Assembly (NCBI GenBank): GCA_036245805.1
Contig: BTRK01000006.1
Span: 23,344,365 to 23,408,364, forward strand
DNA: 64,000 nt
Source: Pristionchus mayeri
Lineage: Eukaryota; Nematoda; Chromadorea; Rhabditida; Neodiplogasteridae
Direction: 5' to 3'
In this document: piece after piece, positions 1-64,000 of the stretch
Position numbering within the stretch: position 1 is the first letter of the stretch
How the letters are laid out: each line of letters starts with the position of its first letter
Program-made: the position numbers and the translations under genes
The notes under the pieces: generated by a model
Seen by the model: only the letters and a program-made list of their open reading frames with translations
What the model was told of the DNA's origin: nothing
Database searches by the model: none

Positions 1-1748
1 GAAAATCGACCTTAGGAAGCCGTATCTCAGACCCCCTCATTTCGTGTTATGCGCTGAAGTTGGGAGGTCGGTTTTTGCATCTTTTGAACGGCGCTTCCAA
101 ACCCTATAAATGTATGGTAATTCTGAAAGATCTCGACGAGATAAGCATTTTCACTGTTGAAAGTGAAGTGCTAGCTCATCTTTGAAAAAAGTTGCGGCCA
201 TTTGAAATCAAAAATTTGTCTAAAAATTGCCGTCCTGGAAAATTTTTTGTGGGCTGTCGTTTTTTAATTAGTCGCATTAAAACCGCCACGATAAAGTACC
301 CCTGATGCCAAATTTTCAGCGAAAAAGTCGTTCCCCTAAAAGGTTTCCTGGTTCTCGCAACATGCCGCAGTGCAGATTTCCCGATATTTCAAATCAACAA
401 CATTCAACAGCAAAACCTGGCATTCACTCTCATTGAGAGTAATTGATGTTTTTAGTTTATTTTTAATATATTTTAAACATTTTGAGCTGTTGAAACCGTA
501 TCTAAGTGAACATCAGCTCGATTGACAGTGTTTCAATGTGATTTGAGCCTGTGGAATACGTTTGGCCTTTGTTTTGACAATGATATCTCTACAACCAAAG
601 GTACTACAGTTAACAGATCTGAAATATAAAGTCTACGTGATCGTATAATTAATACTAATGTGTGTCGGAACCATTCCTATGCATTCCAAGTTTCTAATGG
701 TGCGTAATTTACGAATTCCGGGTTCCTGCCGCATCAATTCCTGCTCGAAGCGGGCTCAAACTTAGTTTTTAAGCGCTCTAATGTCAAAATTCATATTCTA
801 CAAGTGAAAATGTTCCAGAAAAATGTTACAAAAGTAAAATTAAAGGAAAAATATTTTTTTCACATTTTTGTCCCTGATGTAGTAAGGGATGAAAATGTCG
901 AAATCATGGATACGTATGAAAACGTAATATCTTGGTGTATTTTCACTCGTAGAATATGAATTTTGACATTAGAACGCTTAAAAATTAAGTTTGAGCCCGC
1001 TTCGAGCAGGAATTGATGCGGCAGGAATCCTGAATTGGTAAATTACGCACTACTATATACTTAGAATGAACAGGAATGGTTCCGAAACAAGTTATTATTA
1101 ATTATATTATCACAAATGCTTTATATTTCAGATCTGTTAACTGTAGTACTTTTGGTTGTAGAGATATCATTGTCAAAACAAAGGCCAAACGTGTACCGCA
1201 GGCTCAAATCACATTGATGAAACACTGTCAATCGAGCTGATGTTCACGTAGATACGGTTTCAACTGCTCAAAATGTTTAAAATATATTAAAAATAAACTA
1301 AAAACATCAATTACTCTCAATGAGAGTGAATGCCATGTTTTGCTGTTGAATGTTGTTGATTTGAAATATCGGGAAATCTGCACTGCGGCAACTTGCGAGA
1401 ACCAGGAAACATCTTAGGGGAATGACTTTTTCGCTGAAAATTTGGCATTAGGGGTACTTTTTCATGGCGGTTTTAATGCGACTAATTAAAAAACGACAGC
1501 CCCCAAAAGAATTTCCAGGACGGCAATTTTTGTACAAATTTTTGATTTCAAACGGCCGCAACTTTTTTCAAAGATGAGCTAGCCCTTCACTTTCAACAGT
1601 GAAAATGCTTATCTCGTCGAGATCTTTCAGAATTACCATACATTTATGGGGTTTGGAAGTGCCGTTCAAAAGATGCAAAAACCGACCTCCCAACTACACA
1701 TAACACGAAATGAGGGGTCAGAGATACGGCTTCCTAAGGTCGATTTTC
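1..1748. repeat. 1.75 kb imperfect palindrome (foldback element)
   Basis: Base 1 pairs with base 1748 and the two arms, each about 870 bases, are near-complementary throughout. The first 22 bases (GAAAATCGACCTTAGGAAGC...) return as reverse complement at 1727-1748. The symmetry centre is near 874. No coding frame runs through it. The left end coincides with the window edge, so the element may extend further left and no target-site duplication can be judged. It lies in the intron that separates the last visible myosin exon from the rest of the rod. Probably a non-autonomous foldback/MITE-type DNA element; the superfamily is not determinable here. Confidence 0.9.
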
Positions 1749-3223
1749 GAACTCTACGTGAAAAGTTACCCATAGGAGGATCTTAAAATCGACACTTTAT
1801 TTTTCACTGTACGGCTCATAGGTAGATTTGCTAAATTCTCTCAGATAGTCACTCATATGTCCTCACTAAATCTCATTTTAAAATATTCTCAATTTTAAAA
1901 CCTCTTTTCAACAAGGATGTAAAAGTAGCTGAACTCTTGGCTTGTTTTCGCGCCTCGAAGTAGCGCATTGATAACAAGCTACTTGACATTCTCACACGTG
2001 CCTCCTCTCCTCTCTCCTTAACTTTACTACTATCTACTCTTAGTACTCATCCACACCTTCCCCTTTACTCTCGCTCCAAAACTCTCAAATATTACCAATC
2101 TCCTCTCTTTCTAGCGCAATCATTCAATGGCATTGAAATTTTGTCAAAAGGGATGTTTTTCTCATTTTGTTCTCTAGTGGCATGTCCTTAGAAGATTTCA
2201 TTCGAGTTGCGAGGCGGAGTTCTCCCCTATTTCCCTATTATTTTCTCTCATATCTCCTTTTCCTGCTCTTGTCTTCGGACGCTCTCTCTGATAGATTATT
2301 GCATTAATTCAATTTTAATATAATTTTCAGCTGCTTAAATCATCTCAATCGTGATGACATCGAAGAAAATACATGAATATCGATATACAAATTCGGCGAT
2401 AACGAGGTTATTCGAGATCTCATTGTTCTGTTTTAACATTTAAAAATGCTTATTTTGATTCGGAATACCAAAATAATATGTACAGATGGGAGAAAGGGAG
2501 AGAGATTATTCAACCCAGCTATTCAGCTTCACTACAATCATCAGTCCCATGAAGATATGATGATGCGCTGGTGCCAATGATATTAGTTTAGGTAAATCAA
2601 GGAAGGGGAGAGAGAAAGAGAAAAGAAGCGTGCTTCCTATCAATTTCAGCGTATATTACCCAATGCAATTCACTCCCCCCCTCCACATTTCGCTCTAGAT
2701 CCCATCTGCTCATGTACGCTCAGTGATATTCTTGTGATACATTCGGAACTATTTTGCTGGATTCATCAGTTCAATTGTAAATTCAATTTGCTTCGACACT
2801 ATCATAAAATTGAAAATAAAAATTCGTATTTTCAATCACTAAAATGTTAAAATAATGAAAGCAAATACTCCATTATTCATTCTGTAATTTATCGACTTTA
2901 TCAAAGACTTCTGGAACAGATTTTTTTCAATAGGATTCTCACAAGGATTCTGTCAGTCACTCGTCCTTATCAAGATTCCCCCATCCCACTCAATTCACTC
3001 TATGATAAATAAGAAATGCCCCCACGTTCAGGTTACTCGAAATGTAATAAATAAGTATGTTTCGGATAAGGAATGGGCAAAAGAGATATTTTCTTTTCAC
3101 ATGTGCAGTTGAAATTCGCTTTCAATTCTCTCCATATCATTGAGCTCATTTTTGAACACGGTTGATTATAAGATTTTCAATCTCCTATCTCACATATTGT
3201 TCACACTCAATGAATTGACTCAC
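1749..3223. other. Myosin intron sequence, no gene seen
   Basis: AT-rich sequence with pyrimidine-rich and purine-rich stretches (for example around 1990-2110 and 2580-2700). I looked on the minus strand for heptad-repeat rod coding flanked by splice sites and found none. The donor at the low end of exon 3224-3312 (GTGAGT on the minus strand) opens into this region, so it is read as part of a long intron that continues past the window edge. Confidence 0.6.
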
Positions 3224-5380
3224 TTGGCACGATGCTTCTGGAGGGTATCCAGTTGGTCGGAGAGTTCTGCGATGGCGTCGTTGTGCTTCTTGCGAAGGGC
3301 GCCGATCGCAGACTGCGAGGATAGAAGAACGATAATAAGTAAAGACAATGCGCTATTGTATCTATGAAGGCTTCGTTACAAAGAGTACGCCCTATCTGTC
3401 GATTCTCTTCGTACCTCATGGGAGATGGCAGCCTCCTCCAGATCTCTCCTCAACTTGCTCAACTCTGCTTCTCTCTTCTTATTCAATTCCATCTGTGCTT
3501 GTGTCGCTCCTCCAGCCTCATCCAGTCTGTCACCCAACTCCTCCAGTTCCTAAAGGAATTCACGTGTCGGTAGAGTTGAACGGGCATTCACTAGTGAGGG
3601 CAAGTAGCGAGTTATTCTCACCAGTTGCATATCAGCCCTTGCCTTCTCTGCCTTTGCTCGACTCGCTCTCTCTGCCTCCAACTCCTCTTCCAATTCCTGT
3701 GAATGCTTATGTTATGATGCTGAATCTTTCTAGAGGAGCGAAGAAGTTAATGCCAACTGAAGAAAATGAATTGCTCACGGCTATTCTGGCGAGTAGTTCC
3801 TTGATCTGCTTCTGCAGTTTCGCCACGAGAGACTGCTCGTCCTCGAGCTTAGCCGTGATCGAGGCGATCTCCATGTCTTTCCTGAATCACATCTTTGATT
3901 CATAAGATTAGGCTTGAAGCACAAATGGTAAAGACATGAATGTATTTCAAAGTTCATTGACTCGGAAAATATTGCTGCTCTCCTTCTGCTCACCTCTTGA
4001 CGATCTGTTCTGCATCGTGTCTCAACTTGTTCAGTTCTTCGATGGTCTCTTGGGCGACCTTCAGCTCGCCCTCGACCTGCCATCGCAAATATTGATTCCG
4101 AATCAGATGATTCTCCCTCACCTTCCTCCTCTGCTTCTCAATATCCTGCTTGCTTCTTCTTTCTCTCTCCAGATTATCTTCCAACTCATCGAGTGTCTGC
4201 TCCAGCTTCGTCTTGATCTTATTCAGGTGATTCACCTTATCCTCCTCCGCCTGATAACAAGGCATTACGTACAGATCTTTCATTTTGTGCTCTTTCTTCC
4301 TTTCTCATCCAGCGATAAACCATTTGCATTATATAATTATCGTCTTGCGTGGATAGCACTCATTGTCCAATGCATTCCCTTCTCTTCGTCCCTCTAACCT
4401 GGATATCCTCGAGAAGTTTCCTATTCGCCTCCTCCTGTTGTTTCTTCTCCTTCGAAATCTTAGCGATCACTTCATCTTGAGCTCCGATTTCGTCCTGATA
4501 TTGGTTGTTCGTTGAATTCATATTGATATCATTCAGTATTTCCACCAATACTGCACGGTACTCCTCCACCCTTTTCCCCTTTCTCTCACCTGCAGCGATC
4601 TGATCTGGTGGTCTTTGCTCTGCTTTTCACTCTCTTGTTTCTTGATCGTCGACTCCAATTCTCCGATGTTCTTCTTCAGAGTTTCTTTGTCAGACTCCGC
4701 CTGAGATGCACGAATAGTTAATAATTATTAATTATCAAGTGACCTTCTTCTTCTGCTTCTGCAGAGTTGAGCTCTTATCCTCTATATCGGCGATTTGCTC
4801 AGACAGATCCTCGTTCTGCAACGCTCAGTCCTCGATCGTCATCTTCGTCAACTACCGTATACCTGTTTCTCGAGGTCGCTCTTGAGTGCGAGCAGTTTGG
4901 CAGATCTCTCCTCTCCTTCAGCAGAAGTATCTCTCTCCTGCTCCAGTTGAAGGGCCAATGCCTGAGGGAGAAATAAGTTATTTGACCTCGTTACCATCAA
5001 ACATTTAGTGCGCTATTCTGAAAGGAAGAGTAAATACGAGGCTCACAGCCTTCTCAGCGGATACTCTGGCCAGTTCAGCCTCCAGTTCCTTCCTCGCTCG
5101 TTCCTCACGAGCGTGAGCCTCTTCCAGCTCCTGCGAATATATTATGAATATTCCCTATCAATATAGTGAAAATAAGGAAACTGCTGAACTCTTGAAGTAT
5201 GTAACTTTACCTTCATCTTCTTCTCTGCTTCTTCGCTTGCCTTGCTTCCCTTGATGAGTGGTTTGACCTGCAGATGATCTCATTCTCATCCCTTCTCCTC
5301 CTCCTCCATTCCCACCTGTCCGAGCAGTTTGAACCACGACCAAGTACGGAGAGTACACCAGGCACGGACATTACGTTGCA
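3224..5380 (-). other. Myosin lever end and proximal coiled-coil rod exons
   Basis: From high to low coordinate the minus strand gives [20 protein letters not shown] at the lever-rod junction and then uninterrupted heptad-repeat exons. Examples are [20 protein letters not shown] at about 5047-5128, [20 protein letters not shown] at about 4122-4253, and [20 protein letters not shown] at 3415-3549. The last exon visible, 3224-3312, reads [20 protein letters not shown] and ends in a GTGAGT donor. There is no stop codon, so the coding sequence continues left of the window. Confidence 0.9.
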
Positions 5381-8300
5381 CAACGAGGATTCCCACTCTG
5401 AAGAGGAAAGACTCTTTCTTAACTCTCTCCTTTTCAACCGAAAAAAAAGTATTCCTCTCACCGCGAGTTGAGTCTCCTCTTGTACTCGCACTGGGCAAGG
5501 TGATGACGAACTGCGCATTGGAACTTCACCACGAATCTGAAATACTTTCTCCGCGATGAGTGTATTGATAGAGTTGAACTGACTCAGTGAGAGCTGCGTC
5601 TCTGAGCTCCTCGAGGTGAGCGAGTACTCCCGCCTTGAAAAACACCTGCAGAGAGAGATCAGTTAGGACTAATTTGTTTGCGCTCCAATTCCAGACTGCG
5701 CATTCTGCTCCTAATGGTCGGATGCTTTACCTTGGTCACTCCGCACTGGTACTCCTCTGGCTTGAGCTGGCTCTTATTGGAGAGAACTCCGCAGATCTTC
5801 TTGCCTGCTTCCTGATAGATCAGAAGTGAATGGATGCTATCTCTCTCTCCACTCACAGCTTCATCCTTGGATGCCTTGGCCTCATCGGCAGCGAGCAGTG
5901 CGTAACTGAATGATGCATGATTATTTACTTCTTACCGAAAAAATGACCATAACTGCATCATCTACATACCGTTGTTTGAATTCCAAGTAAGGCAATCGAT
6001 TGGGGAATCCCTTTCTGCAGATTCGAATTCCCTCCAGTACTCCGTTGCACGTGAGCTGGTTGAGAACCAGATTCGCCTCGATCATACCTTAATTTTGGTT
6101 TTAGAGTCGATTTTGGAAATCGTCACTCACCGGCCTTCTTCTGTTCGTTGGGAATGATGCAACGGATGAAGTGAGGATGGGTCTGGAATTTGGAAAGATC
6201 GAGGAATGAGCAGTCCAGAAATATTCGAAACCAATTCTTCTTGCAAGACTTTCCTGAACCACAAACGATCTCACCTGGTGTAGCATGTTCATGAGCTTGT
6301 TGAGCGACTCTCTGTACATCATGGAGACCGTCATGAAGGAGGCGGATTTGCCCTGAATATTTATTGATCGGTCTTCTACTAGCTACCGTATCCTCACCTT
6401 CTTCTTTCCGGGAGCGGCCTTGGCCGTTCCTCTCGCAGCAGCTGCAGCAACGTCCTCCTGAATATCATCGATTGATCTACTCCCATTCCTTTTGTTTTGT
6501 ATGATGAGTAGCGCTTGAAAATGCCTTCAAACTCAAGGAACACAAAGACATGATTGTGAACTCCATTGATCTCCCTCACCTGTGTCTGGTAGTCTGCCCA
6601 GAGATCGCTCACTAGCTGGTTTCCACTGTTCGCCTTCAGCACAGTGACTGCCGTGTCGTTCAGAGGATCCTGCAGTACGGTCAATTCTCATTCTCAAGTG
6701 AGATAACGATGGAGATGGTGAAACGTTAAAGATAATACACTCGCGAAATTTGAGTCCTTTGCCTTCCTGCGCTCACCTTGTTCTTCTCCAGCCATGCATT
6801 CACATTGTACTGCACTGTTCCTGCGTAGTGCACGAGAGCGAAATGAGCTGGAGCCTGAGAGATTCCATTCTTTTATTTTCTCATTTCCAGTCACTCTCTA
6901 AGTAATATATTTGCTCTTTCAGATGAGTTCAATTCCGATTAATGCATTTGCCAACCTGTTTTCCCTTGGGAGGTTTCGGCTTCTGGAAGTTGGGGTGCTT
7001 TCCTTGGTGTTGATCGTTGAGTTTCTGAGCGAGAGTCGCGTCAGTTGCCTTGGGAACGATGCACTCCTCGTCCAACATCGAGATGATTCCCAGTGGCTGA
7101 AGATTATCGATTGATCGCCCATTGCTTAGGGAGACGGTACCTTCTCGATGAGTTCGATGCAAGCCTGCAGATCGAGTCCGAAGTCGATGAACTCCCATTT
7201 GATTCCCTCGCGCTTGTACTCCTGCAGGTAGGGTCACATAGGGAATATTGGCAATATGGTATGGGAAATGCGCTTACGTACCTCCTGTTCGAGGACGAAC
7301 ATGTGGTGGTTGAAGAACTGCTGTAGTCGCTCGTTAACGAAGTTGATCCACAGCTGCTCGAAGGAATTCAGCTGAATGAGAGAGTTACAAACGAGGGAGT
7401 TTCATGTTCTTTTGCGTTTATGTGGTTTTCTGCGTCAATGATTAGTCGACTTTTCTCTGAACCCACATCGAAGATCTCGAATCCTGCAATGTCCAGAACG
7501 CCGATGAAGCAGTCTCTGAAAGATATTCAATATGGCTTCAATATCCTCTTCTCAATACCTCGCCAGATCCTGTGCATCGAGAGTCTTGTTGCACCTCTTG
7601 ATGAGCCAGTGGAACATACGGGCATACAGAGCCTTAGCGAGGGCTCCCACCGCCCAATTCACCTGAACCACTACTTTCGTTATCGAATTTTTATCCTCGA
7701 AAATGTAAAGATAAATTCGTCTCAGACGAAGAAAATACTGACCTGCTCGAGGTTCTGTCCCTTGTTGACCCACTCCGTGCCAACTTTCACGCGGGGCTTC
7801 AGAAGAGCCTGCAAATTAAAAATTGTTTTCGAAAATAATATGATTACGATTATTACCTGCACGAATTTCTCCTGATCGCATTGGAAGAGTTTGCAGGCGA
7901 TGTTTCCTTCTGAAAGATATTAAAGGTGAATTTATTATGAGCACGTTTGCGTAAGAGTCGGACAAAGCCTGGCACCATCGAAAAATGGTCATTCTCTGAA
8001 ACTTTTTGTTTTTGTGTTTTCGAGTATTGCGATGACGAAGGGCACACTAATTTGATGATCATCCGTTGATCATCCGTTGATGCCAGATGACGTCACGCCT
8101 AAACCAGATATTTGATCATTTCCCAAGCCAGCATTCCCCTAAAATTAAGTGAATTGGTTTCCGGGGTCAATATTTTATCGCGAATGCGATTATGTATTTC
8201 ATTTTTCACGATTATTAAAAATAACCGAGAAATCATAACTTCTCGTAGAGCCAAGGGCAATCGGCGAGAGTAGAACCAATCTGACCGGAATAATGAGAAA

Positions 8301-11300
8301 AAATTTATTCTGCTTTTGAATTTTCGAACATCCATCTGGATAAGGATTTATGCAAAATAAAGTAAGCGCTCTTGTAGATAAATTCGAGGATTCCCTTTCC
8401 CTTGATCCCTTGATCTCTCCATACCTCCTCTGACTGTCTGCCCTCTCTCCTCTTCCCATTATCTCCACCATCCCCACTGGCAGGAGACAAAGACGAGGGG
8501 CAGGGGAGGGAAGAGGGGTCAAACCGAGGCAGAGACGAGGGTACATCAAGGGATCAAGGCAAAGAGAATCCTCGAATTTATCTACAAGAGCGCTCACTTT
8601 ATTTTGCATAAATCCTTATCCAGATGGATTTTCGAAAATTCAAAAGCAAAATAATTTTTCTCTCATCATTCCGGTCAGATTGGTTCCACTCTCCCCGATT
8701 GCCCTTGTCTCTACGAGAAGTTATGATTTCTCGGTTATTTTTAATAATCGTAAAAAATGAAATACATATTCGGATTCGACATAAAATATTGACCCAGAAA
8801 ACAAATTCTCTTAATTTTAGGGGAATGCTGGCTTGGGAAATGATCAAATATCTGGTTTAGGCGTGACGTCGTCTGGCATCAACGGGTGATCAACGATCAA
8901 ACTTAGTGTTCCCTTCGTCATCGCCATATTCGAAAACACAAAAACACAAAGTTTCAGAGAATCACCATTTTTCGATGGTGCCAACTATTGTCGGAATTTA
9001 TCTGGTTCTTACGCGAACGGGCTCTTATGGAAAGACTCATGGAACCATTATATGTACAGCATGCAATAGAGGCGCAAGAATGAAAGAAATATAGACTATT
9101 TCAACAGATTTTGCTTTTAACTTTGATCTCTCTCACCTTCGATATTATCGACCTCAGCCTGCTCTTCTCTCGGGCGTTGCTTGAACTTCATCTCTCCCAT
9201 GTGCATTATAGCTGCAATTGAGTAATTTTGTACATTGTTTTTCTTTTAATAAATTCGAAATTACCAGCAGTGACTGCGAACAGCTCGCTCTTCTCTTGGG
9301 CTGTGAACTTCATGATGTCGAAGGCTTCCTGGAAAGTGATCTTTGATTACTGGCTACTTTTTGTTGAATGAACTCTGAATTCTCCAAGTTGAATATGGTT
9401 ACCGTTGTAAATGATCTGTAGAATATTACCCTCAGGTCTAGTTCAGATATGGTTCACTCTAGATGATAATTCATCACTCACATCAGTCAGTTTCATCTCC
9501 TCCACGTCATCGATTCCGTCGATCGTCAGCTCAGCCTGCAATGAAGACATTTTGAATGGCGAAGAATAAATGTGATTTGAGTTGTGAATTCTGATATCGC
9601 CCACCTGTGCCACGAAGTGATACTCTTTGAGAGGACGAGTCAGGAACAGCTTCTCTGTAGTTACCATCATTTTGATATCAGTTTGAGTTAGACGTACCCT
9701 TTAGTCCAGCGATGGCTCCCGAGTAAAGTTGGTAGAAAATGTGATAGCATCGCTCTCCCGGGGCCTGAGATCGAGTAATATCTTTTGAAGAAAGATTATG
9801 GATCGTCAATCAATTTTTAATGTGTATCAACTGCAGACAAGTCTCGGAATGTTACATCAAATGCTAAATGATCGTACCTGTTTGATGACTCTCGATTTCT
9901 CGAGTAGGTAGTGCTCAATGTCTGCTCCAGCCAGTTTTCCCGCATGGTTGAAGTGAATGCGGATGAACTTTCCGAAACGAGACGAATTGTTGTTACGAAC
10001 AGTCTTCGCGTTTCCTAAACAGTGCTTCCTTTGCAATCTCTACTCACAATATTGTCATTCTAGGCACGAAACGTGGGATCTCCCACAGAGTTGTTTGTTA
10101 GTCCTAACTGAATTGTTTGCAGAGATGTTCCCAATCTTTCTCGCTCCTTCCCGTTGTTTACTACGCCCATCCTCGATTTCCGAACACGTTTCTCAGTATC
10201 TCACTGGGAGTGAAAGAGGCAGAACAATCAGCACGATGATTTCCCCATCCCACGCTTTTGAACGGGATCTTTCAACTGGGTCAATCGACAACTGATTACC
10301 GTAAGCCTCGAGAACGGGGTTAGTCTGGACGATCTGGTCCTCGATCGATGCATCCGACTTGGACACAACCTTCTTCGATTGAGAAGCTCCCACCATAGCG
10401 AAGTAGGAGATAACCTGATAGGAAGAGAGGCTAGAGATCAAAGTTCATAGATTGTACCATCCTACCTTCTTGGTGTTCTCAGTCTTTCCGGCTCCCGACT
10501 CTCCAGTGATCAGCATCGATTGGTTCTCCTTGTCTGAACAGCCTTTTTAAATGGTGATATAGATTGCAGGTGATTTTAATTGGATAAAACGTCCTACATC
10601 GTCGTCAATGCACATATGTATGATGCAGATTAAAGAATGCAGTATCTGCAGATTAATTTGTGAAAATAATGTCATTATGAAATGGGAATTACACTCCAAA
10701 CTCCTTCCCATTCTCACTTCTTCACTCACCGTTCACCATGTTGCGATAAGCTTCGTCTGCCACTGCGAAGAGATGAGGAGGAACTTCGTTGCGACTGCAA
10801 CACAATCACAATTTAGTTCGAAGATAGATTGAGATGTTCTCGGATTTCGACGCAATTGTAGACTCAAATTAACAAGTCGGTACAACAACAAATGCTATCC
10901 TACTCCATCGACTGACCGTCTTCCCTGGTACATCTTGCAGATGCTCTCCGTGTAGATGGGAAGACGCTTGTAGGGATTGATGACGACGCAGAAGAGACCA
11001 GAATACGTCTGCAATCACTTCTTCCTTTATTTCCAATCCATGAGTTCCATGGTGACTTCAGTTATATTTGCATGCGAATTCATCGCACCTCTGCATCTGT
11101 TAATGCTCATACTCACGTAGATCATCATGGCGTAGTATCTCTGTCTCAGATTGTGCAGCACACTCGCGTCATTCAGGAAGGTGAGGTTGGCCATATCCTC
11201 AGTCTTCTCGAACTTCGGTGGGTTCATCTGCTGCGTGTCGTCCTTCTTCAGCGATTTCTGCAGAAGAAAATGGTCAGTTGTCCAATAAAAGAGACGGGCA

Positions 11301-14300
11301 CGGTAGTCGAGGATACGGTACCTCTCCCTTGGCAGTGACGACGGTAAGAACATCTCCCTTCGTCGACTTGATCTCAGCCTGCAATGGATTAGAGTAGAGT
11401 TTCGTAAGAATGGGTAGTTAGTACTACTTGAATGAAATGCTCCTTAATCAATCAATATTGTCAAATGAAAGCGAGAATCAAAGTTTCTCGTGAATCGCGG
11501 GTAGGCGGGCTAGTAGCACTTGGTAGGCGGCCGCGTAGCATGTAGTAGCCGCCTAGTAGCAAGTAGTAGGCGACTAGTAGCAAATGGTAGGCGGCTAGTA
11601 GCAAATAGTAGGCGACTAGTAGCAAGTAGTAGGCGGTCGTAGCAAGTTGTGGTCGGCCTACTGGTATGTTGTGGTCGGACTAGTGGACAGGAGGATTCTG
11701 CCTTGCGCGAGTATGCGGACTACTAGTCACTAGTAGGCGGCTACTAGCCAATGGACCGACCAGTGGTCTAGCGGTAGCCGGCTAGTAGCCGGTAGCCGGA
11801 CCAGTAGTCCGTTTTGGTATAAGACAATGGGAGACTACATTTAAACCGTTTTCAAGTGGGTTCCAGTCGGTACCACGCTGGTTCCGGGTTGGTTCAAGCA
11901 TTGTGCAATATTGGTTCTAACCTGTAACAAGCGTGGTGCCCACATAGTACTAGTGCGGAATCAGCGTGATAAGCCTAGTGCCATTGTGGAATCACTGTGG
12001 AACCAAAATGGGATCAATGTGGTACCAACGTGGTACCACATGGGTACCACGTTGTTACCAATTTGGTTCCACGATGGGTACCAGTGTGCTATCTGCGTGA
12101 TGCCCATGTGGTACCACGATGATACCACATGGGAATTAGTGTGGTACCACCGTGGTACCACATGGGAATCAGTGTGGTACCACGATGGTACCACGTGGGA
12201 ATCAGTGTGGTACCACGATGGTACCACGATGGTATCCATCGTGGTACCACACTAATTCCCATGTGGTACCATGATGGTACCATCATGGTACACATCGTGG
12301 TTCCATCGTGGTACCGCGTTGGTACTACACTGGTGTCAACATGGTACCACGATAGATACCAGTGAGGTACCACCCCTGCGTCGTTGGAACACTGGTAACG
12401 CGCTGGATCCGAGCAGGTACCAGGATAGGCAATATAAATGTGACTTTACGGATAAACACTCGTGTAGCATACACGAGTGGATAAAATGGTACAACGCAGA
12501 TAGGTCACTGGTTTTGGGTGTTCAATGTGCTGGTACCACGAAGGCTTAGGGATTTTACTATAACCACGTTGGCGTGGCAACCAGACTGGCCTATATTTCG
12601 ATTTAAGAACATTGTGTTAATATGTGTCGGACTCTGGTTTGAGGAAAGAAATACATTAATGAGTTTGAATGGATCGCACAGGATCACTTGTCATTCAATT
12701 GCTGGCGGATTGAATTGTCGGAGTACGGTAGTTGTGCCATTCATGCTAATTTAATTAATATTTAACTTTAAGAAGGCTAGCAATTAAAGTCTTGCTTATC
12801 TATGCTACACGAGTGTTTATATAAATGTGAATAGTACAAAATATTGCATTAACAATATTTCAAAAATAGTCATCTCGAAAATACGCAGTTCGTGATACAG
12901 CAGTTTGAGTTTTTTTCTTACAGTACACCTCTCACCTTTTGAACATGAACTTCGGCGCCTTTGACTTGTGCCGTTGTTCCTCTTCGAATTTTGATGCTAT
13001 TTCGCCCGAATCTTTGTTTGATTGATGGAAATAACCTTCGCCGACACGCGTGGGGCGGTTTCGACATTATTTTTGCCTTATTTGGTCGTGATTTTCATCG
13101 AATTTACGAGTTGTGTTCCTATTTCATGATTGCGTCAATCTTTTGAATATTTTCAGGCCTGTTTAATGCTCAAGACGTCTTTTTCAATGTTGTATTGAAG
13201 GAGGGAGATATAAGAAGAAAAGTGAGTATTATAATCCACCTTTTTTAAACGGGAACATTGACTTAACGTTGTTTCGAAGCGCAATCTCGCCATCTTTACC
13301 AAATGTTACGTTCTTTGCAATAATTCGTACTTTTTCAGGTTTATTTTATATCAAGAGCGATATTATCAATTGTTATTTAATGGAGGATTGTTTCTAACAA
13401 TAAAGTGAGTATTTAAATATATTATTTTTTAAACGGGAACATTTAAAATGTAGTTTGTTGAGCCTAGTTTTGTTTTGGCTCGATGTTTACCGAATTTATT
13501 ACGATATACTGAGTGATTTGGCTACATATGAAGTAATATGTATATAAATCAGTCGTTATTAATTATTATTACTTCATTAGCATCGGGATTGGCGGGGCGA
13601 ACAAAAGCAAAACGTTTGAGCGTTTGAGCGTTGCGTTTGGGCGCACAGGCTTGATTTCTCCCCGACTTTTGTTCTAGTTTTAATATTTCCTTCTTTTGCA
13701 GGTTTGATCTATATTTGATTCACAAGGATTATCAGAGGAAGAAAGGAGATTAAGGTGAGTATTTAAATTTATATGTTTACTCGGCAAAGTTGGTCCAAGT
13801 GTGTTTGAGCGTGCAGGCTTGATTTCACTCGTGACTCATTCTTGTTTAGTATTTCCTACTTTTGCAGGATTGTTGTATATTTTATTCAAGTTTAATTATA
13901 TCAAGGAGTATCAGAAGAAGGAAGGAGGGATAAAGTGAGTATTATTATCAATACTTTTATACAAACATTAGTTTAACTTTGCTCCAAAGCTTAATCACAG
14001 CGGAGTAACTCTAACGCGTTGGCGTTATGTATGACTATAACAAGTTTGTGTTCTACTGCATCACTCTGAATATATATTCTGACTAGTTATTAATGAGTTT
14101 CACTCTTTGCCTACGGTTCAAAATTGCATGGCTTTATGCAAATATAATTATGAGAGCCTGGAGTGTGTTTTAGAGTGTAAGCGTGACCTCTTTCCCGACT
14201 TTCATTCGCATGTAAATAATATTTTGTAGTTTTGCAGGCTTATTTTATATTCGACTTGAGTTTAATTATATCAAGAATTATCTAACGAGGACGGAGACTC

Positions 14301-17300
14301 GAAGTGAGTATTTTTTAAATATATTTACAATTAAAAAAACAATATTATTTGGGTTAGTTTTGTTTGATTGTGGCACTGCATTATTATTGTTATATTTTAC
14401 GCGATATATTGAGACAGTAATTTTGGTACAGTTTGTACAGTATACAGTAGCATCACAGTTGATCATACTCTACTCATTATGGAATATGTATTGAATAGGC
14501 AGCGCTAGGGAGCACAAGGTGTCTGAGATGGTATAATGGAAAAAAAACGTCTAGAAGGACGGCGTCCGACGTCCTTTTCAGCCCGAGAGTGGAGGCAGGT
14601 GGAGTGATGACGTCTCATAGGAAAAGTATTCTGAGGACGAATATTAGAAAAGCAGGGGGGGCACGTATGGATGAAAATATATTAAATGAAAGTGTTGGTA
14701 ATAGGTTAGAATCGTGTTTGGTTTACCGTAGCAAGGGAACTGTTCAACTACCACCATAGTTGAATCGTTCGGCTATGTGTAGTTTGCACAATATAATCTA
14801 GTTAATCGGATGACTATTGATATTTCCTTCAGGAAAGGACTTGTTCTCCACAAGTAGTGAAGTTTATCGTCGATTTTTTCTCGAATTTATTGTCTTCAAC
14901 TTACACAGGTACGCTGCCATTTATATTTATAAAAATGGATTGTTTGTATTTACATTTCGAAAAAGTCAAAACTAAAGAGTAATTGGTAGTTTATAAACCA
15001 AGTTGTGGTTCCGACGAAGTACCATCTCCCTAGTACCCTAGAGAGCGCATTTAGTTTGCGACGTTTGGTCTCTCCTGAGTACTGTAGATCGACTATCCAT
15101 CTCAGCCGTGACGTTTGGTCTCTCCTGAGTACTGTAGATCGACTATCAATCTCAGCCGTGTTTACCACTCCATCCCTATCGTGATGGGGGCACGTTGCCC
15201 GAATGTTAGAGTTGAGTCAACTAAATTTGGACCGATATTTGTTTTAAAATTGATGACAATTTTTTTGCGGATACAATGTGTACACAAATTATCAGGGCAA
15301 TAGCGTGTATAGTTACCAGTGCAAGGCGAGAGAATGGAATTGTATTGGTCGTGATTTCTTTGGGTTTAATTTTAAAAAATGTTAGTAGGCCATGCAATGT
15401 CTAGAATGTTACCATTATTTACCGTACATAGTCGATCATACAGTAACATCAGATTTCGAAATACACACCCACTTTGTCTCATTTAAAATTAGACATTTTA
15501 GCTCTGTGATGCAATCCCGTGTGCGCCCGCGCGTTCCTACGTGCATAGCGCTTGGTGGGCGTGTGCTATCCGCCTTCTGAAAAATATCTTGGTGTATGAA
15601 AAAACTTTTTCGATACCGTATCCTTCCGAAATCTATTTTGGTTTTTTAACCCAAATCTTTCAACTGGGTTACTTATCAATATATGCTGTGCTCGTTGAAC
15701 AGTACCGTGCTACCGTAATCCACACGATGCAGTCGATCACTAACATTTTAAAATAATTTGTTTATCTGATAATGGTAGCTATGTAGCACAGATTTTATAC
15801 GGTAGTGGACACAATGTTTTTACTAGTTACGGTATGTCTTAACATACCGTAACTAGTAAAAACATGTTGACCGTCACCGCCTATATTTTGTGTATTACTT
15901 GCTATGAATTGATTTCATTACTGTTTTATTTATTGTGTTTTTTATACTAATTTCAGATGAATTGTGACTGCAATGAACTTCATTGTTCCAAGCGTGTGCT
16001 CTTCCAACAAGGTAAGTGATGTCGATACACCAAGTCTCATCATTTGAGATTAGAACATCAGTTTCCTCCTCGCTCGGTGATCGACAACTGACGAATGAAG
16101 AGTTCACGGGCAACTGTTCCGATAATGAAATGGACGGTGATCTCGAAGACGACCAATGTGTACACAGGTGTGCCTACTTTTGCATGTAGAGTAAATATTG
16201 GTGCAATAATTCCCGTTCATGTGCAACAATTATAGTGATGGTCCATCTGCTATGGATTACTCGCTTGCGAGTGAACACGGAGAAAGTGAGCCGGATGCTC
16301 AAACGGAAACTAAATGTTTGTGTATTCCGTACGGTTGTACATGAACATGTTTCGTATAGTGTCGGCTGCCGATAGAATTCTATGTGCATCGGCATTCTAT
16401 CTCGCACATAACATGAGCAAAGACGCATTCGTTGATCTCCAACGATTGAGCCCGTCTCCTATTCTATTTTCTACGGTATACTTTTGCATGGTTTACTTTT
16501 TTTTCATTGATTCCTTCTATTTTATCGACGTACACATCTTTAAGGTTTCCAAAATTCTGAAAAACGCGAATGCAGAGTGTGAAAAAATCATTCGCTGCTT
16601 CGGATGTGGTGCATCTCTCGACAGCAGTCGATCAGTTTGCTGCTCGTAAGCTCTCACATTTGTGAGTGTACATTTTGTTATAGGTCTCAGCAGCTAGCTG
16701 CATTATCGAAGGTATCTATCCGCGAGGTATACTCACGAATTGTAAGGAGGAACCTGGATGAAATTATCGCTACTCACGATTTGTTCCATCAGGGGTTTGT
16801 CTCAATAGTATACTTGAAGTTCAAAATGTTTAGGCTGCCTACCAGCGGTCTTTCAAGAACTGATCGCTACAAGCAAGTGATTGAAACGAAAAATGAATTC
16901 GCTGCTCGTATTATTCGAACACCCATCCTGCTGAATGCTGATGGTTTCAGCAAGAGTGGATGCAGGTGTGTGTGCTCAATTTCTTATGTCATACCCTCTG
17001 GTAAACCAACAATCTTTTAGAGGCGAAGTATGGCCCGTGTTCTTCGCTCTTGTTGACTTACCTGATCGGGTGCGATGGAGGGCTTCCTCGTACGGTCTGC
17101 CGAGATGTGCAACTCTACTGAGCTGCCGATTCAGTCACTCAGTCGCAAATGCGCTCTTTCACGGTATACAACACTTTTTGTGTCTGTTTACCTTGAAGTG
17201 ACTACATTATAGGATTGCACGAAGAGTTTGTCGACCTGTGCACGAATCCTGTTAGATTACACCACAACGGACAAGAATTCAGCGTTTGCCCCACTCATTT

Positions 17301-20300
17301 GTGTCTGACATCGCAGTTAGTCATTGCAGTGCATGATGATGTTAAACTATTATTTAAGGCGACCGTGAAGATTTTCGATCTCGATCACTGGGCTCTCTCC
17401 AACGCCGAGGGATGCTCAATGTGCACCACGCGAGCAACACGCGACGGGTCGAGGAATGTTTGGGAGTTACGCCCTTGCACTACGCGAGAGTTGACGGACC
17501 ACTGTAAGTAGTTGAATGATGCGCCTTAAGCTAATGTTTCCTTCAATGCTAGCTCCTGGGGAGGCATCCAAACTGGCACCTCTTTCACTCGTTCGCGCCG
17601 AGTTTTTACACAATGACGCTTTCGGCTATATCAAGAGCATCGTGAGAAGTTTGTTTAATGCTTTTTGCTTGAAGGTTAAGAACACTATATCAGGGATATT
17701 TGGTGCTCCTGATTCAAGTGCATTCGGCAAGATGCTTTTGCGACGAGGGTCGACACTTATGTGCTCCGATAGTGTATCAAGCGCACGCCTACCAACCTCC
17801 AGGTGCAGTTCCTGACACATTGGATCGTTTCATTGATTACCATCTTCAGAGTACGAGATCTCCGCGTACCTACGGAGAATGGGAGATCATTGTGCGGTTC
17901 GGAATATGCAGTGTTGAGGCAACACTGCTATCACCAAATAGTGTTTGTTTTAGCTGGCAATGACAATTTTGCCCGTGGCCTGCCTCAATAGAGTCTTCGA
18001 AAACGATGTTGTAAACTCACTCTGTATCCTTCTCTCGATGAAAATGCGATTTGATCACGACCCGGATACTCTACAGGTAATGTATTTTGTCTCTGTGTTT
18101 ATTTAGTTAAAATTTGTTACAGAGAGCGTCTGCTGTCTATGACCAAATGATTAATGTGATCATAGAAATGTGGGATCAAGGATTCGGAGCTGCCTGCCGT
18201 ACACTCAAGTGTCATGTTCGCCATCAAATCATTATATAACACATTATATAACTCAACTACTTATAGCTGTCCCTCGTCCACGGCGCGCGGGACTATAACA
18301 TGTGGGGAACATGTGTTGAGCTTAGTGCGAATTCATTTGAAAGTGCTAATAGAATCTTGAAGACGAATATGCCCATGACGCTACAGCACGATCTACTTCA
18401 CCGTCGGTATTTAAATATATGCTATTTATTTAAGTTAATAGTTTTTTTTATAGATTTCTCCAATCCCAGTACGTTCTCGATCTCCTGTATTGCCGTCTCG
18501 ACGATGAATCGTGTGATGATGTCAAGGAGGAACTGTTTCGATCCATCGACGCACTCTCACATACGTCTACTGTTGTGCGCGGAGATTCGGTATGTGTTGC
18601 ATTCGACAGTAAATTTAGTTATAATCTTTGTTTTATTGTTTAGCTTTCGAGCCGTTTCAAGAATATAACTGGTATCAATCGGACAATTATGAGCTCTGCA
18701 ACGAGTGTGTGGTAAATGTATGAAGAATAAACGAAATCATTTCAAATGATTGCAGGCACCGGTGCGTGTTCAGGAACGTGATGTACTGCTCTGAGGAGAG
18801 CCAGAATTCCACCAAGAGTGATCATTCGATCGTCTTGTATCGAAGAGGCTGTTCAGTGAAGGTTGGGGTATGCCAGTTCTTCCATAGATGCTACATCAGG
18901 TACAGTTTTCCACTGATATTTAAAATCCATCCTTTCTAGGAGAATTTCGCGCAGTGCTCAAACAGTTGATAGTTGCGTCACCGTTTGGATCCATTTTGGC
19001 AGTGACGAGAGCAAACCCGCTCTACCAATGTTTGGCTCAAATCGATAAACTCGACTGGATTTGGCGGTGCAATGGAGTGATGAATCAGTATGACAACATT
19101 TCTACTCGAGATGTTATCACTCATTGCATTCGCATTTCTTTCGATGGAAATGATTTTATTGTTGCGCTGCCTCGCATGAATGTACATATTTAATGTGATG
19201 TTTGCTAAAGAATTCGTCTTTATTCCCTTGTTTCATCGTCGTTACCTGTTTTTTTCGGTAGTACTCCGATGATATGTACCTCTATTCAAATTCGCGTTAA
19301 CTAGAAAAAATAGTATTTAGAATGACTTCTATGGATCTAAAGTCTGCGATCAAGATACTTGCGGACAATGGGATATCCGCCGATGAAATCATTAAGATGA
19401 CTCGAAAGAACTCTGTCTTTGTAAGTGCACAGATTAAGAGGATCGAAAAGTAAAAACCAAGTTCCACTACTTTTAGAATGCGTTGTGGGGAGTCGAGGGG
19501 TCCTCGAACACCAGTTCTTCAAGAGGCTCGCCTACCTATTCCCCAATTTCTGCAAGTCCTGCAGCGAATGAGATCCCGAGTAACTCATGCCTGATCGCTC
19601 CACGATCCGTAAGTGTTTAGCAAAAATTGATTGGTATCGCGTTGTGAATACTTCGATGTCCATTGTAATATACTACAGATCCGCCAGTATCTAGAGTCAC
19701 CTCTTTCCTTCGAAACTCTTACGAAAATATCGAAGATGTCTGCGAATGACGTGAAGGTGAACCACAGTAGAAACACCATAGTTACTCATTACTTCCATTT
19801 TTTAGGAGATTGGAAGTTCGTTAACAATCGCCCCCATTCTCGACATGAGCTCTTTTAATCAGCAATTAAGCGAAGTATCCGAATCCCCGATCAGATCTCT
19901 TCTTGAGAGTATAATCACTGCTGTATGTTTGTTTTTTCCTCGATTATTTGACGGTTCCGGGCTAGATCGTAATATATATAGTTCCAGCATCAGCTAGGCG
20001 CACTTTTTCAAGAAGATGTGATGGAACGTCTCAAAGGAAAAGTGGACGCGCTAGAGAAGAGAACCGATACGCAGTTGGTTAGTAAAGAAGTCAACGTATC
20101 CCTAAGTATTACACTATACTTTGCAGTCCCGAACGAAAGCGAGAATTTCTGTTCTGGAAACTGCCTCCATCAAGGATCCCATAGTTAACGTCCTCGGATC
20201 CGTGAAGAACAGATCAATAAATGTTCTACAGTTACTGAAGAATCGATTTCATGAGTTTAGTACGCTATGCACTCCTAAACTCGTTGAATGTCTACTGGAC

Positions 20301-23300
20301 GTAATCATAATTGAGGCAAGCTTGTTCATGTCAAACGGTTACAATAAATATTTCTCAGTGTACAACGGACGATTACGCTTCAACGATCTCGATGGAAAGG
20401 AAAGGGATGTGTGGAGGCTTCGGTGGGACAAAACTATTCTCAATTCTTGAAGGTTATGATTTTGTGGGACTGGGGAAGGTTATCGTTTTCTCTTCCAGAG
20501 ATCTTTAGCGTTCTCCTAGGAGTTTCCTCATCCGATCATCTTCAATACCGTGAATTTCAAGCGGACTTTCGCGATGCTACAAAAATTGTTCTGTATGTTG
20601 TCCATCGGAATTAACTCAATTTAGAAGATTGTTTAGAAAGCGAATTCGTTAACGATATCAAGCCAGGAAGTACAAGATCCGAGTGTGCAGTGGAGATGTG
20701 ACGGAGAGAACGCAATTCAGACCATTGAAAAGGTGAACGCGTTTTACTCTTTTTTTAAAGTTTTAAATTTACACATCGGGTCTTCTCATCATCTTTCGAT
20801 CTCCGATGAAGAAGGAGAGGATGTATCGATGGAAAGGCGAGTTTGGGAGATTAGGACAACCAGAATGTTTTTGGTGCACCCTTTGCATATTTTTTTTTCG
20901 GATGGCAAACCATTTGTACTTTCATATTAAATATAATTTTCCCAGATCCAATTCACTTGCGAGGGAAGCCGACGAGTGCAGTGGAGGATCGCCTTCCAGG
21001 AGAAGGCGAGTTTAGGAGGGGAAACATGATCATTAGGGGTGGGGGTAGGATGAAGTTAGTGCAAAATCTCGTATTATTCTGTGGGTTGGCCCGAAAATGT
21101 ATTTTAGTGGCTAACCGTTTGTGCTTTTATTATATATATTCTTCCCAGTTCCACGCCAATCTCGACAGATTCAGACGAGTACAGTGCGGAACATGGATCT
21201 TCTCCCAGCTGCAGGCGAGTTTGGAAGGGAACATGATCATGGGGGTTGGGATAAAATTAGTTAAATTAATCATTCTTTCGTCTGTGTGTTGATGCGAAAA
21301 AGTATTTTAGTCGCAAAACATTGAGAGTACTTTCATAATAAAAATAATTTTCCCAGCTCCTCTTCACTTTCGAGGGACGCGCACCAGTCGGGTCAGGAAC
21401 ATGGCTCGCCTTCCAGGAAAAGGCGAGTTTGGGGAGCGAACATACTAATTTGGAGCGGTAGATAGGCTAAAAATGTCACTCCTAATTAATCTTGCATTAA
21501 AATCTGTACTTGCATTAAAAATCTAATTTTCCCAGTTCAACATCGCTCTCGATGGGCGCGGGCGACGGCCGTCGATCACCTTTTCAAAGAAGGTGAGCTT
21601 GGAGGGGAATAAAATGGTTAGAGGGAGAGTGATAGATTTAGTTTTCTAGTAGCACTATTCTTCGGCCTATGCGAATTTGGAAGCTGAAAAAAATATAAAA
21701 TATATTTTTATATATATCTGAAAAATTGCGTTATTGCTATTGTGTTCCAGGTCCTACTCACGACCAAAGAAGGAAGTCTGCGAAAATGAGGAAAACAGAA
21801 GTAAGAAAGTTCACTAATACATGTCAATTTAGTTATCAGAGATTGATGCTTAGTTTCAAAAATGCGGGAATTGCCTACTAGATCAACCATATTTTTTTTA
21901 CAGAAACAGATATCCTGAAACTGGAATGGTTGTAATAATAAAAAAATGCCCGAAAAATATTATAATTGATAATTCCATAGATGTGGCTGCACCTTGGTTG
22001 TACACATTTTTTTACTTTAGGAGGGGTACTGATTATAATTGAATACTGCCTGTTTGTTTATATTTGTTGAACGCGCATATTTGCAGGATTCCTCTCGTCA
22101 AGCCAAGATCCCTACGTACGACCAAGCCGAAGGTCACCGAACACAGGCGAGTACGGACGGGTGCCTTATTTTCGAGCCGGGGAAATATAATACAAATTAT
22201 AGTTTAAGTATTTCTTCTGTATCAGATTGACTGTCTGGTTATTGCAGAGTAGGCTAAAGAGACATAATAATTGTGCAAGATTGCAAATGATATGCTCGGA
22301 CCAGGATTCGAACCCAAGTGTTCCGCTTACCGGGCAGATATCATAACCACTAGACCAGTGGTTATGATATATATCCTTTGCAATCTTGCACGATGAGTAT
22401 TTCTTTACTACATGGGGAAGTTAGGGGAGGGGGGGGGGGGGGGGGTAAAAGGGAAGCTGTAAAACTGTTCCACACATAAAAGCAATCCCACTTTAAATTT
22501 CTAGATATGTTTACTGTATTTCCTAGAGTACCTGAAAAAAAGTTACCGTAATACTCATTTGGAAACATAAAATTGCTAATTGTAGAATGACGGGACGACC
22601 ACCTACCAGGGCCAAGTAATGATGGAGGATTCGGAAGAATTCCACTGTTTATAATTAGATAAGTTCTAATCCCTTGTTAAATAGAATCTTGATAATGAAA
22701 TTAATTCGTTGTGAAATAGTACCATTCTTTGTTCATGTTGTTTTTTCTCAAATTTAAAATACATGTAACATCACAAATTAACACTGTCGAAAAAATGCCT
22801 GTAGCATCACTAATTAGCACTGTTTGCTTGACTGTCGATTAACTTGTAATAGTATTTCATGATTTGTTGTCTTGTTCCATGAGACTGTGATATTGCCAGA
22901 AACAAATGATAATGAAGATTGTACCATTTAAAAGTGTCGTTGTAAAGGTGCGGGAAGAACCCTGACCAGAGGGAGCTGGATGGGGAAGGGAAGGGAAGTG
23001 GAATTGGGGTGGACGGCTAGTAGTCACTAGTGGGCGGGCCAGTAGTCCCTAGTAGGCGAGCCAGTAGTTCCTAGTAGGCGGGCCAGTAGTCACCAGTAGG
23101 CGGGCCAGTAGTCAGTGGTAGGCGGCTAGTGGCGGTGTCTCGCCGCCTACTACCTGCTACGTGGCCGCCTACTAAGTGCCACTGGCCCGCCTACTCGCTA
23201 TTCACGAGTTGAAGAGATTTTAGATTCAATTTCAATCCATTTTTTGCAATTGGGAGAGCAATTGGGATGAGTGCTGCGGCACAATGAACTCTCTCCTCTC

Positions 23301-23500
23301 TCTCACCGCAATAAATCCCTCTTCTCCATCTGCGATCCACACATTCTTCTTCGAGTCGAACTTCTTCGTCTGAGCAGCCAATGCCTGCACTCATCAATTT
23401 TAAATGTTCAATGTGTAATCATAGTTCCCATATCTCTTTGTTTCCGTACCTGCTCCTGACTCTGTCTCAGAAACTGCCATCCCTCATCTTGTTCCATCAT
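3224..23500 (-). CDS. Muscle-type myosin heavy chain (class II), partial at 3' end
   Basis: Actin-based motor of muscle thick filaments. The start is the ATG at 23500, directly behind an ATTTCAG acceptor, and opens [17 protein letters not shown]. Exon 2 is 23307-23384 and exon 3 is 11322-11378, separated by an 11.9 kb intron. Then follow the P-loop (10466-10533), switch I (9878-10014), switch II (7463-7515), the actin-binding and converter region (about 5586-7373), an IQ-type lever (5320-5540) and heptad-repeat rod exons down to 3224. About 40 exons, mostly 50-140 nt, are visible, covering about 1190 residues. The family is about 1950 residues long, so roughly the last 750 residues of rod lie beyond the left edge. 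Nematodes have several paralogues (UNC-54 and the MYO proteins). The motor is clear but I cannot say which orthologue this is. Single exon boundaries were read by eye. Confidence 0.95.
7463..7515 (-). other. Myosin switch II exon
   Basis: The minus strand encodes [16 protein letters not shown], the switch II motif DIAGFE with the aspartate and glutamate that couple to switch I. The next exon, about 7285-7373, reads [20 protein letters not shown], the start of the relay helix. Confidence 0.93.
7932..9030. repeat. About 1.1 kb foldback element in a myosin intron
   Basis: The arms are near-complementary around a centre at about 8480. Left-arm sequences GGCACCATCGAAAAATGGT (about 7972) and the TTTGATCATTTCCC segment return as reverse complement at about 8970 and 8840. 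The outermost few dozen bases match only with gaps (GCGTAAGA on both sides). The centre is a polypyrimidine/polypurine segment. It lies entirely in the intron between the exon ending [20 protein letters not shown] (about 9137-9215) and the exon [17 protein letters not shown] (about 7858-7908). Open frames inside are mirror artefacts. Probably a non-autonomous DNA element; no clear target duplication was found. Confidence 0.88.
9878..10014 (-). other. Myosin switch I exon
   Basis: The minus strand encodes [16 protein letters not shown] followed by IRIHFN, the switch I loop (NNNSSRFGK) that senses ATP gamma-phosphate. All key residues (Asn, Ser, Ser, Arg) are present, so the motor looks catalytically intact. 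It ends ...EKSRVIKQ, which is conserved in class II motors. Confidence 0.93.
10466..10533 (-). other. Myosin P-loop exon
   Basis: The minus strand reads [20 protein letters not shown] and then two lysines. This is the Walker A nucleotide-binding loop GESGAGKT, diagnostic for myosin motors. The exon is bounded by a CAG acceptor at the high end and a GTAGG donor at the low end, and continues into the exon at about 10306-10415 ([15 protein letters not shown]). Confidence 0.95.
11487..11815 (+). repeat. Left terminal inverted repeat and subterminal repeat array
   Basis: After the first 70 bases the motif GTAGTAGGCGGCTAGTAGCA is repeated with variation about ten times to about 11800, first as direct copies of about 25-30 bp and then with inverted forms (GTCACTAGTAGGCGG, AGCCGGTAGCCGG). 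In CACTA/EnSpm elements such arrays are binding sites for the element's own accessory protein; here that role is inference. Confidence 0.85.
11850..12425. repeat. Self-complementary GGTACC satellite
   Basis: More than 30 copies of GGTACC or close variants occur in 575 bases, in units such as GTGGTACCACGATGGTACCA with ATGGGAATCAGT spacers. Because each unit is nearly its own reverse complement, the array can fold on itself and leaves long open frames on both strands, which are artefacts. The KpnI site GGTACC recurs throughout. It lies just inside the left subterminal array of the large transposon. Confidence 0.9.
12452..12820. mobile_element. 369 bp element with 19 bp perfect inverted repeats
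   Basis: ATAAACACTCGTGTAGCAT at 12452-12470 recurs exactly, reverse-complemented, at 12802-12820. Within it the ends CACTCGTG...CACGAGTG resemble the CACT...AGTG termini of CMC-type elements. The left copy also forms a second small hairpin with CACGAGTG at 12472-12479. No transposase fits inside. Probably a short non-autonomous element nested in the large transposon. Confidence 0.65.
13157..14303 (+). repeat. Array of five exon-like cassettes upstream of the transposase
   Basis: Five segments of 53-67 bases share the layout TTTGCAG or TTTTCAG acceptor, a related body (for example TTTAATTATATCAAG in the last two), and a GTGAGTATT donor. They occupy 13157-13221, 13339-13404, 13702-13754, 13868-13934 and 14238-14303, at pitches of about 182, 363, 166 and 370 bases. 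The intervening sequence is related too (TTTGAGCGT...CAGGCTTGATTTC). Their lengths do not keep a reading frame and several contain stops, so they look like duplicated untranslated leader exons of the transposase transcript. That they are spliced is inferred from the sites alone. Confidence 0.6.
15059..15158. repeat. 51 bp tandem duplication
   Basis: GACGTTTGGTCTCTCCTGAG and the following sequence through ATCTCAGCCGT occur twice in direct tandem with one mismatch. Nothing else is seen in the roughly 1.6 kb between the leader cassettes (end 14303) and the transposase start (15957), apart from AT-rich sequence and the hairpin at 15814-15865. Confidence 0.85.
15814..15865. repeat. Perfect 24 bp hairpin
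   Basis: Arm 15814-15837 (ATGTTTTTACTAGTTACGGT then ATGT) is exactly reverse-complementary to 15842-15865, with a 4-base loop. Weaker complementarity extends outward (GGTAGTGGACACA against TTGACCGTCACC). It lies about 90 bases before the transposase start inside the large transposon. It could be a transcript-end or leader structure or a tiny foldback insertion. Confidence 0.85.
15957..19193 (+). CDS. CMC/TNP2-type transposase, multi-exon
   Basis: Probably catalyses excision and insertion of the surrounding element. The start ATG (15957) sits directly behind a TTTCAG acceptor; exon 1 (15957-16011) encodes the Cys-rich [19 protein letters not shown] second exon (to about 16167) is acidic. Next come a Cys-containing exon ([15 protein letters not shown]), a helical region ([20 protein letters not shown]) and the core: [10 protein letters not shown], then [20 protein letters not shown], then [14 protein letters not shown]. 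This order, DG, WP...DLP and GC..C, matches TNP2-like transposases of CACTA and related elements. Downstream, [20 protein letters not shown] matches their FE-containing block. The last exon ends [19 protein letters not shown] and stop TAA at 19191-19193. Exon joins were placed by eye, so a small defect could be missed; no inactivating break is obvious. The family is recognised by motif, not by search. Confidence 0.72.
19322..22257 (+). CDS. Second transposon gene: coiled-coil protein with Ser-rich repeat exons
   Basis: Function unknown. It starts [20 protein letters not shown] just behind a TTTAG acceptor, 129 bases after the transposase stop. Exons follow encoding a Ser/Pro-rich stretch, a region [19 protein letters not shown], a short coiled coil ([19 protein letters not shown]), and a folded-looking domain ([20 protein letters not shown], about 20121-20450). 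Then come short Ser/acidic exons, four of which (20946-21592) are near-duplicates. Further exons follow at about 21750 and 22088. The last exon (22248-22257) would give R-V-G-stop. In CACTA elements the second gene (TnpA-like) binds subterminal repeats; by position and partner this is the natural analogue, but no homology is shown. The gene model, especially the 3' half with GC donors, is provisional. Confidence 0.55.
20946..21592 (+). repeat. Tandem array of four duplicated mini-exons
   Basis: Four exon-like units at 20946-21005 (60 nt), 21149-21214 (66), 21357-21422 (66) and 21536-21592 (57) each follow a TTCCCAG acceptor and end AG before GCGAGT (first three) or GTGAGC (fourth). All lengths are multiples of three, so any number can be included without a frame change. 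In the shared frame they encode related peptides, for example [20 protein letters not shown] and [20 protein letters not shown]. The intron parts are also related (ACATGATCAT after the donor). A diverged earlier copy lies at about 20780-20840 ([18 protein letters not shown]). Pitches are 203, 208 and 179 bases. Confidence 0.75.
22273..22391 (-). mobile_element. 119 bp inverted-repeat element containing a tRNA-like sequence
   Basis: GTGCAAGATTGCAAA (22273-22287) is exactly reverse-complementary to 22377-22391. Between them the minus strand reads a tRNA-like sequence with consensus pol III boxes: A box TGGTCTAGTGG (about 22347-22357) and B box GGTTCGAATCC (22303-22313). An anticodon-like arm lies between (loop CCGGTAA, C instead of the usual U at position 33). 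The 3' end GGTCCGAGCA has no complementary 5' acceptor strand, so it is not an intact tRNA gene. A second inner hairpin ATATCATAACCACT...AGTGGTTATGATAT overlaps the A box. Best read as a tRNA-derived, SINE-like or foldback element. Confidence 0.7.
22429..22445 (+). repeat. 17-base poly-G tract
   Basis: An uninterrupted run of 17 G near the right end of the large transposon. The 600 bases from here to the right subterminal array (about 22995) hold no gene that I can see; they are AT-rich with no long matched frame. Confidence 0.95.
22995..23208 (-). repeat. Right terminal inverted repeat and subterminal array
   Basis: Five direct copies of a unit of about 30 bp (GGCGGGCCAGTAGTC plus CTAGTA variants) lie at about 23010-23130. 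They are followed by the terminal repeat, which reads inverted to the left end: GCCTACTAAGTGCC, CCCGCCTACT and finally TTCACGAG at 23201-23208. The last myosin intron bases and the acceptor-side exon 2 donor (23301-23306) lie only about 100 bases further on. Confidence 0.85.
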
Positions 23501-23561
23501 CTGAAATCATTGACTTCGAAAGTGGTATAGGACGCCGTACTCCTAAGAATCGAACAAACGT

Positions 23562-24498
23562 TGGAACACCAATTTTTCAATAATATGGTATCCGGGGTAC
23601 TTTTTCATGCTGATGACGATGGTCAACTTCATTTTGCATAATTGACCTCTAATGAAGCACTATTTCACCCGTCGAAATAGCGAAATTTCCGGTTTATTTG
23701 ATTTATCAGGGGTAAAACTTTCTACAAAAATTTGGAAATTTGTTTCCCGAGGTGGTTTTTCATTCTCTACACGATGGAATGGTGAACAACCCCGTTTGCA
23801 AGTTCCTTCATTGGTGTTCGGATTTTATTTATGGCTAAAACTCAAAACTAGAAGCCGGCATTGTGTGTGCATGTAAAGTATCTATTGCCTAGGCCGTAAT
23901 CCGATTTTTGTGCAATTTGAAGTATGGGATTTTTACTTATGCCCATTTTAGTTTTCCGATTTCCAAAACCGAGTCGCGGGTTCGATCCTCGCCGCTGTTC
24001 AGGTTTTGCAATATAGCCATCAGTGATACGAGAGTGGGTGAACAAGTGTGCTCTCTTGTTCGCTGATTAGATAGTGAGAGATGAGTAGTTTTGGAAATCG
24101 GAAAACTAAAATGGGCATAAGTAAAAATCCCATACTTCAAATTGCACAAAAATCGGATTACGGCCTAGGCAATAGATACTTTACATGCACACACAATGCC
24201 GGCTTCTAGTTTTGAGTTTTAGCCATAAATAAAATTCGAACACCAATGAAGGAACTTGCAAACGGGGTTGTTCACCATTCCATCGTGTAGAGAATGAAAA
24301 ACCACCTCGGGAAACAAATTTCCAAATTTTTGTAGCAAGTTCAAAGTTCCCTGATAAATCAAATAAACCGAAAATTTCGCTATTTCGACGGGTGAAATAG
24401 TGCTTCATTATAGGTCAATTATGCAAAATGAAGTTGACCATCGTCATCAGCATGAAAAAGTACCCCGGATACCATATTATTGAAAATTTGGTGTTCCA
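23562..24498. repeat. 0.94 kb foldback element upstream of the myosin start
   Basis: The arms TGGAACACCAA... (23562) and ...TTGGTGTTCCA (24498) are near-perfectly complementary over about 450 bases each. The centre at about 24020-24060 carries GGTTCGATCC, the core of a pol III B box, but no matching A box. The element sits about 60 bases upstream of the myosin ATG, so it lies in the promoter or 5' leader region. No target duplication is obvious. Confidence 0.9.
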
Positions 24499-26386
24499 GA
24501 TCCTCCCTGAATTGTCTGACCCTTACAAATACTGCGTCATAGAGATCTACTCTTCCCTAAATCTACCATACTCAGTCAGTGCTATGATGTTGGCAACTTT
24601 AGTTTTACAGTATTGCTAAAGTGATTTCGCAATCTGAGGCAGGAGAGGTGTGAGGCGCAAAAAAGTCTACGCTATTCCAATTTGCAGATCTTCCTTCAAC
24701 AGCGATTAGATTTGGATTTGACTCGGAAGTTATGGAGAGTGCAGTAATCACCTCTTAATTCTCTCTACTTTAGTTGTCCTGCACAGGCCGGACGAATCAG
24801 CTATTCGCCTTCTTTCGTTCTCGAGTCGAGACCGCGGAGAACGGAATCGGACTGAGAATGAGGATCAGGATAGAATTATCGATTAACAATTCCCGATTCA
24901 TAAATCACAAAATAACTAATATTTAAATTCGACAAAGTGAAATCGTTAGCGGCATCAATGCGTGAATGCGTGGAATGGCAAACATCGCGCCTCTCACGGA
25001 TCAATCGATTATTACATCGAGCGGAGGAAAATGGTCGATCCTTCGCAAATCTTCAATCTATTTGCTCATCAGTGGAAATTTCTCCTTCAGTTTCTTTTGC
25101 CTTCGAGGCATTCAAAGATGAGCAGAATTAGCAAAGATTGACACTACGCTGGAGCCCTCTTGAACCACTTGGAGACGGGATTCTCATTTTGTGGATAAAC
25201 TAACTGTGAACTATGATCAGTTGAGGAGTACGACGAATGCAATTGGCATTGGAAGAGTAAGATGCATCGTGCAGAGGAGCTTAGCGCATCAATGGTGTCA
25301 TCGGATATCAGTTCAAAGCACGCACAGAACAATGGGAAGAGAGGGGAAGGAGGGATGGCAGAGGGATAACTGATCAAATAGTACCGAAGAATGTCTGGAG
25401 AGGGAAGGAAGCGGACGATTGTCTGAGGAGAGGAAGAGATAAAGGAAAGCCGAGGAGATTTAGAGGAAGTGATCTGATCAAGTTGCACCACTCCATTCAA
25501 TGAATCATTTGAGCGCGTAGGAGTAAAGAGAGATCAATGGAAGATATTAGAACCGCAACCACGTAATCGCAAAAAAAAATAAGTAAATGTGGAAATTAAA
25601 TTCTTTGGAAAACGCCTGATAAGCATGAAGATAAGTGAAGGATGCGCATCGTGGAGTGATGTAGAATGCAGTGAGTCTAAGCACAACTTAGTCTTACATC
25701 AGGATTGAACGGAGATTCCGTCACACAACCTTGGAAGCGAAATGAAGTGATCAACAATCGATATTCGTAATGAGTGAGAGTGCATGGATGGACTGCCCAC
25801 CTCTTCACTTCGACCATCCCAAGGAGATTTCTCGCTTATCTCTCTGAAGGCATGCGCTATCCTCCTCCCCCTCTCCCCTCCTCTCTCTCCCTCTCAATCC
25901 CCCTCTCTACACCTCTCACAGCTTCCGATCATCCGGACTCTTCACTTCTCGTACTGTATCGTGTATCTCTCGTGATGGAGGGCGGGGGGAGCTCCTCCCT
26001 CTCTCTCTCTCTTCTCCTCCCCCTCCTCGTCCATTACACTGAGGGGGCGCAAACTGTGTACAAGAGAAGGAGCTAGAGGAAGGGGGATTGAAGTGCCGAG
26101 GGAGTGGAAGCTTGATTCTCATGGGAAGGCTCGAGTTGAGAGAAGATCCAGTCAGAAACAAAACAGCCATTTATTATCGAGTATACATCGAAATTGCAGC
26201 AATTTGTGATAATGCAATGAGGTACCGGCATTGATTAGTGATTGATTCTTGATTGGACTATTGATTAGCATCAGATCAATGAATGAAGAATTGCGTGGAA
26301 AGACATGGTAGAGCACTGGGGCATGAGGTGGGAGCAAATGGAGTTAGTCTGTGATATGGAAGTACGGTAGGAGTACTGTGATTTGC
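24499..26386. other. Intergenic region between myosin 5' end and MAM gene 1 3' end
   Basis: Contains the presumed myosin promoter and the 3' flank of the minus-strand MAM gene. A C/T-rich block with long CT runs lies at about 25855-26040. The open frame on the minus strand at 25144-25500 has no recognisable domain, and I do not call it a gene. No RNA gene is seen. Confidence 0.5.
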
Positions 26387-29300
26387 TCAGCATCGATTGC
26401 TCTTCAGTTGAATGTTATCGATTGCTAGCCACTTGAATGGCTTCCTTTGAGTTGCAACGAAGAATATCTGGAAGGAAATTGAGTTACAATAATAATGAAA
26501 TTGTTTGATACTTGCAATGCCACCTTGGTGATCTACTAGAATCAGAATTGCTGACCTTCCTTGCTTCCTTGGGAACGGTGACAGTCTCTCCTTCCATCCA
26601 GTAGATGTCCTTCTCTAGAAGAGGAACCAGGTAGGGACAGTCAGTGAGAGTGTCGAAGCACACCTCAAAATTAATGAGATAAAGTGGACAAGGAGTGACA
26701 ACTCTGATTGACCGTATTCGTGATCAGGATAATTCTTCATCTGAACTCGCCTTGAGGCTGACGTCGTTGCTCCTTCTGTAGAAGTCGAAGGAGAGGGGAG
26801 TGTCTTCAGGGAGAATGAAAGAAGGAGATTCAAGCACGAAGTCACTGAATTCTTTTTGTAATGCATTGTTCAAAGTTATGTTGACAAATATTTTACGCTG
26901 TCAGTTTGTTAATTTTCAATTCAAGAAAATGTCGCAGATTAAACTGACCGTTTTTGCTTATTATCATGTGAATCTGACCCGACGTAGAGGAATCCATCTG
27001 ACAATAATTTAGCTCAATTTTTCCAAGATTTTTGTGTACCTCTATCCTTGATGTTTTTGATACCGGTGTGGATGTTGCCAACGGGCTTGTTAGAGACGGA
27101 CCACTGGCCGAAACTGAATGAGATTACTTATGGAAAATGAAAACAGGAAGAATTTTCTTGCCACAATCCTGATTTGATTATATTTGATTATGCTCCTTCA
27201 GACTCGTATAGATAATGTTGCCACCTTCTTCGAAATCCCCACATCTTTCTCTACAGACCTGGCAGTGTTGTTCATGAAATTGGCGTAGTTGCACATATTT
27301 CTGTCGAATGAACAATCGAGGAGATTGCAGACGGAGAGACGACGAATACGAAGACGACGAGTAGGGGCTGAGAGAGGAGGGGTGATGGGTGGAGAGAGGA
27401 AGGAGGAGAGAGAGAGGAGGAAGAGAGATGCAACTCCCTCATCGGATAGAATTGTATGTATCGCCAATGAACTAATCAATCTCTTATGTTATTCGTTAAT
27501 AATTTTACGATGGAGGATAATAAGTTTTTAGGTAAACATTGTACGCTTACAATTAATTATTTCAGGTTCGCTGGGTTCAGCTGAAGGAGGGAAGGTCTTG
27601 TCCTGAAATATATTTCATTTTGTTTGTCAATGAATATTATATTCTGATTTAATGTAAATGGATTTGTAAGAAGATTCTACTTTACGAAGTATGTTACCTC
27701 TTGGTTTTCTCTGATGGCGAGTCCCTTGAATGGATCTCTGGGTGGTCCCTTGAGGGATCGAGGAGGGGTCGGAATCTTCTCGTCTTCTCTTATCTGCAAA
27801 AACATGAGTAAATTGTGACTACTAGAAATGGTTTGTCTCCATATCGAATCGGTAGATCGACAAGTAGCGTGTATCTCATAATGTGCATGATATCACATTC
27901 ATAATTAGACCAATGGCGCTTCATAAGCATCGTAAATGGCCTTGGACTATAATTTATAGCCTATAAAAAGCGAGTAGTAACTGACGGAGTTCTCGTAGGC
28001 GACGTCTTCACTGGCAGGGACTGAAGTCTCGTGGTCGTACTCAGCAGGATCCACTTGGAACTGAAGAACAACAGCGCTTGGAAATAGAATGAAATGTTCC
28101 TTCTTTACCTGCTCGTGGAGAGTGGGAGGATGCGCGTTGAATGCACGGTCTGATCGGTTCTGATCCTTCAAGTCATCATCAAATTAATTTGAAGATATTT
28201 ATCTCGAATGAACCTCAGGTTTGTCATCGATCATCTCTCCGTCTTCTTCTTCTCCACGAGGAGTTCGCTCCTTCTCAGCGTGAGCTGAGCCTCCAGATGA
28301 GGAAGAAGATTCCTCTTCGAAGAACGAAGAAGACTTGGAGGAACCAGAGATCGCAGGCTGCAAATATTATTATTCATTCTGGATAAGCACGATACTATAA
28401 ATCGACTTTCGAAATCCAGTCTTCAGCGGCCTAGGCCTCGCAAGTTAGGCAATTGCTGAGAGTACTGGAAATAAGGAGAGTAAAAATAATTTACTTGTTT
28501 CTCGTCCTCGCATAGATCTGCCCTATACTCGATGGAGTTAACGACGAAGAGAATCGGATGGAGAATGGAAGCGGCGACGATTTCGACATCGAAGACAGTC
28601 GCATTCGGATGGACGACCTCGACGACTACTGACGAAGACGACGAATAGGAGATCGGCTGAAAAGAGAAGAAGAGGTGGAGCGATTATCTTTATTAATTTA
28701 TCTTGGTTAGATCAGAACAGTGTTAGAATAACAGTTATTCGGGTCACTGAAGGAGAGGTGAAACAATCGCGTTTTTGAAGGTTTTTGATTCATATCTATA
28801 TTGATTGGGCTCTGACCTGCGTGCATGACCTCGCGAGATGATCTTGAGTGCACACCTTGAAGTCAATCTCAGTGGGATTCGAGAGCCAGTAGCTGAAATC
28901 AAACTCCTGTTTCTACTACTGGAATAATCGGAGCCCACTTGAGTTTTAGTACTCCATTGCCCCTCTGGCAGATGACTGCAGTGCCTAGAGTGATCTCCTC
29001 CCCCTTCGGATGGGAGATCAGTTGATAGGCGAAGGCTCCCTCGGGAACATCCGATCTGCAACAATCAACACAATTGTAGTATTGCATTTAGTTTGAAACC
29101 ATGTTTGTTTCAATCTAACAGTGGAGACCTTTGAATCACTGAGTCATGGGAAATAAGATGCTCACCTGCCCATCATCTGGGAGAATGCCTTCTTAGTGGC
29201 AGGGTTGGGCATCGAGGCGATATTAAGAGAGGAGACGTCGAATCTGAACCCCTTCTCATTCACTCCGGCTGTCAACTGAGACGAGGGAGAAGGGAGAGAG

Positions 29301-30703
29301 AGAACCTGCACGTGGATCCCTGCTCGAATGTGCACATGAGAGCACTCGCACTCTGACTGATCGATGGCTTGTTTTCCACGCATTGGGGGAAATTGGAGAG
29401 GGAGAGGACGGAACAGTCCGAAGCAGAAGGAGCTCTGCAATTAACATTACTTGCTTATTAGAACTTCATTTATGGTACTTCTTCACTGGGAGAGGAAAAA
29501 CGTACACGGCTGCTCCGGGAACTTGTTGGTAGTGAGGAACCATCGAATTGCCGTTGAACATCTGGCCAGGGACTAGCTTCTGCAACATTTCCCTCTCATG
29601 TCAGATATCTTCAGGTTGTGAAGTATAGTTTGCTATTGTAACGGAAAATGTAAGAGGTGCGGAAGGTAGTACCTGATCATATACTGGTTGTTGTTGTTGT
29701 GGGGCATAGCTGGCGAACTGCTGCATCTGCTGTTGAGACTGCGTGGGGTACTGCTACAATATCTGCCCATTAATCTCAGTAATTGAAGGAAGTATCGCAC
29801 CGAGGGACTCTGCTGGTAGTTCTGTTGGGGAAGCAGCTGGGGATAAGCAGTATTCGAAGGAAGAGAAAGACCCTGCAGACCCGCCAGATTCAGAGGAGGC
29901 TGATAGGGAGATGGTGAGAAGAAGAATGGAAGGAATACTGACCATGTATGGAGAGGAAGCAGGAGGAGGCTGAGGAGCTACTTGCGGGTACTGAAAGAAT
30001 GAATGAGAGAGGGTAAATCATTCCTTCCTTTTTGAACCAATGGAGAATGCATGCTCTCGATGAGAGGGAATTCCGCTAGTCTCGTACCAGGTTTTCTTCG
30101 GGTGCAGGGGGAGGCGGCACGTATCCTGGATAGGCGATGAATTGTTTTGATGACTTCCCGTACTTGGCGTAAGCAGCTGGAGGAGAAGCCTGAAGAAGTA
30201 TTTATCGATCGGAAACGGAGATCGATGACCTACCGGATAGGTGCCTTCTCCCGTCGCGACTCCTGACGTGAGTTTGCCACTGAATGACTCCAAGCCCTGA
30301 GGTGAGATAGTCAATGGATGAACAATATTTCGAGAGAGATCTTTATTTTTGAAGTTAGTAGTGCTAATGACTGGTCTTTTTCTCTACCTCTGCGTAGCTA
30401 GAAGGGGGGATGGGTGGAGGGGGCGGAGCTGCGACAGGTGCAGCAGGCTGCGAGTACGAATCATGGCTGTACCCAGGCTGCAATTAAATGACATCATCAT
30501 ATTTGAAGTGCATTCGACCTTTTGTCTGTCCTCCATCTATGTATATTAAAGAGTCTTGTCCTAAACTGGATATCTGGAAGGCAGACTGACAGTATAAGAT
30601 GAGAAAGACTGCTTGTAGTTTGGTTGGGCGAATGAGTGTTGACTGAAGGAGGATGGCTGTGAGTTGAATGAGAAGGAAGGAGTCGGAGGCTGGCACGCAC
30701 TGC
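26387..30703 (-). CDS. MAM-like two-domain protein with Pro/Gln-rich N-terminal region (gene 1)
   Basis: Probably extracellular: MAM domains are cysteine-paired beta-sandwich adhesion modules. The N-terminal half (exons about 29500-30703) is low-complexity, with stretches such as AAPVAAPPPPPIPPSSYAE and SQQQMQQFASYAPQQQQPV. MAM-like domain 1 begins SALMCTFEQGSTCRF (about 29310-29430) and runs through FAYQLISHPKGEEITLG (about 29000) and YWLSNPTEIDFKVCTQDHL (about 28840). It ends VVNSIEYRADLCED (about 28510). A Ser/Glu-rich linker follows. Domain 2 begins DCSFDRNMCNYANFMNN (about 27260), contains LPEDTPLSFDFYRRSND and VCFDTLTDCPYL, and ends IFFVATQRKPFKWLAIDNIQ then ...RC and stop at 26387-26389. 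The first exon recognised opens SACQPPTPSFSFNS; the true start and any signal peptide were not found, so the 5' end is incomplete. It is a paralogue of the next gene. Confidence 0.72.
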
Positions 30704-32983
30704 CTGAACTTCATTGATTCCTCCCACACTCACTTCACTATTATTTGCACTATAATTTATTATTCATTTGCATTTTTCAACATTTTTTGGATAGAGACAT
30801 GTGCTACCGTATCCGAGAATCCCCCCAATTCAGGATTAGGCGCTCGCTTGAAGGATCAACAGGCGAGCAGAGATAATCCAACCAGACCGGCGAGGTTTTA
30901 TGATATCCTCCCCTGAGGGATCGCATGACTTGTATGACTAAGAATGGAGATTCGAGTGATCTGGGTCAAGTCGATGACTGGAGGAGAGAGAGAGGGACTG
31001 AGAATGGAAAGTGAATGGATGCCTAGGAAGAGTTTATGAGCCGGAAGAAACGATGAGCAGAAGGGAGAAGAAGGGAGGAGAAAGGAGTCTGGAGGAGGGA
31101 AAGTGAGAGGAGAACTGGATAAGGAAGAGAAAGTTGAGAACGAAGGATATTAATCACTTCCGAGTAGTAATCCGTCTGATCCACCAGTTTACCATTTCGA
31201 CATCTGGATCGGAGACTATTACAAATGAGTAGCATTTTGTATAGACTACAAGTAGAGAAAGGTCCTGTCTAAGGCGACAATTCATTCCACCTCATTAGAA
31301 TTTCACGATTGTGACACCTGCGCTTAACTGTCGACTCATTTGAATCGAGGAAGTGACTAGATCACACGTTTAAAAAGAGTTTCCATGAGCGTCTGCGTTG
31401 CAAAAGTAGCACTAAGGGGTGAGAACGGAGAAGCAATGGAGCACTAAGCACTAATAAAGATTAATTGCCAACGCTGATTGATGGCGCGGGAAGATCTAAT
31501 CGTACGGTAAGAGTTTCGCCATTGATGTGGACAATAGTTTCTTCCCTTCACTTTTGTCCATTTGCATCGTCTAATCTCCACTCCATTGAAAAATGAACCA
31601 TCCCATCTCCACTTTCTGATATGAATGTGCGCCACTGTGTTTGGGAATCCTTCAGTAGTCAAAACGGTATGCAGCTATCTCGTCATTTACAATACACGCT
31701 CAGTATTATCTTGAAAGCTCACACTTGTACACAGAATACACGTTTCCCTTATTTTTACAACTTCGAATCTTTTACTGCTGGCAAGAGGGTAGAGAGTACG
31801 AATATGATTCATTTCGAAGGCCCTTCCTTCGTGCCCCCCTTGTCTCATTCGTTTCCTTCTTGGTTCCACCATACGAGAAGTGACCGGTCTCCCTTTAGTC
31901 ACGGGAGGATTGTTGTTATTTATAGGAGTGACCAAGGCGAGAAAAGAAAGGACTGACCCAATGAAGCGAGAAGGAAGAGAGAGGGAAGAAGCCGGTAGAT
32001 CGGCAGAGGTGCCATCCCTTCAGTCGACCGAGATTATCGATTGGATGGGGATAAGATGAAGGAGTACTCTGCAATGGATGGCATCTCAGTTCGTAATCGA
32101 TGTTAAGCGGATAATGATAAGCCGCGACCATTCCGAACTGTTGCCCGGTTCTGCATCAAACGGCGTATAATCCCCGTCCTTCTCCTCTCCCTCCTCATTC
32201 TATGGCTATCACACCCGAATTGAGGCTACCCCGAGGGTGATTTGTACTACTGGAGGGAAAGGGTACAGAACAGTGGAGAGAGGTCAGTACATAATAGAGG
32301 GGTGCAGGAAGCGCAAAAAATGACCATAGTATTGGAGAAATCGACATTTATCAAACTGATATGAGACACTGTAATGAGTGAGGGATCGAAAACTGAATGT
32401 ACAGACACACGATAAGGCACGAAATTTGAGTGATAGGATGAGCTTATAAAGGTCAACGAAAAAACACCGTATCTGGAAGGAAATTAGTGGTTCTGATGGT
32501 GTAAAACCGAGCGGAGATTTGTGGAAGGAGAAAGTGAAGAGAAGGACTGAAGAGGAAAGAAGAGAGAGATCAAGCACCGTAATCCGAGGGAATCTAAGAA
32601 CCAGACAGATTAGTCTGAGAGGAGAGGACGAGATGCCCTGAGGGCATGGAAGTGACCAAAGAAGAGAGAGAAGATGATACACGGGCATCCGTTCCTAGTG
32701 AAAGTGTGAGGTGATGGAATGGATGAGAGGAGGGGAGGAGCTGATCCATGGGCTATGGGGATCCTGTCATAGAGATACCGCCCCTCGATCCCCTATCAAA
32801 GACACTATTGTGAGATTGGGGGAGGAATTCCTTCCCTGGCTGGACCCATTCCGGACTTTCAGCCGGTGCTTCGATACGCTCGAAAGAATCACCAAGGAGC
32901 ATCAGATTATCTGGAGGGATGAGAGACACCTGAGTACGGTAGAGGAATGTTGCAAGACATGAGGGAGGAGAGGGGGGAGGGGA
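30704..32983. other. Intergenic region, possible missing first exon of MAM gene 1
   Basis: Two kilobases between the two MAM genes. A short minus-strand frame from 32131 (MVAAYHYPLNIDYELRCHPL) could be an upstream exon but has no supporting homology. The rest is purine-rich on the plus strand (31060-31140, 32520-32680) with no clear splice-bounded coding. Confidence 0.45.
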
Positions 32984-35900
32984 TCAATGGGCTAAGACAG
33001 TCAGATTGGCGGGACTCCTCCTTATTCGGTTGTTGGTATCACAATAATTATCGCCTCTCTCCGTCTTAATCTGGATGTTATCCACTGCGAGGAAAAGATT
33101 CTGACGGAGTTTCCCCGCGATGAAGAAGATCTGAAAGGAGAACGATGGGAGAAGGCTACTCATATTCATCCAACTCGTTTACTCCTCATTTTCACAACTG
33201 AAATATGCATTTTGCTTGATTTTTAAATGTTCTTGTCTCACAAAAGTGCATTGTCCCATGAGTCAGAAGATAAGTATTGGAATATTGGTTGATTTCGAAC
33301 CTTTCTGACACCGGGTGGAATGAACACAGCTTGGTTTCGGTACCAGAAGCGAGTCTTGTCGATGGAGGGAGACGAGTAAGGACAGTAGTCGAAGGAGTCA
33401 ATGCACACCTGAACGAAGTATTCGGTACTCGATTATTTTCTGTGCTGTCTCGTAACTCATATTGGTCCCCTCGGACTGTTCACTCTCTTCACCCTCTTCA
33501 CTATCGAAATGACGACCGAAAGTTGGCATTGTAAACCAGATGTTTTCGCTTTCTTTTCTTATGTTTAGAGAGGTGTCATCAGCCAGATTTGTCTCGATTT
33601 CTTCCTCAATCTCAGTCATATCCGGATCGTCCCCCATCCCGCTAAACACATAAACGGCCCGAGAAAACGAGCGAAAAAGCAGGCGATTATGATTATGGAG
33701 GGGCAAGAAAAGGCGGGAGAGAGAGACTAGAGTGTACGAGTTAGGGGAAGGAGAGGTGCTTGAGTGGACGTTCTCAACTGCAACCAGTCATCCGCCACTA
33801 TGTGATTACGGCAGATTAGCGGATCGAGAAGAGAAGAAGAAGAGGAGGAGGAGGGAGAGGGCTAATGGGAAGGATTGTATCGCAGAGGAAGTACTCACGC
33901 AACACTTTCAGGTGCGATTCAAGCAGTTTCGAATGGGTCTGTAGTCTGTTCACGGTGTATCAATTTTGCGCAAAAATGTCTCTCACAGGTCATTGCAATC
34001 CGTTCTCCATCGCTCACCTTCAATTGTGGACCGAATGACCGGAGGAAGAGATCAAAACTGAGTTGTACACTCTTGTGGAGGGTGAACTTGGCCGATTCCA
34101 TCACGAACACCTGAACGCTCGTAGTTGAAGAGGGGGATAATTGGTCATTCACCTCATCGGAGACGTCCTTGTGATTCTGGCCCACGTAGACGAATCCAGC
34201 TGGAAAGAATCAAGTAGTGGATTATGAAATCAGGTATTCTGAAGCAACTTTTTCCGCTCACTAAAACGAATAGAGGGATACATTTCTCACTTGTGGTGTA
34301 GTCTCCTGGAGAATTCTGCTGCACTCCCGTCAAATGGTTTCCGATGAAATTGTGAGCGTGAGACCATGATGATCTGAAGTGAACTCTCTCCCTTTCTTCA
34401 CATTCTCATATTCTCAGAATGGAGAGGGGAAGCAGAATGAAGATAATCACCATCCAACTTAATCTCAGCACCTATGTTCGTGCATCACTGTAATTTCAAA
34501 AGAATTCCTCTATCTCCTTACGTGCTTCCTATTCCTCCGAGTGAGTAGAGACACGAGTGTTCCTCATTGAAAGTGCACGAGAGTGCTTCGCAGACGTCCA
34601 CTGACTCGCTGTCTTGAACTGGCTCCTCAAGCAAATCATTTGATGCGTTGCCACATATAATAAACATCCTAGTTCACAGGCTAGGTTATTCTACAATATT
34701 TCGTTGACTCTTCAGAGGAAATCTTGGAGAGTGTGAAGATGAAGATTGATCAATAACGCATTTTTACAGTGAAAATGTAAGCATATTTTCTGGTTGTGAT
34801 GATGTTGTCATTCATACCACATTCTCACTCTCCAGTGGGGTAGAGAGAATGTGTTGGACTTCTTCCCCTTCCTCCTCTTCCTCCTTCTCTTCCTTTTCCT
34901 CCTCCTTCTCCTCTTCTCTCCCCTCACTCGCAAGAGGTGGAGGAGGAGGAGCAGCCACGGGCTCCTCTTGATTAGTGTCTGAAGAGGATCGTTTGTTCTT
35001 TCGAATGGGCAACATGACAGCGACATCTTCAAATCCATTCTCAATCTCTCCTAACCATCATCTCTGTGCTTCTTCATCGATATTCCTTGTATCGTATGCT
35101 TCGATTCCGCTGGTTTTCTCTTCTTCTTCGGCCGTTCCACCTACAATTTGTGGGGATTATTTCATTCGCTCAGAATATTTTATTTTTCTCACAATCAGTG
35201 TCTTCACCTCATTATCGACTTCTGCTAACACGGGGAAGTCAGTGGTCTCATCTCTCGTAATCTGCACCTCGTCGTTGATCTGAAGGAAAATTCTACAATT
35301 ATGATTTGTTCATCCATTCACATTCTCTTATGGCTCTGATCTCTGTAATTGAACATTTCTTCGACTTATGAAATCTCCTCACCAACTCGCAGATTTGTCC
35401 CTCGTATCGGATGTTGTCGATGAGGACGATCGAAGACGACGTCAACCCTGCAATGAATTCTCTCACTTGCCGCCAGTCGCAAATTATTCGTTTTAAAATA
35501 TAAAAGGGCTTGATGATTCCATGATCTGGGTAAAGAAATTCCTGCAAATCTCCCAGGTGGGCATTGTTACGAAGGGACGAGATATTGATACTCACCAGAT
35601 ACTTCGATGCGCAGTTTGAATGGATCGACAGAGGGAGGAATGGAAGTGGAGATGGGAGCATTAACATCCCATTCAGCCATCTCCTGCAGGATGAAGCAAA
35701 GGATAAATAGAAAACATACAATAAAAAGTGCCAAGAGATGGTCAGATACGACTACGTTATGTGGTTCAATCCGGTGAGGTATCGCATACCCATTACATAC
35801 CCCTAGTGTTCAATGTGTTTGATACTACGTATGAAGCGAAAAATATGTAACATGCGAAGGAGAGAGTCAGTATCACTTGGTTGAGAATAAGGGATCACCT

Positions 35901-38647
35901 CGCAATTGAAGTCGTTGTCCATAGAGATTGCACACAATCGAAGCACTGGCTCCTCTGAGTTAATCCAGAAACTGGAGAGAATCAGTATTTTCCCTGATTT
36001 TTTTATTGCTTTTATCTAACATCTTCATATTAGTAACTGGAACTGTTGGGACAGCACTGTACCTTTTTGAAAACGAAAAAATTGTTCTGGAGTGATCAGT
36101 TACATGTAACCTCATTACGCTCCTGCAGATGTACTTACTCGAATGTGAGTGTTGCATTTCCGAACTGGCAGGGAATGAGTGTCTCCACAGCTACAGTCTG
36201 AGGGAGGAAAGTCTCCTCCCCTCCTGCCAACAAGATGTGATCCTCTGCAATGACCTTTATCAGCTTCTGAATTCAAGGATTCTTATATTCATACACAGAG
36301 ATGCACCCATACGACTTACAAAAGGAAGAATTTCTGAATTTTGTGTCCTATTGAGCATTTAACACGCATTACAACCGACCACTGTATCACATTATATCAA
36401 TAAATAGCTACCGAAGGGGAAGGATCGATCGGCAGTGCAGTCAAATCTCTCCAGATCGAAGATCTCCTCAAAGCGCGCACGCCAGAATCTGAAAAGTAAT
36501 CGATGTGAGCACTCTCTCCATTCCTTATAGAGGTATGGAAAACTGAATAGAGGCGGTACGCACGCATTTTATGATAAAAATATTAATGTGTAAAGATTAA
36601 TTTAGTTTGATCTCGATCACTTGAATCTACTGTGCTCGGAAAAAAATGAATTCGCTGAATGCCTCTATTATAGTCTATGACTATAATTTATAGATTATGG
36701 AGTATAGTGAAGGAAGAATGAATAGATAGTGAAGAGGTGGCCTACCGTACTCCTCCCGATTGGACGTTGTACCAACTGCAGTTCTCTGTCTCGTCGTCGA
36801 ATGAACACGAGAGACGACCACCAGACTGAACACTCTCTATCACATCTGCCTCTCAGATGCACTCTCATCCAAAATAGATAATGAGGAAATAGAAATATAA
36901 CAATGCTTATATTTTTCCGTTATACAATGTACTAAGTACGAGAGTGACACGAAAGAGTTGTCTGATGGAAAGGAGTTTCTTCACCTCAACAGTTCGATCT
37001 GGTTCGTCTTTAAAGTCATCGAGAGACGCAATCGTGAGGAGTTCTGTAAGGATTCTTTATCAACTCGGTATGACGCAATTTAAAAAATAGGCTGTCCAGC
37101 CCTCTTCGCGCCCCGTAGATTGTTTTGCTGCCTTGTCATTGATTTTTCCCGCGCCCGGTCAACGGAAGGTGACCGCCCATCCATTCAGTCACACGCAATT
37201 TTCATTAGTCGATATTCCCCCTTTCTTTTCTTTCTTCCTTTCTTGGACGTTTGCATAACGTTTCGACGTTAGGTTCTGTCCCATAGTGTTCTTTTTTTTA
37301 ATATTCACATTACCAAATTTTTCTTCCAGAGTTCTACTTCCTCTCAACCTGCTCTCAATGTGAGTTCGACAAAAATAGTATGAAATATTGAACCGTCGGC
37401 ATTCTATCGAAGTAAGTTCATGAATTTACCCTTTCTATAAGCGTTCAGTCCCCAATTGAATTAGTGAAATGTCATCAAAATAAAGCCCTTCTCAGAATTC
37501 CCTCATCGGAATTCGTTGCAAGTCAAATGATTATCGAACGAGTTCTCTTTCAATGAGAGGCGTCTGTGGAGAGTTCAATCATGCCTCATTCACGGATACA
37601 CTCCAACTTGTGTGTGTGTTTTCCCGGTTAATTGTAAAAAATGATAAAATACATTTGCGACAGATTCCAATGAATATTGAAAGTTTTGAAATGGTTCTCA
37701 CCTCCAGCGGAGTAAGGAAGCATGAGAGGAGAGGGACACTTTGAGGAACGACCAGCGATGTTCCCTGCAAATGGACTGATGAATGTTAATGGTCAATGAG
37801 GCTGCCAATTATCCCCCACTCCTACATTGTGCTTTGCAATGGTGCCTCTTATTGCCCTGCCGTTATCTCGAGTGACAGAGAGATTGGTTCTCACCAATTC
37901 TTCCCTCCTCATCGTCTACACTCGTCGCTGCCTTCGCCCTCGCCCTCAACGCTCTCGTCGTCGCTGCGGGAGTGGAGGAGATACACGAGAGGACGACGGC
38001 TGAGAGAGAAGATGAATGAGGAAGGATCACCTTCCCTCTGATCAGTCCCTCATCACAATGAGATGCAAGAGAGGAAGGAAGCAATTTGCCCCTACCCTTA
38101 TCCACATCCAAAAGAGGAATGAAGAACTGGGGATGTGTACTTCACCTTGCCTCTGATCTCATCAGCCGCATACACCTCTCTCTTATAAAAAATTGAGGTG
38201 GACTATTTCACTTTAAAACTTTGAGTCTGCCACTCGTTCCTAATTCACGAATGTGCTATCTAGTAGCTATAACAATCGACGACCTACAGATTTAGAAATA
38301 TCGAGTTGCAATTCATATCTAATTTCGAAATGTTCTTCGTGTTTGAACCTAATGCGCGAGTCCATTGGTGACTCTTAGCCTGCGGATATTACGTGAGATG
38401 GATGACCCATTTCAAGGGAGAAGAAAGGGATGTGTGGACAAGAGTCATGAGAAGAGAAAGTGAGCAGTGGGAAGAGGGATGAAGGCTTATTATGCAATGG
38501 GGGAAAACCATGGATTGGGAATGAACTACTGAGATACAGATGAGAACAACTCCAGCAAGAAGATGATAGGGAGAGGAAATCGAAAAGATAAAGATGACAA
38601 GGAATGAACTCACTGCAATTGGTGAAGATTAGTAGGAGAGTCTTCAT
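32984..38647 (-). CDS. MAM-like two-domain protein (gene 2)
   Basis: Paralogue of the neighbouring gene, same strand. The tentative start, ATG 38647, gives MKTLLLIFTNC, a signal-peptide-like opening. Possible exons EVYAADEIRG (about 38150), KVILPHSSSLSAVV (about 37900-38030) and one at about 37700-37745 precede domain 1. Domain 1 begins LSCSFDDETENCSWYNVQSG (about 36760-36830), with DHILLAGGEETFLPQTVAVE (36140-36250) and FWINSEEPVLRLCAISMDND (about 35970). It ends SSIVLIDNIRYEGQIC (about 35400). A Glu/Lys-rich, strongly acidic linker (34810-35010) separates domain 2, which begins LSCTFNEEHSCLYSLGG (about 34550). Domain 2 contains KFTLHKSVQLSFDLFLRSFG and VCIDSFDYCPYS, and ends FLAVDNIQIKTERGDNYCD. 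The stop is at 32984-32986. Exon-by-exon correspondence with gene 1 supports the model; the first three exons are weak. Confidence 0.7.
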
Positions 38648-39933
38648 AGTAGACTTGGTCGGAAGGATAGAGTAAATCGCATCGGAGAATTCTCGAATGA
38701 CCAAAGAGGATGAAGTGATAGTGAGCGAAGGAAATACACGAATGGGAAACCGAATAAGTTAATGCAGAGGAGAGCGGAGAATATATTGAATTGATACAAT
38801 GAGGAGAGAGACCAGGCGTGAAGAGTGAAGACAACTGAGTGTTAGATTGATTAAAAAGGAAAGGACGAGAAGGAAGAGCATTGACCTCCTTCCATCATAA
38901 CCATCCAATGACTGGCTAATACATCTCGAAAGGGCTGTTGACCTTTTACAGTTGAGGAGTCGGACAAATTGCATCGTTTGATCCGAGGAAACCACAAGGC
39001 GAGGAACAATGAGTGAGATAAACTGGGATATGCAGATATTGCAAACAAATCGGATCCTTGTATTATAGTTCATGAGTTCGCAATGGGGGGTCAGGAGTAT
39101 TATGTAAGGGAGGAGAGGAAACCAATTCCCATCCACTCCTCACTCCTCCCATCTACTCGTGTCTGAAATATAATCGTCCCCTTGGCGAGTCTCAGTTTGA
39201 GAGTGAAAGGTTATTACCACCGAGAGAAAGGAGGTCATGCCATTCATCATGTGTGTGCGATCAGATGGAATATTAAAATATTTGTTTCAAATAGATATTC
39301 AAATAGATATTCAAATAGATATTGATATTCATGTTATGACAACAATGTTATGAATACATCGAAAATGGAAATATTCCCTGTACATCAGTTAGTGATCGCG
39401 AATATTTGCTGTCATTACCGTATTGGCTATCTCCAGGTGCTGGTCATTGTGCCAAACATTTAAAATCAAAATTAAATATATATCTACTGAAGTTTCACCT
39501 GATTTATCATATAGAACTCCTTTAATCTGCTCATAATTTCCTTCGCGAGGGTCTTTTGGTAGAATTATACGCCAGTAAATCGAGTGCAGTCTCTGAGAAT
39601 CGGGAGAAAACTGCACGAGATGAAACATCACTAATATTGTTGTAACTAATTTATTTACCCATATTTGATAACTATTCAAGTTGCACGAACGGCCTCTCTC
39701 TCTTCCTCTACGTTTTTATCCTTATCACTCACATGTTCTCACTCTCTCACTCAGAACAGACAATATTCGAAAGCGTGAAATCTCATTCTCAAGCTTCTCT
39801 TCTTTCCTGTTCTTTCAGCTAAACCCTCCATTTGATCTATACATTACAAAGTGCGAATCTTTGATCTTCACTCATTAGATACACTTTCAGCCCTACTTTG
39901 ATCTGATTGTCTAAGCAGAAGTGGAAAGGTGGA
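38648..39933. other. Divergent intergenic region
   Basis: Lies between the minus-strand MAM gene and the plus-strand charged-protein gene, so it holds both promoters. A 12-base unit (AAATAGATATTC) is repeated about three times at 39290-39325. A 96-codon open frame on the minus strand (39389-39679, containing ILPKDPREGNYEQIKGVLYD) has no recognisable domain; I leave it uncalled. Confidence 0.45.
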
Positions 39934-42900
39934 ATGGCGGCCCAAGTCGGCGAGCCTCCGACTGTTCCCACTGATGAGACATTATCAGTGAGTGGACAAA
40001 TATCACACTTAAATATGCTAAACATTCATCGCTACTTATTTACCCTGCCAAGATTCTTATAAATCGAGCATGTAATAGATGATGCAATTTGAAAGTATAT
40101 TTAGTTTGCTTTATCCAATTGTAAATGTTTCAGCTCCCGTCCACATCAGCTGGAACAAATGAAGACGCGGGAGTGGCGGATGGGGAACATGAAAATGAGG
40201 TCACTCTTATTATTATTAATAAATCTAAATTATGCATTTTAAGAAAGCGCTCTCTTCCGACTCAGATGCTAGCATTGGATGGGTATGGTTTCCGTACATA
40301 GACTTGAATATTTTCGTTTAATTACGTATTTATGTAGGATGATTACGAGCATCGGAAGGACGTCCTCGTGAAGAAATTGGTAGTGTGCGAGCAAATGATG
40401 GGGAAGATTAAAGTAACAGCCAAGTTCACGCGATTGAAAGATGTGAGCATTCCATCGAAGTCATTCAAATTCGTCCTGACACTTATTCTCATGCAATATT
40501 AATGTGTTTTAAGTATGAGAAGTCGAAGGAGGCGATCAAGAATCGAACGGATCCCGAGTATCTCGCGAGAGTGGAAGTGATGGAAAGAGAGATGCAGAAG
40601 GAACGAGATGTATGACCATTCTATACCTTGATTGGATACATCCTCACCACAACAAATGTTTATGCTATCAGTCTACATGGTATATTTAAAGTAATGAATA
40701 ATATTTGTGTATTTCAGAAGCAGGAGACAGTGTTCAGTCTGGAGTTGGCTGCTCTCGAACGAGCGAATGAGGGGGAGATCGACTTCATCGATAGAGGATA
40801 CAGGGACAGAATGATGTACAGAAAGGTCTGCTATTCCATTTTGCACTTTATAGAATCATTAATGTTAAAATTTTGAAATTAGCACCGAGTGGTACTTCAG
40901 GTATGATTAAAATTTGTTGTGAATGTACGTACGTTCCAAATGAGACAAAGGTAATGAGTTCTATGATTCCAGTCCCAACTTGTCTACGAGGCGAAGTTAA
41001 AGCTGAACAAGATACTGGAGAGGATTAAGAGTGAGTTTAATTAATGAGTGATTATTTATATTATTCAATTTGATTGGCTAATTCCTCCTGGTTCGTTGCA
41101 GAGGAGGACGAAGTGCGGGCAGACGTCAGAATCTTCCTGGGAGAGGAAGTACCCGATGAATGGATGGACCAATTCGTAAAGGTACCTTTGCTTTTTTACA
41201 TTTGAAGAAGTGATCGTGCATCCTTAATGTGGATTCCACATTACTTAGCTAAACTATCGACTCAGGGCGAATTTGAAACTTGTTCCTCCCAATGTAGTAG
41301 TGGTACGTGTAAATCACAACTGAAATTTAACCTTTTATCCTTTTTGAAATAACTCAATTTGATATTTTTTACTTTAAATGTATCTATTGCTTCTGTTTGA
41401 GTCTTACGTGGATGAGCTGGAAGAGCAGGAGAACAGCGAGGAAGCAGTGAGAGAGAGGAAACTGAAGAGATACCGGATGGAAGCATGCGAGAGTCTCGGT
41501 GGGTCACACTTACAATTAGGAAGATCAAGGGAAAGGAGTGTTGCAGAGGGGGGCGAGTCACTGAGTGCCCTAGTGGAGAAGGCAGAGGCAGGTGGACACT
41601 GGACTGGTCGATCCTCCCTCCATCCACTGCCACAGAGGGTGTACAAGGAGGAGGAGAGGAAGAGAGAAGAGAGGGAGAGGAGGAGACAGAAACAGAAGAC
41701 TGTCGATCAGAGGGTACGGGCACTACTTCATTCGAATTATCCGATCGACGATTGAAAGCGTCATTATCGTATCATCATCCACGAACGATCAATAATTTTC
41801 AGCTTCAATCGATAAGTCACAAGAATATCGATCGATTCTTCGGCAACAATGCAATTTTTCCCCGTACAGAGGTGAGTTTATCTTATGAAAATGGCTTTTT
41901 AATCTTGATGTGAGCTCAAAATTGCCTTTGTTGAATTTCTAAAGTCGTGAATTATTCAGAGAGTCATTGACGATTATGACTTATCTGGAGAAGATTTGAT
42001 GGAAGCTTTACTCGAAGAGATAGAAGTGAAAGGAAAACGAAGCGAGGAGAAGGAAATGAGAGGAAGTGCGAGGAGGAAGAGAGGAATCACTGTTGAAGAG
42101 GTGCCCATTTGACCACCACACTGAGGATGATCTCATATTATCATGCTAGATACCAAACTGAGATGGTGTAGTTGCAGGATGGAAGAAGAAGGGAATTAGA
42201 GGAGAGACTGAGAGAAGTGAAGAGGCAATACGAAGAGGAGAAGAATGGAAGAGGAAGAGGAGATGGGGAGAGAAGGGGATTGGAGATGAGTGAGGAGGTG
42301 AGCAAGAATAGAATTCTTTGTCTTAACCTGTTTCTGCTACCTCGATGTTATGGACTACTCACAAATGAGCTGATCTTCCAGTCGTGTTCGGATGAAGAGA
42401 AGGAAGACCTCGCATCTACAGTTCGACAAGGAGTCAAAGCAATCCTCCTCTCTCGAGGGGTACTGTCTTTCTTTAGAGACATTTTATATCAATATGTTAT
42501 CGTCCCAAGTGAACCCAAAACGTGGTCGTAATTCATGTTATCCACTTTCAGAGACCAGATTCAAAACTTTCGAGTCGATGCGAAAAACGAGTGGGAAGAT
42601 TGAAGAAAACGCTGCGAACGATGCTCGAGATGAAGAGAGAATTCAGGTAATCTCTTTTTTTGTATTCATATCGATTGGATACGGATTGTGATATTGCAGT
42701 GGTGATTACGAGATGAAACACCTCCGGAACACAATGATCGACTTGTTTGTGGCAGGAGCGAAGAAGGGACGAAGAGAGGTGCGAATTCATATCTTGACTT
42801 GATCTGTAAGAGAGACCAGTTATCATCTCCCTTCTGTAGAATGTTCCTTCAATTACATACTTGCAGCTCTTCGATAGCAGTGCCATTGGGGATAATCAAA

Positions 42901-45900
42901 TGGAAGATGTGTCGCTGGAGGAGGTCTGGGGGCATTCCTTTACTTTATCCTTATCTCCCTCTGATTCTGCATATGGGTAACTCTTACAAAGGAAACTGCA
43001 ATGTAGGTCGCAATCAAATCAAGTATTGCTTAGTTATGTCGAATGACACCTCTGAGAGATTCCCCGAACTATGTAGAAAAGACCCCATGTTTAATAGTTG
43101 AATACTGTTGATTAGGGATGACAATTCAAGGATGAGAGGGAGCGCTCCCTCTCGATTCTCCACAGCATGCAAATTGTCTCATTCCTTGGAGGAGGACGAG
43201 AGAGAGCGGTCATCCTCCTTCAAGGATGGCGATCCTTGAAGGAGGATTGTGGGTTAAAAGGTGCTTAGCGTTGATCAAAACGTTCGAAATTTTAGGATTT
43301 GCATAACAGCAATGAGTGCAACGTGATTAGAGCAGTTTAGATTGATTTCTGTTATTTGACATTCCCAGACGATTCTCATGAAAGCATGCTTGTTTAGCCT
43401 ATTATTGCTCTTTCTGTGTCTCAAATCTGGTATCATGTATCCTGTGCCATCGAGTAGACTACATCAGAAGTATTAGGGCTATCTCAGAAATACTAGGGCT
43501 ATCAACATATAATCGAAGCAATACGGAAGTTAGTCACTTTCCCACTTCATTCCGCTCATTCCCGTAACTTCTTACTAAAAGAGATGAGATGAGACCTTAC
43601 AATGTATTAAATGTCTTTTCCCAGTACAGAGTAAGTGCAATTCAATATGTTTTATTGAGAACCAGCACAAAAGCACGCTAGAATAAGAAACGTGCAATCA
43701 AAATGCACATCGGTGACCTCACGAATATAGGAAATCAATGTAAAGTGACCTAATTTCATAGTTCTCGTTATGATTATGCAAATCCTCAAGTTTAAAGGAG
43801 TGCTCCGGGGAATGAATGTTACGGAGTCCCACCACGAAAATTCTGCGCTCTCAGTGGGAAACTGTAGCGAAATTACCCCGAGAAGGAGGCGGTAACTAAG
43901 TAGAGCGAGTGAAACATAAACCAACCTGGCGCGGCCCTGCGCTTTCAATCAACTTCGCGCGTATGTAAATAGCCTTAGAGGCGTCTGTGGAACTTCGTGC
44001 AAAGTGCTTTCTGATCGGGTGAGTGAGCTCTATAACATCCACCGTATCACGATGGGTGACAGAACATTCCCCGGAGCACCCCTTTAATGTCTTTTTGTCA
44101 ACTCAAAGCACTGTTTCATCCCCAATCCTCCTTCAAGGATCGCCATCCTTGAAGGAGGATTGCCGCTCTCTCCCATCCTCCTCCAATGAATAAAGAGGCG
44201 ATTTGCATCAGCCGCCCTCCCTTGTCCCTTGAATAATTGAATTGTCATCCCTACTGTTGATCAGGAATGAATAATATCAAAAGTATTTTAATTGAAGAGC
44301 GTACGCAACTCTTCCCTTGTGAATGAAATGGTTGCTCGGACTCTGGAGAGACCGATGTGTGCAGGAACACTCATGGATAGAGGGGGAAGAGCAAAGGGAG
44401 CAGTCGAAAGGGAAGGGAAGAGGAGAGAGGTGAACACACTCAGGAGGGTTCAACCAATTATCAACATTTTCAGCATCTCGTTACTCAGTATGTGGAAATG
44501 AGAAGGGAATACAGAGAGAAGTATAGGAAGACGGAAGAGAAGGAGAAAGAGGAAGAGGAAGAGGAGGAGAGGAGACCACGAGGATGGGAAGAGGAGAGGA
44601 GAAGAAAGAAGAGGAGGAGGGAGAGAAAGGATAGTGAAGAAGTTAGTGATCTGAAGATTTACCACTTTTAATAATTCTCCCTTCTAACTTACATTCAGGC
44701 GATGTACGTCTACGAGAAGGAGATGAGAGAAAATGGGAAGAGGATGGAAGAGGTCGATATGACAGAGGAAGAGAAGGAGGAGAAGGAGAAGAGATTGAGA
44801 GAGATACGGGCAGTGATACAAGGAAGAGATCCAATGATAATGGAAGAGAAGGAAGAAAGCCCATTGAAAGAAGTACAAGAGGATGAAGTGGTGGTGGAAG
44901 AAATGGAAGAGGAAGAAGAGAAGAACACAGAAGGAATGAGGGAATTGAATGGAACGATGAAGACGAAAAGGAAGAATGGAAGGAGTCCCAAGGTGAGTAT
45001 CGATGGGAGATGGACAATTGAGGATGTACTTTGTCATTACAGAAATCCCTTTGGAGCACGCATGATAGTGGAAGCAGCGATGACGACGATAGTTACGGTA
45101 CTTCATCGAGAAGAGGATACGGTAGCGTGCCTGATTATCGATTGGCTGCTCGTCCACAGCGACGAATGCAACTTCAATTGAGCCAAGAGAGGATTCTCCG
45201 GGATTTGTACAGGAGTGGAGCGGTACGTTGAGATGGAGATTCTCGGAAGTCCAGTCGTTTGTCTAGAGGATGAGCACGGTGTATTTTTTTTTCTTGTCTC
45301 TGTCAGTCGTCGTGAGCGGTCCCTCCCCATTTTCCTCCGTTTGGGAGGCGACTTTTCCCTCCCTTTTCTTCCATCTACTGACATCAAGACTAAAGAATCC
45401 CTCCCCACTCTCTGGCAAGACTTCGGAGGTATCAGCCACGGATCTCGAATATGGAAGGAGTCGTTTCAAGATGGACATGAAGGTATCGAAGGTGTCATCT
45501 TTATAACTTCTAAGGAGGACTGGCCATCCGGGATGCAAAATTCAAGAAGAATACGATCTCGGTAGCGACTAGTCTAAGGGAAGAATGCAAGCGCCTAAAG
45601 AGGAGAGGCAGTCCGACTTGATGCGAAACTTTCCGCATGCTCAAGAGAGATGTGTCAAGTGACAACGAACGATTCAAAAGAAGATGAATGGGTCCAACGA
45701 TCCAACCCCTTCCCCACCCCCCCCCCCTCCTCGTCGATGGCAGAAGGCGCCAGAGTCCTTCCCTTACCTTACACCTCCACATGCCTTGACATGTATAAAA
45801 TCTATCTATAATCTATCTATCTATTTCCAGCTGCGTCATCGCGAGTCTTATGGCGGTAATCTGCAGAAGTTGGACAAGGAGAAGAGACAGGTGGGTAGGC

Positions 45901-46989
45901 AATCTTGAAGATCCTGTATGATGAAAATTGAAAATTGATTTTTTATGTTCCAAGATGCATCTAAAGTTTACCAGGTTTGCTTATTTTTATTTATGCATAA
46001 AAAATTGGCCCTTATCAAGTTCCTTCAGCGACTGTTGTCTTCTCTTCCCTCCTCCTCTTCTTGTGAGAAAGAGATGAGTCGAATGGATCTGCTCTCTCGA
46101 ATATCGAGAAGAGCCATCGAGAGAATCCCAGAAGAAGCGATGAGGAGATTGACGAAGAAGGAGAGAGCAGCACTACTTAGAGGGTAAGGGAAAGATACCC
46201 ATCCTGCAAATGTGATCATACGCCGATTGTCCTTTTTTTCTAAAACGCATTCTCATTGAATACTTGGTGCATTTCGTTGTTTTGATATCTGAAAATGTAC
46301 GAATCAAGTTATTCAGATTGCCGTCGACGTCGAAAGAAATGAGCGAGTCGTCGGAAGAAGACGACGATGAGAGTGAAGAACTGAGTGAGGGATGGGAGTT
46401 GGAGGAAGAAGAGAAGAAGACGAATGAGACAGAGGGGAAGGAAGAGAGGGATGAAGAGGAGGAAGAATCAGATTATGAATATGAAGAATATCAAGAGCGG
46501 ATGCAAGTGGGTTACATTACTACGAGATAATAACTCATATCCGTCCATAAAATTAACCCCGCCCCCACTGTTTTCATATCTCAATGTGAAATATTGCAGC
46601 TGGGTTCATCTTCGGAATCGGAGGATGAAGAAGAAATCACAGTGGAAGAATGGATAAAACAAGAGGAGATAGAAGAACCAAGGAGTGTAGAGATGGGAGA
46701 GACAGAGAGTAGTCCCCCTAATGCAGGTCAGAATGGAAGTCGTATTTACCATGTCAGACCATTGAGGTGTTTTGAAAAGGCTGGTCAGTTTTGGATCGAA
46801 GTGAGCAACCGGAACTTTTTTTAAAAATCGAAAAATTATCGGGAAAAAATTAAATTTATAATTTTCTTAGATTTTACTAGATTGCATAATTAATACGACG
46901 TATTTATGATTAATAATATTACCCTTCAGCCGTTGGAAGTCCTTTGCTGCACGAGTCTTCGACTGGTAAGCAGGAGAAGACTGGAATGA
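39934..46989 (+). CDS. Large charged coiled-coil protein, family not recognised
   Basis: Starts MAAQVGEPPTVPTDETLS (39934) and has about 20 exons. An N-terminal Ala/Glu region is followed by a helical segment (LVVCEQMMGKIKVTAKFTRL, then RVEVMEREMQKERD and EGEIDFIDRGYRDRMMYRK at about 40740-40825). Next is KLKLNKILERIK plus DVRIFLGEEVPDEWMDQFVK. Long Arg/Glu-rich coiled-coil exons follow, for example RVYKEEERKREERERRRQKQ at 41640-41700 and 44480-44640. The C-terminal part is very acidic (46340-46500, Glu/Asp runs) and ends QFWIE-PLEVLCCTSLRLVS..., stop TGA 46987-46989. The composition suggests a nuclear, chromatin- or RNA-associated protein, but that is only inference. No catalytic motif was seen. 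The most conserved-looking part, hence the best query, is 40330-41180. Exon joins in the 42.1-45.7 kb part are uncertain. Confidence 0.6.
43113..44253. mobile_element. hAT-like non-autonomous element, 1.14 kb, 8 bp target duplication
   Basis: The termini TAGGGATGACAATTCAA (43113-43129) and its exact reverse complement (44237-44253) are flanked by a perfect 8-base direct repeat CTGTTGAT (43105-43112 and 44254-44261). An 8-base duplication and a YAGGG-type end are the hallmarks of the hAT superfamily. Both subterminal regions contain the same hairpin, AATCCTCCTTCAAGGAT-CGCC-ATCCTTGAAGGAGGATT (about 43215 and 44130). No transposase frame is inside. It lies in an intron of the charged-protein gene. 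A second element is nested within it. Confidence 0.92.
43796..44083. mobile_element. 288 bp TTAA-flanked MITE nested in the hAT-like element
   Basis: The ends AGGAGTGCTCCGGGGAATG (43796-43814) and, reverse-complemented, AGGGGTGCTCCGGGGAATG (ending 44083) differ at one base. TTAA lies on both sides (43792-43795 and 44084-44087). A TTAA duplication is typical of piggyBac-type insertion, although the termini do not begin CCC. No coding frame. Confidence 0.87.
45717..45727 (+). repeat. 11-base poly-C tract
   Basis: A run of 11 C within a C-rich stretch (45700-45735), in or near an intron of the charged-protein gene. Confidence 0.9.
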
Positions 46990-48238
46990 ATGGATTCTCA
47001 CGGACTGGGACAACCACCGTCGCATAACCTCCATCTGATGGACATCCAATTTATCTAATTACTCATAACTATAGGTTTTCATCTGCACAGTAGAGATGCA
47101 TCTGTACAGTTGTTAGTGCATTCTATTCAAATTTCATCGAGTGTATTTAAATTTTCGAATATTTCATCGCAATCCGTACCCTCGTTTACCTCGATCGCAC
47201 TCTTGCTATGAGCATTACTTATCAACCGTGCCCATATCTTTCATGCAGTCGTCTTCCCCTCTCATATGTTTCCGCATATTGTGATAGTACCGTAATTACC
47301 CTACGTAGGCCTACTCGACCTAGTACCGTGTCCCACTCGCTGTTGAGAGTGTGCTGATCTCTGTAGATCGGAGATTTCATACAATGTGCGAGCGCATTAT
47401 TCCCAGGGCATTTACTTAATTGAAGAATTTCACAAATCGAATTGAATTATTGCGGCCAGTTCTTAATCAACCCTTTAGCGTTTGCATTTAGAATTGAAGT
47501 AATTTTCAGTTATTCTCCGTTTTCTTCTGTAATTCACACTCCTGAAAGATTGATTAAAATATATGCTGATGAGAATTGCATTAAAAAAAAAAAGAATGCA
47601 AGAATTGCATATTTTAGAGCGCCAGTGAAAAAATTAAAAAGGGGCGGAGTCGGAAGGTAAGCGCGCACTAACCGCACAAACAATCGCGCGCATCACAATT
47701 CCCGAATTTTTCGGCATGAAATCCGTTCGCCTTTCTGTGAACTCCTCGGGAAACAAGTTTTTCTCCGTTCATATGTTCTTCAAACTCTTCAACGAGTCCC
47801 CAACCGCATCCATTCGAAGTACCCTTCCTTATTTCTTTTAGTTCCTTCTTTTTCCTTTTATTTGCGTGGTCTCCACATTCGCTATGAAAATAATCTTTTT
47901 TTATTTATTTTGGCCTATTAGTAGTCGTGCTGGCGATCTCAAATATCACAATTCACGTGATCCCCACTCTTTTAGTCCCATTTTCCTTAACATCCCTCTC
48001 TTGTATCCTATCGAACCTTTCACTGAATGAAAACCTGCCTAATTCTTTTTTTTTAGTTTGCCAGTTTCACTGGCGATTGTAACTTTTCTTTTTTCCCTCT
48101 CATTGCTACCCGAATTTGTGTATGAATCACAAGCAATTGTCTCATGCAGAGGTGTTTAATTGTTTTCCTTTCCTCGTTCTCTTTCAATTTTCATTCTCGC
48201 AACGATGATTAATCCCTTCTCATTCCTCTCTATTCTAG
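46990..48238. other. Intergenic region upstream of natc-1
   Basis: AT-rich, with pyrimidine-rich patches on the plus strand (47800-48240) that lead into the TCTATTCTAG acceptor at the natc-1 start. It should contain the operon promoter. No further gene or RNA is seen. Confidence 0.55.
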
Positions 48239-51200
48239 ATGGACTGCGCGGGTAACTCCAACGAGTGCCCTGGGGAGGGTTACCCTGTCGTGCAGGAGGC
48301 CCAGTACGTGGAGGAGCGGACGGACATCACGGATGAGTTCCTCGAGGCGACCAGTGGTTCGTGTTTCATATTGTGATTTAACCGAATTACCATAGTGTGC
48401 AATGTAGCGCAATGTCCTGATATTTCCTAAGTAAGTAAATTGCATAATTTCACGTTCACACAGAATCTATACCAAGTAATACGTTTATTTTAGCACTTAC
48501 TGTTTTTACTTTAATGCTTTATGGCGGAGTGCTTGCAGGGCTGGCGACGGGCGAGATGGTGTCTGCCGAGAATTTCTCGCTGCTGGAGGCCATGAGTGCC
48601 ATCGAGCTGATGGACCCCAAGATGGACGGGTATGCAGAGGGAAGAGGGTCAACCAGATTGTTCGAATAGCACATCTCGATTCAGGAGTTGAATGTAGTTA
48701 TTTGCAGTGGATGTATCAAGCTGAAGGAACATCCGACGGTGGAAGATGTAATTGCAGATGGTACGTGATTTAGAAATTATTGATTTTTATTATTTTGGCC
48801 GGCCATGTACTGAATTTATTACTTCGCTGGCATAGCTAACATGTGAATATATCTAGCTATTGGAAAATGACATATTATCTACATTATTTTCAAGCAATTG
48901 ATTGTAGGTTGGTTGCACGGGATGGGCGACGATGAGGTGCTGGCCACGGTGGACGCCACCCTCGCATGTCTCATGAGTTGGCTGGAAGGAGCATTCATTG
49001 CACAAACGGTGAGAAAGGAGCGAGAATAGGACTTGGTGCACTGCATACCTGCCTTCTTCCTCGCACTGAGAAGAAGCTAAATGAATAACTTTACCACTTT
49101 GTGTGAAAGTGATTCATTGATAGAAAAGGTGGAAGTATGTAGTGAAAAGTTTTAAAACGTGTCATATGTGCATTTAAATTAGCAAACTGTTAAGATCGCA
49201 AATGTGGTAGTTATATTTTCAAAAATAATTCGTACAAGCTAATATAGTCGCTAATTTTCGAATTGGATTAATATATAAGCCAAGCATAATGATGTGTGTG
49301 ATAACTACGTCGATTCGTTTAGCTGCACACGAATCTGCTGATGACTGACCCCGATGTGCTCACTGCTGCATGTGAATGCCAACCAGAGAAGGAGGAGAAG
49401 GACAGAGTGCCTGGAAGAGTGAGTCAGGCAGAGGGGGGGGGGGGGGGCACGAGAACCACGCCTACCCTTAGCCGCACTTTTTATAAATATTAAAATATGC
49501 TTACCATCATCCTTTTTGAGACGCTGACTGCTCTCTCTCACGGTCTCGCCCATCTCGTTGTCTTGATCCGTCACACTATCGGGACTGCTGCTGTCTGCGA
49601 GGAGGTGAGTGTAGAAAGGGAGGGAGGGCACGCGTCCCCCCGACCATCCATGCACACAAGCACTAACCACCATCACTGATTACTATACCTAATCACCCGT
49701 GTGCACTCCGCTAAACCGCAAATTCACCTCCACCCCTTCTGTTATGCTTCTCCTAACTATTCTGCATTCATCTCACATTTCTTCCCCAGTGTGCTTGTGT
49801 GCTGTGGTTGAGAGAGATAGTGCTCGTCCCTCCTCTAGGAACTCCCATCTATCCTCCCGTGATGTCAGAAAACTCAGGAAGACTTCGCGATGCAGTTCCC
49901 CATCAAGGTCTCCTCCTCTCTCTCCATCGAAGAGACTCTCGAACTACTCAAAGCTGCAGATAAGACACTCAATGCAGTGGGAAAGGTACGTGGGGGAAGG
50001 GGACAGAGCTAGTGAATGGAGAGAGGGAATTAGATTGTTTGTCCATTGAAGCGAGTCAATTAAAAGTATATGATGTCTCAACATTGTAGGCTAAGAAGGA
50101 GCGTGCACCGGTGTTGTCAGCAGTGGTCGATCGACTGACGTGGGTGCGGACGATGCTTCAGGCGATGGAACACATGGTGATCCCTCGGAACGGGGTGTTC
50201 AATCAGAACAATGACGACCCTATCAACTTCAGGTGAGGAAAATATGAAAACTGGGCTGAGATGGACGGCTACATCTGCCTTTAAAAAGCCTTTGGTTGAA
50301 TCACCGTTCGTCTAATATATTTTTTGCGATGAGTGTATAACGGTAGAACTTCTGCGGATAAACTGTGATGTTACTTTAGCTGTAGGAGGGGCATTAGTGT
50401 TAATGACTGCTGCTTGATTAGCCTACTCTGTTCTCCCCTGTAGACCTCGACTGCGACAGGCGGCGGAGCAGCTGTCGACTGCAGTCGATGCAGCCACTCG
50501 CTTCTACGACACCGTCGAATTGGGGAAGATTGCACCTGCGGGACAGGACGGTGAGCGATGATTGCAATTGTACCGTGCATTCCTCTTTGCTGTATTGTAG
50601 ATGGTCATTAGCTTTCTATTTTGTGGTATGGTCACAGAAACATTTTCGAAATGTGGAACGATGATTTTTTGCCCAGGTGACTATGGCTGGCTGACCTGCT
50701 TCATCCCTGAACTGAACAGATGTTTCCTGCCTCCCGCCTTCCCGAGGTAAATCGGAGGGAGACCATCGCTTCCCCACAGTAAACAGCCAATACAATAATC
50801 TCTTAATCTTTTCCTTTGAGGAAATCTGAGTTTCTGACTCGTCGTCATGCTCTTCGTCAATTGGAAAAGATGTCACGTCGACTGTACGATGTCTCCACCA
50901 ATGTCCCCCACGTCGTCGGCGATCTCTCACTCATCATCGTGAGCCATTATCCATTTTTTGTATAACATGTTTACCTGCGAAATGCGCATTATCTAACTTT
51001 TCCATCTTTCAGCAATATCTCCGCAATTTTTGTGAGATGGAGAGCTGCGCCCTCTCTCGATCCGTACTCCAGGTCAGCTAATTATCATCTTACATTGGAA
51101 TATATTTTGAAAACAAACAAAAAATTCTTGTGAATAATTGTGCACAGACTTGTTGAAGCGCAATCTTTGTCCCAGGAAACAAAATGTGTATCTCATTATT

Positions 51201-54200
51201 GTGGCTTTTGAGAATAACCAGCTGTCTCTGGCTAGTGAGTAATTCTTGTTTCAGTTGGTGTTCCTCCCTAACGACGAGCGGATAATGGGAGAGACTCTTC
51301 TAGGAGACATCCTCAGGGAGACTATCAAGAACCAGACTGGCGCTCCAATCCTATATCAAGGGTACGGAATGCAGACCGAAAAAGATATAGCTATCAGTCG
51401 AAGATTTACTGCGAGAGAATTTAATGGTGCTCTCAGCTAAACGAATAATGAGAAATATATATGCATATCTTGTAGAATCTTGGTGTTAGTTATCCTCGAT
51501 TGGATTGAATGTGCCTCTAATCTCTCTTTCTGCAGAAGTCCCGCGAATAAGTCGGATGACTTGGCAGAACTGATGGACGAATTCGTGCAGGACACAGTGA
51601 GAGTGTACCTCGTCGTGATGCAGGCATTCGGTACGGTAGTCGAAGCACCAGTATTCAGTTGTATCACCCTTGTCTGCCATTTCATTTGATTACAAGATGG
51701 GTGCAAGTGCACTACTCGTTGCCCTTGTACCATAACTCCTTTGAACAACAGCATAGTCTAACAGTCCAATTGTTCGAACTGCCCTTTTTCAAATAGTTGC
51801 ATCGCCTTTGGTGTTCCTTAGAATGCAATTGCAGGCCACAATACTGCTCGTCAACGGGAGAGAATCGGGAGCTACTTCGATGACTTCGCTAATCTCATCG
51901 TGAGTTCCTGACTCAAGTGGCCATTTCACTTTGTCCAAATACCATTTGTGCATGTTGTATTCGTGATTCACATAGTTTGTCTGGGAGTATTTGAAGAGTG
52001 TTCTCTCAGTTGGAGGCTGATCGAATGGACCAGGAGGTGAATACGGTCATACAGCAGTACGCAAACCAGCACAATGGAGACACGAAGGGTGAGAGAGATT
52101 ACGATAAATATACTCTCATCAGCAGTGCATTTCACTTTTCCCTTTTTTGGAAGGGGGGTGCGCTTTTTTTGTGCTTTTGTCGATTGAGAACAATTTATTG
52201 ACAGCTTACTGCCTTATATTATATAATCAATTAGTGACTCGTACTTCTCAGGGTCTTATTTTCCGTATGATGTTCAGTTACCCTTGGCAGGTCCTCCGGT
52301 TGGATCCCATCTCTCCGCATTCATCAATGTGCACACTCTTCGTCTCATTCACTGGCACTTCGAACTGGGATTCAGACTCGAGTTGTTCGCAGAGTACGAA
52401 TACGCTTTCGTGTGGTGGTCAGTTTCATTCTCTCTGTAACCATCGGTGAGCACCATTGAAGCCAACTTCAAGACCTGACAGTTTGGAACTTTGAACCAGC
52501 CAAAAACGACAGAATTTTGGTCGTAAATTGACTACTGTTTGAAACATTTTCAAGTCCTTACAAATTGTAATTATGAATAGTAGCTAAAATGGAAACAATT
52601 CCGAAGCATGCAGGTACATGAGGGAGATCGTGAGTAAGTGGACGTTCTCCTGGCTCGACCAAGCCATCAAGTACCTTTACATCGAATACAATCAAGGTGC
52701 GTCATCCATGAGCATAAGAAAGAAATTACCGTAGTTGAGAGAGAAAAGTTAAACTGCGAGGGAATTAATGTCGGTGTCTGAGAAATATTTTGGGAGTTTG
52801 ATCGTTGTTAATCGGGTAACAGTGTAATGTGTTGTCTTGAGATCTGAACAAGATGCAGAAGGAGAAGACAGCGAAGACGAAGAGCAATAAGATGAATAAG
52901 ATGGAGGAAAGGATCAAGAAGAAGTTGGTACTTTTGGTGGAGAATTCAACTTGATACTTTCACAGTTGTGTACTTTGTGTGTATTTAGGACAGTTTTGAA
53001 CAGTTAATATGTATCACCATTCTTTTTTTTGTTAAATGCGTCATTCTGTGTTGTAATGGGTCATTCTCCTCAGGATAGCTAACCTGAAGCACCTGTACAC
53101 GCAAGGGGAGGAGGTCATCTACACGGGGATGCACAAGATGTGCGTGGGACTGCAGGCATCCGGCAGGATTAAGGTGAGTCGTCCGTGTACGCACATTCAT
53201 TATTCCAATGTTTACAACTAAATATTTCATTGAAATCTTATTATGATTTGAAGTTCTCTGTAAAACGTAATGTTGATCGTTGATCTTATTTACTTTTTTT
53301 ATAGCTGCTTGAAGGAGATGGTGAGGGGAAATGACAATGAGAATGCCTGGATACGGGGATACTTCAACCCTCTCTCGCAGGTGCCCGAGATGCTTCCTGG
53401 TCAGAGTGAGCGTCTCCGCTACGAACATCGCATGTCGTTCTTCAAGCCCCTCGGCCATCCCCTCTACGTCTCGTATGACAACTACAAGCTCGCCTCTCAG
53501 TGAGTCACCACATCTCGAAATTACACTAGATGAAGTTCCACTATTTATTTATCACGTGGGTTTTGCAGGCGAGAGTGGTGTTCTGCAACAGTTGTTGGGT
53601 GTTGTATGGGTAGGACGATGCATTCGCGAGGAGTGCACTTGCATGCGCTTGAATGAGGTCACTCTCCTAGTGGATAGCGAAAGAATTTTACCACGTTTTA
53701 TGTTCCATTGCAATTATCTTCGGTTCTCAGAATTCTGCAATCTGAGATGTTTTATAGATTGCTTTTATTTATGTAACAAGGTCTACCAAAAGTAACACAT
53801 TATGTACAAATCAAGGGGTGGGTTGGGGAATGCATGGGAGATGGGATTTATACCGTCTAGGATTTATGAGGGGAGGAGATCAATTTGCACTACTGTTCTC
53901 GCTCGTTCCACCTTTAGAAGTTTTTCTTATAGCACGCATAGTCCTATAAATAATGGGGATTCGAACTGTACTAACTCGAAAATAATGGTAAGACTTACTT
54001 GGTAGTGGTGTGTCTTGCATGAAAAAAGGCAGCAATACGGGAAGAACTCCTGGTCTTAAAATAGATGATGTTCATTCAGAAAATATTGATTAAGCGTTGC
54101 CTCAACATACAATTAGGTTTGGTCCACTCCCATTCTGGCCTTACTGCTTCACCCTGATCGAGGTAGTTGAGGCACCACTTTTCCCTGTTCATAATCACAC

Positions 54201-56053
54201 TATCAAACTTATAAATTTCCTGTACTGCGAGCGACTTGTAAATAGTGGAATTTATTTATGGCTCACGATGGGATTGCTTCTTGGGCGGCCTGGAGATGAG
54301 CCGTAGTGCATCTCACGTGCGCCAGAGAAGGCATCTGGAATGATTGTTACTATGAATTGATGAGCAGTGACTATCTATGGTTATGCTTACCCTCCTTCGA
54401 GCAGAGACTAATGAGACGACGAGCAGAATTGAGGGGAAGAGATAGGAGAACATGGGAGTATCCTTTAACAAAGTATTATGGAGGAATGAATGGTGTAGAT
54501 AAAAATATCGCGTATCCAACTAACATCGAGTTATTGCGCTCGCTTAGTATATGATACGGTAAACTGCAATAAGTTTTGATCTCCCCGTGGGATCGTCTTG
54601 CATGGGATGATTAAGATATGATAACAAGGGATTCGACGATCGTTGAATGAAAGAAGTACGAGTGATTACAAAGTGAGTAAGTTTAACATAATATACATTC
54701 GATTGAAATAAGCCCTTTCTCTAATATTCGCAGCGCTCTCAAAGCAGCATTTTGATCCTCCCAATTCGTTCTTTTGCAACAATCGAGACAGGGAAGTCGA
54801 TTGCGTACTAAGATACATGTATGAGAAGATATTAAGAGGGGAATAGAGGGATGAAGTGAGATATCGCACCATCGCATTCCCGGCTGAGTGGTTCCTGCCT
54901 CTTCTCTAATGAAGTGAATGGTCACACCCACACGAACTGCATATCTAAAGAGCCGCGGAATCACGTCAGTGGAGAGAAATGGAGGAGAAATATTGCGATG
55001 GGGGGAGGGGCTTTTTATAACCTATACTGTAAGAAAAGACTCGTCATCGTGTGTTTGCAAAGGAAGCATCGGAATAATTCTATAGAGAGCGATGATTGTA
55101 TCCGGAACATCTGGAACATTGTTTTTTTGTTATTGTGTCATGTCTGTAATTCACATCATATTGAAATTTTATATGTTGGATCTGGAAAAATACAAGGGTA
55201 ATATTCTGACATTCTTGTTTCATATTAATTTATTTTCTTTCCAGAATCGACGCAGCTCAGGCTCAGGGTGCGACGAGATGCTTCAGTGATGCCGCCATGT
55301 GCTTCAAGGCTCGTCTTTTAACTTTTGATCTTTCCTCTTTCACCATTGACCAACTCGTAAATTTTTCTGAAATAAATTCTGAAATAGTGGATTCTGAAAT
55401 AGTGGTCTTTTCTCTCCCAATTCCTCTGACTAATGTTCCTCCTTCTCTGCAGACTGCTCGGGATGCTCTATCCCTGCAGAAGGAGGACGCCCGTGCCCTC
55501 GCCCTCGCTCGCATCTGCGGACAGAACTGCATCGTCTCGAAGATCCTCGCTTCGGGTGAGCAGAGTGATGATACCCCCCCCCCCCCCCCCACCCTCTGCA
55601 CTCTCATCGGACACTGAACTGAAGGAGAGTGTGAATGGAGGGGATGAGACCATCCCTCAATGAGCAACGGATTACCAAAATAGACACTGCTGAAAGAAAC
55701 GTGACACCAGGGAGAGAGCTGTTTATCGTGTCCCTGCCTAATTACTCCATTGTTGTCGGCTTCATCCATGCAGACTCCGGAGAAATGTGGTTATTAAAGA
55801 TGCGAAAAGTGATGTACAAGAATACATTTGTAAAAACGTTGGGCACATGCAGATTTTACACTGTAAATTCAAATATGATGGAAGTATCATTGCTCTTAGA
55901 TGTGGTTATTCTATCGTGGGGGATCAGAACTTAGGAAGATGACTGATGGAAGTATCTATCTCTTGTCTCTCAGGTGCTCGTCCCGATGCTCGCATCGAGT
56001 TCGACTTCTCGGATAAGTCCTTCCCCTTCGCCCCCACTCTCAAACTGACCTGA
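48239..56053 (+). CDS. natc-1: NatC N-terminal acetyltransferase auxiliary subunit (Naa35/Mak10 family)
   Basis: Large auxiliary subunit of NatC, which anchors the Naa30 catalytic subunit to ribosomes for co-translational acetylation of N-terminal Met-Leu/Ile/Phe-type starts; cytosolic. The start ATG 48239 (MDCAGNSNECPGEGYPVVQE) sits directly behind a TCTAG acceptor. The family signature follows: VEERTDITDEFLEATSGLAT, then NFSLLEAMSAIELMDPKMDG and DGWLHGMGDDEVLATVDATL. Downstream exons include LYDVSTNVPHVVGDLSLII (50880-50940), WTFSWLDQAIKYLYIEYNQ (about 52640) and FFKPLGHPLYVSYDNYKLAS (to about 53500). The final exons encode ARALALARICGQNCIVSKIL and PDARIEFDFSDKSFPFAP, stop TGA 56051-56053. 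The intron of about 1.75 kb (about 53505-55245) holds nothing I recognise. First gene of the probable operon. Confidence 0.93.
49433..49447 (+). repeat. 15-base poly-G tract in a natc-1 intron
   Basis: A run of 15 G beginning about 15 bases after the GTGAGT donor that follows the exon ending KEEKDRVPGR. Confidence 0.95.
55574..55590 (+). repeat. 17-base poly-C tract in a natc-1 intron
   Basis: A run of 17 C beginning about 20 bases after the GTGAGC donor that follows the exon ending VSKILAS. On the other strand this is a G17 run. Confidence 0.95.
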
Positions 56054-56746
56054 GTGATCAGGGAGAGCTATACTTCACTTTCCCTGTATCTCTCCTTCTC
56101 TTCTACCATGATAGGATCCACTATTTGTTTTCGACACCCCCTCTCACTGTTATTTAATTGTTTTATCAGGTGGTATTCATGATTCTGTCGTTTTCCTATC
56201 GACAGTAACTTCAGTTTGATAGTGATAGCGGCTTTTCCTTCCATTGTGCTCACTAAAAAGGTGGTTCTGTTCTATTGGAAAACTGTAGATCATGATCATG
56301 CATATTACCTACCAAGAAGATCTCAAAGTTATTCAGTCCGCCTATTTCTTTCAATGAATTTGTGGGACTTTCAGGTAACGAATAGGGATCGTATTTGTTG
56401 GCATATTGCTCAACCACAGATTTCTTTCTATTGTTTTTGTGATTCTCCAAATTTCATATATTTCGAATATCATCTCAGAGCAGCTTTCGATGTATGAGGA
56501 GTCTATAGCGTGCCGTATAGATGGGTGTTTTGTTGTTTTAGATTCTATTGTAGTAAGTGTATTTGTCTCTCGAGTAGCTGCCTCTTAACTGGTCCTTCTC
56601 CCTCCATCTACATTACATCTCCCTGTACCTTTTCTTCCCGTTGGTCATCGCTTCATCTCATTTCTTGCGCTCCATTTGATTATTGTTGATTTATTATTGA
56701 TACCATTGACATTGTTCCTCCCTCTTCCCGATGATGGCGATCCCCT

Positions 56747-56752
56747 AATAAA
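56747..56752 (+). terminator. natc-1 poly(A) signal
   Basis: Canonical AATAAA about 700 bases after the natc-1 stop and 118 bases before the CTTCAG acceptor (ends 56870) in front of the mrps-2 ATG. This spacing is the one expected for coupled 3' end formation and trans-splicing inside a nematode operon. Confidence 0.75.
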
Positions 56753-56871
56753 TGTTATTTTATGTATTTGCGTCTGAGAGTGGAAAGAGTTCGGTCCTTA
56801 CTACCGTATTCTATATCTGTTCATTCCGTCCTCATTATTTATTCGTGAAAGCAAAGTCCTCCGTCTTCAGA

Positions 56872-59800
56872 ATGCAGAGTGCTGCCCTCCGTTCTCTGAT
56901 TCGTCGAGTGGCTTCAAGCGGGATGCGTGCCATGAGTGGCAACTCGGCCGCCGCGGGTTCTGCTGCTCCCAATCTGCGATTGGAAATCCCCAGTGCGGAC
57001 ACGCTTCAGAAGGGAACCGTGCAACCCACCGTGCTCAAGTGAGTATGCACTAGTGATGCCAAAACGGAATCGGCAAGCCGGCTTGAATTCGCATTCAACC
57101 CGTATATTCAACGATGAAGCCGGATTGAAGGACCATCCAGGTCCTTCAAGCCGGCTTCACCGTTGAATTTCCGGGTTGAATCCCGGCTTCAAGCCGGCTT
57201 GAATAGCAGGGTTGAAGCCAGCTTCAATCCGATTTGGCAGCACTAGTATGCACCCTCTCGCCAACTTATTCCCGACTAATTTTTCACCCAAAGAATTGTT
57301 CCTTTCTGCTCTTCGATGCAATATCATTCTGCTTAGACCGTATGTGGATGCTGAACTGGAGAAGGAAGATCTCTTCGGATTGCACTCACTCGTCAATATT
57401 GACGAGATGTTCGAGGCACGATTGCATTATGGACACAAGGTGAGGATGGGGGAGGATAGGAGTATCAATGGAGAAGAGGATTCGAGCCTTCTTTCATCGA
57501 GTCACGAGAGTAGTAAGAGGCAACTTCATCTGTTCCTTCCAAGCCCCTCATAATTTAGTTATCTGACAAAATAAGTGTGCATGCGAAATTATTCAAAGTG
57601 AGGAAGAACTTCACATTAGTTATGTGGCGGTGCATTCAGATGGGAACTCTGCACGAGAACATGAAGTGGGCATTGTACGGGGAGAGATTGGGAGTATGTA
57701 TCTTCGATCTGGAGATCACGAGGAAGCACCTCATACGGTGAGTCCTCCATTCATTCCCTCGTGATCATATCACGCCTCTCATGGGAAAATCGAGCTGAGC
57801 CAGGGAATGGAAGGGAAATCGTGAAATGAGTTCTATCTGGATTTGGACATCCTGAGTCATGCCTAACACTCACCCAAAGTCTCAATGTACATACTTCATT
57901 TTGGAGCTGCCTACGCCGGGCATCATGCCGACAGTTCTCACTTTGGTCGCGCATATCTCGATTACATTGACAGATAGAGTAAAATTGGCCTCTGAGTGAC
58001 CCCCACTCATTTTGTGAGCTCTATCGATCTATGTCGTTCATTTTGTTTGAATGTCGATTTTAACAGTTATACATTGCAAGTCAATTTTCTCAACAATGTA
58101 GGTAAAGATGCAGCTCAAATTTTAGCCATGGATGCAGCTTAGCGAGGGCTATCGAATGAGTGGCTTGCGCCAAAAATACGGGTTCCTTAGTGCGACTAAT
58201 GGTCTCTAAACTTTGAGGAATCATTTGAAGATAATTTTCAACATGGAAGTCGAAGAAAGTCTAATCATTTTTGGCCGTGCGAGCAATGAGAGCGGTCTGT
58301 GCACATTGTTCATTGTGGTGAAATATCTTCAAATTATTCCTCAAAGTTTAGTGGCCATTAGTCGCACTAAGGAACCCGTATTTTTGGCGCAAGCCACTCA
58401 TTCGATAGCCCTCGCTAAGCTGCATCCATGGCTAAAATTTGAGCTGCATCTTTACCTACATTTTTGAAAAAATTGACTTGCAATGTATCACTGTTAAAAT
58501 CGACATTCAGACAAAATGAACGACATAGATCGATAGAGCTCAAAAAATGAGTGGGGGTTACTCAGATGTCAATTTTACTCTATCTGTCAATGTAATCGAG
58601 ATATGCGCGACCAAAGTGAGAACTGTCGGCATGATGCCCGGCGTAGGCAGCTCCAAAATGAAGTATGTATATTGAGACTTTGGGTGAGTGTTAGGCATGA
58701 CTCAGGATGTCCAAATCCAGATAGAACTCATTTCACGATTTCCCTTCCATTCCCTAGATTGTCGATTCTAGTTCGATTCTCTGGTGAGAGGCGTGATATA
58801 CTATCAATGATGTTGCAACGTCTGAGGTTACTTTTACATTATTTACGATACATTTCATATTTGTTACACAGTCCTGAGATCCTATCGTAAAAATCACGTG
58901 TGTAGTACATGGTGTGGTTGATCGTTGCATATAAATATGCGTATATTTATTTGTTTTATGTTCGCAGGGCGCTTGACTTCGTGGCACACGTCGTCGCTCG
59001 TGGAGGAATCATTCTCTTCCTCTCCACCCACAAAGACACCATGCTCGATGTAGAGCAGATGGTCGAAGAGGTACTGTAGGAAGGGTGCTAGTATCTATCG
59101 ACTACTGAATTTTAAAATTATTTAGTTTGATTATATTTCAATTTGCCGATACGTCTAATTCTCTTTATCCTTTCTATATTTACTCTGTATCCCACAGGTT
59201 GGTCAGTACGCGCACGTCCGCTTCTGGCAGGATGGAACACTGTTGAACATGAAGCAGCTGCTGGGTGAGAAGCCATTGTGATATTATACTAAGCACCCAG
59301 TATTGGCCTACTTTCCCGGCTTATGACATATTCTGACATCTTGTACGAACCATTGAGAGAATTGTTCTGATCAGGTGTGAGTGAGGGAGGGATTATGCAG
59401 TGGAGACCCCTTTGAAGGAGGTGACAAGAGCAGTGATCTAGTGATGGATTAGTCGCCAGAAGGACCCTCTGGCGGGACTTGATATTGTGAGATCCACGCG
59501 GGTCATTATTATTTTACGCCGTTTATATCTTGTCTGATTGGTATCCTTTACTGTGTGTCATCTATATTTATCGTCTGTAGTTTATTTTAGTGTCGGGGAC
59601 TCCTCCGTCCATTTAGATACCTGTTGTCCCATAATTTCATTGGCTCTCATTCACGCGAAGCATAAGCCTGCCCACTTTCTTCTGACACTTGTTGTATCTC
59701 TGTGTGTATGCTCACAATCAGGTGCCTCCGTCCGTCTGCCAGACACAATGGTCTTCATGTCGTCGTTGACCTCGATGAGTGAACGTCATCCTGCGATCAT

Positions 59801-60114
59801 CGAGGCGGCCAAGATGACCATCCCCACAGTTGGTAAGAATATTTCCTACGAAGTTACTCAATATCGAGTGGATCATTTTATATGTTCATGATTATGGATC
59901 TAGTCGATTTTTTGAAGCCCTGAGAAGTGTAATAACCCGACGAGACACTAATAAACCTTGGCCTGCAGGAATCGTGGATTCTAACTCTGACCCTGCCTAT
60001 CTGACGTATCTCGTGCCTGCCAACGACGATTCTCCGGAGGCAGTTGCCTATCTGGTGCGAATGTTCAAGGAGGCCTGCAAGAAGGGAGCAGCCTACAGGG
60101 CGAAGCATTATTAG
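56872..60114 (+). CDS. mrps-2: Mitochondrial small ribosomal subunit protein uS2m
   Basis: Component of the mitochondrial small ribosomal subunit. The start MQSAALRSLIRRVASSGMRA (56872), directly behind CTTCAG, is basic and Ala/Ser-rich like a mitochondrial presequence. Exon 1 (to 57038) joins exon 2 (from 57337) as VLK-PYVDAELEKEDLFGLHS. uS2 signatures follow: FEARLHYGHK, then LGVCIFDLEITRKHLIRALD and FVAHVVARGGIILFLST, then RLPDTMVFMSS and the C-terminal GIVDSNSDPAYLTYLVPAND. It ends KKGAAYRAKHY, stop TAG 60112-60114. Introns 1 and 3 hold the hAT-type MITE and the 1 kb foldback. Second gene of the probable operon with natc-1 and mrpl-4. Confidence 0.95.
57051..57245. mobile_element. 195 bp hAT-type MITE in mrps-2 intron 1
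   Basis: The ends TAGTGATGCCAAAACGG (57051) and, reverse-complemented, TAGTGCTGCCAAATCGG (ending 57245) are flanked by an exact 8-base duplication GTATGCAC (57043-57050 and 57246-57253). The inside consists of repeated palindromic AAGCCGGCTTGAA motifs. The left duplication begins four bases into the exon 1 donor (GTGAGTATGCAC), so the insertion lies right at the 5' splice site. TIR type and duplication length fit the hAT superfamily. Confidence 0.92.
57770..58796. repeat. 1.03 kb foldback element in mrps-2 intron 3
   Basis: The ends TCACGCCTCTCA (57770) and TGAGAGGCGTGA (58796) are exact complements, with TA on both sides (57768-57769, 58797-58798), as in Tc1/mariner-type insertion. The arms, about 480 bases each, are near-perfect complements around a centre at about 58285. 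The open frame seen on the plus strand near 58603-58890 mirrors one on the minus strand at 57751-57954 and is not a gene. The element is spliced out between exon ...ITRKHLIR and ALDFVAHVVA. Confidence 0.9.
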
Positions 60115-60234
60115 GCAGGACGAGGGTGTCGGATGAAGAGATCTCAAACCAAGTAGTGTAGGCCAATGTAGAGAACTTATTTCTTTGTTTTGTTCAGAAT
60201 TATCACAATTTTGTTATTGTTGCGTTGCTGATGT

Positions 60235-60240
60235 TATAAA
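60235..60240 (+). terminator. mrps-2 poly(A) signal (variant)
   Basis: TATAAA lies 121 bases after the mrps-2 stop and about 111 bases before the GGGTGCAG acceptor (ends 60351) of mrpl-4, followed by a T-rich stretch. It is a variant hexamer, so the exact cleavage signal is less sure than for natc-1. Confidence 0.5.
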
Positions 60241-60352
60241 GTATTTTTTCGAGATTTATTATTTTGTAGTTGACTAAGACAGATGTTGGCGACGTCTTCA
60301 ATACTTTCTTTCTCACGCTGGTCTCCTAATTTGGGAATGTAATGGGTGCAGG

Positions 60353-62607
60353 ATGCTGCTTCGACCGTGTTGGCGTGTGGTCGCCCAGTCTGCGACCCGT
60401 TCAGCATGGACGACCACCCCAGAGGCTGCAACTGATAGGAAGACACCCGAGGAATACCAAAGGTCTGTCCAGTCATCCACTCGCTAGATTATCGATTGGC
60501 TTTCCAGGACTCTGTGGCGCCCGCCCACTTCTCCATTCGTGCAGACGCCCCAGGCATGGGTGAGCACCCTCCACTCGGTGCAGGTGAGGGTTGAGAGTTG
60601 ATCAATGGATGCACTTACCTCCTACTAACTAGCTCATTCAAGTACAATCCTTGATGAGCGTGATTGTCTTCAGGATGAACGAGTGTCCCTGATCGACCTC
60701 CATCCTTCCATCTTCCGCGCTCCGCCCAGAGTCGATCTCCTGCACAGGTACGGTGGAATATTGGGATCTGACATCGACGACTGATTCCTTACGGGGTACG
60801 GTAATCAATGTATCGTCAGGAACCTCGTGTGGCAGCAAGTGTACAGGAATGTGCAGATGACGAAGCAGCTGAGCAAGGCAGAGATGCCAGGAGGAGGTGG
60901 GGGGAGAGAGAGGACCAGCCACCGTTCCAAGCAAATATGAATAAGAATAAATATGAATGTCGTCATATATGTCGATTTTATTGCATTTGTTCTCGACTTT
61001 AAATTGTATTTGTTGCCAGGAAAGAAGCCATGGCCTCAGAAGAAGACAGGAAGGGCGCACGTGGGATCGATTAGGTCGCCCCAGTTCATTCGAGGTCAGC
61101 TTTTTTGAGGAAGGATCTCATTCGAAACTTGGGTCTTGACATGACCGGTTAGGGAGATGACGAATATGTGTCGTAATTTTGCTATAAAGGAGTATTTGTT
61201 GCCCTGGAGCCATAGTTCCATCGGGGCAAGAAAGAAAAGACCATGTGTGATCTTATTTAAACCGCAAATCAATCAAAAAAATGTAACATTTTGATCACGT
61301 GATTCTCAGGTGGTTTCGCGAATGGCGTTCGTGGTCCACGCACGTGGTTCTACATGCTGCCGGATAGTATCCGTCTCCAGGGTGAGCAGAGGAAACGAAA
61401 AAAGGACTCTTAGTTAGAAAATATAATTTCATGAGCTTTCTTGTGACAAAAAAAAGTCCCTGATTAGGTAGATATGGCAATATAATAGTTGATGTGATGG
61501 AATGTGCAATGGTCTCTTCTCAGGACTCTGCGTGGCTCTTTCTCTCAAGTACGCGCAGTCTGATGTGCAGGTGGTGGAGAGTCTGGGAGCGGTTCCCGAA
61601 GGAGCAGATGCCACCTTCCTCCATGTAAGTGAGATCCAGAGAGGATTCAAGTGCACAGACATGTTGACTGGCTTTGAATCGATATTCGGCATTTCGATCA
61701 CCTGTGACTAACCTTCTCATGCTTGGCCTATGCATTTTTAAATCGAAAATCGAATTAAAATCGAAGAATGAATGGAGTCAGAGAGGGAGCTGAAACCGGG
61801 ATAGTTACTTTTTTGGCTATTCTCTAGTATTTTTTCCAAAAAAAATGTTCTGAGGCGGATTGATTGGATGTTGATTGCAGGACATGGCGGAGACTCGTAA
61901 CTGGGGCTACTCCGTCCTCTTCGTCGATGCGGGAGAGGAAACCGTGGGCTGTTTTTTAAATCAATATTGAATGTCCTGAATTCAAAACGCTAGTTCTTGT
62001 TCAAATCCGATCATACTCCGATGGGGAGTGGAAATATAATTCAGTGGCTTCATGTTTTAAAAATGTTGATTGTAACATTCTTCCAAAAATTTGTGAACTG
62101 GGATTTCTTGAAGATGTCGGGTGGTCTTCTGGAGGCATGCGATTCTGTTCCCTCCTTCAACGTCATGCCTCTCTTCGGTCTCAACTGCTACTCACTCATG
62201 AAGTTAGTACTCGCCTTTTCGTATTTATTAATCCGACTTAAGTGAAATAGTTAAGTGAAATTTAAATGTTGCTCAGTCATTGATTTTGGTGGTGCAGGTA
62301 CAACACGATCGTGTTCTCCTTGCCTGCACTCGAGTTGCTGGAGGAGAGACTGCTCAGGCAGTTGCACACTGCAGGACCAGCCAACAAGAAGTACAGGTAA
62401 GAGTGAGGCGAGGGAGGGTCACTTCTCTTGCCATTTTTTCGGTTTTATAAAAAAATTATTTGCAATTGTAAGTCAATATCTGAAAATGCCTTATTCATAA
62501 CATCGCATACATTTTAAAATAATTCTTGCAGATACATTGACTACAAGGATGCGATATTGGAACAGGAGGACAAGCGAGAACACCCCAAGTTCGCCCCTTA
62601 CGTATAG
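60353..62607 (+). CDS. mrpl-4: Mitochondrial large ribosomal subunit protein uL4m
   Basis: Component of the mitochondrial large ribosomal subunit, lining the exit tunnel. The start ATG (60353), one base behind a TGCAG acceptor, gives [19 protein letters not shown], a typical mitochondrial presequence. Family signatures follow: [20 protein letters not shown], then the conserved loop [20 protein letters not shown] and [20 protein letters not shown]. Next are [54 protein letters not shown] and [18 protein letters not shown]. It ends [12 protein letters not shown], stop TAG 62605-62607. It lies 239 bases after the mrps-2 stop, as the third gene of the probable operon. Confidence 0.95.
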
Positions 62608-64000
62608 AGAGGAACGAGATTGTGGAGAGAATTAATCTGCTCGAGATAGGTTATATAGTTGTTACTCATTGTTTTCTCTGTCCCTCAATCCTGAAGATCG
62701 ATGTTGATCTCATGCGGGTACTATAACGCCTACCGTACTCCGTTCCACCGTTGTTTTGTAGTTTGCAATCTGATCAAGAATTTCTTGTTGATGTGTGTTG
62801 ATCCTTTTGTATAAATAAGTTGTCGCTGGAAGAATACGATAATGACAATTGATTCAAGCGTCTTGAACGTTGTGCAGTATCTTTTCTTGAATTGTGTTTG
62901 ATAGACCAGTAATAGTATTCTAAAGGTGGTTCAGCTGCTGTAGTTGACAATACAGTTCCCTCGCAGAAAGAATAACAACGTCGGAGGTGAGTAAATACTA
63001 CCTGATCATTTTGTTAATGAATCAAATATTCCGGTATTGTATTTTTACAGAAAGTAGTGTGATAACCGACCACATAGTAGAGAAAAAACAATTAACATTT
63101 TAAAAACAAATTCTAGTTGTCGAAAAATTCGCTCGCACTATGTGCACCATGCACAGCACGACACTATCGCAAACTGGCATTGTTTGGCTCGCTGTTTAAA
63201 ATTTTATCTTCACTGCTAACGAAAATATATTTCCAATATCGTTACATTATTTTTGTTCAAAGGAAATGTTAGTGATATATGGTATATAAAATTGCATTCA
63301 TATACGGACTTCGGATTGCATTAGATTTTGGCATAATCAGATTCGGGCGGTATACTTTAAATGTCATTTTTTTTCTTATTGTTGTCTTTATTCAGCTCAG
63401 TGAGTTCGCATTACGATGTTATGCATGCCTGCAATTTTTCTGTCTAATGATTTTTTTTCAGATCACAAAGTGGTGCCTCGATGAAGTGTGAGAATGAAGA
63501 GTGTGGAGGGAAATGGAAGGACGGAGGAGGGAATTGAGTGTGAGCCAGGGCAGATAACGGTTCCACTTTTTCTGATTTATCCCCCCCCCCCCTCCTATTA
63601 GCTAATTGGGTCGCCTACTAAAATATAGAAAAATTTTTTTTTAATATTCGTTATTCACTGTGTTCACTTGCTTACGTTTAAGTGATGAGCACATGCAATT
63701 TTCTCTGGTAGCAGCTGCCCAATGACCTCTCTCCCCCTTAGTATGGATTACGCCCTATGGAGGATCACAAAGGATGAGGAGTACTCCATACTCAGCCACA
63801 GGGGAGAAGGAAGATAGTGATCAGGTGAGAGAAGAAAGGGGCAGATGAAGAATTAGTGAACGACTGTTGAAAATGGTAATGAAGCGTGGGGGGGGGGGGT
63901 GAAATCGGGGTCACTGAAAGATGGTTGCTTGTTCTTCTGATATAATGCAAATTATAGATACCGAGCAGACTTCTTGATGTGTTCGACTACTCTCTTCCTC
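62608..64000 (+). other. 3' flank of mrpl-4, no gene seen
   Basis: The mrpl-4 3' untranslated region probably ends near TATAAATAAG (about 62810). Beyond it are AT-rich sequence, a 12-base poly-C (63581-63592) and a 12-base poly-G (63888-63899). A possible small exon behind a TTTTTTTTCAG acceptor (about 63461-63491, ITKWCLDEV) has no recognisable partner. Confidence 0.5.

Follow-up and report, generated by a model that had tools for sequence, protein, structure and literature searches.

An intron of the myosin heavy chain gene of the nematode Pristionchus mayeri holds an element of 11,722 bp (positions 11487-23208 of the 64-kb stretch of DNA analysed, here called the window) that is, very probably, a cut-and-paste CMC transposon, closest to Mirage and now defective, with unusual CT..AG ends and lying antisense to its host gene. 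An earlier note on this DNA had suggested that the element may be a new CMC lineage, which a single weak affinity in a single genome is not enough to prove. The note's description of a CMC-type transposon with non-CACTA ends, antisense in a myosin intron, has stood up.

The element and its host intron

The host intron (11379-23306, minus strand), which sits close to the start of the myosin gene, measures 11,928 bp and consists to 98.3% of the element, much as the earlier note had estimated (11.7 kb, 98%); what remains is the predicted 206 bp, or 204 bp once the 2-bp target site duplication is also reduced to a single copy. The splice sites can be read directly. The exons upstream (23307-23384, 26 residues) and downstream (11322-11378, 19 residues), both on the minus strand and both recognised from the sequence and from protein and profile matches, join at 23307 to 11378 to bring GFIA next to AEIKSTKGD, and the spliced protein matches Pfam Myosin_N and aligns ungapped at the junction with the solved Myosin-4 6qdj_A (E 9.5e-44). 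The genes of the element are on the plus strand, antisense to myosin on the minus strand, and because the element is antisense within an intron, myosin is presumably still spliced across it. The earlier description of myosin as spliced across an intact-looking autonomous element is right about the antisense intronic placement and wrong about the intact autonomous state, the transposase being disabled, as discussed below. Read in the myosin sense, the element contains the word AATAAA 11 times against 10.2 expected, that is, without depletion. An empty site did not turn up in the assembly, the window alone covering the myosin flank among the matches listed (from the 40 scored of 532 candidates); an Rfam scan of the whole window gave 0 matches at gathering scores, and megablast against plasmids gave no match. 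Neither an intron consisting of an inserted CMC relative nor a two-gene CMC element of about 11.5 kb is new to print, the former being described for SmTRC1 of Schistosoma (PMC1636069) and the latter for Sly1-1 of Neurospora (PMC4592977).

Ends, arrays and copies of the family

The element is bounded by inverted repeats of the length given in the earlier note, about 70 bp. The left repeat (11487-11556, plus strand), delimited by comparing the two ends and by the similar ends of other copies, starts with CTCGTGAAT, and the right one (23139-23208, minus strand) matches it at 60 of 70 positions. The flanks read TT on either side (11485-11486 and 23209-23210), as a 2-bp target site duplication. Both CTCGTGAAT and ATTCACGAG occur once each in the window, at the two ends of the element.

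Both ends carry subterminal arrays, again as first reported, all of them read from the plus strand. On the left there are 21-bp units (GTAGGCGACTAGTAGCAAGTA; 11501-11647), palindromic 11/33-bp units (GTGGTACCAC; 11997-12349) and five exon-shaped units of 53-67 nt, each with an acceptor (for example TTTTGCAG) and the donor GTGAGT (13157-14303). On the right there are five further exon-shaped units of 57-66 nt (20946-22146) and an array of 22-bp units (23015-23125) that pairs with the right inverted repeat to give a hairpin. The right exon-shaped units, whose starts are spaced by 203, 208, 179 and 551 bp, measure 60, 66, 66, 57 and 60 nt, every length a multiple of 3, and have the donor GCGAGT in four cases and GTGAGC in the fifth. 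Joining this array to the second gene by script yielded no convincing frame.

The search for further copies sharing both ends, which the earlier note had proposed as a check, found them at other loci, so that we are dealing with a mobile family; the ends of these copies are the same, with small variations. Among 15 independent two-ended copies, 11 have identical 2-bp flanks and none has a 3-bp match; with a chance of about 0.065 for each identical 2-bp flank, calculated from the composition of the window, 11 of 15 corresponds to P ~1e-10. Three of the other four match at one of the two bases and one (L065) at neither; a copy with a damaged left end (C3/C58) was left out of the 15 and, if counted as a miss, would make the figure 11/16. 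The non-CACTA character of the ends was likewise borne out, with CT..AG in 14 of the 15 copies, the exception (L067) having CA on the left and AG on the right. In the transposase region, with gaps left out of account, four sister copies (B, C, D and E) show 98.6-99.2% identity; over long blocks the figure is 95-98%. Short foldback copies bear the same ends, as do two relatives of 8-8.8 kb in which no transposase was detected; because they share ends and duplications, both kinds may be passengers of the same machinery.

Sister copy D contains a nested Chapaev-type element, belonging like its host to the CMC group and found in the same genome. It differs in having CAC..GTG ends and an uninterrupted ORF of 703 residues with a strong match to DUF1280 (95.2 bits against a cut-off of 25), the family that corresponds to Chapaev (PMC3985635).

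Affinity of the transposase

The spliced transposase gene that had been noticed in the element is a many-exon gene on the plus strand (15957-19193) with many short introns. The exon models here and for the second gene are predictions, derived from consensus splice sites by a simple script with hand choices. The ordered set D, D, C(2)C, H(3-4)H, E is shared by EnSpm, Mirage, Chapaev and Transib (PMC12730594), and this order, in which C(2)C and H(3-4)H follow the second D and precede E, is found in sister copy B as D214, D304, C(2)C from 325, H(4)H from 504 and E529 (numbering of its 751-residue row in alignment A1, with one exon boundary chosen by hand, the motifs being recognised by reading the sequence). 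From their order and context, the D, D and E residues would be the catalytic ones. A single-sequence structure prediction of protein P0001 reached a pLDDT of 35.7 and gives no evidence of a fold. The 2-bp duplications of 11 of the 15 copies fall within the 2 to 5 bp expected of CMC elements; the CA..TG ends that characterise most lineages of this type (PMC12730594), a feature common in the group and not strictly defining, are not found here.

The sole Pfam family with E<0.01 is DUF1258 (PF06869), which corresponds to the Mirage group and comprises proteins of animals, mostly nematodes (PMC3985635). It was matched in all three aligned members, with E values in the matching sequences from 6.3e-8 to 4.2e-3, the scores all lying below the curated cut-off (the best reaching 32.9 bits against 33.1) and the matches covering at most 115 of the 253 model positions; P0003 gave no DUF1258 match. 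The nearest named group is Mirage (DUF1258) and not TNP2/EnSpm. What separates the element from Mirage is the score short of the cut-off together with the failure to find any protein relative outside P. mayeri, either at E<=0.01 by sequence search or at E<=1 among the best 7,992 candidates of a word-limited profile search of 5.8 billion proteins.

This isolation, the sub-threshold DUF1258 score and the unusual ends of 14 of 15 copies could also mean that the family represents a deep, independent branch of CMC, standing beside Mirage, CACTA/EnSpm, Chapaev and Transib and distinguished by its CT..AG ends, its duplications of 2 bp and its long subterminal arrays. We regard this as possible, though distinctly the less probable view: DUF1258 is after all the one family with E<0.01, and in every aligned member, and CMC relatives that combine other ends with 2-bp duplications already exist, namely TRC with CCC (PMC1636069) and PlavakaA with TGT..ACA (PMC12730594). 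Rather more tentative still is the idea that such a lineage, separate within CMC and having CT..AG ends together with 2-bp duplications, carries, besides an unknown second protein, two coding-strand arrays of ready-made exon-shaped units, of which the in-frame cassettes of the right array, with GC-type donors in four of five, could be spliced in to give variants of the second protein.

The closest parallels to a Mirage-like element with such ends differ from it in other respects. TRC (SmTRC1 and its insect relatives) consists of animal CMC relatives with non-CACTA ends and a 2-bp duplication, the latter reported for 7 of 14 SmTRC1 copies, but the CCC ends, 4.5-kb length and Transposase_21 domain described there (PMC1636069) are all absent from the P. 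mayeri element. Sly1-1 has a similar size (11,534 bp) and pairs a transposase gene with a second gene of unknown function; it is, however, fungal, its description implies that 3 bp or more are duplicated, and homologues of its genes in Chaetomium are divergently transcribed (PMC4592977), whereas both genes of our element are on one strand. The second gene that had been predicted is indeed present and open (19322-20450, plus strand, about 6 exons, 279 aa), and a search that scored 595 candidates yielded no homologue at E<=0.01.

A two-gene plan with subterminal repeats is found in maize En/Spm, and since our element shares this plan along with the CMC motif order, it might be taken for an ordinary member of CACTA/EnSpm whose transposase is of the TNP2 type. 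This seems very improbable: no match to Transposase_21/TNP2 was listed at a maximum E of 10 (HMMER filtering removes most matches with E above about 0.1), and CACTA/EnSpm elements have CAC..GTG ends and 3-bp duplications (PMC12730594), while ours has neither. The label TNP2/CMC-type in the earlier note therefore fails in the narrow sense, for want of a Transposase_21 match, but survives in the broad one through the motif order of sister copy B.

Lesions and history of the window copy

The earlier note took both genes to be largely intact, which is not so for the transposase. In the window copy a 7-bp deletion at 17292 shifts the reading frame so that the second catalytic D is lost from it. A further deletion, of 2 bp at 18885, is also frameshifting; neither is present in any of the four sister copies, and a diverged C1 relative likewise retains the SIYSFISD motif. 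If the intron that follows the 7-bp deletion is taken as coding, the window copy stays open, yet this neither brings the second D back into frame nor affects the 2-bp lesion. As assembled, the transposase gene of the window copy is disabled, and for this reason the copy is not an intact autonomous element. That it might nonetheless be active is suggested by its two complete inverted repeats, its open second gene (without indels relative to E, though with indels in C and D, among the three sisters holding all or most of it) and its 10 private substitutions in the 2,674 columns common to five copies; the two deletions refute this for the present assembly, barring assembly errors, and we consider it very improbable. 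A satellite or chance inverted repeat around unrelated genes, conceivable from the tandem 21-22 bp units of the ends, can be dismissed, since the copies read elsewhere in the genome share the boundary at both of their ends and mostly have 2-bp duplications there, and the end motif is absent elsewhere in the window.

For the defective Mirage-like transposon that we favour, the following history may be proposed. A DDE transposase would have excised the element at its CTCGTGAAT ends, and its joining to a myosin intron of about 204 bp, cut with a stagger of 2 bp, would have produced the TT flanks now observed. The copy then lost its transposase through the two small deletions recognised by comparison with the four sisters, presumably after insertion, and would now depend for any movement on the enzyme of another copy.

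Implications

No known rule is overturned by this element. It does offer a case, open to dissection, in which a very large DNA transposon lies antisense inside a muscle myosin gene, and its sister copies show the decay of a family, with complete ends in one place and an open enzyme gene in another. It also supplies a 2-bp duplication rule that can be used in annotating this element family, and would add to the variety of ends on record for Mirage-like elements.

Host gene and intron

The element (11487-23208) lies within a myosin heavy chain gene on the minus strand of the window, which occupies C6:23344365-23408364 in the 290.8-Mb genome of P. mayeri, a nematode of the Diplogasteroidea. When spliced, 109 residues of the early myosin exons align to the solved Myosin-4 (6qdj_A, E 9.5e-44), gap-free across the junction 23307/11378. 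Against Pfam the same residues score 47.8 bits for Myosin_N (cut-off 27) and 25.1 bits for Myosin_head, which is below the cut-off of 33.3, the query holding only the first 29 positions of that model. The intron between 23307 and 11378 measures 11,928 bp, of which the element makes up 11,722 bp (98.3%) and leaves 206 bp, just as the earlier note had estimated (about 98 percent and 206 bases). The element is antisense within this intron. On its myosin-sense strand, AATAAA occurs 11 times where Markov sequences predict about 10.2, which gives no sign that polyadenylation signals have been depleted. Myosin would be spliced across the element. Immediately before the myosin start codon lies another structure, a foldback about 940 bp long (23562-24498) with arms 98-99% complementary; a genome search with a query that included it gave 228 matches and, among the matches listed, most fall within the foldback.

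Ends and target site duplication

The inverted repeats, previously put at about 70 bp, match at 60 of 70 positions; both ends start with CTCGTGAAT, and TT flanks the element on each side. We surveyed 20 + 16 genome stretches around matches, reading the ends by pattern. Other genome copies that share both ends, a check proposed earlier, do exist: 15 independent two-ended copies were found, the window copy itself included, along with sister copies C and E, the relatives F and G, the further copies M1 and M2, and the loci L063 to L070. All copy counts from the genome search are to be taken as "at least". The 2-bp flanks are identical in 11 of the 15 (window, C, E, F, G, M1, L063, L064, L066, L068 and L070); M2, L067 and L069 agree at one of the two bases and L065 at neither, while a 3-bp flank match occurs in none of the 15. 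A chance match of 2-bp flanks has a probability of about 0.065 (window base composition), which gives P ~1e-10 for 11/15, and so the target site duplication of this family is most likely 2 bp. Mirage elements give 2-bp duplications.

In this count M3, an inverted duplicate of M2, was counted once with it, and M4 was left out because it sits within a larger palindrome. Also left out were a C3/C58 copy (L029, L030) with a damaged left end and mismatched flanks, which if counted as a miss gives 11/16, and those with one or no readable end (B, D, H, I, the C1 element, L061, L062, L071 and L072). The ends are CT..AG in 14 of the 15 copies, the exception being L067, whose left end reads CA. L068 has a less typical right end than the other copies, and the end letters vary slightly (CTCGCGAAT in B, CTCGTGATT in M2). 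Similar ends occur in foldback copies only about 120-190 bp long, which may be mobilised by the same enzyme as the element.

Affinity of the transposase

The transposase gene is interrupted by many introns, most of them about 40-70 bp long. In sister copy B a script reading is open through to the stop (797 codons including the stop, with two likely introns read as coding), and the motifs follow in the order NADG (D214), FVSD (D304), CSMC (C(2)C), HLSLVH (H(4)H) and FESGN (E529), numbered on row 1 of the transposase alignment with exon boundaries chosen by hand. This is the CMC order, and to that extent the proposal of a TNP2/CMC-type transposase stands. The TNP2 part finds no support: Pfam listed no match to Transposase_21 at a maximum E of 10 (HMMER filters drop most matches above ~0.1), and DUF1258 appeared instead. 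DUF1258 is the only Pfam family with E below 0.01 for the transposase sequences, although all scores are below its cut-off of 33.1 bits: 23.2 for the window copy read through, 24.4 for sister copy B, 18.5 and 22.0 for the protein queries P0001 and P0002, 17.1 for a 149-residue piece of B and 32.9 for the diverged C1 relative. The Pfam search gave no DUF1258 match for P0003, a C-terminal fragment. PMC3985635 equates DUF1258 with the Mirage group and describes it as relatively closely homologous to Transposase_21.

A collection of 5.8 billion proteins was searched twice, and the best candidates scored included no transposase relative outside P. mayeri; within the species the searches matched one protein at E<=0.01 and, in the other search, three at E<=1, all annotated as hypothetical and two labelled partial. 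Such searches need shared five-residue words and score only the best candidates, so distant relatives can be missed. A DDE transposase of this type would move the element by cut-and-paste.

Lesions and family relationships

The earlier note had considered both genes of the window copy largely intact. This fails for the transposase: relative to B, C, D and E, which all have the longer form at both places, the window copy has two deletions, one of 7 bp after 17292 and one of 2 bp after 18885. The former falls just before the second catalytic D codon, putting VSD out of the frame that enters the exon; the diverged C1 relative keeps SIYSFISD here, and the loss is therefore derived. The latter, in the second-last exon of the model, shifts the downstream reading. 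Judged on its sequence, the transposase of this copy is broken, and both lesions may have arisen after insertion.

The four sister copies are 95-98% identical to the window copy over long blocks. B (on C3) keeps an open transposase reading but lacks its right end and the greater part of the second gene; C (C6:31.43 Mb) has a contracted left repeat, small indels and a 16-bp deletion; D (C6:45.4 Mb) lacks its left tip and a 3' part; and E (on C4) has internal deletions, with about 490 bp missing. Complete ends and an open transposase occur together in none of the five copies read in the subfamily. Substitution differences in the transposase region are 0.71%-1.74% across the ten pairs (0.83%-1.38% between the window copy and its sisters), and the window copy has 10 private substitutions over the 2,674 columns of the transposase block and 17 over the 3,511 of the right block. 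F and G, ~96-97% alike over most of their length, have in common with the element the ends, a left stretch of about 2 kb (~81%, in part 87%) and a right one of 184 bp (93%); neither blastn with the element nor tblastn with three transposase pieces found a transposase match in them.

Other structures were encountered at these loci. Nested in D is a 6.3-kb element with CAC..GTG ends (C6:45406606-45412946; L036, L037), whose uninterrupted 703-residue ORF strongly matches DUF1280 (Chapaev, 95.2 bits). A 1,572-bp foldback with arms ~94-96% alike (C6:31438311-31439882, L034) lies within an intron of the second gene of C. A near-perfect palindrome (C1:36110045-36117671, L050), with 3,689-bp arms at 99.8%, holds two mirror copies of the diverged transposase relative.

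Second gene and exon-shaped arrays

In the exon model, the second gene (19322-20450) stays open across about six exons. Between the window copy and E it differs by 13 substitutions and no indels, introns included; C and D have indels relative to the window. It has no relatives at E<=0.01 in the protein collection and only sub-threshold Pfam matches. A scan for exon-shaped units (acceptor, 53-67 nt, donor) gave 12 hits, 10 of them distinct, on the + strand of the element and none on the minus, myosin-sense strand; 200 first-order Markov sequences derived from the element averaged 0.055 hits, with at most 3 in any one. The units fall into two tandem sets and are not independent. The right array (20946-22146, coding strand) has five units of 60, 66, 66, 57 and 60 nt, each length divisible by three, with GC-type GCGAGT donors in four. 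The left array (13157-14303) has five with GTGAGT donors; it is at least partly common to F and G, and its first units also occur in the C1 element.

Relation to known elements

SmTRC1 is a published case of a CMC relative whose insertion makes up an intron, and 7 of 14 of its copies show a 2-bp duplication (PMC1636069); the P. mayeri element resembles it in both respects. Sly1-1, a CMC element of 11.5 kb, also carries a second gene whose function is unknown (PMC4592977), and is similar in size and content to our 11.7-kb element. Published ends other than CA..TG include CCC for TRC and TGT..ACA for PlavakaA. Among the published passages compared, none describes a Mirage-like element with CT..AG ends, and the titles and starts of abstracts listed named no element of Pristionchus mayeri. 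The element probably belongs to a family of Mirage-like CMC transposons whose ends are unusual and whose long copies have diverged little. As far as the searches reach the family is new, but as a kind of element it is familiar; a new CMC lineage, as the earlier note suggested, is the less likely reading. The myosin intron is filled by one disabled copy of this family, and the insertion is real and well bounded.
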